Source: an uncultured Hyphomicrobium sp. (GTDB taxonomy: Bacteria > Pseudomonadota > Alphaproteobacteria > Rhizobiales > Hyphomicrobiaceae). From it: a stretch of DNA of 37,231 bases. How positions within the stretch are numbered: position 1 is the stretch's first letter; every line of letters begins with the position of its first letter. Shown here in pieces: positions 1-37,231 of this stretch. The position numbers and the translations under genes were made by a program. The notes beneath the pieces were generated by a model. It was not told the origin of the DNA, ran no database searches, and saw only the letters and a list, made by a program, of their open reading frames with translations. Location of the stretch: the NCBI RefSeq assembly GCF_902826555.1, contig NZ_CADEFI010000032.1, positions 1 through 37,231 on the forward strand, read 5' to 3'.

Positions 1-1207
1 GCTCGGCGCCCATCATCACCTTGTCCTTGGCGTCCTCGAACTCGGCCTGCGTCACGAGCCGCTTGTTGCGGCGTGCAGCAAGCAGCGCCGCCTCGTTGAC
101 GAGGTTGGCCAGATCAGCGCCCGAGAAACCGGGAGTGCCGCGCGCGATCGTCTTCGCATCCACGTCGGGTGCGATCGGGCTCTTGCGCATATGGACCTTG
201 AGGATCTTCTCGCGCCCGGCGATGTCCGGGTTCGGCACCACGATCTGGCGGTCGAAGCGGCCCGGGCGCAGAAGCGCAGGGTCGAGCACGTCCGGACGGT
301 TGGTGGCGGCGATGATGATGATGCCTTCGTTCGCCTCGAAACCGTCCATCTCGACCAGCAGCTGGTTCAGCGTCTGCTCGCGCTCGTCATTGCCGCCGCC
401 GAGGCCGGCGCCGCGATGACGGCCGACGGCGTCGATTTCGTCGATGAAGATGATGCACGGAGCATTCTTCTTCGCCTGCTCGAACATGTCGCGCACGCGG
501 CTCGCGCCGACACCGACGAACATCTCGACGAAGTCGGAGCCCGAGATGGTGAAGAACGGCACGTTCGCCTCGCCCGCGACCGCACGCGCGATCAGCGTCT
601 TGCCGGTACCCGGAGGGCCGACCAGCAGCGCACCGCGCGGAATGCGCCCGCCGAGCCGCTGGAACTTCTGCGGATCGCGCAGGAACTCGACGATCTCTTC
701 GAGGTCGGCCTTGGCCTCGTCCACGCCGGCGACGTCCTCGAACGTGACGCGGCCCTGCCGCTCGGTCAGCAGCTTCGCGCGGCTCTTGCCGAAGCCCATC
801 GCACGCCCGGAGCCGGACTGCATCTGGCGCATGAAGAACACCCACACCGCGATCAGCAGCAGCATGGGGAACCAATTGAGGATCACGCTGAGGATCGACG
901 GCACGTCCTCGTCCGACGGCCGCGCCTTGAACTTCACGTCCTTGGCCTTGAGCCGCTCGACAAGCGTCGTGTCGGCGGGCGCGTAGCTCGTGAACGGCGT
1001 GGCGTTGTCGCGCATGGTGCCGTAGATGCGATTTCCGGCCAGCGTCACCTCCGCAACCGTGCCCGCGTCCACCGCGTTGAGGAAATCGGAGTAGCTGATC
1101 TCGCTCCCGCGCCGGCTCTGCGCCGGGTTGTTGAACAGGTTGAAGAGCGCGGCCAGCAGCACGAAGACGGCCACCCAGATCGCAAGCTTCTGAAAATTCG
1201 GATTCAT
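1..1207 (-). CDS. ftsH: ATP-dependent zinc metalloprotease FtsH, 3' end cut off by window edge
   Basis: FtsH is a hexameric inner-membrane AAA protease that extracts and degrades misfolded membrane proteins and some regulators. About 402 codons are present. The N-terminus begins [11 protein letters not shown] and carries a first membrane segment, then a short periplasmic region, then a second membrane segment ([15 protein letters not shown]). The AAA module follows: Walker A GPPGTGKT near residue 194, Walker B FIDEID near 253, and the second region of homology with [17 protein letters not shown]. The sequence stops shortly after the AAA lid ([18 protein letters not shown]), so the HExxH peptidase domain lies outside the window. 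It follows tilS on the same strand with a roughly 165-base gap holding a good promoter candidate. The tilS-ftsH order is conserved in alphaproteobacteria. Identity is very secure. Confidence 0.97.
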
Positions 1208-1274
1208 CTGTTTTCCCGAGAGGGCCGTAGCGCCGATGGCGACGCCGGCGAGGATCCGCGTCTAACTGGGACTT

Positions 1275-1303
1275 AAGATAGGTGTCACGTCCCGGTTTGC
1301 CAA
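1275..1303 (-). promoter_or_regulatory. Predicted sigma70-type promoter of ftsH
   Basis: On the minus strand, TTGGCA (1298-1303) is followed after 17 bases by TATCTT (1275-1280). This lies about 70 bases upstream of the ftsH start. The match to the housekeeping consensus and exact spacing are good for a GC-rich genome. It suggests ftsH can be transcribed separately from tilS. Predicted from sequence only. Confidence 0.5.
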
Positions 1304-1372
1304 GTTTTATGGCCCGGCGTGAACAACAACCGGAGCCGCGGCATACTCGACTGGCGAACCACGATAAAAATC

Positions 1373-2689
1373 TTACCGCGACTCGCGTTTGAGCCCCAGA
1401 AATACGGCGTGGAACCGGTCATCGCTGGGTTTTGCTCCGGCGAGGTTCGGCACCGCAAGCAGCTGCCCGCCGGACCAGAGCGACGGCAGCCCCGCAGCAG
1501 CCCGTGCCGGTGGGCGATCTTTGAGCGCCAGACCACCCCTCAGGGTTGCATAGGCGGCGAGTCCCAACGGGCGCACGACCACCGCCTCCGAGGCCGCGTG
1601 GTCGCCCTCGCTCGCATCGTATTTGACCCGAAATCGCCAGTCCCACACCACCTCCTCGCCGGGCAGGAGGGCAAGCTCGGAAAGGGTGTGATGCGCCGGC
1701 TCCCGGTAAAGGCGAAGCTTGGTGTGCCCCTGTGACACGATACATCCGCCGAGCGTCTGCACCGTCGGCCGCCCGCGCGCCAGCGCCGCGACCACGGCTT
1801 CGATCTGCGACAGCTGTGCCGGCTTCGCCTGCCCGCCGAACGCCCCCAGCAGGCGCGCCAGAAGACGCACGCGGATGTCCTCCGGCTCGCCCTCCCAGGC
1901 CGGCCGGTCGAGCGAGGCATAGACGCCGCCATGACTTTGCACGAGCGCCTCCAGCCGCGCGTCCGTCACGCGTTCCAGCGCCTCACGCGATCGCGTCAGC
2001 CGCGCCGCGGCGAGCGCGATCTTGTCGTTGGAAAGGCCGAGCGCCGAGAGGTGATCGGAAGCTGCTCTGAGCCGCACGCGCTCGAAATCGAGCCGCTCGT
2101 TGGAGGGATCGTCGAGCCACGTGCCACCGCGCTCCGTCAATGTCGCCGCCAGCAACGCCTTCGACAGTCCGAGCAGCGGCCGTACGAGCTGCACGGAGGC
2201 ATCGGGCAGCAACGGCCGCGACGGAGCCATTCCAGCGAGCCCGTCGAGTCCGCTGCCGCGCCCAAGCCGCATGATGAGCGTTTCGGCTTGATCGTCCGCC
2301 GTGTGTGCCGTCACCACGGCAGTGGGAGCGCCGTCGGCAGGCTTTACGCTCCGCGCGTGCGCGACCAGCAGCGCGTAGCGCGCCTCCCGGGCCTTGGCCT
2401 GCAAGGCCGACCCGGGCTTCACGCCGCCCCAGACCAATGTCGCATGCTGAAATCCGAGGGCCTTCGCCCGCTCGGCGACCCACGCCGCCTCGCGCGCCGA
2501 GCCCGCCCTCAAGCCGTGATCGACGGTGGCCACATCGACAGCCAGCCCCGGCGGCTTGGCCGAGGCGAGCCATTGCGAGACGAGAACCATCAACGCCACG
2601 CTGTCCGAGCCGCCCGAGACCGCGAGCACCGCACGGCCGAAGGGCGCCAGTAGCGTGCCGAACAAGGCATCGAGATCGTGATCCTGCAC
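1373..2689 (-). CDS. tilS: tRNA(Ile)-lysidine synthase TilS
   Basis: TilS ligates lysine to C34 of the CAU-anticodon tRNA-Ile, using ATP, so that the tRNA reads AUA instead of AUG. The protein is 438 residues, within the family range. The N-type ATP pyrophosphatase P-loop SGGSDS sits at residues 25-30, followed by the family motifs VDHGLRAGS and TAHTADDQAET, then a more variable C-terminal part. The start is GTG at 2689; a TAG lies in frame five codons upstream, so no longer form is possible, and the first ATG downstream would delete the P-loop. It lies between cpoB and ftsH, the usual alphaproteobacterial position. Because the enzyme is essential for decoding AUA, it is expected to be single copy. 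Confidence 0.95.
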   Translation of the reverse strand: MQDHDLDALFGTLLAPFGRAVLAVSGGSDSVALMVLVSQWLASAKPPGLAVDVATVDHGLRAGSAREAAWVAERAKALGFQHATLVWGGVKPGSALQAKAREARYALLVAHARSVKPADGAPTAVVTAHTADDQAETLIMRLGRGSGLDGLAGMAPSRPLLPDASVQLVRPLLGLSKALLAATLTERGGTWLDDPSNERLDFERVRLRAASDHLSALGLSNDKIALAAARLTRSREALERVTDARLEALVQSHGGVYASLDRPAWEGEPEDIRVRLLARLLGAFGGQAKPAQLSQIEAVVAALARGRPTVQTLGGCIVSQGHTKLRLYREPAHHTLSELALLPGEEVVWDWRFRVKYDASEGDHAASEAVVVRPLGLAAYATLRGGLALKDRPPARAAAGLPSLWSGGQLLAVPNLAGAKPSDDRFHAVFLGLKRESR

Positions 2690-2865
2690 GGCCGGCTTGT
2701 CCTAGGCTGTGAAGTCGCTTCGCACCGACTGCGGCACCGACGTCCCTGCGTCAATGCCCGTCCAATAATGACTTTCAGCCTGGATTCGATCCCGCGCCGC
2801 CCGCCGCAGACCACGTTCGAGGCCTTGCCCGAGCCCCGTCAGAGTCGAAGCCGCCCCACGGACCG

Positions 2866-3975
2866 CTAGGGACACCCTATTCTCTGCCGCTCGCTGTCGG
2901 CTTTCGCCTTGAGCTGCGAGGGGGCGTTCTGAAACTTGGCAACGCCGCGCAGTGCCGTGCACGCGTCCTGACGTTTGCCGAGCTGAGCCAACGACATGCC
3001 CCGCTTCAGCTGCGCATCGGCCGCCTTGTTGCTGCTGCCGTAGGCCGAGACGACGAGATCGAAGGCTTCGGCCGCGTCGGCGTAGTTCTTCTGCGCGTAA
3101 TGCGTTTCGCCGAGCCAGAAAAGTGCGTTCGCCGCCTGCGGATCTTTCGGATAGAGCCGCAGGAAGTCTCGGAACCCCGCCTGGGCAGCGCCGAAATCCT
3201 GCTGCAGCATGTGTCCGAGTGCCGTGTCGTAGAGCTGCTTCGGACTGCCGCCCGCGCCAGGATCCACCGCCGCGAGCTGATCGCCGGGGGCCGGCGGCAA
3301 CGACTCCGAGCCGTAGGTGGATGGCGGAGCCGGCATGGTCGTGGCACTCGGCGGAGCCGCACCGTAGTCCTGGCCGCGCGGCACCGGCGGCGCCCCCTGC
3401 GCTGGCGCGTTTCCGACGCTGTCGTTGGGATGGCCGAACGCCGCTGAGGGATCGGCGCTATCGGATGTCACCGTTGTGGAGCCGAAACGGCTCGTCTGCG
3501 GCGCATCATCGCCGAAGCCCGCGCCACCCGCGTCCGAGCGGCGCTGCGCGCCTGCGCGAACCTCGGCGGCAAGCTGCTCCACCTGCGCCGTCAAAGCGCG
3601 GATCTGTGTCTCGAGGCTATCGAGACGGCCCTGATCTCCGGCACCGAACCCGCCGCCTGCTTCCGACCGCGCCGGTGCCGACGACACCGCGCCACCGGTC
3701 CTCGCCAGCGACTCGAGCGTTCCGATCACGACCTGCAGATCGAGAAGCTGGCCCTCGAGCTGCTCGACGCGTTCGCGCAGGCCGGCCGAATCCCCTCCGC
3801 CTGCCGTGGGCGCCGCGCCCTTCGGCGCCTTGCCCTGCGTTGATTTGACTGCCGGCAGTTGCTCGCTCTCGACGCCCTGCGCCGATACGGCGCCGGCACA
3901 CCACGCGAACGCCAGCAGCGAGCCCGCCACCACCGCCGCGGCGCGACGTCCCGACAGGAGCGAGAAAGAATGCAT
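2866..3975 (-). CDS. cpoB: Tol-Pal system protein CpoB (YbgF), periplasmic TPR protein
   Basis: CpoB coordinates Tol-Pal-driven outer membrane constriction with peptidoglycan synthesis. I place the start at the ATG at 3975 because AAGGAGGG lies about 10 bases upstream; the open frame continues to 4032 but without such a site. The 369-residue product has an N-terminal signal peptide (LLSGRRAAAVVAGSLLAFAW, probable cleavage at AVSAQ), then a coiled-coil stretch (LRERVEQLEGQLLDLQ) as in the trimerising region of the family. A Gly/Pro/Ala-rich linker follows, and the last 130 residues carry TPR motifs (LYDTALGHMLQQDFGAAQAG, then NALFWLGETHYAQKNYADAA). It is downstream of pal in the conserved Tol-Pal order. 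The long linker between coiled coil and TPR domain is somewhat larger than in enterobacteria. Confidence 0.93.
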   Translation of the reverse strand: MHSFSLLSGRRAAAVVAGSLLAFAWCAGAVSAQGVESEQLPAVKSTQGKAPKGAAPTAGGGDSAGLRERVEQLEGQLLDLQVVIGTLESLARTGGAVSSAPARSEAGGGFGAGDQGRLDSLETQIRALTAQVEQLAAEVRAGAQRRSDAGGAGFGDDAPQTSRFGSTTVTSDSADPSAAFGHPNDSVGNAPAQGAPPVPRGQDYGAAPPSATTMPAPPSTYGSESLPPAPGDQLAAVDPGAGGSPKQLYDTALGHMLQQDFGAAQAGFRDFLRLYPKDPQAANALFWLGETHYAQKNYADAAEAFDLVVSAYGSSNKAADAQLKRGMSLAQLGKRQDACTALRGVAKFQNAPSQLKAKADSERQRIGCP

Positions 3976-4106
3976 GGGCGAACCGCCCTCCTTCATTGGA
4001 CCCACCTCGTCGTCACCATAGGCCCTGCGCAATGCGAAAACTATGCGCGAGATTCCACTCGCCGCGCCATTGAAACCCTATGCCGCACCGGGCCGGCCCG
4101 AACCGT

Positions 4107-5156
4107 TCACTGAGTTGACGGCACATTCGATGAACCAGATGCACCCTGCACGCGCCGCGCCGGCCGCGTTTCCGCTTCGACTCGGCGCGTGAGAAGGATC
4201 GTCACCGCACGCCGGTTCTGCGCCAGGCACTCAGGCGCCGCACAGTCCGACACGCGGTCCTCGCGGCCTCGCCCATAAGCCAGGACGCGCTCGTCCTCCA
4301 CACCCTCCGCGATCAACCGGTCGCGGACCGCTGTCGCACGCTCATCCGAAAGCCGCTGCATCTCGGTATCGGGCATCGACCCGTCGTCGGCAAAGCCTTC
4401 GACCGCGACGTAGAGCTCGGGATAGCGTTTCAGGAAACGCGCTTGAGACTGGATGACGCCCCGCGCGCGCGCGCCGAGATCGACGCTCCCTGCGCTGAAA
4501 AACACCCGGTCGCCCGCGTCCGACAGGAACTCGCCATCGAGTGCAGGAGACACGCGGGCCTGATGCAGAGCCGCGCGCGACGGCTGCAGAGCGACACCGG
4601 GCTCGGCTGGCTTCGACCGGGCATCCGCTTCGGCCACCCACGGCAGGGCACCGGTATCGCTCGCTGCCGGCGCCGCGGCCTCGGCACCCGCGCGATAGAT
4701 CCGCCCCAGATGCTGGCGTGCAGCTCCCGCACGCGGACTATTGGGCGCCTCGGCAATAAGCCGCTCGAACAGGCGCTGTGCTTCGTCGCGCCGTCCGCCT
4801 TCGAGCGCCGCCGTCGCGTTTTGATAGAGGGACTCTGCGGCCGTCTCGCGCGAAGGCGCCGATTCCCAGCCCTGAAAAAACCAACGGCCGCTGCCGTCGT
4901 CTCCGCTGTCACGCCGGCGCTCCGGCACGCCCGCCGGCGGCTCTACGACAGAAAACCCATCGTGCGGCGAGCCCACAGGCGGAGAACCGAGTGTGAATGT
5001 TCCGATGGGGACTTCACGCGCGCCCGCCGCCGGATCCTGGGCCGACGCAGCGGTCGATCCGAGCATCTGCAGGACGCCGCAAGCGGCGAGCCCCGCGACA
5101 GCGAGCGCTAAAACACGCCCCGCCGTCGAACAGTCCCTCGCACGTCCCGTGCGCAT
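4107..5156 (-). CDS. Second Pal-like protein: TPR region plus OmpA C-terminal domain
   Basis: This is a 349-residue exported protein between pal and cpoB. The chosen ATG at 5156 follows GAAGGTG by about 6 bases and gives a clean signal sequence; the frame is open to 5309 but without a signal peptide at that end. The export signal contains LAAC with Cys at residue 26, which fits a lipobox, but a later ASAQ site would fit signal peptidase I. Residues about 125-180 look TPR-like (two helices around EGGRRDEAQRLFERLIAEAP). Residues 215-324 form an OmpA/Pal-type peptidoglycan-binding domain (FFSAGSVDLG, VEGFADD, LSDERATAV, AQNRRAVTIL). Like the neighbouring Pal it has a C-x4-C pair just before the QNRR motif, so I infer descent from a pal duplication. 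It probably binds peptidoglycan; its specific role is unknown. Confidence 0.82.
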   Translation of the reverse strand: MRTGRARDCSTAGRVLALAVAGLAACGVLQMLGSTAASAQDPAAGAREVPIGTFTLGSPPVGSPHDGFSVVEPPAGVPERRRDSGDDGSGRWFFQGWESAPSRETAAESLYQNATAALEGGRRDEAQRLFERLIAEAPNSPRAGAARQHLGRIYRAGAEAAAPAASDTGALPWVAEADARSKPAEPGVALQPSRAALHQARVSPALDGEFLSDAGDRVFFSAGSVDLGARARGVIQSQARFLKRYPELYVAVEGFADDGSMPDTEMQRLSDERATAVRDRLIAEGVEDERVLAYGRGREDRVSDCAAPECLAQNRRAVTILLTRRVEAETRPARRVQGASGSSNVPSTQ

Positions 5157-5335
5157 GGTCGGCACCTTCGTCTCCCGTCTGCGTTCGGACGCACCAAACG
5201 CCGATGTCGTTGGGAAAAGCTGTGACCCCGCAATACGGCTAAACTTTGCCGTGTATCGGCCGGAAGACGGGCATTCCTGCGTCCCCCGGAAGAAGGACTG
5301 CGAAGGCATCGGCTATAGGCTGAGAGCGAGGGGCC

Positions 5336-5845
5336 TTAGGAGGCGACCCGACTGTTGAGCACCGTCTGCGCACGCCGATTCTGCGACCAGCACGAGATAT
5401 CGTTGCAGACCGCAACCGGCCGTTCCTTGCCGTAGGAGATCGTGCGCACGCGATTGGCCGCCACCCCGTTCTGCGCCAGGAAGTTGCGAACCGACGTCGC
5501 TCGCCGGGCACCGAGCGCGATATTGTACTCGCGCGTGCCGCGCTCGTCCGCGTGGCCCTCGATGGTGATGGTGAACTGCGGATACTGCCTCAGCCACTGC
5601 GCCTGCTTCTGCAGCGTGGTCTGCGCCTCAGGTGTGAGATCCGTGCTGTCCGACGAGAAGTAGACAAGGTCGCCGACGTTCACGCTGAAGTCGCGACTCG
5701 TGCCGGGCGTAATGGGGCCCTTGCCGTCGGGGCCGAGCCCCGCATTGGCATCGTTCTGATTGTTGGCGCATCCGCCGAGGGCCACAGCCGTGACGAGAAG
5801 CAGCAAAGCGCATGTGAAGCCCGAGGCCCGAAAAACAGGCGCCAT
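5336..5845 (-). CDS. pal: Peptidoglycan-associated lipoprotein Pal
   Basis: Pal is anchored in the outer membrane by lipid, binds peptidoglycan noncovalently and is moved by TolA/TolB to septa. The ATG at 5845 follows AAAGGATG and is preferred over an in-frame TTG one codon upstream. The 169-residue product has a lipoprotein signal with LGGC and the lipidated Cys at residue 26. A short Asn/Gly linker follows, then the OmpA-type domain: VYFSSDSTDLTPEA, IEGHADERGTREYNIALG, ARRATSV and SQNRRAQTV. The Asp and Arg of the peptidoglycan-binding motif (DERG...GARRA) are present. A C-x4-C pair precedes SQNRR. It belongs to the tol cluster but is separated from tolB by about 1 kb holding two small lipoprotein genes, so it may have its own promoter. 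Confidence 0.97.
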   Translation of the reverse strand: MAPVFRASGFTCALLLLVTAVALGGCANNQNDANAGLGPDGKGPITPGTSRDFSVNVGDLVYFSSDSTDLTPEAQTTLQKQAQWLRQYPQFTITIEGHADERGTREYNIALGARRATSVRNFLAQNGVAANRVRTISYGKERPVAVCNDISCWSQNRRAQTVLNSRVAS

Positions 5846-6210
5846 CAAATCATCCTTTCGTAGGCTCTACGGCGGCGATCCGCTCACCGGAGCCAAATAA
5901 CTCCCCTTAGGGACCTGATACCCGAGCCAAAGTACGAAAATGTGGCCGTTTCCTCTGTGCGGCATAGATCCGCAGAGATCGACCTTTTCGCGACGCCCCA
6001 AGTGCTTACCCGGCGATTCCTCTGGCGCCACCGTACCCCTTACGGAATTGAGCAGACGATTCTAACCGCTCGCGCGGCTGTCGTCCCCGAAGGCACTCGC
6101 CGCGAAAATGAGCGATCCGGCCCGAGGCAGCAAGCGCGAATGTGACGATGGCAAAATAGCCTGGGGAAAGCGCGCCGTAGCCGAGCCAATGCCGATTCGA
6201 TCGGGCGCTG

Positions 6211-6252
6211 AAAAACGAAAAGAGCTGTCGCAGCATTCGCCACGACAGCTCT
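6211..6252 (-). terminator. Rho-independent terminator after the small lipoprotein pair
   Basis: On the minus strand a perfect 10-bp stem (AGAGCTGTCG at 6243-6252 read in reverse complement, paired with 6221-6230) encloses a 12-base loop and is followed by TTTTCGTTTTT (6211-6221). This is a classic intrinsic terminator about 50 bases after the stop codon of the 40-residue lipoprotein. It should isolate the lipoprotein transcript from pal. Confidence 0.8.
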
Positions 6253-6260
6253 AATCTTTC

Positions 6261-6292
6261 AAGTCGACCTGGACGAGGTCCAGGCTAGACTT
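6261..6292 (-). terminator. Second hairpin just after the 40-residue lipoprotein gene
   Basis: CCTGGAC (6268-6274), a 3-base loop and GTCCAGG (6278-6284) form a stem extended by AAGTC/GACTT arms (6261-6265 and 6288-6292). It starts 12 bases after the lipoprotein stop codon. It lacks a U-run of its own and may protect the 3' end of the message or act with the terminator beyond it. Confidence 0.5.
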
Positions 6293-6303
6293 TCAATTCG
6301 CTA

Positions 6304-6426
6304 TTAGCGAACGTCGGCAACAGCCGGAACGTCAGCGCCGAGCTTGAGCGGAGCAGCCTCTTCACGACGGCAAGCGCCGAGAGCGACAGCAACGATAGCG
6401 GCAGCGAGAACGATAGCGCCCTTCAT
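6304..6426 (-). CDS. Tiny predicted lipoprotein, 40 residues (tandem copy 1)
   Basis: The reading frame starts at ATG 6426 with AGGAGAT about 7 bases upstream. The product has a short positively charged start (MKGAIVL), a hydrophobic stretch of Ala and Val, and the lipobox LGAC with Cys at residue 19. The predicted mature lipopeptide is only 22 residues: CRREEAAPLKLGA followed by DVPAVADVR. The residue after the lipidated Cys is Arg, not Asp, so export to the outer membrane is likely. Codon use is dominated by GCT, GTT, CGT and CTC, which differs from neighbouring genes that prefer GCC and resembles that of highly expressed genes. It lies 41 bases after copy 2, is followed by two hairpins, and the 20 residues around the lipobox match copy 2. 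I do not recognise the family. The function is unknown. Confidence 0.78.
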   Translation of the reverse strand: MKGAIVLAAAIVAVALGACRREEAAPLKLGADVPAVADVR

Positions 6427-6467
6427 GGTAGTATCTCCTGTTGTGTCCCAAAGTGAAATTTCGGACG

Positions 6468-6602
6468 TTAGCGAGCCACTTCCGTGGCAGTCGGAACCTC
6501 GGCGCCGAGCTTCAGCGGTGCCGCTTCTTCACGACGGCAAGCGCCGAGTGCAACAGCGACGACGGCAGCCGAGAGAACGATCAGCCCCTTCACACCCTGC
6601 AT
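6468..6602 (-). CDS. Tiny predicted lipoprotein, 44 residues (tandem copy 2)
   Basis: The ATG at 6602 has AGGAGA about 8 bases upstream. The product begins MQGVKGLIVL, continues as a hydrophobic Ala/Val stretch and has lipobox LGAC with Cys at residue 22. The mature peptide is 23 residues, CRREEAAPLKLGA then EVPTATEVAR. It is clearly a paralogue of copy 1 downstream (20 consecutive identical residues around the lipobox), and the two are almost certainly cotranscribed. Codons are closer to the genome average than in copy 1. The pair sits between tolB and pal, so a role in the envelope is likely from location and lipidation, but no function can be assigned. Small tandem lipoproteins such as the entericidins have a similar size, but I see no sequence match to them. 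Confidence 0.78.
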   Translation of the reverse strand: MQGVKGLIVLSAAVVAVALGACRREEAAPLKLGAEVPTATEVAR

Positions 6603-6644
6603 GGTCTTTTCTCCTGATGCTTGTTCGGCAACGAGCCGAATATT

Positions 6645-6673
6645 TGGGTACCGGCATGGCTTGATTTGATCAA
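6645..6673 (-). promoter_or_regulatory. Weak promoter candidate of the lipoprotein pair with palindrome over the -35
   Basis: On the minus strand TTGATC (6668-6673) is followed after 17 bases by TACCCA (6645-6650), a poor -10. The -35 lies inside a perfect palindrome CTTGAT-TTG-ATCAAG (6660-6674), which could be an operator. A further stem TTCGGC/GCCGAA (6624-6629 and 6635-6640) lies in the predicted leader. All are sequence predictions. Confidence 0.3.
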
Positions 6674-6792
6674 GAACTGAGGGCTCCGAAGCACTGTTTT
6701 CCCCCCTCGTAGATGCGAAAATGCCACGCCGTTGTTCACGCTCCACTGCCCTCTGGCGCGCACGGGCGTCACATCAGGAAGCGATTGACTCC

Positions 6793-6822
6793 CAACGTGA
6801 AAACGCCCCCGCCTTCGCGTTG
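6793..6822 (-). terminator. Possible hairpin after tolB
   Basis: CAACGTGAA (6793-6801) and TTCGCGTTG (6814-6822) form a 9-bp stem with one mismatch, about 55 bases after the tolB stop. There is no clear U-run. It may end or stabilise the tolQRAB transcript. Confidence 0.3.
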
Positions 6823-6876
6823 AGGAGCTGATGCAAGAATACGCTCCGCGCAGTTAACGAGCGGTAAAGCTCCGTG

Positions 6877-8436
6877 TCAGTTCAGAAGCGGAGACCAGGC
6901 CGGGTCGGAGCCGTAGGACGGCGTGCTCACGACTCGTTCGTTGTAGCCCGTGAGATCGACCGAGTAGATTCGCGGCCCACCTTCCTCGCCCTGGCTCTCG
7001 CGGAAGAACATGAGCACGCGCCCGTTGGGCGCCCAGGTGGGCCCTTCATTGTGGTACCCCTCGGTAAGAATACGCTCTCCCGACCCATCGGGGCGCACGA
7101 CGCCGATCAGGAATCGCCCGGCGAGTTGCTTGGTAAAGGCGATGTAGTCGCCGCGCGGCGACCAAACGGGCGTCGAGTAGCGGCCGTCGCCCAGGCTGAT
7201 CCGGCGCGCGCTCCCGCCGCTGGAGCCCATGACGTAGAGCTGCTGGGTACCCTCGCGATCGGACTCGAAAACGATCTCGCGCCCGTCGGGCGAAAAGCTC
7301 GGGCTGGTGTCGAGAGCGCCGGATTTCGTGAGCTGCCGCGACTGGCGCGTCCTCAGATCCATCACGAAGATATTGGAATCGGCACCGTCCTGCAGGCTCA
7401 TGATCACGCTCTGCCCGTCGGGCGAGAAGCGCGGCGCGAATGTCATGCCCGGAAACTCGCCGACCGCCTCCGTCTTCCCGTTCTGAAGGTTCATGAGGAA
7501 GACTTCAGGCTGGTCCTTCGTGTACGCCATGTAGGCGATTTCGCTCGCGACCGGATTGAATCTCGGCGTCAACACCAACTGCTGGCCCTGCGTGAGCAGG
7601 CGCACGTTCGCGCCGTCCTGATCCATGATCGCAAGCCGCTTCACGCGCTTCGCCTTGGGGCCCGTCTCGTCGACGAACACCACGCGCGTGTCGAAGTAGC
7701 CCTTCTCGCCCGTGAGCCGCTCGTAGACCTGATCGGCGACCAGATGTCCGACACGCCGCCAGTTCTGCGCCCCGGTGGTGAACCGCTGCCCCGCGAGCTG
7801 CTTGCCGCTGGTGACGTCCCAAAGCCGGAACTCGGATGTGAGCTTTCCATCGGCGCCGCGCACGACCCGCCCCACGGCGAGCGCCTCGGCACCGATTTGC
7901 CGCCAATCCGGAAAGCGCGGCAACGCGTTGACGTCCCTGATGTCTTCCAGATAGGAGGCCGGATCGAGCGGCTGGAACAGCCCTGAGCGCTCGAGATCCG
8001 CCATCAGCACCTGCGCAACGTCCTGGGCGAGCTTCGGATCATCGCCCGTAAATGGGGGAATGGCGATCGGGATCGGCGCCACGACACCCTGGCGCTGCGT
8101 GCCGCGGAGACCATCGGAGCTGAACCCATCCTGGCCGCCGCCCTGGTAGCCGGCACCGCCGGGAGCCCCGCCGCCCCCTCTGAGGTCGCCGCCTCCACCG
8201 CCGCTCGGAGCAGGCGGAGGCACGTCGTAGCCCTGTTGGCGCAACTGATCGCCGAAGCTCCCGCCTCCGCCGCCACCCGCGGGCGGGCGATAGGCATCAT
8301 CGACCTGAGCCAGTGCCGGCACCGTCACCATGGCGGCAGCAGCCATCACCAGCGCCGCGCCGAGCATCGAGAGGAAAGCCCGCGCCATGCGTTGCCGCGT
8401 GCGCCCGGAATGAGAAAGCATGCGAATACCGGTCAT
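6877..8436 (-). CDS. tolB: Tol-Pal system beta-propeller protein TolB, with Gly-rich N-terminal extension
   Basis: TolB is the periplasmic partner that binds Pal and TolA and controls their cycling. Several in-frame Met codons exist; ATG 8436 is preferred because GAGGA lies about 5 bases upstream and it gives a signal peptide ([13 protein letters not shown]... cleaved near PALAQ). The open frame extends to a GTG at 8481. The 519-residue product has an unusual 75-80 residue segment right after the signal peptide, rich in Gly and Pro (two runs of five or more Gly). The TolB N-terminal domain follows ([24 protein letters not shown]), then a six-bladed propeller with repeated FSPDG and WSPRG turns, ending YGSDPAWSP. 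In the family the mature N-terminus is the segment that contacts TolA, so the extension is notable. The gene starts about 31 bases after tolA. Confidence 0.95.
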
Positions 8437-8467
8437 TGTCCTCATCATCGATGCTGGCCCGAACGCT

Positions 8468-9535
8468 TTACAGCATTTCACGCGGATCGAAATCCCAGAT
8501 GATTGATTTCCAGGCCCAGTACTTGTCGGGCGGAAGCGAAAACGGCGAGCAGGCCTTGACGGCCCGCACCGCAGCTTCGGCGGCTATCTGATAGACGGGG
8601 CCGGATTGCGGCGCCTCGAGCGCCGGCTCGCCATCGAGCGTGCCATCCGCCATGAGCCGCCAGCGGAGCGTGACCACCATGGTCTCGATGCCGCCGCCGC
8701 CGCCCGGCAGCTTCCAGCACTGCCGCAACTGGGCGCTGATCTGGCTGCGCAACAGATCCTGCTCGCGCACCGAAAGCACGGGCGCATCGCCTTCGCGGGC
8801 CCCCGCCGTCGGGCCGGTGTAATCGGTCGGATTCTGCGGTTGGGTCGCCGAGTTCGGCGCCCCCTTGCGGGTCGGATCCTTGTCGAGAAGAGCGGCCAGG
8901 CGATCGGCCTCCTGCTGCTTCTTCTTTTTTTCCTCTTCCTTGCGCTTCTGCTCGGCGAGCTTCTTTTTACGCTCTTTCTCTTTTTGCTCGGCCTTGCGTT
9001 TTTCCTCGGCCTTCTTTTTCTCTTCCTCGTCCTTTTTCTTTTTTTCCTCTTGCGTCTTCTGCTGCGCTTCCGCCGCGCTCAGCTCCTCGGCTTTCTTCTC
9101 CTCTTCGATCTTCTTCAGCTCGTCAGGCGTCGGCCCAGGCGGCGGCTGCTCGACCGGCAGCGCGGCGAGCTTCTCGGCGATCGGGTCCTTCTTCGGCTCT
9201 TCCTTCGGCGGCTCGGGCGGAGGTGCTTCAACCTTCTTCTCTTCGACCGGCGGCGGAGCCGGCTCGACGGGCAGCTCCGGAGCCACGACAGGCTTCGGCT
9301 TCTCGGCCTCGAGTTTCGACACCTCGGGCTTCGGCTCGTCCTTGGCCTTCGCCTCGAGCTCGGTTGCCGTCTCGCTGCCCTTCTTGAGCGCAAGCAGGTC
9401 CGACGGCGTGATGAGCGCGACCGTGATCGGCTCCGGCTCCGGCGGCTTCAGCGGCGGCGTATTGAGCATGGCGAGGTACATCCACAGAAGGGCCCCGCCA
9501 TGCAAAAGGATGGAAACGGTCAGTCCGAACGGCAC
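8468..9535 (-). CDS. tolA: TolA inner-membrane spanning protein
   Basis: TolA links the TolQR motor in the inner membrane to TolB/Pal at the outer membrane. The start is GTG at 9535 with GTGAGGT about 6 bases upstream; a TGA lies in frame four codons further up. The 355-residue protein has one N-terminal membrane anchor ([18 protein letters not shown]). A long Pro/Lys/Glu stretch follows, and a highly charged helix built of Lys, Glu and Ala runs over about residues 145-215, typical of TolA domain II. The C-terminal TonB/TolA-like domain is about 100 residues ([42 protein letters not shown]). The order tolQ-tolR-tolA-tolB supports the call. The gap to tolR is about 230 bases, longer than usual, and I see no gene in it. 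Confidence 0.94.
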
Positions 9536-9766
9536 GGCCAGACCTCACCGTCAAAGACTTCGTCATTGCGCAGCCGGGCCCGCGCAGGTGCGCCCGCCGC
9601 CAACGATGCCACGGGGCCGGCGCTCATCCGCGTCTCGCGCGCTCGCCTGTGCTGCACCATGCCTTCGTCCTCGCACTCGCCGTGAGCCGACACGGCGCCG
9701 GCGAGCCTCCTGACTGCATCCGCTTCGCACCCCCTGATGGGCCGAAGCACCGATCGCCGGCCTCGT

Positions 9767-10231
9767 CTATTGGGGGGCAGCCGCCCCTCCCTCGACCTCG
9801 GTCACCAGCGACACTTTCTTAAATCCGCCGGCACTGATGCGGCCCATGACCAGCATCACCTGCCCGTATGTGATCCCCTTGTCGCCACGCACAAAGATCT
9901 GCTCGTCGACGCCGTTCTTGGCAATGGCCTTGAGTTTCTCGGCGATCTCGTCGAGCCCGACCTTCGTCTCGCCGATGAAAACATCCCCGTTGGACGAAAC
10001 CGAGATGGTGAGCGGCTCATGATTGCTTTCGAGCTGTTTTCCCTGCGATTGCGGCAGCTCGATCGGCACGCCGACCGTCAACAGCGGGGCCGCCACCATG
10101 AAGATGATGAGCAGCACGAGCATCACGTCCACCATCGGCGTGACGTTGATCTCGCTCATGGGAGCGTGCCCGCGGCCGCGCCGGCTTCTGCGCCGGCCGC
10201 CGCCACCCCCGGCTTTGATGCTCATGCCCAT
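9767..10231 (-). CDS. tolR: TolR proton-motor subunit
   Basis: TolR, with TolQ, converts proton flow into movement of TolA. The product is 154 residues of the ExbD/TolR family. A Gly/Arg-rich cytoplasmic start (GGGGGRRRSRRGRG) is followed by SEINVTPMVDVMLVLLIIFMV, which contains the conserved membrane Asp of the proton path. A periplasmic domain follows (ELPQSQGKQ, LTISVSSNGDVFIGE, IFVRGDKGITYGQV). Start choice is between ATG 10231 and ATG 10225; neither has a strong ribosome site, and the upstream region is the arm of a long palindrome. A 27-residue frame ends with TAG immediately before ATG 10231, so translational coupling is possible. The 171-base separation from tolQ is unusual because these two are normally close together. 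Confidence 0.95.
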   Translation of the reverse strand: MGMSIKAGGGGGRRRSRRGRGHAPMSEINVTPMVDVMLVLLIIFMVAAPLLTVGVPIELPQSQGKQLESNHEPLTISVSSNGDVFIGETKVGLDEIAEKLKAIAKNGVDEQIFVRGDKGITYGQVMLVMGRISAGGFKKVSLVTEVEGGAAAPQ

Positions 10232-10310
10232 CTAGTGTCCCGGTTCCGAAGTTCGCTTGAGTTTGCGGCTAGGTCCCAGAGCGAACTTCGGAATCACAAG
10301 AGACACTAGA
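10231..10310. repeat. Long imperfect palindrome next to tolR start
   Basis: TCTAGTGTC (10231-10239) pairs perfectly with GACACTAGA (10302-10310), and TTCCGAAGTTCGCT (10244-10257) pairs perfectly with 10280-10293. The arms are separated by short asymmetric spacers and a 22-base loop. The whole unit is 80 bases with 23 paired positions. It has the look of a dispersed palindromic repeat of the REP/RIME kind, though only one good copy is present in this window. A degenerate relative may be the next palindrome. Confidence 0.75.
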
Positions 10311-10315
10311 ATCAT
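10232..10315 (-). CDS. Possible 27-residue leader peptide abutting tolR
   Basis: An ATG at 10315 opens a 28-codon frame (product starts MILVSLVIPKFALG and ends TSEPGH) whose TAG is directly followed by the tolR ATG. The frame lies almost wholly inside the palindrome, so its coding look may be accidental. There is no clear ribosome site upstream. It could couple tolR translation to ribosomes arriving here, or be meaningless. Confidence 0.2.
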   Translation of the reverse strand: MILVSLVIPKFALGPSRKLKRTSEPGH

Positions 10316-10322
10316 GGACTTG

Positions 10323-10398
10323 CTCGTGTGATCGAGATCGAGAATTTCGCTCGGGACGAGACCGCTTGTTATGGCGAATTTCTCGATCATCATACGAG
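10323..10398. repeat. Second imperfect palindrome, next to tolQ stop
   Basis: GATCGAGAATTTCGC (10336-10350) pairs with 10374-10388 with one mismatch. CTCGTGTGAT (10323-10332) pairs with ATCATACGAG (10389-10398) with one mismatch, across a 3-base bulge. The unit is 76 bases and ends 4 bases from the tolQ stop codon. Its size and the CTxGTGT and TTCGCT blocks resemble the neighbouring palindrome, so I infer an older copy of the same element. It may also act as an attenuating hairpin between tolQ and tolR. Confidence 0.65.
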
Positions 10399-10402
10399 GC
10401 CG

Positions 10403-11116
10403 TCAGCTCCGGACGTCGATCTGGCGCGAAACGATGGCGGCGAACTCGTCTGCAAAAGCTTCGAGCCGCTGATTGATCTGGGCCGAGTCGGCGGAGAACT
10501 TGTTGTAGAAGACCACCGCCGGGATGGCGGCCATCAGGCCGAGCGCCGTCGCGAACAAGGCTTCCGCGATGCCGGGCGCGACCACGGCCAGGTTGGTGTT
10601 CTTCGAGACCGCGATAGCCTGGAAGCTCGTCATGATGCCCCAAACCGTGCCGAACAGTCCGACGAACGGTGCCGTCGAGCCCACCGTGGCGAGAAACAGG
10701 AGTCGCCTATCGAGCCGCTCCATCTCGCGGCTGATGGTGACGTCCATCACCTTTTCGACGCGAAGCTGGATGCCGCCGAGCGCGCGGATGTTGCCCTCGA
10801 CGGAGCGCTTCCACTCGCGCATGGCCGCCACGAACAGCGCCGCCATGGTGATCGTGTGACCGCGCGACAGGCCGTTGTAGAGCTCGTCGAGCGATTGGCC
10901 TGACCAGAACGTCTGCTCGAAGCGGTCCGCCTCGATGCGCGCGCGGCGGAACGCGATCAGCTTCTCGATGATGATCGCCCACGACCAGATCGAGGCGAGG
11001 CCGAGGCCGGCCATCACGAACTGGACGGTTGGCGAGGCCTGCAGAAAGAGTTCGATGAAGGAGACGCCATGCGCCTGGGGCGCAAGGGCCTGTTGGGTCA
11101 CATCAGCCGGATTCAT
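10403..11116 (-). CDS. tolQ: TolQ proton-motor subunit
   Basis: TolQ is the polytopic inner-membrane subunit of the Tol motor and is related to ExbB and MotA. The product is 237 residues, normal for the family. It has an N-terminal membrane helix (FVMAGLGLASIWSWAIII), a large cytoplasmic loop (EQTFWSGQSLDELYNGL, ALGGIQLRVEKVMDVTISREMERLDRRL), and two further helices with the family signatures LFLATVGSTAPFVGLFGTVWGIM and GIAEALFATALGLMAAIPAVVFYN. The start is ATG 11116, with a weak GAGAGACGG upstream. It is the first gene of the tol genes here. The 247 bases upstream, between it and the YnfA-like gene, hold no gene and presumably the tol promoter. Confidence 0.96.
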   Translation of the reverse strand: MNPADVTQQALAPQAHGVSFIELFLQASPTVQFVMAGLGLASIWSWAIIIEKLIAFRRARIEADRFEQTFWSGQSLDELYNGLSRGHTITMAALFVAAMREWKRSVEGNIRALGGIQLRVEKVMDVTISREMERLDRRLLFLATVGSTAPFVGLFGTVWGIMTSFQAIAVSKNTNLAVVAPGIAEALFATALGLMAAIPAVVFYNKFSADSAQINQRLEAFADEFAAIVSRQIDVRS

Positions 11117-11363
11117 GAGCTACAACCGTCTCTCGAGGCTTGGACCATGATCGCGTCGGAGCCAAATCCTCCGAAGCGTGACTCATCGGTCTCGATAAAG
11201 AATGGGCGGCCGAGTGCCCGAATTGATGTGTTTGCCGAATCGGCAACCGCGCCCCCCTGGCGGACTGCAACGTGCACTGGCGCGCACGGACCATCAAGGT
11301 CCTTGTTGCCGCGCAATATGACCAAACAAGGGCTGACAACGCTGGCCGAAAGGCCGTTGGTCC

Positions 11364-11690
11364 TCAAACGGATCGGGGTCCGTAGAGAATGAGCAGCGCG
11401 CCGAGCACGCACACCGCCCCGCCCGCCACGTCCCAGCGGTCGGGCCGCGTCCCCTCGAACGCCCAGAGCCAGGCGAGCGACGCCACGATGTAGATGCCGC
11501 CGTAGGCCGCATACGCCCGCCCCGCGAACTCGCTGTCGATCCGCGTCAGCAGCCAGGCGAACGCCACCAGCGCCGCCACCCCCGGGATCAGCCACAGCGC
11601 CGAGGCGCCCTGCCGGGCCCAGGCCCAGAAGGCGAAGCAGCCCGCGATCTCGCAAAGCGCCGTCAGCGTGAAAATGCCGATCGTCGTCAT
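11364..11690 (-). CDS. YnfA/UPF0060 family small membrane protein
   Basis: The 108-residue protein has four predicted membrane helices ([70 protein letters not shown]). The patterns [24 protein letters not shown] and [12 protein letters not shown] are characteristic of the YnfA family, which resembles small multidrug resistance transporters; the substrate is not established. The ATG overlaps the stop of the carbonic anhydrase gene as ATGA, so the two are translationally coupled. The start is therefore secure. A contribution to export of toxic cations has been proposed for relatives but cannot be read from the sequence. Confidence 0.9.
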
Positions 11691-12349
11691 GAACCCGCCG
11701 TTTCGAGCAATCCGCGCCACGCGCCCGTCTTTGGGTCGTAGGCCTGGATCTCGCCCGCCTCCATGTCGTAGAGCCAGCCGTGGATGCCGACACGTCCTTC
11801 GGCAACACCCCTGGCCACGATCTCGTACGTCATGAGGTTGTCGAGCTGGAACTGGATATGCGCGCGGATCGTCGCCAGGCTGCGCTCCTCCTCCGGCACA
11901 CGCGCCGCCGCCACCAGCTCGTGCGCCCGGCGCGTGTACTCGACCCAGCGCCCGAGGTGGGCTTCCTCGTCGGGCGGGATCGGTTCGGCCAGCGCCTGGA
12001 TGCCGCCGCAGCCCGTATGTCCGCACACCACGATGTCGTCGATGCCGAGGTGCGCGAGCCCGTACTCGATCGCCGCCCCCACCGCCTCGTCCGCGGCCCA
12101 GGCCGGCGGCACGCAGTTGGCGATGTTGCGCACTTCGAACAACTCGCCGGGATCGGCCTGTGTGATCTGCGACGGCACCACGCGGCTATCGCAGCAGCCG
12201 ATCCACAGCAGCCGCGGCTTCTGCTTCTTGGTGGCGAGGCTCTTGTAGAAAGCCTTGTCGCGTTCGAACTCGAGGCGGAAGCGCTCGTGCCCCTGCATCG
12301 CGTCCTTGATGTCGAGATCGATCCCGCTTCCGTCTTTCGCGGTCGTCAT
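11687..12349 (-). CDS. Beta-class carbonic anhydrase
   Basis: This enzyme interconverts CO2 and bicarbonate with zinc, supplying bicarbonate for carboxylases. The preferred start is ATG 12349 with a G-run (GGGGGGCG) upstream, giving 220 residues; the frame is open to 12382. Zinc ligands are the Cys of GCCDSRV (C53), and His and Cys of GHTGCGG (H111, C114); the Asp-Arg dyad of CDSR is present. Other family patterns are FEVRNIAN and [10 protein letters not shown]. It is cotranscribed with the downstream YnfA-like gene by a 4-base overlap. Placement between ybgC and tolQ interrupts the usual ybgC-tolQ pairing. It could be called can or cynT, but I cannot separate these by eye. Confidence 0.94.
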
Positions 12350-12466
12350 GGCGCCCCCCGGCAAAATTGAGCCCGGCATCATCCCCGGATGCCCGCACCT
12401 TGTCTATGCGCCTCAGATGACAGGCCCGTTGCCAAAAGTCGCGCGCGAGCGGGGCTTTTCCGCAGC

Positions 12467-12958
12467 TCAACCGGCCGCTTTGCCCATGTCCGCGCCCTCG
12501 AAGGCGCTCCTGACCGCCGTTGAAAGCCGCAGCGGCTTGCCGGAAACCGCCACCAGAACCACGGTCACCTCGGCTTCGAACACGCGCTTCTCGCCGTTGA
12601 GAACCGCCTGCAGCAGCGTCACGCTGGCCCCGCCGAGCTCCTTGACGCGCGTCTCGACGATCAGCACGTCGTCCATGCGCGCAGGACGCAGAAAATCGCA
12701 GTTCATGCGCCGCACGACGAAGGCCGCGGGCTCATGGCTTGCCGAGCCGTCGATGAGCCGGCGCGAGTCGGTTCCGAGCAGCCGCAGGAAATCCGTGCGC
12801 CCGCGCTCGCACCATCGGATGTACGACGCGTGGTAGGCGATGCCGCCGGCGTCCGTGTCCTCGAAATAGACGCGCACCGGCAGAATGTGCCGGCGCCCGC
12901 TCTCGTCGTCGATGATGCGGCCGGCGAGATCCGGCCAGGCGTCTTGTGTCTGGCTCAT
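12467..12958 (-). CDS. ybgC: YbgC-type acyl-CoA thioesterase
   Basis: YbgC is a hotdog-fold thioesterase conserved at the head of tol-pal clusters; it hydrolyses acyl-CoA and has been linked to phospholipid metabolism. The product is 163 residues. The catalytic motif is VYFEDTDAGGIAYHASYIRWCERGRT in substance: FEDTDAGG with the active Asp, followed by YHASY and the RxxDFLR pattern. A C-terminal strand region follows (LQAVLNGEKRVFEAEVTVVLVA). The start is ATG 12958. It lies 58 bases after the metallophosphoesterase gene and upstream of the carbonic anhydrase. A link to Tol function comes from conserved gene order rather than mechanism. Confidence 0.93.
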   Translation of the reverse strand: MSQTQDAWPDLAGRIIDDESGRRHILPVRVYFEDTDAGGIAYHASYIRWCERGRTDFLRLLGTDSRRLIDGSASHEPAAFVVRRMNCDFLRPARMDDVLIVETRVKELGGASVTLLQAVLNGEKRVFEAEVTVVLVAVSGKPLRLSTAVRSAFEGADMGKAAG

Positions 12959-13015
12959 GACGGTGAATGGCTTCCGATCTGGATGATGCTCTCGTGTCCG
13001 CCGCGCACCGTAACG

Positions 13016-13939
13016 TCAAGCGACATTGTGCCCGGACTCGACGGTAACCAGCAGGATTTCCGGCGGCGCCCCGAACCGGATCGGCAACGTCGAGCAGCCG
13101 AGCCCCGCCGACACGATGAGGTTGCGGCCGTCCTCGACGATATGCCCATAGCGATAGCGCTGGCCGTACTTGGACGGAATGAGCGGCGCATAGCCGGCAA
13201 TGGTCACCTGCCCGCCGTGCGTGTGGCCCGCGAGCGTGAGCGCCACCCGCCGCGGCACCTCCGGAAAGATGTCCGGCTCGTGAACCATCAGGATCACCGG
13301 AGCATCGTCCGTGACCTTCTCGAGCGTGGCCGGGAGATCGTCCACGCCGTCGAAATCCTCGTTGCGCGTCTTCGCCTCCCAGAACGCCCACTGATCGCCG
13401 AGACCTGCGAGCCAGAACGGCACTCCGTCCTTCTCCAGGCGCACCGCGTCGTTCTCGTAGACGGAGATGCCCGCCGCCTCGAGCGCAATTCGGGATTTGA
13501 TCGGACCGCTGCGCCGCTCCTGCGCCGCCATGTCGTCCCACCAATCATGATTGCCGAGCACCGCATGAACGCCGAGCGGCGCCTCGAGCCCGGCCAGCAC
13601 GGCGGCCCAGTCCTCGTGCTTGACCTCCCGGCTCCACCCGCCCATGCGCCCGCCGCGCACGTAGTCGCCGAGCAGCAGCACCGCGTCCGGCGCCAGCGCG
13701 TTGGTGCGCGCCACGATGCGCCGCAACCGTTCGACGCTGAGCCACGGATCGCACACATGCAGATCCGTGAGCACGGCGAGGCGCAGCGAGAGCCCGCCCG
13801 GCCAGTCCGGCGGAGAGACCGAATAACGCGTTACGCCCACGCGCAATGGCTCCGCAAACACGTAGCCGCCGAGGCTCAGGGAGCCGACGCCCGCCAGCGC
13901 GAGCACCTTCAAAATCTGTCTGCGTGAAAGCACGACCAC
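13016..13939 (-). CDS. Metallophosphoesterase with twin-arginine signal
   Basis: The 307-residue protein belongs to the calcineurin-like phosphoesterase superfamily, close to the YkuE/YaeI type. The N-terminus SRRQILKVLALAGVG fits a Tat signal, so it is probably exported folded with its metals bound. Metal-binding motifs are in order: LTDLH (DxH), LLGDYVRGG (GD), LGNHDWW (GNHD), MVHEPD and LAGHTHGGQ. The start is GTG at 13939 or, with better spacing to GGAAG, GTG at 13933; no ATG is available nearby. It lies between ruvB and ybgC on the same strand. The substrate cannot be predicted; relatives include enzymes acting on phospholipid or nucleotide pyrophosphates. Confidence 0.9.
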   Translation of the reverse strand: MVVLSRRQILKVLALAGVGSLSLGGYVFAEPLRVGVTRYSVSPPDWPGGLSLRLAVLTDLHVCDPWLSVERLRRIVARTNALAPDAVLLLGDYVRGGRMGGWSREVKHEDWAAVLAGLEAPLGVHAVLGNHDWWDDMAAQERRSGPIKSRIALEAAGISVYENDAVRLEKDGVPFWLAGLGDQWAFWEAKTRNEDFDGVDDLPATLEKVTDDAPVILMVHEPDIFPEVPRRVALTLAGHTHGGQVTIAGYAPLIPSKYGQRYRYGHIVEDGRNLIVSAGLGCSTLPIRFGAPPEILLVTVESGHNVA

Positions 13940-14088
13940 TTCCGTGACAAAACCGTTGAGCAGATGAGCATTGAAAAATGACCATACGGGCGCGGCGCGT
14001 ACGATTTCGGCGACGACAATCCGCCCACCACCGATCCGACGGGAAGCCTAAGTTCCCTTTTTGATTAAAACATAAGACAATTCACCAC

Positions 14089-14117
14089 GCCGCGGGCCCG
14101 ATGGCCTTCGCCGCGGC
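14089..14117 (-). terminator. Hairpin at the end of ruvB
   Basis: GCCGCGG (14089-14095) and CCGCGGC (14111-14117) form a 7-bp all-GC stem that overlaps the last base of ruvB. The minus-strand sequence after it is AT-rich with TTTT some 20 bases further. A weak terminator candidate. Confidence 0.3.
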
Positions 14118-15154
14118 TACTCCTCGTCCGTCTCCAGAGGCAGCTCCGGGCTCGCCGCGCGCGCCGGCCCCGAAAGCCCGAGGTGACGGAAGGCCTTGAG
14201 GGTCAAAACGCGGCCCCGCGGCGTCCGCCCGATAAACCCCTGCTGCAGCAAATAAGGCTCGACGATCTCCTCCAGCGCATCGCGCGGCTCGGAAAGCGCC
14301 GCTGCCAGGGTCTCGATGCCCACCGGGCCGCCCTCGTAAGTGCCGGCGATGCAGGTCAGATAGCGATGATCGAGCGCATCGAGCCCGGCTTCGTCCACCT
14401 CAAGCGCGCGCAGCGCCACATCCGCCACGCGCGCGTCGATGATCTCCGCACCCGACACGGCGGCGAAGTCGCGCACGCGGCGGAGCAGTCGTCCCGCGAT
14501 GCGCGGCGTGCCCCGCGCGCGCCGCGCGATCTCCTTCGCCCCGTCCGGCGCGATCGGCGCGCCGAGCACGCGGGCCCCGCGCGTCACCACGCTCTCCAGC
14601 TCCTCGACCGTATAGAAATTGAGCCGAACGGGAATGCCGAAGCGGTCGCGCAACGGCGTCGTCAGTAGGCCGAGCCGCGTCGTCGCGCCGACGAGCGTGA
14701 ACTTCGCGAGATCGATCCTCACCGAGCGCGCCGCCGGCCCCTCGCCGATGATGAGGTCGAGCTGAAAGTCCTCGAGCGCTGGATAGAGGATCTCCTCCAC
14801 CGCCGGATTGAGGCGATGGATCTCGTCGATGAACAGCACGTCGCGCTCTTCGAGGTTGGTGAGCAGCGCCGCGAGATCGCCCGCCTTCGAGATCACCGGC
14901 CCGGACGTCGCCCGGAATCCGACGCCGAGCTCCTTGGCCACGATCTGCGCCAGCGTCGTCTTGCCCAGACCCGGCGGGCCGGCGAACAGCACGTGATCGA
15001 GCGCATCCCCGCGCGTCTTCGCCGCCTCGATGAAGACGCGAAGATTGGCGCGTGCCTGCTCCTGGCCCACGAATTCGGAGAGCGAGCGCGGCCGGATCGA
15101 TGCCTCGTAGGCATCCGCCTCACGCTTCGCCCCGCTGATGAGGCGGTCGGTCAT
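14117..15154 (-). CDS. ruvB: Holliday junction branch-migration ATPase RuvB
   Basis: RuvB hexamers pump DNA through RuvA-bound Holliday junctions. The ATG at 15154 follows AGGAA and gives 345 residues, the usual length; the open frame reaches 15283 but the extra part resembles no RuvB. Motifs: [14 protein letters not shown], Walker A GPPGLGKT at residues 59-66, Walker B FIDEIHRL, sensor GATTR, arginine finger region PLRDRFG, and the C-terminal winged helix ([12 protein letters not shown]). It is not adjacent to ruvA here: 3.2 kb containing four other genes lies between. Transcription therefore probably starts from its own upstream region (15155-15340). Confidence 0.97.
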
Positions 15155-15341
15155 GTTTTGTTCCTGACCGTGTTCGCCGCCGTCGTCAAGCGCAGGACCG
15201 CAACACGCAACGGGCGCCGCAGCCCGCCGCGGCGTAAGGGCCCGCCCGGGCGATGAATCACCGAGGGGCTCACCGGCGTCCAAACACGAAAAAATCTGTT
15301 ACGCTTCTCACTCCGAGGAACCATTCGAGCTTCGCTGACAA

Positions 15342-15392
15342 ATGGCCAGCTCTCTCAAAGACCGCGCAGGTCAGCTGATCGCAGGCCTATAG
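15342..15392 (+). CDS. Possible 16-residue leader peptide
   Basis: ATG 15342 opens a frame encoding MASSLKDRAGQLIAGL and stopping at TAG 15390-15392, immediately before a strong hairpin. There is only a distant GAGGA 20 bases upstream, so translation is uncertain. The arrangement of short frame, hairpin and gene resembles an attenuator, but no run of one regulatory amino acid is present. Confidence 0.25.
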   Translation: MASSLKDRAGQLIAGL

Positions 15393-15425
15393 CCCTGGCT
15401 CGGCGGTCCACTGGCCGAGCCAGGG
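15393..15425 (+). promoter_or_regulatory. Perfect 12-bp hairpin in the leader of the Rnk-like gene
   Basis: CCCTGGCTCGGC (15393-15404) and GCCGAGCCAGGG (15414-15425) pair without mismatch around a 9-base loop. TTTT follows ten bases later (15435-15438), about 60 bases before the gene start. It could be an intrinsic terminator used as attenuator or an mRNA stability element. Confidence 0.5.
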
Positions 15426-15496
15426 ACAGATCCGTTTTGCCCTATCTGGACCCCTTCGCCACGGCCGCACGTCCGGCCCGTGGGACGGAGCTTGCG

Positions 15497-16003
15497 ATGA
15501 CATTTCACGAATGCCAACTGACCGCCAAGGACTTCACCTACCTCCAGACGCTCCTTGCCTCCAAGGACTGCGCCGAGCCCTATCTGCATCTCCTGCGTGA
15601 GAAGCTCGGCAGCGCCACGCTGCTGCTCGATCACACGATCGACCGCCGCATCGCCACCATCGATAGCCGGGTCGAGTTCAGCATCGGCGGCGCGTTCATG
15701 GAGCATCGCGTTCTGACGCGCGACGAGCAGGGCGCGACGCCCGGTCTGTCCCTTCCCGTCACGACGCTGCGTGGACTGGCGTTGTTGGGGTTGAGGGAGC
15801 ACGAGGTCTTTCGGCTGCGCAAAGCCGACGGTACCCGCGAAGCCATTCGCCTGATCAAAGTTGCCTATCAGCCCGAGGCCGCCCGGATGGCGCGGACGGC
15901 GACCGTCGTTCCGTTCCAGCCGCGCTGGAGGAAAGAGCTGACCGGCGCCGACGGCGCAGGCTCGGATCCGGCGGGCGACGATCCCGGACCGGGCGCGGCC
16001 TGA
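15497..16003 (+). CDS. GreA/GreB-family factor, Rnk-like
   Basis: The ATG at 15497 follows GGAG by about 9 bases and gives 168 residues; a TTG at 15437 in the same frame is less likely. Residues 5-50 are helical (LTAKDFTYLQTLLASKDC). Residues about 55-130 match the C-terminal GreA/Rnk domain: TIDSRVEF, LSLPVTTLRGLALLGLREHEVFRLRKADG and IKVAYQPEA. The LTPxGxALLGL and YQPEA patterns are typical of Rnk, a small protein that binds RNA polymerase in the secondary channel and was first described as a regulator of nucleoside diphosphate kinase. The family LTP is changed to VTT. The last 35 residues are Gly/Asp/Pro-rich and probably disordered. The specific role in this organism is unknown. Confidence 0.8.
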   Translation: MTFHECQLTAKDFTYLQTLLASKDCAEPYLHLLREKLGSATLLLDHTIDRRIATIDSRVEFSIGGAFMEHRVLTRDEQGATPGLSLPVTTLRGLALLGLREHEVFRLRKADGTREAIRLIKVAYQPEAARMARTATVVPFQPRWRKELTGADGAGSDPAGDDPGPGAA

Positions 16004-16021
16004 CGAAAAGGCGGCAGCCCG

Positions 16022-16261
16022 CTAGCCGCGGCAGACGACCCGCCCGAAGATCAGCGCGATGGCCGGCGGCATGGCCGCAAGCAGGCCATACATCAGCGCG
16101 TGCTTGGTCGTGGCCGCGCGCAGCGCCTCGATCGTCGCCGGATCGGAAGCCGACATGTCGAGCGGCACGTGCGGCGCGGTCGTATAGCCGAAATAGGCGA
16201 CGACGCCGGTCCAGATCAGCGACAACCCGAGCCACACCGGAAACGAGAATACCTTACACAT
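16022..16261 (-). CDS. Small two-helix membrane protein of unknown function
   Basis: ATG 16261 has a near-perfect GGAGGTGA site 5 bases upstream, which decides the start. The 79-residue product has two hydrophobic helices (FPVWLGLSLIWTGVVAYFGY and ALMYGLLAAMPPAIALIFG), separated by about 30 polar residues (LDMSASDPATIEALRAATTK), and ends CRG. I recognise no family. It is convergent with the Rnk-like gene, with only 18 bases between stops. A TTGACA lies upstream (near 16310) but a matching -10 is not clear. Confidence 0.75.
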   Translation of the reverse strand: MCKVFSFPVWLGLSLIWTGVVAYFGYTTAPHVPLDMSASDPATIEALRAATTKHALMYGLLAAMPPAIALIFGRVVCRG

Positions 16262-16545
16262 CGTCACCTCCAGAAAAGGAGCGCGAACGTGCATTGATGA
16301 CCTTCGGCATGTCAAGATCACCGGCAGAAAGCAGCTGGATCACGAACCTCCCGCACCACCGGGTGATGCCCGACACGGGGCCATGAGCAGACATGCATCG
16401 TTGCACGCGCCCGCCCGTTGCCCCGTGTGCCTCGTTCCAATAGCGGTCTACCCATCGCTTCGGGCACCCGGCGCGAACGCGGCCACATCGCCCGTCCGCA
16501 ACCGAAATGAAAGCTGACGCTTTGATGGGGACAGAAGCCGCGGGC

Positions 16546-17289
16546 TTAGGCGACGCGCGCCAGCGCCTCAGCGTCAGGGCCCGCCGGGTATCTCAGCTGC
16601 GCGGACATATCGTTTGCTGCGCGCCAAACGACTTCCGCCACGTCGCGCTCCGTGGTGACCGCGGTCGGCTGTCCGAAGGCCGTGAGTATTGAGTGAGCGT
16701 AAGACGCATAGGCTTCAGGGATCGTCGCCTCGATCGGCGTTTGAACGTTCTGGGTGAAACGGGTCGACGGGCCATAACCCGGCTCGACCAGCTTGACGCG
16801 GATGCCAAAGCCATCGAGTTCATGCGCGAGCGACCCGGTAAAGCCTTCGATGGCCGTCTTGCTCGCCGTATAGGCCGCGACCAGCGGCATCGGGGCCAGC
16901 GTGGCGCTCGACGTCACATTCACGATCACGCCCGAACCGCGCGCACGGAACTGCGGGAGAACGGCTTGCGTCGTCGCCATCACACCGAACGTGTTGGTCT
17001 CGAACAGCTTGCGTACAACCGACATGGGGGTCGCCTCGAACGCTCCGAACATGCCGATGCCGGCGTTGTTGACGAGCACGTCGATAGGACCGCTGGCTTC
17101 GAGAGCGGCGGCAATACTTTGTGGCTGCGTGACGTCGAGCGCCAGCACGCGCAGTCGGTCGGCTGGCGGCAGAATTTCTTCGCGGGGGGTGCGCATCGTC
17201 GCGATGACGCTCCAGCCCTGAGCGTGGAAGTGGCGCGCCGTCTCCAGGCCATAGCCCGAGGAGCATCCGGTAATCAGCACGGTTTTCAT
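16546..17289 (-). CDS. Short-chain dehydrogenase/reductase
   Basis: A classical SDR of 247 residues using NAD(P)H. The cofactor motif TGCSSGYG (TGxxxGxG) lies at residues 7-14, followed by LDVT, NNAGIG, the catalytic Ser in VNVTSSAT, and YTASK with catalytic Tyr and Lys. After the coenzyme motif R33 (ATMRTP) suggests a preference for NADP, which is an inference. The ATG at 17289 has AGGAGGG about 6 bases upstream. It is divergent from an AraC-family regulator 96 bases away, which probably controls it. The substrate cannot be assigned; similar SDR/AraC pairs are common accessory modules. A Pro-Gly-Tyr motif (VEPGYG) follows the active site as usual. Confidence 0.92.
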   Translation of the reverse strand: MKTVLITGCSSGYGLETARHFHAQGWSVIATMRTPREEILPPADRLRVLALDVTQPQSIAAALEASGPIDVLVNNAGIGMFGAFEATPMSVVRKLFETNTFGVMATTQAVLPQFRARGSGVIVNVTSSATLAPMPLVAAYTASKTAIEGFTGSLAHELDGFGIRVKLVEPGYGPSTRFTQNVQTPIEATIPEAYASYAHSILTAFGQPTAVTTERDVAEVVWRAANDMSAQLRYPAGPDAEALARVA

Positions 17290-17315
17290 CGTCGTCCCTC
17301 CTGGTTTGAACGACG

Positions 17316-17362
17316 CGGACGATATACGGCGCCTTCCGGACGATCTGCGATTGATCGTCCGG
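17316..17362. promoter_or_regulatory. Putative AraC-regulator operator between the divergent genes
   Basis: CGGACGAT occurs at 17316-17323 and again at 17337-17344, a 21-base spacing or two helical turns. The second copy is also the left arm of a perfect 10-bp inverted repeat, CCGGACGATC (17336-17345) with GATCGTCCGG (17353-17362), 7-base loop. Three half-sites in a 96-base divergent promoter region are what an AraC-type activator would need. Predicted only. Confidence 0.6.
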
Positions 17363-17385
17363 ATTTCGTTTGCTAGCGTCCTGAA

Positions 17386-18294
17386 ATGATCGATCCTCTT
17401 TCAGAAGTCATCGCGCTGCTGCGGCCTCGCACCGTCCTCTCCAAGATCATAAGCGGCGCTGGCCGCTGGGCTGTGCGCTATTCCGATTTCGGCCAACCGA
17501 GCTTCTGCACCGTGCTCGACGGGAGCTGCCGTCTCACCGTCGAAGGACAGGAGTCCCTGACGCTCGAAGCCGGAGATTTCCTGCTCCTGCCAAAGACGCC
17601 CGGCTTCACCATGTCGGGATTCATGCCGGCTTCGGCGAAGCACATCGATCCTAAGGTGTCGCCGGCTCCAACGAACGAGGTGCGTCATGGTACGCCTGAT
17701 GGCGATCCTGACGTGCGGCTGCTCGGCGGATCGTTCGCCTTTGACTCGAAGGACGCCGATCTCCTGATATCGTTGCTGCCTGCACTGGTGCACGTGCGTG
17801 GGGTGCAACGGCTATCCACGCTCGTGCATCTCGTCCGAGATGAGGCAACTGCCGAGAGACCCGGTCGCGATCTTGTCCTGGGGCGCCTCGTCGAGGTTAT
17901 GCTGATCGAGGCGCTGCGAACGATCCAAGGTGAAGCTGCACCCGCTGGGCTCTTGCGTGGCCTCGGCGACGCACGCCTTGCGATTGCGATACGGGAGATG
18001 CATGCCGATCCCGCGCACACCTGGACCGTCGAGCAGCTTGCTAAGAAGGCTGCTCTCTCGCGCTCGGTGTTCTTTGATCGCTTTACACGCGCGGTCGGCG
18101 TCCCGCCGATGGAGTATCTCCTCTGTTGGCGCATGGCCCTTGCCAAGGATCTCCTGCGCGAACAGGATATCAGCCTCGCCGAGGTTGCAGAGCGCATTGG
18201 CTATAGTTCCGCGAGTACATTCAGCACGGCGTTCAGCCGATGTGTCGGGCAGGCTCCAGGCCGCTTTGCACGAGAGCGAATTGTAGAAGATTGA
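17386..18294 (+). CDS. AraC-family transcriptional regulator with cupin domain
   Basis: A 302-residue regulator. The first 190 residues fit the cupin-type ligand-binding domain seen in many AraC proteins next to dehydrogenases (CTVLDGSCRLTVEG, TLEAGDFLLLPKTPGFTMSG, LLGGSFAFDSKDADLLISLLP). The last 100 residues hold two helix-turn-helix motifs: WTVEQLAKKAALSRSVFFDRF and DISLAEVAERIGYSSASTFST, ending in the AraC signature FSRCVGQAPGRFAR. The start is ATG 17386. It is divergent from the SDR gene and most likely activates it, and possibly represses itself, through the half-sites in the shared region. The inducer is unknown. The pair sits inside the otherwise conserved ruv locus and looks like an insertion. 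Confidence 0.93.
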   Translation: MIDPLSEVIALLRPRTVLSKIISGAGRWAVRYSDFGQPSFCTVLDGSCRLTVEGQESLTLEAGDFLLLPKTPGFTMSGFMPASAKHIDPKVSPAPTNEVRHGTPDGDPDVRLLGGSFAFDSKDADLLISLLPALVHVRGVQRLSTLVHLVRDEATAERPGRDLVLGRLVEVMLIEALRTIQGEAAPAGLLRGLGDARLAIAIREMHADPAHTWTVEQLAKKAALSRSVFFDRFTRAVGVPPMEYLLCWRMALAKDLLREQDISLAEVAERIGYSSASTFSTAFSRCVGQAPGRFARERIVED

Positions 18295-18395
18295 CATCGG
18301 CAGCGGCCAGGTGCCGAGCCGAATACTTGCTTCGTCCGGCGTGCTCAGAGGTTCGCTGCAGGTCATAGCCACCGAGCGCACACGCGCCTGAGCCC

Positions 18396-19022
18396 CTACC
18401 GCGCCAGCTCCTTCAGGCCGCGCCGGATGAGCTTCGCCGTATCCGCATCCGCGCCGAGCTCCTTGATCGCCGCCGCGACGGCCGCAGAGGCCTGCGCCGG
18501 ATTGTAGCCGAGGTTGGTGAGCGCCGAGATGGCTTCCGCCGTGGCCAATCCTTCAGGCGGAATCTCGGCTCCCGCAATGCCGCCCGGGCCCTGAACCGGC
18601 ACATGAAGACCTGCCACCGACAACGCTGGCGCCTTGTCCTTGAGCTCGGCCACGATGCGCTGCGCAAGCTTCTTGCCGACGCCCGGCGCCTGCTCCACCG
18701 CCGCCCAGTTGCCGAGCGCGATGGCGTTGGCGAGATCCTGCGTCGACAGCACGCCGAGCACGCCCAGCGCTACCTTTGAACCTACGCCCTGCACGTTCTG
18801 CAGCGTGCGGAACCAGCTGCGTTCGACCTCGCTCTGAAAGCCGAACAGACGGATCGCATCTTCGCGCACGTGCGTGTCGATGGTGAACGTCACCGTTTCG
18901 CCGAGCTTGAGGTTCCGGAGCGTGCGGGCCGACAGCTGCACCTCGTACCCGACACCGCCGACATCGACGATCGCGTGCGCTTCGCCGATGGCGTCGACCT
19001 TTCCCTTGAGTTGCCCGATCAT
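18396..19022 (-). CDS. ruvA: Holliday junction DNA-binding protein RuvA
   Basis: RuvA tetramers bind four-way junctions and recruit RuvB. The 208-residue protein has the OB-fold domain at the start (MIGQLKGKVDAIG, DVGGVGYEVQLSA, REDAIRLFGF), two helix-hairpin-helix motifs (LQNVQGVGSKVALGVLG and EQAPGVGKKLAQRIVAEL) and a C-terminal RuvB-contact domain (AISALTNLGYNPAQASAAVA). The start ATG 19022 is three bases from the ruvC stop, so the two are coupled. ruvB is not next in line; an AraC regulator on the opposite strand follows instead. Confidence 0.97.
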   Translation of the reverse strand: MIGQLKGKVDAIGEAHAIVDVGGVGYEVQLSARTLRNLKLGETVTFTIDTHVREDAIRLFGFQSEVERSWFRTLQNVQGVGSKVALGVLGVLSTQDLANAIALGNWAAVEQAPGVGKKLAQRIVAELKDKAPALSVAGLHVPVQGPGGIAGAEIPPEGLATAEAISALTNLGYNPAQASAAVAAAIKELGADADTAKLIRRGLKELAR

Positions 19023-19024
19023 CG

Positions 19025-19549
19025 CTAGACGCCTTCCTTCAGCACCCGCTTCGCCAGCGCCGCCGCCCCGCGATGGCTGGCATGACAGATGGCGATGGCG
19101 AGCGCATCCGCCTCGTCTGCGCTCTCGAAGCGCGCTTTGGGGAGCAGGAAGCCGATCATGGCCTGGATCTGATGTTTATCGGCGTGCCCCGCGCCGACGA
19201 CCGCCTTCTTGATCAGGTTCGGCTGATATTCGGCGATGCTGAGGCCCCGCATGGCCGGCGCGAGCAGCGCCATGCCGCGCGCCTGCCCGAGCTTCAAGGT
19301 CGCCCGCGGATTCTCGTTGACGAACGTCTCTTCGACCGCCGCCTCGCTGGCCCCGCAGGAAGCAATGACGCTCGAAAGTCCCTCGAACAGCTCCCGCAGC
19401 CGGTAAGCGAGATCTTCGTCCGAGGTCGAGGTGATGAGTCCGGACGAGACGTACGTCAGCCGGACGCCATCGGTCTCGATGACGCCCCACCCCGTGCGCC
19501 TGAGCCCCGGATCGATGCCGATGATGCGAACCTGTCTCTCTCCCCGCAT
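19025..19549 (-). CDS. ruvC: Holliday junction resolvase RuvC
   Basis: RuvC cleaves Holliday junctions symmetrically. I use ATG 19549, giving 174 residues, the family length; longer in-frame starts (19588, 19624) add residues not seen in RuvC. Catalytic acids are visible: Asp in [14 protein letters not shown], Glu in [10 protein letters not shown], and the two C-terminal Asp in [13 protein letters not shown]. The pattern [20 protein letters not shown] is also typical. It lies about 55 bases after the HdeD-like gene and directly before ruvA. The usual upstream neighbour yebC is found 4.7 kb away on the opposite strand. Confidence 0.96.
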
Positions 19550-19604
19550 GCGTCTCGCATACCACGGGCAGGACTGATTCGTCGTCATGGCGCCGGGCGC
19601 GAGC

Positions 19605-20198
19605 CTAGAGTCGCACCTCCGCATGCTTGCGCAGCCTGAGGCCGAAAAGGATCAGGAGCGCCCCGTACATGATCGCGAACGCGCCGATCACCAGCACCAT
19701 GGCCAATGCGCCCGCCCCCGGCCACGCCGCGAGCAGAACGCCGAACGCAACCGACAGCACGCCGCTCGCGATCAGAAGCCATTCGTCGTCGATCTCGTGC
19801 CGGAGCTTGATGGCACCGATGATCTGCAGCACGCCGGTCGCGATCGCCCAGCCGGCGATGAAGAGCAAGAGCACCAGCGCCGTGATCTGCGGCCACACCG
19901 CCGTCAAAACGCCGGCCAGAATGCCGAACACGCCGACCAGCACCAGCCACCATCGTGGCACCGGCGATCCGCCGCGGATCGCCGCCGCGATGGCCAGCAC
20001 GCCATCGGCAAAGGCAAACGCGCCGTAGAGAAAGATAAGCGTGATCAGCGTGATGCCCGGCCAGATGAAGGCCAGAACCCCGAACACGACGGCCAGCACG
20101 CCGCGCAGGACGATGAGCCACCAGTTCCGGGCCAGAGCATCGAGCATCGGACGCATCCGCACGCTGCCCGGAGGATAGACGTTGGGTGTTGCTTGCAT
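19605..20198 (-). CDS. HdeD-like (DUF308) membrane protein
   Basis: A 197-residue protein with six hydrophobic segments in three repeated pairs, as in the HdeD/DUF308 family ([25 protein letters not shown]-type repeats [21 protein letters not shown] and [21 protein letters not shown]). Each repeat has the pattern G-x-L-x-V-x-F/A-G-x-L-x-x-x-W-P. HdeD in E. coli is linked to acid resistance, but most homologues have no known role. ATG 20198 has AAGGAGCG upstream. It shares a strand with ruvC and may be cotranscribed. A small membrane protein gene is divergent from it. Confidence 0.88.
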
Positions 20199-20344
20199 GG
20201 GTCACGCTCCTTGTCGCCCGAAGCCACGCGTTCCCCCCTTCCATCAGTGTAGTCCCGCAGACGGCGCCGTCCACAACGACGACAACATTGCGGTTACGAA
20301 TGCGCTCACGTAAGACCGTTCACCTTAACTGAGGCGAGGGGGCC

Positions 20345-20692
20345 ATGACCTTTCCGACCGAGCTCGGCAGCAACGAATGGATGATGATCTGGGGCGCCGT
20401 CGTCGCGCTCCTTGCCGTCATCATCATGTGGCGCGTATCCCGCTACGACCTCGCCGGCGCGGCGTTCGACAGCGCCTGGCAGGTCGCCCGCGGCAAGCGC
20501 TCGGCCGAGAGCCCGACCGCACTCGAGGAAAAGTACAACGAGATCGCCCGCGAAGCGTCCGTCACCGGTAAGGCCCGCCGTGCGGCCGGCACCGTCATCG
20601 GCCACTTCGCAGCCAAGGTTCTGAACCTCGTCGCCATGCTGATGCTGCTCGGCGGAGCTGGCCTGATCGCCCTCGGCTACTTCTGGCGCTGA
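20345..20692 (+). CDS. Small membrane protein of unknown function
   Basis: A 115-residue product with an N-terminal membrane helix (WMMIWGAVVALLAVIIMW), a polar middle of about 60 residues rich in Arg, Lys and Glu (AWQVARGKRSAESPTALEEKYNEI), and a C-terminal helix (VLNLVAMLMLLGGAGLIALGYF). It is predicted to have two transmembrane segments with the middle in the cytoplasm by charge. The start ATG 20345 follows a G-rich GAGGCGAGGGGG. It is divergent from the HdeD-like gene and convergent with gap, with a shared hairpin at the 3' end. I do not recognise the family. Confidence 0.75.
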   Translation: MTFPTELGSNEWMMIWGAVVALLAVIIMWRVSRYDLAGAAFDSAWQVARGKRSAESPTALEEKYNEIAREASVTGKARRAAGTVIGHFAAKVLNLVAMLMLLGGAGLIALGYFWR

Positions 20693-20707
20693 TCGTTCTT
20701 GAACGAA

Positions 20708-20731
20708 GAAGGCTCCCGCGAGGGAGCCTTC
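20708..20731. terminator. Bidirectional hairpin terminator between gap and the small membrane protein
   Basis: GAAGGCTCCC (20708-20717), loop GCGA and GGGAGCCTTC (20722-20731) form a perfect 10-bp stem. It lies 15 bases after the plus-strand gene and 50 bases after the gap stop. On the minus strand it is followed by TTCGTTC. It probably serves both convergent genes. Confidence 0.75.
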
Positions 20732-20781
20732 CGCAAACCCAAAAAGGACGCGCCGTTACGCGCTACACGCGCCCGGGCAGG

Positions 20782-21789
20782 CTAGATCAGCTTGCCCATG
20801 GCGACGGCCGTGTCGGCCATGCGGTTCGAGAACCCCCACTCGTTGTCGTACCAGGAAAGAACGCGCACCAGCGTGCCGTCCATCACCTTGGTCTGGTCGA
20901 GATGGAAGATCGACGAGCGCGGATCGTGGTTGAAGTCCGAGGACACGTTCGGCTGGTCGGTGACGCCGAGGATGCCCTTGAGCGCCTGCGCCGCCGCTGC
21001 CTTCACGCCGGCATTGATCTCGTCCTTGGTCGTCTCGTGCTTGGCGATGAACTTGAAGTCCACCACCGAGACGTTGGGCGTCGGCACGCGGATGGAGGTA
21101 CCGTCGAGCTTGCCGTTGAGCTCCGGCAGCACGAGACCGACGGCCTTTGCCGCACCCGTCGTCGTCGGGATCATCGACAGCGCCGCCGCGCGGGCGCGAT
21201 AGAGGTCCTTGTGCAGCGTATCGAGCGTCGGCTGGTCGCCCGTGTAGCTGTGAATGGTTGTCATGAAGCCCTTCTCTATGCCGACGAGGTCGTGCAGCAC
21301 CTTGGCCACCGGCGCCAGGCAGTTCGTCGTGCACGACGCGTTGGAAACCACCAGGTGATCCTTCGTCAGCTTCTCGTGATTGACGCCGTAGACGACGGTG
21401 AGGTCGGCCCCGTCGGCGGGAGCCGAGACGAGCACGCGCTTGGCACCGGCCGCGAGGTGGGCTGCGGCCTTCTCCTTGCTGGTGAAGATGCCCGTGCACT
21501 CGAGGGCGATCTCGACGCCCAATTCCTTGTGCGGCAGCTCCGCGGGGTTTTTCACCGCCGTGACCTTGATCGGCCCGCGCCCCAGGTCGAGGCTGTCGCC
21601 CTTGACGGTCACCTCGCCCGGAAACCGTCCGTGCACGCTGTCGAAGCGGAGAAGGTGCGCATTTGTCTCCACCGGGCCGAGATCATTGATCGCCACCACC
21701 TCGATGTCAGTCCGGCCCGACTCGTAGATCGCGCGCAGCACGTTGCGGCCGATGCGGCCAAATCCGTTGATCGCGACCTTGAGAGCCAT
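20782..21789 (-). CDS. gap: Glyceraldehyde-3-phosphate dehydrogenase, type I
   Basis: This enzyme oxidises glyceraldehyde-3-phosphate to 1,3-bisphosphoglycerate, or the reverse in gluconeogenesis and the Calvin cycle. ATG 21789 has GGAGGAA about 8 bases upstream and gives 335 residues. The N-terminal Rossmann motif INGFGRIGR is at residues 7-15. The active-site Cys is C153 in SNASCTTNC, with the catalytic His in [10 protein letters not shown]. The C-terminal pattern [12 protein letters not shown] is complete. The residue region around INDLGPVET, without Asp-Leu-Thr of strict NAD enzymes, leaves coenzyme preference open. pgk, a frequent downstream partner, is not in the window. A good promoter lies about 95 bases upstream. 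Confidence 0.97.
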
Positions 21790-21881
21790 AGGCAGTTCCT
21801 CCAATCGATGGGCAGGTTTCTGTTGGGCGGGATGACGCAATCTACGGCGCAGAGTGCCGTTTGGACCGCCGAGCGGGCGCC

Positions 21882-21910
21882 ATTAAGTTTGGCAGCGCCG
21901 GGGCTGTCAA
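21882..21910 (-). promoter_or_regulatory. Predicted sigma70 promoter of gap
   Basis: On the minus strand TTGACA (21905-21910), a 17-base spacer and CTTAAT (21882-21887) form a near-consensus promoter about 95 bases before the gap start. The -35 is a perfect match, consistent with strong expression. Confidence 0.6.
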
Positions 21911-22078
21911 TCCTGCGCTGAGCCACACCCTGTTGCGCGCCGGAAAGTGATCCTCGTTTTGTGACGCCGGCACCGGGTGATTTCTTGCACCGCGGCATGA
22001 GATTTCCTATGCTGACGGCTGCATGCACACCGTTGAGGGCGACGGTTGCAGGTCTGCGAGGAGGGGTTGGGTCAGCTC

Positions 22079-22324
22079 ATGGCTCAGCGGACAAAAGAGA
22101 AGGTTAAGCGTCCCGCCAGTCGCCTGAAAGAGCCGACCACCGCGGCTCCGGGCACTGCGGACCAGCGTATCAAGGCGCTGGAGCAGGAGCGCGACGGCTT
22201 GAAGGGCGAGCTCGAGGCGGCGAACCAACGCATCGCCGCGCTCGAGGAAAGCCGCAGCCTGGTTGCGAGCCGCATCGATTGGGTCATCGAGTCGCTCTCG
22301 GGCGTTGTCGATAGACGCGAGTGA
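22079..22324 (+). CDS. Small coiled-coil protein, possibly DUF4164-like
   Basis: An 81-residue protein with a Lys/Arg-rich start (MAQRTKEKVKRPASRLKE) and a heptad-patterned helix over residues 38-70 (RIKALEQERDGLKGELEAAN, then QRIAALEESRSLVASRIDWV), ending VIESLSGVVDRRE. The heptads and the closing IDWVIESL pattern resemble small coiled-coil proteins (DUF4164 type) that sit near zapA, 6S RNA and the folate cyclo-ligase gene in alphaproteobacteria. ZapA itself was not found here. ATG 22079 is used, with GGAGGGG about 13 bases upstream, further than ideal. It lies directly before the 6S RNA. A role in division is possible from context but unproven. Confidence 0.65.
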   Translation: MAQRTKEKVKRPASRLKEPTTAAPGTADQRIKALEQERDGLKGELEAANQRIAALEESRSLVASRIDWVIESLSGVVDRRE

Positions 22325-22351
22325 GCCCTCGCTTTTTGGCACCCCGCGCAT

Positions 22352-22357
22352 TATCTT
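22352..22357 (+). promoter_or_regulatory. Candidate -10 element of the 6S RNA gene
   Basis: TATCTT lies about 8 bases before the presumed RNA start near 22364. No clear -35 was identified at the proper distance. Confidence 0.35.
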
Positions 22358-22361
22358 AGCC

Positions 22362-22525
22362 CCGCTGCGGGGTTCGTCAGGAACACATGAATCTCCAGGG
22401 CCTATAAGATCTGCCTGGGAGCTGTCCCTGGCCGGGGCCGTGGCCCCGGACATATGGCGCCCACCTTACATTTGTAGGGACCCGGCGAGATCAACCGTTC
22501 CAACGGCCACCGCGGCACTTTCCTT
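22362..22525 (+). ncRNA. ssrS: Probable 6S RNA
   Basis: 6S RNA mimics an open promoter and sequesters sigma70 RNA polymerase in stationary phase. The call rests on position directly before 5-formyltetrahydrofolate cyclo-ligase, as in many proteobacteria, and on a fold I can trace. The apical hairpin pairs CCGGGGCC (22432-22439) with GGCCCCGG (22442-22449). Below it TGGGAGC (22416-22422) pairs with GCGCCCA (22457-22463) with one mismatch, then a large internal bubble whose 3' strand contains the small CCTTACATTTGTAGG hairpin. A lower stem pairs ATCTC (22391-22395) with GAGAT (22487-22491). Ends are approximate. No coding frame with a ribosome site covers the region. Confidence 0.72.
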
Positions 22526-22540
22526 CCGTGCTGCTCTGTC

Positions 22541-22560
22541 CCGCATCCGTGGCGATGCGG
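22541..22560 (+). terminator. Hairpin between 6S RNA and the folate gene
   Basis: CCGCATC (22541-22547), loop CGTGGC and GATGCGG (22554-22560) form a 7-bp stem, followed by TTAGAAAGATTTTC. It may end the 6S precursor, with read-through into the next gene 22 bases later. Confidence 0.45.
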
Positions 22561-22582
22561 TTAGAAAGATTTTCACTCGGCC

Positions 22583-23170
22583 ATGTCCACGGACGATTTG
22601 AAGAAGGCCATGCGCCGGGAGGCCAAGGCAGCGCGGAGCACGGCGTTCGCGCGCCTTGGCGCAGGCGCGGCGCAAGAGATCGCACGGCACGGTATCGGCT
22701 TCGCCCGGCGCCCGGCCCCTGCAATCGTCTCCGGGTTCCTGTCCATCGGCGAGGAGATCGACCCCACTCCCCTCATGCAGCGCCTGCTCGGCGAAGGCTA
22801 CCGCCTTTGCCTGCCGGTGATGGAAGGCAAGGCACGCCCGCTCGTCTTCCGTGCCTGGTCGCCCGGCGATCCGCTCGCCGAAACCACATGGGGCATCCGC
22901 GAGCCGCTGCCCGAGGCCCCCGTGCTGGACCCCGATATCGTGCTCGGCCCCCTGCTGGCCTTCGACGCGCAGGGCTACCGGCTCGGCTACGGCGGCGGCT
23001 TCTACGACCGCACGTTGGCCCGTCTGCGCGCGCTGAAACCCATCGTTTCCATCGGCATCGCCTTCGACGAGCAGAAGGTCGACGCCGTTCCCCATGTCGA
23101 CTATGACGAACGCCTGGATTGGGTGCTGACCCCCGCCGGGCCCCTCGAATGCGGCAAAGACGCAGGATGA
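22583..23170 (+). CDS. 5-formyltetrahydrofolate cyclo-ligase
   Basis: The enzyme converts 5-formyl-THF to 5,10-methenyl-THF with ATP, recovering the storage form of folate. The product is 195 residues. Family patterns: Lys/Arg-rich start (LKKAMRREAKAAR), SGFLSIGEEIDPTPL, ETTWGIREPLPEA, LGPLLAFDAQGYRLGYGGGFYDR in substance (GYGGGFYDR is the ATP-binding signature) and GIAFDEQ. The start is ATG 22583. It is often named fau or ygfA in bacteria and follows ssrS, with which it may be cotranscribed. It is linked to persister formation in E. coli; no such role can be inferred here. The next gene starts 26 bases on. Confidence 0.94.
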   Translation: MSTDDLKKAMRREAKAARSTAFARLGAGAAQEIARHGIGFARRPAPAIVSGFLSIGEEIDPTPLMQRLLGEGYRLCLPVMEGKARPLVFRAWSPGDPLAETTWGIREPLPEAPVLDPDIVLGPLLAFDAQGYRLGYGGGFYDRTLARLRALKPIVSIGIAFDEQKVDAVPHVDYDERLDWVLTPAGPLECGKDAG

Positions 23171-23195
23171 AACCAAGCAACGAAGTCAGGAGCTG

Positions 23196-24020
23196 ATGCG
23201 TCTTCTCTTTCTCGGCGACATCGTCGGACGCGCCGGCCGCAAGGCGGCTGTCGAAGCCATTCCGCGCCTGCGCGAGCGCTTCAAGCTCGATTTCCTCGTC
23301 ATCAACGGCGAGAACGCCGCCGGCGGCTTCGGCATCACCGAAGCCATTCACCTTGAGCTGATCGATGCCGGCGCCGACGCCGTCACGCTCGGCAACCACG
23401 CCTTCGACCAGAAGGACACCCTGGTCTTCATCGAGCGTCAGGACCGCCTGATCCGGCCTCTCAATTTTCCGCCCGGCACGCCGGGCCGCGGCGCCGGCCT
23501 GTTCAAGGCGAAAAACGGCGCCGACGTGCTCGTCATCAACGCCATGGGCCGCGTCTTCATGAGCGAGATCGACTGCCCCTTCCGCGCCATCGACCGCGAG
23601 ATCACCGCATGCGGGCTCAAAACCGGCGCCGATGTCATCCTCGTCGACTTCCACGCCGAGGCGACGAGCGAGAAGCAGGCCCTGGGACTCTTCCTTGACG
23701 GGCGCGTTTCCGTCGTTGTCGGCACACATACTCACACGCCGACCAGCGACGAGCGCATTCTGGCTGGTGGCACGGCCTACATGTCGGACGCCGGCATGTG
23801 CGGCGACTACAATTCCGTGCTCGGCATGGATCCCGACGAACCGATCAACCGTTTCCTCACTCGCCTGCCGCGCGAGCGTTTCGAGCCCGCGCTCGGTCCC
23901 GCCACGGTCTCGGGTCTCGCCGTCGAGATCGACGACAGGACAGGCCTCGCCACGCGCGTCAAAAGTTTGCGGCTCGGTGGCGTTTTGGAGCCGACCGAGC
24001 CGCTGTTTTGGGTAGAGTGA
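23196..24020 (+). CDS. YmdB-family metallophosphoesterase
   Basis: A 274-residue protein of the TIGR00282/YmdB family, tested members of which are phosphodiesterases acting on 2',3'-cyclic nucleotides. Metal-binding motifs appear in order: FLGDIVGRAG, INGENAAGGFG, TLGNHAFDQKD, VDFHAEATSEK and VGTHTHTPTSDE. The closing part contains TAYMSDAGMCGDYNSVLGM, also typical. ATG 23196 follows AGGAG by 6 bases. It lies 26 bases after the folate gene and is probably cotranscribed. The usual alphaproteobacterial order continues with yebC, as here. Confidence 0.94.
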   Translation: MRLLFLGDIVGRAGRKAAVEAIPRLRERFKLDFLVINGENAAGGFGITEAIHLELIDAGADAVTLGNHAFDQKDTLVFIERQDRLIRPLNFPPGTPGRGAGLFKAKNGADVLVINAMGRVFMSEIDCPFRAIDREITACGLKTGADVILVDFHAEATSEKQALGLFLDGRVSVVVGTHTHTPTSDERILAGGTAYMSDAGMCGDYNSVLGMDPDEPINRFLTRLPRERFEPALGPATVSGLAVEIDDRTGLATRVKSLRLGGVLEPTEPLFWVE

Positions 24021-24220
24021 GAGAAGTATGGCAACCGCTCGAGGAAAGGCTTTGCCCAGCCCTCGGCGCAATGGTGAGACCTGCTCACCCTGGTCCGCAA
24101 TTGGGCGATAGCGGCATCCCCCGAGACTAGGCGATTCTGCGCCCCCTCGCGAGGCCCCTTGGACAGGCCTAAAGCACCATCGAACCCCGAAAAATAGGCG
24201 TTTTTGCCGGGCGAGGGGGG

Positions 24221-24249
24221 TTGACCGGCACGAGGCCGCCCCGCATTAA
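24221..24249 (+). promoter_or_regulatory. Predicted promoter of yebC
   Basis: TTGACC (24221-24226), 17-base spacer, CATTAA (24244-24249), about 57 bases before the yebC start. Good -35 and spacing, fair -10. Confidence 0.45.
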
Positions 24250-24306
24250 ATCGGACCGAAGCTGCCCAGGGGCAGCCCCCCACCTCGAAACCGCTTCGGA
24301 ACACCC

Positions 24307-25056
24307 ATGGCCGGCCACTCAGCGTTCAAGAACATCATGCACAAGAAGGGCCGCAAGGACGCGGCCCGCGCCAAGATGTTCGCCAAGTTCGCCCGAGAGA
24401 TCACCGTCGCTGCGAAGTCCGGAATGCCGGACCCGGCCATGAACCCGCGCCTCCGCCTCGCCATCCAGACCGCGCGCGCCGAGAACATGCCGAAGGACAA
24501 TATCGAGCGTGCCATCAAGAAGGCATTGGGCGGAGACAGCGAGGCCTACGAGACAATCCGCTACGAAGGCTACGCTCCGGGTGGCGTGGCCGTCATCGCC
24601 GAGGCCCTGACCGACAACCGCAACCGCACCGGCGGCGCCGTGCGCGCCGTCTTCACCAAGTACGGCGGCAACCTCGCCGCCACCGGCGCCGTCGCACACA
24701 TGTTCCAGCACGTGGGCGAGATCCGCTTCAAGCCGGGCGTCGGCTCCCCCGACGCGGTGCTCGAAGCCGCCATCGAGACCGGCGCCGACGATGCTCAATC
24801 CGACGACACCGGCCACATCGTGACCTGCTCGTTCGACAGCCTCGGCACCGTAGCCGGCGCACTCGAGGAAAAGCTCGGCGAGCCGGACAGCGTCAAAGCG
24901 GTTTGGAAGCCGAGCCTCACCACGGAAGTGGACGAGGACAACGCCGAGAGCATCATGAAGCTCATTGCCGCCCTCGAGGACGACGACGACGTCCAGAACG
25001 TCTTCGCGAACTTCGAGGTCTCGGAGGACGTTCTGAAGAAGCTGACAGCCGCCTGA
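24307..25056 (+). CDS. yebC: YebC/TACO1 family protein
   Basis: YebC proteins are conserved DNA- or ribosome-associated factors; recent work on the family links them to translation through proline-rich stretches, and older work to transcription control. The 249-residue protein has the invariant start [19 protein letters not shown], then [39 protein letters not shown] and [13 protein letters not shown], and ends with an acidic segment ([16 protein letters not shown]). ATG 24307 is secure by the conserved N-terminus. In most relatives yebC precedes ruvC-ruvA-ruvB on the same strand; here it is on the other strand and 4.7 kb from ruvC, so the locus has been rearranged. Confidence 0.96.
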
Positions 25057-25110
25057 ACGCAGAAGCGCGGCGCCATATCGCAACCTTTCACATCGATGGG
25101 ACCAGATGCC

Positions 25111-26145
25111 ATGACCGAGAAGCTCGAAGATATTGCCCAAGCCATGGTGGCGCCCGGCAAGGGCATCCTCGCCGCCGACGAAAGCTCGGGCACCATCAAG
25201 AAGCGCTTCGACAGCATCAGCTTGACCTCGACCGAGGACGCACGCCGCGACTATCGCGAGATGCTGTTCCGCGCCAACGACGCCATGAAGAACTATGTCT
25301 CCGGCGTCATCCTCTACGACGAGACCATCCGCCAGAAGGCCAAGGACGGCACCACCCTGGTCGACGTCATGAAGGCCGCCGGTTCCATTCCCGGCATCAA
25401 GGTCGACACCGGCGCCAAGCCGCTCGCCGGCCCCACGTCGAAGATCGAAACCATCACCGAAGGCCTCGACGGCCTCCGCGAGCGCCTCGCCGACTACTAC
25501 GCGCTCGGCGCCCGGTTCGCGAAGTGGCGCGCCGTCATCACCATCGCCGACGGCCTCCCCACCTGGAACTGCGTCAAGGCCAACGCACATGCCCTCGCCC
25601 GCTATGCGGTGCTCTGCCAGGAAGCCGGCATCGTTCCGATCGTCGAGCCCGAAGTGCTGATGGACGGACCCCATTCCGCCCATGACATCGACGAGTGCTA
25701 TCGCGTCACCGAGTGGACGCTGCGCACGGTCTTCCGCGAGCTCTACGACGCACGCGTCTCGCTCGAGGGCATGGTGCTGAAGCCCAACATGGTCATCGCC
25801 GGCCAGAAGAGCGCCCGCCAGTCCTCGCCTGAAGAGGTTGCAGAGAAAACCCTCCGCTGTCTCAAGGCCACGGTGCCCGCGTCCGTGCCCGGCATCGCCT
25901 TCCTCTCCGGCGGACAATCCGACGAGGCGGCAACCCAGCACCTCTCGCTGATGAATGCGGCCGGCAATCTGCCGTGGGCGCTGACCTTCTCCTACGGGCG
26001 CGCGCTTCAGGCAGCGGCGCTTAAGGCCTGGGGCGGCAAGCCGGAGAACGTGGCAGCCGGCCAGCGCGCCTTCGCGCACCGCGCGCGCATGAACAGCCTC
26101 GCCGCGCTCGGCAAGTGGGACGCCAAGCAAGAGAAGGCCGCCTGA
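25111..26145 (+). CDS. Fructose-bisphosphate aldolase, class I
   Basis: The enzyme cleaves fructose-1,6-bisphosphate, or condenses triose phosphates, through a Schiff base. I choose ATG 25111 (344 residues) over ATG 25096 because of the family start EKLEDIAQAMVAPGKGILAA in substance. Key motifs: ILAADESSGTIKKRF, the Schiff-base Lys K224 in EGMVLKPNMVIAG, IVPIVEPEVLMDG, and FLSGGQSDEAATQHL. This metal-independent class I type is the form found in Hyphomicrobiales (gene often named fda or fbaB). It lies 54 bases after yebC and may be read from it. A strong terminator lies about 210 bases downstream. Confidence 0.96.
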   Translation: MTEKLEDIAQAMVAPGKGILAADESSGTIKKRFDSISLTSTEDARRDYREMLFRANDAMKNYVSGVILYDETIRQKAKDGTTLVDVMKAAGSIPGIKVDTGAKPLAGPTSKIETITEGLDGLRERLADYYALGARFAKWRAVITIADGLPTWNCVKANAHALARYAVLCQEAGIVPIVEPEVLMDGPHSAHDIDECYRVTEWTLRTVFRELYDARVSLEGMVLKPNMVIAGQKSARQSSPEEVAEKTLRCLKATVPASVPGIAFLSGGQSDEAATQHLSLMNAAGNLPWALTFSYGRALQAAALKAWGGKPENVAAGQRAFAHRARMNSLAALGKWDAKQEKAA

Positions 26146-26356
26146 CACCTGCGCCTTATTCTCGGAAAGAGCTATCTCTCGGATTTTTTTCGGGATTTTT
26201 CGCACGCACCGCGGAACAACATCGCCGCTGACGCGTTGTCTCGTTGGGCCCGGTGCGGAGCGCCGCGCGGCAACGCGAGCGTGTCCCTGCACACCGACCG
26301 ACCGGAATGGGCCCCAACGTTACAGTCTTCGGCCTTTGGGACGAGGGCTTAGCAGC

Positions 26357-26397
26357 AAGGCGCAGCGAGCCCCCCTCGTTGCGCCTTGACTGTTTTT
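26357..26397 (+). terminator. Rho-independent terminator of the aldolase transcript
   Basis: AAGGCGCAGCGAG (26357-26369) pairs with CTCGTTGCGCCTT (26375-26387), 13 bp including one G-U, with a C-rich loop, followed by TTTTT (26393-26397). Confidence 0.8.
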
Positions 26398-26431
26398 GAA
26401 GGCAAAGGGCGATCGGCCTCTCGAAACGCCA

Positions 26432-26456
26432 ATGGCCAGGCGCTGAGCCTGGCCAT
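26432..26456 (-). terminator. Hairpin terminator of the L,D-transpeptidase gene
   Basis: ATGGCCAGGC (26432-26441) and GCCTGGCCAT (26447-26456) form a perfect 10-bp stem around GCTGA, 30 bases past the stop codon on the minus strand. The U-run after it is short (GTTTC). Confidence 0.6.
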
Positions 26457-26486
26457 CTGCAAATGCGTCTTCGCCGCGCGCGTGTG

Positions 26487-28709
26487 TCAGTTGAGCCAGA
26501 AGCCCGAGATCACGTCCGACAGCGTCTCAGGCGGCTGCTTGGATTTCTTCTTCTTCGAGTTCGAGCTCGAGGTGCTCACCGGCGTGTACTCGGTATCGTC
26601 CGCAGCCACGACCTCGGGAGCCGGGCCGGAATCGAACTTGATCGCCCGCCCGGTGAGCGCCGACGAAAGCCGGCTGTCATGCCCGTAGAGATCGCTGAAG
26701 GTGGACACGCGCCCCTCCGCGTCCGCGACCGCCGTCAGGTAGGTGATATGCACCGGGATGGGGTTCTTGAGCTTGATCTCTCCCCCGCCCGCGATGACGT
26801 CATCCGCCGCCGCCTGCGTGAGACCGTTGCCTTCCATCAGCATGATCTCGGCAAAGCGCGTCGGGTTCTGCACGCGGATGCATCCGTGCGACAGCGCCCG
26901 GTTCGGTTGCGCGAACAACGCCCGCTCGATGGTATCGTGCATGTAGACGTCGTGCCGGTTGGGGAACAGGAATTTCACGGTGCCGAGCGGGTTCTTGCCG
27001 CCCGGCGGCTGAATGAAGCTGTAGGCGCGCACGTCCGCCGTGCTCCAGTTCACGGTGTCGGGATTGATCTCCCGACCGTTCTGATAGACCTTGAGGCCGT
27101 ACGCCCGGATCGATGCACCGCCACCGCCTCCGCCGCCGAACAGCTGTGAGAAGAAGTCGCCGCCGCCCGCCGCACGCAGACGCGGCTGCAGCTCGCGCAT
27201 CTTGATGCCGTCGGGCATGCCCCACGACGGATTGAAGGCGATGGTCTTCATGCTCTCGGAGAACACCGGCGTCGCCCACTGCGGCAGACCGACGATGATG
27301 CGCTCCTTGAACAGCACCTCGTCGCCCTTCAAGGTGCGCGTGGTGTACTCGGGAATGTTGTTCCAGACATAGACGCGCCCGAGATCCTCCGGCATCCACC
27401 GCCAGCGCTCCATGTTGAGCACGATCAGCTGCGTGCCGCGCTCGGGATCCGGCGCGCGTTGGGCGTCCACCTCTTTATTGAGCGAAACACGCGTCGCTCC
27501 CGAAAGCTGCCCGGTGGCCTTGATGCCCTTCTCCACCTGGTAGGCTTTGAGCGCGAGCTCGAGCTTCTCGTCGAACAGGGTGTCCTTGGCCCCGCCCTCG
27601 GCGGGCACCTTGAGCCGCTGCCTGAGCAGCGCCACGTTCGGATGATCGATGCCGACCTTCAGCGTCTCCTTGGTCTGCGGCAGGCTGACCTTGAGCGCCG
27701 GATCGACCTCGACGGCAGGCTCGGCGGGACCGCGCGCCTTGAGCAGCGCCTTGTGCAGGAGCTGGAACTGCGTGTGCTTCGGATGCTGCTCGCGCAGATA
27801 GGCGTCCGGTGCCGAGGCCGCGGCGAGATCCGTGACCACTGTATTCGGATCCTTGATCGGCGGCGTCACATCCAGGATGCGCGACAGCGACTGCGGATTG
27901 ACGCGCCCGCCCCGCGCGAAGCGCACGTATTTGAGAAGCTCGAGCGTCAGCTTGCCTTCGGCGTCGGCCTGCGCGTCGGTCGCAGCCGATGCGGCAAGCG
28001 ACGGCAGATCGAACGCCGCCGCCGAAAGCCCCCAATCGTCTGCCTTGCGCACTTCGTCGATGGCGCTCTTGGCCTTGGCGTTGAAACCCGAACTCTCGAC
28101 CCAGAGCGGACCCTGCGTGCGCGCACCATAGAACGCGACGGCGGCCGCCACATCGTCCTTGTTCGCCTTGGAGGTATTCGCCGCCGTTCCGAGCCACGTC
28201 CGCACCGCGGCAACCACGGGATCGACCGGAGGCGCGGGAGGCGGAGCAACGGCAGCCGGTTGCGCCGCTGCGGGAGCGGTTGCGGCCGGCGCAGGTGCCG
28301 CCGATTGGGCCGGTGCCGCCGATTGAGCGGGGGGCGTCGCCGTGGACGGAGACGGAGATGCGGGCGCAGCCGTCGTGGCTGGAGGCGTCGGAGAGGCAGC
28401 AGGTGACGGAGCGGTCTGAGACGGCTGCGGCGTCGCCGCGTTGGCGACGGCTTCGCCCGGCTTCGTCTCACCGGCCGGAGCAGCCGTTGCCCCGGTGGCC
28501 GTCGGCGCCGTAGTCGTCGCGGCGGGAGACGCAGGCGCGGTTGCCGCGGGTTTGTTCTCGGGAATGCCCCCCGTCGTCTGACCCGCAGGCGGCGTCGCCG
28601 CGGGCGCAGTGGCAGGCGGGGTTTGCGCTCCGACGTTCGAGGCCGAGATAGCGAACGCAACAACTGCGGCCGCAGTGGCGGCAACACGCGTGAAAGCAGT
28701 CGTGAGCAT
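26487..28709 (-). CDS. Large L,D-transpeptidase (YkuD domain) with Ala/Pro/Thr-rich region
   Basis: This exported enzyme forms 3-3 cross-links in peptidoglycan or attaches proteins to it. ATG 28709 follows GGAGCC; the 740-residue product has a signal peptide ending near NVGAQ. Residues 30-160 are a low-complexity Ala/Pro/Thr tract. A helical YcbB-like scaffold follows (VRTWLGTAANTSKAN, YGARTQGPLWVE, RVNPQSLSRIL). A peptidoglycan-binding repeat comes next (NVALLRQRLKV, LALKAYQVEKGIKATGQL). The YkuD domain ends it (VLNMERWRWMP, VWNNIPEYTTR, VYMHDT, and SHGCIRV with catalytic Cys near residue 610). The order matches the LdtD/YcbB type. A stretch of six or more Gly interrupts the catalytic domain near its middle. 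A Ser/Lys-rich segment lies near the C-terminus (SSSNSKKKKSK). Confidence 0.93.
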   Translation of the reverse strand: MLTTAFTRVAATAAAVVAFAISASNVGAQTPPATAPAATPPAGQTTGGIPENKPAATAPASPAATTTAPTATGATAAPAGETKPGEAVANAATPQPSQTAPSPAASPTPPATTAAPASPSPSTATPPAQSAAPAQSAAPAPAATAPAAAQPAAVAPPPAPPVDPVVAAVRTWLGTAANTSKANKDDVAAAVAFYGARTQGPLWVESSGFNAKAKSAIDEVRKADDWGLSAAAFDLPSLAASAATDAQADAEGKLTLELLKYVRFARGGRVNPQSLSRILDVTPPIKDPNTVVTDLAAASAPDAYLREQHPKHTQFQLLHKALLKARGPAEPAVEVDPALKVSLPQTKETLKVGIDHPNVALLRQRLKVPAEGGAKDTLFDEKLELALKAYQVEKGIKATGQLSGATRVSLNKEVDAQRAPDPERGTQLIVLNMERWRWMPEDLGRVYVWNNIPEYTTRTLKGDEVLFKERIIVGLPQWATPVFSESMKTIAFNPSWGMPDGIKMRELQPRLRAAGGGDFFSQLFGGGGGGGASIRAYGLKVYQNGREINPDTVNWSTADVRAYSFIQPPGGKNPLGTVKFLFPNRHDVYMHDTIERALFAQPNRALSHGCIRVQNPTRFAEIMLMEGNGLTQAAADDVIAGGGEIKLKNPIPVHITYLTAVADAEGRVSTFSDLYGHDSRLSSALTGRAIKFDSGPAPEVVAADDTEYTPVSTSSSNSKKKKSKQPPETLSDVISGFWLN

Positions 28710-29033
28710 CAATCTGGCTCCGTCAAAGCGGGACGCGGCACCACTAGAATCCCAGACAAGTGCAGATCCAGCATGGCAATTTCATGCCCATGCATGGTAC
28801 TTAAACAGTACGCAAACGCGACGCGAAAAACCGGATTCGCACCGCCACGATAGACGCAACGCCTCTGAGGGAACAGACCGGTTTCCACTCAACGACCTGT
28901 TCTCCAAGGGCATTTCAGCCACATGAGCAGAAGGGTCGCTTTTCCGCCTGATTTGAGCTGGATACGCTCGCAGAGCTGAGCCGGACTGCCCGCTGGCACT
29001 AAAATATCTACCGAGGGACATGCCCCGAGCGAC
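28710..29033. other. Divergent intergenic region, transpeptidase/ThiE-like
   Basis: About 320 bases between divergent starts. A short inverted repeat GTACT/AGTAC (28797-28811) and a TAAAAT box (29000-29005) with a weak TGAGCC 17 bases upstream are the only signals seen. No gene was found. Confidence 0.4.
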
Positions 29034-29687
29034 ATGAGCCGCGCCCAACCAACCCCTGGCCTTTGCCTCGTCGCCTCCGCCGAAAGCGGGGCAGACGGAG
29101 CAACCCGCATCGCCTCCGCGCTCGAAGCCACCGGCGCCATAACCCTCATCCTGACGCCACCCGCATCCGGTGCCTTCGATCCCGCCGCCACCCGGGCCTT
29201 GATCGAGGCGGCACACGCGCGGAAAGTCGCCGTCCTTCTCGCCAACGACGTGCCGGCAGCGCAAAGGCTCGACGCCGATGGCGTCCACCTCTCCTGGCGC
29301 CCCGAGATCGAGGACGCCTACGAGGCGGCGCGCGGAACGCTCGGACCTGACGCCATCGTCGGCGCCGACGCCGGAGACTCGCGTCACGACGCCATGACCC
29401 TCGGCGAGGCTGGCGCCGACTACGTGGCCTTCAGCCTGCTGCCCGATGCCGATGATCCCGCCGAAGCCCGCGCCACGCAGCGCGATCTCCTGTCGTGGTG
29501 GGTCGAGGTCTTCGTCGTGCCCGCGGTCGCCTTCGACGCCGGGACCCCCGCCGACGCACGCGAGCTTGCACGGACGGGCGCCGATTTCGTCGCCGTTCGC
29601 TTGCCCGCCGATGTGCCGGCGGAAAAAATGGCGTCCTGGGCGCAGCCTTTCATCGCCGCGCTCGGTGCACCCGCAGACGCGGCCTGA
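29034..29687 (+). CDS. ThiE-like (thiamine-phosphate synthase superfamily) protein
   Basis: A 217-residue alpha/beta-barrel protein resembling thiamine-phosphate synthase. Family-like patterns are ALIEAAHARKVAVLLANDV, RLDADGVHLSW, IVGADAGDSRHDAMTLGEAGADYVAFSLLP and ELARTGADFVAVR. However, the residues of true ThiE that bind pyrophosphate and pyrimidine (such as GxSTH and the GPIFPT-type motif) are altered: VGADAGDSRH and AFSLLPDA. I therefore infer a diverged paralogue, probably not the main thiamine enzyme. Such a gene follows the class I aldolase in related genomes. Start ATG 29034. It is 12 bases from the Sel1 gene and likely cotranscribed. Confidence 0.75.
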   Translation: MSRAQPTPGLCLVASAESGADGATRIASALEATGAITLILTPPASGAFDPAATRALIEAAHARKVAVLLANDVPAAQRLDADGVHLSWRPEIEDAYEAARGTLGPDAIVGADAGDSRHDAMTLGEAGADYVAFSLLPDADDPAEARATQRDLLSWWVEVFVVPAVAFDAGTPADARELARTGADFVAVRLPADVPAEKMASWAQPFIAALGAPADAA

Positions 29688-29699
29688 GGAGCAGTCGTC

Positions 29700-30701
29700 G
29701 TGAGAACGATCAATCTCGTCATCCTGGGCTGCGCGGGCCTTGCCCTGGGCGTCATCGGCGGGCTCGCGGCCACGGGCATGCTGACGCCCTACCTTCCGCA
29801 ATGGGGACAGTCGGCGCCGGCCGATCTCGCGTCCGAGCCCGATAAGTTTCCGGCCGACGACGCAGCCTACCTCGCCTTCGACCAGGGCAAATACCTGACG
29901 GCTCTCAAACTCGCCGAGCAGGCCGCCGCGCACGACGATCCCGAGGCCCACACGCTGATCGGCCGCATCTATGCCGACGGCCTCGGCGTTCCGAAGGACG
30001 ATGCCACCGCCGCACGCTGGTACGCACGCGCGGCCGAGCTGGGTGACATCCAGGGCATGCAGGCGCTTGGCACCATGCTCGCCGAGGGCCGCGGCGTCGC
30101 CAAGGACATGAACCTCGCCGCCGAGATGTTCGAAAAAGCGGCAGCCACCGGCGATCCCGTCGCCAACTACAATCTCGGTCTCATGTTCCTGCGCGGCACC
30201 GGCAAGCCCGAGAACCCCTTCCGCGCCGCCCAGCACATCCGCTATGCGGCCGAGAAAGGCGTGGCCACCGCTCAATACGATCTCGCCGCCCTCTATCTTG
30301 AGGGCAATGGCGTTCCCAACGACGCCCTCGAAGCCGCCCGCTGGAGCGCCAAGGCAGCCGAGCAGGGCCTGCCCGCCGCCGAGTACGACTACGCCGTCAT
30401 GCTGCTGCAGGGCCGCGGCCTGAAGGTCGACGAAGGGAAGGCTGTGGCGCTCCTGCAGTCCGCATCCGACAAAGGCGTCGCCGGCGCCCAGAACCGCCTC
30501 GGGCATCTCTATGCCGAAGGCGTCGGCGTGCAATCCGATCCCATCGAGGCCGCCAAGTGGCGCCTGATCGCCAAGGCCGCGGGCGTCGTGGATGACAAGC
30601 TCGACCTCTATGTCGCCGCGCTCCCCGATGCGGATCGCGCCAAGGCCCAGGCCGCCGCAGCAGAATGGCGCGAGAAGAAGCAGGTCTTGGCCATGCCGTG
30701 A
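29700..30701 (+). CDS. Sel1-repeat protein with N-terminal membrane anchor
   Basis: The start is GTG 29700 with GAGGAG about 9 bases upstream. The 333-residue protein begins with one hydrophobic helix (LVILGCAGLALGVIGGLAA) and then carries about six Sel1-type TPR repeats over residues 65-310 (HTLIGRIYADGLGVPKDDAT, GTMLAEGRGVAKDMNLA, NLGLMFLRGTGKPENPFRAA, LAALYLEGNGVPNDALEAA, DYAVMLLQGRGLKVDEGKA, RLGHLYAEGVGVQSDP). The consensus A-x-x-x-Y-x-x-G-x-G-V is clear. Such proteins act as scaffolds in envelope signalling; ExoR and PodJ are relatives in the same order of bacteria. The specific partner is unknown. The helix may be an uncleaved anchor. Confidence 0.9.
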   Translation: MRTINLVILGCAGLALGVIGGLAATGMLTPYLPQWGQSAPADLASEPDKFPADDAAYLAFDQGKYLTALKLAEQAAAHDDPEAHTLIGRIYADGLGVPKDDATAARWYARAAELGDIQGMQALGTMLAEGRGVAKDMNLAAEMFEKAAATGDPVANYNLGLMFLRGTGKPENPFRAAQHIRYAAEKGVATAQYDLAALYLEGNGVPNDALEAARWSAKAAEQGLPAAEYDYAVMLLQGRGLKVDEGKAVALLQSASDKGVAGAQNRLGHLYAEGVGVQSDPIEAAKWRLIAKAAGVVDDKLDLYVAALPDADRAKAQAAAAEWREKKQVLAMP

Positions 30702-30845
30702 TCGAAGGGCGCACCATTAAGCAGTTGCGGCCGCCGCACAGCAAAAACAGTTGACGTTCCAGCCCGAAACCGTCAGAGCCTGCCAACCCAACCCCCTTGA
30801 TGAGCCCGCGCCACCCGGCGCGGCATCCCGGAACGCATCGCCGCC

Positions 30846-31634
30846 ATGCCTGCCTCAGCCTTGATGAACGTGATGATCGCGGCCGCCCGCAAGGCCGGCC
30901 GCTCGCTCGCACGCGACTTCGGCGAGGTCGAGCAGCTTCAGGTCTCCGTCAAGGGACCGGCCAACTTCGTTTCCGCCGCCGACCACAAGGCCGAGGACAT
31001 CATCTGGAAGGAATTGTCGAAGGCTCGCCCGGGCTACGGCTTTCTGATGGAAGAGCGCGGCGAGATCGAGGGTGTCGACAAGACCCATCGCTGGATTGTC
31101 GATCCGCTCGACGGCACGACCAACTTCCTGCACGGCATTCCCCACTTCGCCATCTCGATCGGTCTCGAGCGCGACGGCGTGCTGGTGGCCGGCGTCGTCT
31201 ACAATCCCGCGACCGACGAGCTGTTCACCGCCGAGAAGGGCAAGGGCGCGTACCTGAATGACAAGCGCCGCCTCCGCGTGGCCGCCAGGAAGACGCTCGC
31301 CGACGCCGTCGTCGTGACCGGCATTCCCCATCGCGGCCGTCCGGGCCACCCGCGCTTCCTCGAAGAGATGAAAACCGTAATGATGGAGGTCGCGGGCCTG
31401 CGCCGCTCGGGCTCGGCCGCGCTCGATCTCGCCTACATCGCCGCCGGCCGCTACGACGGCTACTGGGAGCGGAACCTGAAGCCGTGGGATCTCGCCGCCG
31501 GCATCGTCCTGGTGCGCGAGGCGGGCGGCCTCGTCACCGACGTCAATGGCGGCGACAAGGCGCTCGCGACCGGCGACGTCCTCGCCGGCAACAGCGCCGT
31601 CACCAAGGCGCTGCTTCCGCTGCTTGCCCACTAG
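30846..31634 (+). CDS. Inositol monophosphatase family protein (SuhB-like)
   Basis: A 262-residue metal-dependent phosphatase. Motifs: the Glu pair in LMEERGEIEG, IVDPLDGTTNFLHGIPHF (metal-binding DPxDGT), RSGSAALDLAYIAAGRYDGYWE, and LKPWDLAAGIVLVREAGG with the third Asp. Members act on inositol-1-phosphate and related compounds; SuhB also has a role in rRNA transcription in E. coli, which cannot be assumed here. Start ATG 30846 with MPASALMNVMIAAARKAG. It follows the Sel1 gene after about 145 bases and is convergent with the autotransporter. Confidence 0.94.
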   Translation: MPASALMNVMIAAARKAGRSLARDFGEVEQLQVSVKGPANFVSAADHKAEDIIWKELSKARPGYGFLMEERGEIEGVDKTHRWIVDPLDGTTNFLHGIPHFAISIGLERDGVLVAGVVYNPATDELFTAEKGKGAYLNDKRRLRVAARKTLADAVVVTGIPHRGRPGHPRFLEEMKTVMMEVAGLRRSGSAALDLAYIAAGRYDGYWERNLKPWDLAAGIVLVREAGGLVTDVNGGDKALATGDVLAGNSAVTKALLPLLAH

Positions 31635-31699
31635 CGCGCAGAGCTTCTCCCACCGCCAGGCACCCCGTCTCTGACGACTGCTTCGAGCCGGAAGCAGAA

Positions 31700-31721
31700 C
31701 TCGATATCAGTCGATATCGAG
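31700..31721. terminator. Hairpin between inositol monophosphatase and autotransporter genes
   Basis: CTCGATATC (31700-31708), loop AGTC and GATATCGAG (31713-31721) form a perfect 9-bp stem between the two convergent genes. No U-run is present on either side, so it is a modest terminator candidate. Confidence 0.4.
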
Positions 31722-31747
31722 AGCGAACGGCACATGATGACCTCCGC

Positions 31748-34700
31748 TCAAAAACTGACATCGAATCCTACGGTCCCGGTGACATCATAGCTGTCGGCGA
31801 AATCGATCAGGCTGGTGTTGAGCGCAGCTTCACCACGAATGGCATATTTGCTGTCGGCCCAGCTGTACGTGCCGCCGGCGCCCACTCCGCCCCAAAGCGC
31901 TTCCCGCTCATTGATGAGACTGACTCCGGCGAGATGCGCGGCGGTCTCCGGCCTGAAATCGTAGTAGAGGTTGGCGATCCAATAGGCGTGAAGGCGGCTG
32001 GTTTCTCCGGTTTCGCCGGTCCACCTGTTCTGGTAGTCGGCGGAAATGCCGAGACGGGCTTTGAGACGATCACCATCGGCCAGCGACACGGCGGCGGCGA
32101 AAACGTCCGCGAAGTCCTCGAAGTCGATCTCCGAATACACTAGCTGCACCTGCGGGGTAACCGACCAGTTGGATCCGAACGCGATCTGCTGACCCGCTTC
32201 CAGGCCCAGCGCATAGCCGAAGCCATTGTTGCCCTCGACCAGGCGGGTGGCGGCCGTGGAGGAGAAGAGATCGCTGTCATACCGGGTGAGCCCAGCCTGG
32301 CCGTCGAGGTAGAAGCCACCCGCGCCATACCAGGTCAAGGCTCCGCCCATTCCGTACCCGGTGCTGTCGATGGAGCCCGCGCCGAAGATCGAGCCGACGT
32401 TGCTCGAAATCGTGCCGTAGCGTGCCCACAGACCACCGATCAACTCGCCAGCGTCTCCGGCATAGAACTGACCGTCAGCGCCGGCCTGCAATTGCCAGGC
32501 GTCGCTCTCGTAGTCGGCACGCGTCGTGGAGAACTTGGAATCGGCGTTCGCATGGCTGGCGACGATCCGGGCCCAAGTCCCGCTGGCGGCATCGGGCCGC
32601 GCAACAGTCTCGACGGCGCCATTGGACCACGTGCGGTTGCCGACTCGCTGTTGCAGCGTGCCGAGTTCGTTGAAACTCTGCAGCACGGCAGGATAGGCCT
32701 CGTAGATGGGAGCGCCCGGCTGGTAGAGCGGGGTCGACGGACCGGCCGTGTCGAAGAGGGAGGAGCGCAGATACCAGTCGCCGTCGGCCGGCGCGCTCAC
32801 GCTGCCCTGATGGAGGCGATACGCATATGCGCCGGCGACCACCGCCGGGTCGCCTTGGAACATGTAATTCCCCAGTAGCGTGAATTGGCCGCCCGAAACC
32901 CCGCCGACATCGACGATCTTGATGCCTTCGATCGTTTGAGCACCGGCTCCGCCGAGGTTGATCACCCGCACGCTGGTATTGCCGGACGTGTCGCCAGTCA
33001 CCACCAGCACGTCCGAAGGCGAGCTGTCGCCACCGAGCACGGTCTCGATTTCGAGCGTTCCGCCATTGCCGACATAATTTCCGGCAACGGTGAGCACGCC
33101 GATCGAATTGCCAGGTGCGACCGTGCCAGCGGCAAAGTTTGTGGTGTCGCCGACTTGACCGATACCCTGCAGCCGGCCGCCCACGACCGCCATGGTGCCG
33201 CCCACAACGCCGTTCACGGCCAGAGTGCCCGCCGACACCGTGGCCGCACCGATGAAGCCGGAGCTGTCGCCGGTCAGCGTCAGCTTGCCCAGGCCCAGTT
33301 TGTTGAAGCTCGACGTACCGGAAAAATCGGTGCTGACCGCGATGTCGTGTGCGTTGCTATCGAACCATGCGCCCTCGGCGCCTATGGTCAGTGTCGCAAA
33401 GCCGTTGAGGAAATTGGCTTCGTCTCGCGTCGCTCGCAGAATGCCGCCGTTGAGGTCGAGGATCGCGGTGGCACCGAGTCCATGGATCACTGAGCCGGTC
33501 TCGACAATACCGCGCCCGGTGGCATCGCCGTTGAGATGGAGCGTTCCACTGCTCGTGCTGCCATTGGCGATACGAACGTCGCTACCCACGCTTACGAAGC
33601 CGCCTTTGCCAACGGTCATCGTGCCGGTGCCATCGGAACCCACCTCGATACGGTCGGTAGCAGTCAAGCTCGAGAAATCGCCGGTGCTGCTCGAGACTGT
33701 CACCGTGCCCGTGCCGCCGGCGGCGTAGCCAATAAAAACAGCGGCAGCGCCGCCGCCCGACGCACTGGTGCTCACGGCGGCACCATCCTCGATATCAAGC
33801 GTGCCGTCGCCTGAGAAACCCACGTAAATATTGTTGGCGGCATTCCAGATCGACGCATTGCCGTTGACGTCGCGGCCCGAGACGACGACCGAGCCCTCGC
33901 CGCCGCTGCTGTAGCCGATAAGGCCTTGTCCGCTGTTCAACGCGCCGCCGTCCAGAACGCCGAGCGTGTTGTTTATGCCGCCGTCGCCAATATAGATCTG
34001 GTTGGTGACGTTCCAGGTCGAGGCATTGCCGTTGATGTCGCGGCCCGAGATAACGACCGTACCGGTGCCGCCGACATTGGCGCCGATAGAGGCCAGTCCG
34101 CTGTTCACCACGCCGCCATCCAGGATGGTGAGCAGGCCTGCGCCGTTGTCGCCGATGTAGACCTGACCGGAACTCGTCCACGTCGAGGCATTGCCGTTGA
34201 TGTCGCGGCCCGAAACGATGACTTCGCCCTGGCTGCCGGCCCCGGCGCCGACATAGCCCCAATCGTTGTACACCACACCGCCATCTTCGATGCGGAGCAT
34301 ACCCATGCCGTCCTGACCGACAACGAGATCCCCGTTATTGGTCCAGGTCGAGGCATTGCCGCTGCCATCGTGGCCCGAAACGGTGACCTCTCCCTGCTCG
34401 GAGACACCGTTGCCGATAAAGCCGGTGTCATTGGTCACCGTGCCGCCACCCTGGATGACGAGCGTGCCCACAGCAGGACTGGGACTACCAACGTCGAGGT
34501 CGCTACCGACCGACCAGTGCGGCAACGACACGGTGCCACCCGGATTGACGCCAACGCCCGTCACCGATTGCGCACGCGCTGGCCGAAGATCGGCAGCCGC
34601 ACAGGCAATCAACATCGCCGCGGTCGTCGGAAACAAGGATCGGCGGTAGCCCACGGCATGGGCGCCGTTCTTCGCACCTAGTCTCAACGTCGGCCCCCCT

Positions 34701-34798
34701 GGCTCACGTCGTGTGGAGAGGGGCGATTGTCCGCCTTGCTCCGCCATACGGACGCGACGCGCCTCCGGCAAAGCCGAGTCAGATCGGACCCGAATCAT
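31748..34798 (-). CDS. Type V autotransporter with repeat passenger domain
   Basis: A 1016-residue classical autotransporter. The N-terminus is long before the hydrophobic signal core (FPTTAAMLIACAAADLRPARAQ), as in extended signal peptides; ATG 34747 is an alternative start. The passenger opens with four or five repeats of about 55 residues sharing VSGRDINGNASTW and then IGDGG...LDGGA patterns. A beta-helix region follows with the autotransporter-associated strand pattern (LGKLTLTGDSSG, GTVAPGNSIGVLTVAGNY). The last 270-280 residues are the beta-barrel (ASGTWARIVASHANADS, alternating hydrophobic strands, ending VGFDVSF with the terminal Phe). No protease or other catalytic motif was seen, so adhesion or surface structure is likely. 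Upstream sequence is AT-rich with a TATAGC box. Confidence 0.93.
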   Translation of the reverse strand: MIRVRSDSALPEARRVRMAEQGGQSPLSTRREPGGPTLRLGAKNGAHAVGYRRSLFPTTAAMLIACAAADLRPARAQSVTGVGVNPGGTVSLPHWSVGSDLDVGSPSPAVGTLVIQGGGTVTNDTGFIGNGVSEQGEVTVSGHDGSGNASTWTNNGDLVVGQDGMGMLRIEDGGVVYNDWGYVGAGAGSQGEVIVSGRDINGNASTWTSSGQVYIGDNGAGLLTILDGGVVNSGLASIGANVGGTGTVVISGRDINGNASTWNVTNQIYIGDGGINNTLGVLDGGALNSGQGLIGYSSGGEGSVVVSGRDVNGNASIWNAANNIYVGFSGDGTLDIEDGAAVSTSASGGGAAAVFIGYAAGGTGTVTVSSSTGDFSSLTATDRIEVGSDGTGTMTVGKGGFVSVGSDVRIANGSTSSGTLHLNGDATGRGIVETGSVIHGLGATAILDLNGGILRATRDEANFLNGFATLTIGAEGAWFDSNAHDIAVSTDFSGTSSFNKLGLGKLTLTGDSSGFIGAATVSAGTLAVNGVVGGTMAVVGGRLQGIGQVGDTTNFAAGTVAPGNSIGVLTVAGNYVGNGGTLEIETVLGGDSSPSDVLVVTGDTSGNTSVRVINLGGAGAQTIEGIKIVDVGGVSGGQFTLLGNYMFQGDPAVVAGAYAYRLHQGSVSAPADGDWYLRSSLFDTAGPSTPLYQPGAPIYEAYPAVLQSFNELGTLQQRVGNRTWSNGAVETVARPDAASGTWARIVASHANADSKFSTTRADYESDAWQLQAGADGQFYAGDAGELIGGLWARYGTISSNVGSIFGAGSIDSTGYGMGGALTWYGAGGFYLDGQAGLTRYDSDLFSSTAATRLVEGNNGFGYALGLEAGQQIAFGSNWSVTPQVQLVYSEIDFEDFADVFAAAVSLADGDRLKARLGISADYQNRWTGETGETSRLHAYWIANLYYDFRPETAAHLAGVSLINEREALWGGVGAGGTYSWADSKYAIRGEAALNTSLIDFADSYDVTGTVGFDVSF
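33840..34430 (-). repeat. Tandem DNA repeats, 165-168 bases, in the autotransporter passenger
   Basis: A conserved block beginning CATTGCCG recurs at 33856, 34024, 34189 and 34354, spacing 168, 165 and 165 bases. The blocks encode the VSGRD-NGNASTW repeats of 55-56 residues. The two middle copies are nearly identical over 27 bases, and outer copies are more diverged. Such an array can change length by recombination. Confidence 0.85.
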
Positions 34799-35224
34799 TG
34801 CGGATGCAGCAAATTATTGCGGGCTATAATTAAATTTGGATTGCTGAAAAACCGAGACCGTCAGCCAACATGCAATCGCACTGACGATGCGGCCCATGGA
34901 GTTCGGACGCGCCGATCCTTGATCGGTCCAGGCGTCCATCTGCAGTGCTGCCTGTTGACGAGGAGGATGTCTCCTTCCGGTCATGCTCCGACCACCACAG
35001 TGGCCGTGCGCGACGTGGCGCAAGAACGGCCCATCTCCGGCTCCGGCCTGCCCCACCGGCCGGGATTGGCCCCAACTTAACCAGCCGGAGGGCGAGCCAA
35101 CATGTCCGCTGGTGGAAAAGCGGAAAACCAACTAGGCATCGCGGATCGCGAAATCCCAGGCAGTGGCGTCGGCTCCCCTACCGGAGCCGTCAGCGCCGCC
35201 CTTATTTGAAAAGCGCCCCCCGTC
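34799..35224. other. Divergent intergenic region, autotransporter/helicase
   Basis: About 425 bases. Next to the autotransporter the sequence is strikingly AT-rich (about 34807-34850), probably its promoter. A 6-bp stem GGCTCC/GGAGCC (35171-35176 and 35183-35188) lies 37 bases before the helicase start. Open frames in between lack ribosome sites and family features, so no gene was called. Confidence 0.45.
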
Positions 35225-37228
35225 ATGACCTTCCCGTCGGCTCATCCCGCGCTCGGACGCGCCCTTGTGGCACGCGGCTACTCGGTCCCGACCCCCGTGC
35301 AGCTTGCGGTTCTCGAAGCCGACGCCGCCGGGCGCGATCTGCTGGTCTCGGCCCAGACCGGCTCGGGAAAAACGGTCGCCTTTGGATTGGCCATAGGCCC
35401 GGCGCTGCTCGGAGACGCGGAACGCCTGCCCCAGGCCGCCGCGCCGCTGGCCCTGGTCATCGCACCGACGCGGGAGCTGGCGCTCCAGGTGCAGCGTGAG
35501 CTCGACTGGCTGTACAAGGACACCGGCGCGCGCGTGGTCACCTGCGTCGGCGGAATGGACGCACGCGCGGAGGCACGCGAGCTCGGCTACGGCGCCCATA
35601 TCGTCGTCGGCACGCCCGGGCGTCTGCGCGACCACCTGGAGCGGCGGCGCCTCGATCTGACCAAGCTCGCCGCCGTCGTGCTCGACGAGGCGGACGAGAT
35701 GCTCGATCTCGGCTTCCGCGAGGATCTGGAATTCATTCTCGACGCGACTCCTGAAAGCCGCCAGACACTGCTGTTTTCCGCCACCATGCCGCGCGAGATC
35801 GAAGCGCTTGCCCGCCGCTACCAGCGCGACGCCGTCCGCATCGAGACGCTGAGGCGCAACGAGCAGCACGCCGATATTGACTATCGCGCCATCCGCATCG
35901 TGCCCGGCGATACCGAGAACGCGGTCGTCAACGTGCTTCGGTTCTACGAGGCGGGCGCCGCGATCGTGTTCTGCTCGACGCGTGAAGCCGTGAAGCGGAC
36001 GCACGCGCGCCTCGTCGAGCGAGGGTTCTCCGCCGTGGCGCTTTCAGGCGAATTGACCCAGAACGAGCGCACGCATGCGCTGCAAGCTCTCCGCGACGGT
36101 CGCGCCCGCGTTCTGGTCGCGACGGATGTGGCGGCGCGCGGGCTCGACCTGCCCGCGCTCGCACTCGTCATCCACGCCGATCTCCCCAACGATGCCGAAA
36201 CGCTCCTGCACCGCTCGGGACGCACGGGCCGGGCCGGCAACAAGGGCTTGTGCATGTTGATCGTGCCGTTCAACCGCCGGCGCAAGGCCGATGTGCTGCT
36301 GGCCGGTGCCAAGCTGAAGATCACGTGGGGCCCGGCGCCGACGGCGGAAGAGATCCGCGCGCGCGATCAGGAGCGGTTTCTCGCCAGCTCCATCTTCACC
36401 GACCCTGCGAGTGAGGAGGACATGAAGCTCGCCGAGGCCCTCAAGGCCGGACGCACGGCCGACGAGATCGCTCTCGCTCTTGTCCGCACGCATCGCGCCC
36501 AGCTTCCGGCGCCGGAAGACTTGGCTGAGGACAGAGGCCCGCCGCCCCGGCGCGAGGCTCGCTCGCCGTCGTCGCGGGAGCGCTTCCAACACCGGCCGGA
36601 TCACGCGCGGGAAGCTCTGAGCGACACTCCGCACGATCGAAACGGCAGCGCGAACGCCGGCGAGCACCGCCCCCCGCGTCCCGCGAGGGATCATGGCCGC
36701 GAGATGGTGTGGTTCCGGATTGATATCGGCCGCGAGCGCAAGGCCGATCCCCGCTGGCTGCTTCCGCTCCTCTGCCGTGCCGGCGATGTGACGAAGTCTG
36801 AAATCGGCGCCATCAAGATCTTCGACCGCGACACGCGTTTTCAGATCGCCGCCGAATTCGCCGACAAGTTCGCAACCGCCGCGCGCGCCATGAAGCCCAA
36901 CGAAGGGCGGATCTCCCGCATCGGCCCGACAATGGGAGACGATGCCGGAATGAGGGGCAATCCCACCCACGCGGCTCCGGCGCGTGAACGTGGAGACGCC
37001 AAACCCGTCACCTCGTCAGACCGCCCGGCGGACTTCCGCGCCAAAACGCCTTGGCAGGATCGAAAGAAGGCAAAGCCCGGCGGCCGCCCGCACCGCAAAG
37101 GCGACGCGCCGAGAGCCCATTCCAAGCCGCAAAAGCCTCACGCCGGATCTCCGAATGCCCACGGAGCACACAAGCCTGTGTCGAAGTATGCCCGCAAGAA
37201 GAAGCATCGCGCGCCTGCGCCGACCTAG
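35225..37228 (+). CDS. DEAD-box ATP-dependent RNA helicase with DbpA-like RNA-binding domain
   Basis: A complete 667-residue helicase of the DeaD/CsdA type. Motifs: Q motif (VPTPVQLAVL), I AQTGSGKT (residues 43-50), Ia APTRELALQ, Ib TPGRL, II VVLDEADEML, III FSATMP, IV IVFCSTREAV, V VATDVAARGLDLP and VI HRSGRTGRAG. Residues about 493-560 (MVWFRIDIGRERKADPRWLLP, AIKIFDRDTRFQIAAEFADKF) match the DbpA RNA-binding fold found in DeaD and DbpA. Two low-complexity parts frame it: an Arg/Pro/Glu-rich linker (about 430-490) and a very basic tail of about 80 residues ending YARKKKHRAP. These proteins help ribosome assembly and RNA unwinding in the cold. Start ATG 35225; no strong ribosome site was seen. 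Confidence 0.95.
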   Translation: MTFPSAHPALGRALVARGYSVPTPVQLAVLEADAAGRDLLVSAQTGSGKTVAFGLAIGPALLGDAERLPQAAAPLALVIAPTRELALQVQRELDWLYKDTGARVVTCVGGMDARAEARELGYGAHIVVGTPGRLRDHLERRRLDLTKLAAVVLDEADEMLDLGFREDLEFILDATPESRQTLLFSATMPREIEALARRYQRDAVRIETLRRNEQHADIDYRAIRIVPGDTENAVVNVLRFYEAGAAIVFCSTREAVKRTHARLVERGFSAVALSGELTQNERTHALQALRDGRARVLVATDVAARGLDLPALALVIHADLPNDAETLLHRSGRTGRAGNKGLCMLIVPFNRRRKADVLLAGAKLKITWGPAPTAEEIRARDQERFLASSIFTDPASEEDMKLAEALKAGRTADEIALALVRTHRAQLPAPEDLAEDRGPPPRREARSPSSRERFQHRPDHAREALSDTPHDRNGSANAGEHRPPRPARDHGREMVWFRIDIGRERKADPRWLLPLLCRAGDVTKSEIGAIKIFDRDTRFQIAAEFADKFATAARAMKPNEGRISRIGPTMGDDAGMRGNPTHAAPARERGDAKPVTSSDRPADFRAKTPWQDRKKAKPGGRPHRKGDAPRAHSKPQKPHAGSPNAHGAHKPVSKYARKKKHRAPAPT

Positions 37229-37231
37229 GTC

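Follow-up and report, generated by a model that had tools for sequence, protein, structure and literature searches.

A tandem pair of very small lipoprotein genes with matched cores between tolB and pal in Hyphomicrobium and its relatives

The window analyzed here (the whole stretch of 37,231 nucleotides from an uncultured Hyphomicrobium sp.) carries a Tol-Pal cluster in which two very short open reading frames stand between tolB (6877..8481, minus strand) and pal (5336..5848, minus strand, itself preceded by conserved blocks). Their presence raises the question of whether such short frames are real genes and, if so, what two lipoproteins with the same core might do in this position.

The gene pair and its family

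The two frames lie in tandem on the minus strand with a spacing of 41 nt. Copy A (6468..6602) encodes a 44-aa prolipoprotein with a 21-aa signal peptide and a mature part of 23 aa, and copy B (6304..6426) encodes a 40-aa prolipoprotein with an 18-aa signal peptide and a mature part of 22 aa, both mature lengths assuming cleavage before the lipobox Cys. The bacterial lipoprotein signature is present in both copies in the form of the lipobox LGA-C, and the 13-residue core, CRREEAAPLKLGA, is identical in the two. Each start is preceded on the same strand by an AGGAG ribosome-binding site (6611..6615 for copy A and 6435..6439 for copy B), and a GGAG, GAGG, or AGGA site is found upstream of copy A in 62/62 loci and upstream of copy B in 52/62. 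A sequence-only reading of this DNA had described two tandem lipoprotein frames of 44 and 40 residues with good ribosome sites and an identical core; the coordinates, lengths, mature sizes, ribosome sites, and core agree with that description. Genes this small are easily overlooked.

Copies A and B are real genes, since relatives of copy A were found in 97 of the 103 genomes of the window's GTDB family (E ≤ 0.01) and pN/pS is about 0.2 (0.19 over 389 pairs for copy A and 0.22 over 442 pairs for copy B, computed on orthologue pairs with ≤25% differing sites), the differences between orthologues being mostly silent. When only genomes with ≥90% completeness and ≤5% contamination are considered, the count is 75 of 76, and five of the six genomes of the GTDB family that lack one (G004, G028, G058, G088, G090, and G092) are only 54 to 83% complete. 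Relatives with the conserved core do occur between tolB and pal in related genomes, the place to which the sequence-only reading had pointed for homologues. An order-wide search with a 33-row alignment of the lipoprotein family as the query matched 88 of 397 genomes at E ≤ 0.01. These comprise 58 genomes with E ≤ 2e-9 (counted by eye), 7 with matches that read through a TAA (two of which, L152 and L153, were inspected and are shortened relatives), and 23 with weak matches, a minority of which were inspected singly. The class-wide search matched 19 of 385 genomes, one of them the window's own; the other 18 matches are weak (best E 8.6e-5) and, judged as a set, were taken as chance, as was a third match in the window's own genome (E 0.23, in a 301-aa frame). 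The L176 match (E 1.2e-4), a longer lipoprotein (CRKSEQGRPLMYKKGTYLGAPD...) with a faint likeness to the core, encoded beside a putative formate dehydrogenase gamma subunit gene (by eye), was not counted as a family member.

Alignment of 33 members revealed eight invariant columns (K5, A21, C22, R24, P29, K31, L32, and G33 in copy A numbering) and four that are nearly invariant (A18, R23, E25, and R44). The core, of 13 to 14 residues, follows the pattern C-R-R/K-E-x(3-4)-P-M/L-K-L-G; the conserved stretch adjoins the lipid, and the tail is variable apart from its mostly basic final residue. Among 196 unique CDS, a set that includes 8 weak matches, Arg is found at position +2 in 181 and Glu at position +4 in 170; the C-terminal residue is basic in 165 of the 192 closed CDS (Arg in 150 and Lys in 15). 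The lipobox was an inclusion condition for the 196-CDS set (five frames were dropped, among them two good copies with FAA-C, L055 and L180), so family-wide lipobox counts are no test of it. No Pfam model fits copies A and B in a scan at E ≤ 1, and no NCBIfam model fits either (best score 18.3 bits against a cut-off of 50); a search of PDB sequences returned two weak matches, the better one (E 0.042) to a designed-repeat chain. No paper on these proteins was found in the open-access literature searched, which is not proof of absence. The gene pair is thus part of a family that is conserved in Hyphomicrobium and its kin and has no name as yet.

Position in the Tol-Pal cluster and transcription signals

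The genomic context was surveyed in the best 80 of 226 tolB loci, taken from named genomes; pal is within reach in 72 of these. The tolB-pal slot carries one to three family copies on the same strand in 34 of the 72 loci (a single copy in 11 and three copies in 3) and no family member, by the search used, in the other 38, and the Tol-Pal system is presumably able to work without the family there. Gaps with the family measure 761 to 2124 nt and those without it 174 to 527 nt, except for the 800-nt gap of L070, which was scored as lacking the family and holds a shortened relative. Other arrangements were found in two genera. In genus g8 (G024 and G026), a small gene of the family lies 0.4 kb behind tolB and pal is on another contig, and in genus g55 (L152 from G132 and L153 from G208), the small gene stands in a row with a tolQ match before it and a pal-like gene after it, the latter with an OmpA domain by Pfam in L152. 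A search for TolB in two single-contig g55 genomes (G208 and G287) gave no match; lack of TolB would be an unusual feature in a Tol system. A TolR-type gene between these genes (ExbD by Pfam) was shown in one other g55 locus only, L178 from G469, which gave no pal match. Third family copies lie outside the Tol cluster in six g11 loci (L140 and L142 to L146), all of which have a gene of one sequence cluster, ∼340 to 350 aa long, with a TonB_C domain by Pfam in the one tested; the third copy is adjacent and convergent to that gene in four of them (L143 to L146) and more than 2 kb away in two. The Tol-Pal position of the family is therefore preferred, not absolute, with g8 and g55 as the exceptions. 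In the window itself, a second OmpA-like gene (4107-5309, minus strand) stands between pal and cpoB; in tblastn, it also matches pal of other loci.

The gene pair looks like its own transcription unit because of three features on the minus strand: a promoter-like element with fixed spacing, a CtrA-type box after tolB, and a terminator after copy B. The promoter-like element, TTGATC and TACCCA separated by 17 nt (6645..6673, upstream of copy A), is conserved in the alignments, and the 17-nt spacing between TTGATC and TAC recurs in 62 of 81 loci, the distance being readable in 72. These 81 are the nonredundant loci among the 87 for which CTTGA and 330 nt of sequence before the first copy were available; the presence of CTTGA was a condition of selection, but its spacing was not. 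The sequence-only reading had proposed a candidate promoter; a scan with the sigma-70 consensus gave no match, but this conserved block does lie upstream of copy A. Between this element and the ribosome site of copy A, the predicted 5' untranslated region contains a hairpin (TTCGGC-TCGTT-GCCGAA, 6624..6640, minus strand) with a low fold z score (-1.25); 62/81 loci have a GGC..GCC hairpin ahead of the ribosome site, and 77/81 have AGGAG ahead of the start of the first copy. Rfam gave no match within positions 5800-6900.

The CtrA-type box, TTTACCGCTCGTTAA (6854..6868, minus strand), has one mismatch to TTAA-N7-TTAA and follows the tolB stop closely, at about -266 relative to copy A. A box with at most one mismatch occurs at -300 to -230 in 52 of the 81 loci, exactly in 22 of them, against 1.1 in shuffled sequences (maximum, 6); it is absent from this place or has at least two mismatches in 29 loci, and it occurs elsewhere in the upstream stretch in 9. 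Since the window holds two CtrA-type boxes in 37 kb, a count reached by 10 of 100 shuffles and not unusual by itself, the evidence for the predicted box is its fixed place across genomes, including six aligned genomes of the genus in which it stands right after the tolB stop. TTAA-N7-TTAAC is reported as the CtrA consensus of Hyphomonas neptunium (PMC7200025).

The 100-nt 3' region of copy B contains three hairpins (fold z score, -8.24), the last of which is an intrinsic terminator with a 14-bp stem and a T tail (6221..6252, minus strand). The number of terminators found by the scan is at chance (1 against 1.1 in shuffles), so the weight of this one comes from the fold and from its conservation in six aligned genomes; the scan found none between copies A and B. 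The earlier suggestion that the genes have their own terminators is consequently not supported for each gene separately. In several alphaproteobacteria, tolQRAB and pal-cpoB are described as separate units (PMC9275681); in keeping with that description, the gene pair would be a third unit, placed between those two. A motif, CATTTTCG, that occurs upstream of copy A (6711-6726, minus strand), where it forms TTTTC..GAAAA arms, and twice upstream of pal (about 6100-6120 and 5931-5946, minus strand), in conserved blocks, is a possible site of a regulator common to copy A and pal.

The codon usage of one copy had also been called unlike that of the neighboring genes and suggestive of very high expression. 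The skew toward T-ending codons is real in copy B (0.44, compared with 0.26 in copy A, 0.13 in tolB, and 0.10 in a set of 11 ribosomal-protein genes chosen by eye from the genome's ORFs), but it does not agree with the usage of that set. The CAI relative to those genes is no higher than the null in either copy (0.51 against 0.513 in copy B and 0.48 against 0.515 in copy A), and the codon argument for high expression was rejected.

Matched cores of the two copies

The matched cores of the twins in the Tol-Pal slot are the new and unusual point about this locus. The core type depends on the genome: one genus has EEAA, a second has EEPA or EEPV, and VPHT, VEHT, and AEHT occur elsewhere. Often both copies are alike, this listing being drawn from sets with E < 1e-6 only. 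Copies A and B have the same core in 31 of 59 pairs, compared with 2.4 under random pairing (maximum, 9 in 5000 shuffles), and different cores in the remaining 28. The 59 pairs are the 64 A/B sets that fit C-x(3-8)-P-[ML]-K-L-G-[AGVS] minus those with identical core DNA; short or odd cores (e.g., L018, L027, L047, and L063) and third copies were left out. Identity between A and B at the variable positions 5 to 8 is 0.915 within genomes and 0.376 across genomes; the corresponding values are 0.710 and 0.567 for the signal peptides and 0.434 and 0.327 for the tails. On a tree of TolB with 62 tips, 45 core changes were assigned to copy A and 52 to copy B, of which 28 fall on the same branch, 26 of them to the same residue, whereas 7.2 same-branch changes were expected (standard deviation, 2.2; maximum, 15 in 2000 simulations). 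For this test, changes were placed by Fitch parsimony on a tree built with FastTree from tolB fragments, and it covered 62 of 63 pairs (L209, with too little tolB, was dropped). The cores of A and B tend to change together in evolution.

One explanation of this pattern, to which we give somewhat less than an even chance, is that it reflects only gene conversion between tandem repeats and carries no information on a shared partner. Codons of the invariant residues agree more often within genomes (4.92 of 7) than between them (4.38), and none of 5000 shuffles reaches the within-genome value. At two tips of the tree, L050 and L183, copies A and B have more codons in common with each other than either has with its orthologue in the genome used for comparison. 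L024 and L025 hold near-duplicate gene pairs (112 and 113 of 123 nt identical, respectively), whose two peptides are identical, including the signal peptide. However, the signal peptides of A and B are unlike in 60 of 62 pairs, and the codons of these peptides are not clearly more alike within genomes (the observed value is attained in 165 of 2000 shuffles), while the core codons, of which there are about 13.5, differ synonymously almost as often between A and B of one genome (5.4) as between genomes (5.8). In L025, both copies have Val, encoded by GTA and GTT, where L024 has Ala, and the third bases of the L024 copies are kept, which suits separate changes, even though L024 and L025 are also the most homogenized pair. 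We think that gene conversion and selection for a shared partner both act on the cores; conversion may account for some of the match. As to TolB as the partner, no co-variation with the core was detected in 212 TolB columns (best P value, 0.024, against a threshold of 2.4e-4).

Possible function of the twin lipoproteins

The reading that best fits these data, proposed tentatively and at somewhat under an even chance, is that the twins are lipopeptides of the outer membrane. Through the core that they have in common, they would dock on a single envelope partner and serve Tol-Pal or cell division and the stability of the outer membrane. By the usual sequence rules, the signal peptide with its lipobox would be removed and the new N-terminal Cys acylated. 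Arg at position +2 suits outer-membrane sorting under the +2 residue rule and would let the Lol system bring the lipoproteins to the outer membrane, into its inner leaflet. Lipobox and +2 Arg together suggest the outer membrane as the location of both copies, and the position of the genes points to a possible Pal-linked role. The mature peptide would then consist of a lipid anchor, a core of 13 to 14 residues, and a short variable tail usually ending in Arg. The anchored core, acting as a short lipopeptide, could dock on an envelope protein common to both copies, and such docking would serve the machinery of Tol-Pal, division, and outer-membrane stability. With two nearly equal copies under separate control, dose and timing could be set, the timing perhaps being linked to the cell cycle in a CtrA-type manner. 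Points in favor of this reading are the conserved coding sequences, the locus, the core next to the lipid, the matched cores, the signals for separate transcription, the family copies divergent to an L,D-transpeptidase gene in two genomes, and the published cases of HP0135 and DalA (described below). Points against it are the negative result for TolB co-variation, the share that gene conversion may have in the match, the 28 of 59 pairs with unlike cores, the g8 and g55 arrangements, the 29 of 81 loci in which the CtrA-type box is absent from its place or has at least two mismatches, the 9 with a box elsewhere, and the 38 of 72 loci without the family in the gap.

Small outer-membrane lipoproteins are a known kind of protein; the matched twin cores in the Tol-Pal slot are the unusual part. 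HP0135 of Helicobacter pylori and LptM (YifL) could serve as working parallels, LptM as a case of a small lipoprotein that docks on a barrel (PMC10567701). As described (PMC11768039), HP0135 is a 44-aa prolipoprotein with a mature part of 28 aa, an outer-membrane lipoprotein with a short conserved stretch, and its loss leads to hypervesiculation and mini-cells, so an outer-membrane lipoprotein of 28 residues can matter. The likeness to the twins is drawn from the description (a tiny outer-membrane lipoprotein); the conserved part is C-terminal in HP0135 but next to the lipid in the twins, and homologues are reported there in Helicobacter only (PMC11768039).

The twins might instead be bulk structural lipoproteins that act by number, like Lpp or OprI, and that are perhaps tied to the peptidoglycan by L,D-transpeptidases via the conserved Lys or the C terminus, but this appears unlikely. 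Lpp, too, is a small outer-membrane lipoprotein with a basic C-terminal residue, and a bulk role would suit the copy number (often two in a cluster and up to three), the conserved promoter-like block and terminator, and the prevalence of basic C-terminal residues in the family (165/192). It would also suit the lack of any Lpp over the cut-off in the genome, where the two PF04728 matches are below the cut-off and at other places. Moreover, in each of two genomes that belong to different families, a copy of the lipoprotein family is encoded divergently to an L,D-transpeptidase gene (L141:3299-4135 and L147:3998-4832; YkuD by Pfam for the L141 gene, with the L147 gene in the same sequence cluster). 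These transpeptidase-side copies, however, have NGLG or NGFG and no core Lys, and a Lys located 9 to 11 residues from the lipid would offer a very short span. The C-terminal residue in the family is mostly Arg, as it is in both twins, and not the Lys in which Lpp ends; Arg cannot make the Lys-type peptidoglycan link of Lpp. Neither twin matches PF04728, the codon usage is unlike that of ribosomal-protein genes, and a mature part of 22 to 23 residues leaves no room for the Lpp helix.

It is less likely still that the twins are assembly factors of the LptM type, in which an acylated core would mimic a lipid ligand and aid the folding of an outer-membrane barrel or translocon. As described (PMC10567701), LptM is a small lipoprotein that docks on a larger outer-membrane complex, a barrel, and its anatomy is similar, with a conserved motif right after the acylated Cys and a variable tail, although the E. 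coli protein has ∼48 mature residues (20-67) compared with 22 to 23 in the twins and is encoded in another locus (PMC10567701). Matched twin cores would suit one common pocket. Neither twin, however, matches PF13627 at E ≤ 1 (the three PF13627 matches in the genome are all under the cut-off and located elsewhere), and the locus is that of Tol-Pal, not lpt or bam. Entericidins A and B, a toxin and its antidote, resemble the twins in being tandem small lipoproteins, but an entericidin-like pair, or another tandem small-lipoprotein toxin system, is very improbable here, as the mature cores are the same and not opposed, the family copy number varies from 1 to 3 (11 single-copy and 3 triple-copy loci among the 34 occupied), 97 of the 103 genomes of the GTDB family have relatives, and no entericidin model was found in the Pfam scan at E ≤ 1.

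Alphaproteobacteria hold their outer membrane in place without Lpp, a task reported to be performed by peptidoglycan-bound beta-barrel proteins (PMC9275681), perhaps with other contributors. Another alphaproteobacterial outer-membrane lipoprotein, DalA of Rhodobacterales, is reported to coprecipitate with Pal and L,D-transpeptidases (PMC10470522); compared with the twins by description, it is encoded in its own locus, and homologues are reported in about 3% of Hyphomicrobiaceae genomes (PMC10470522). A more specific form of the docking proposal, rather doubtful at this stage, is that the docking is lineage specific: the lipid-anchored core would be a 13-residue code, read by one envelope receptor of the Tol-Pal or division machinery and changing together with it. 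The twins would then be part of the way in which these bacteria without Lpp keep the outer membrane in place, with timing set by the cell cycle. If so, both copies would be held to the same core within each lineage by the common receptor. A lipoprotein family with a mature part of 22 residues, found in 97/103 genomes, with a CtrA-type box, a preferred slot in the Tol-Pal cluster, and no Pfam or NCBIfam model, can be directly deleted and labeled, and its matched cores provide a handle for finding the envelope partner.
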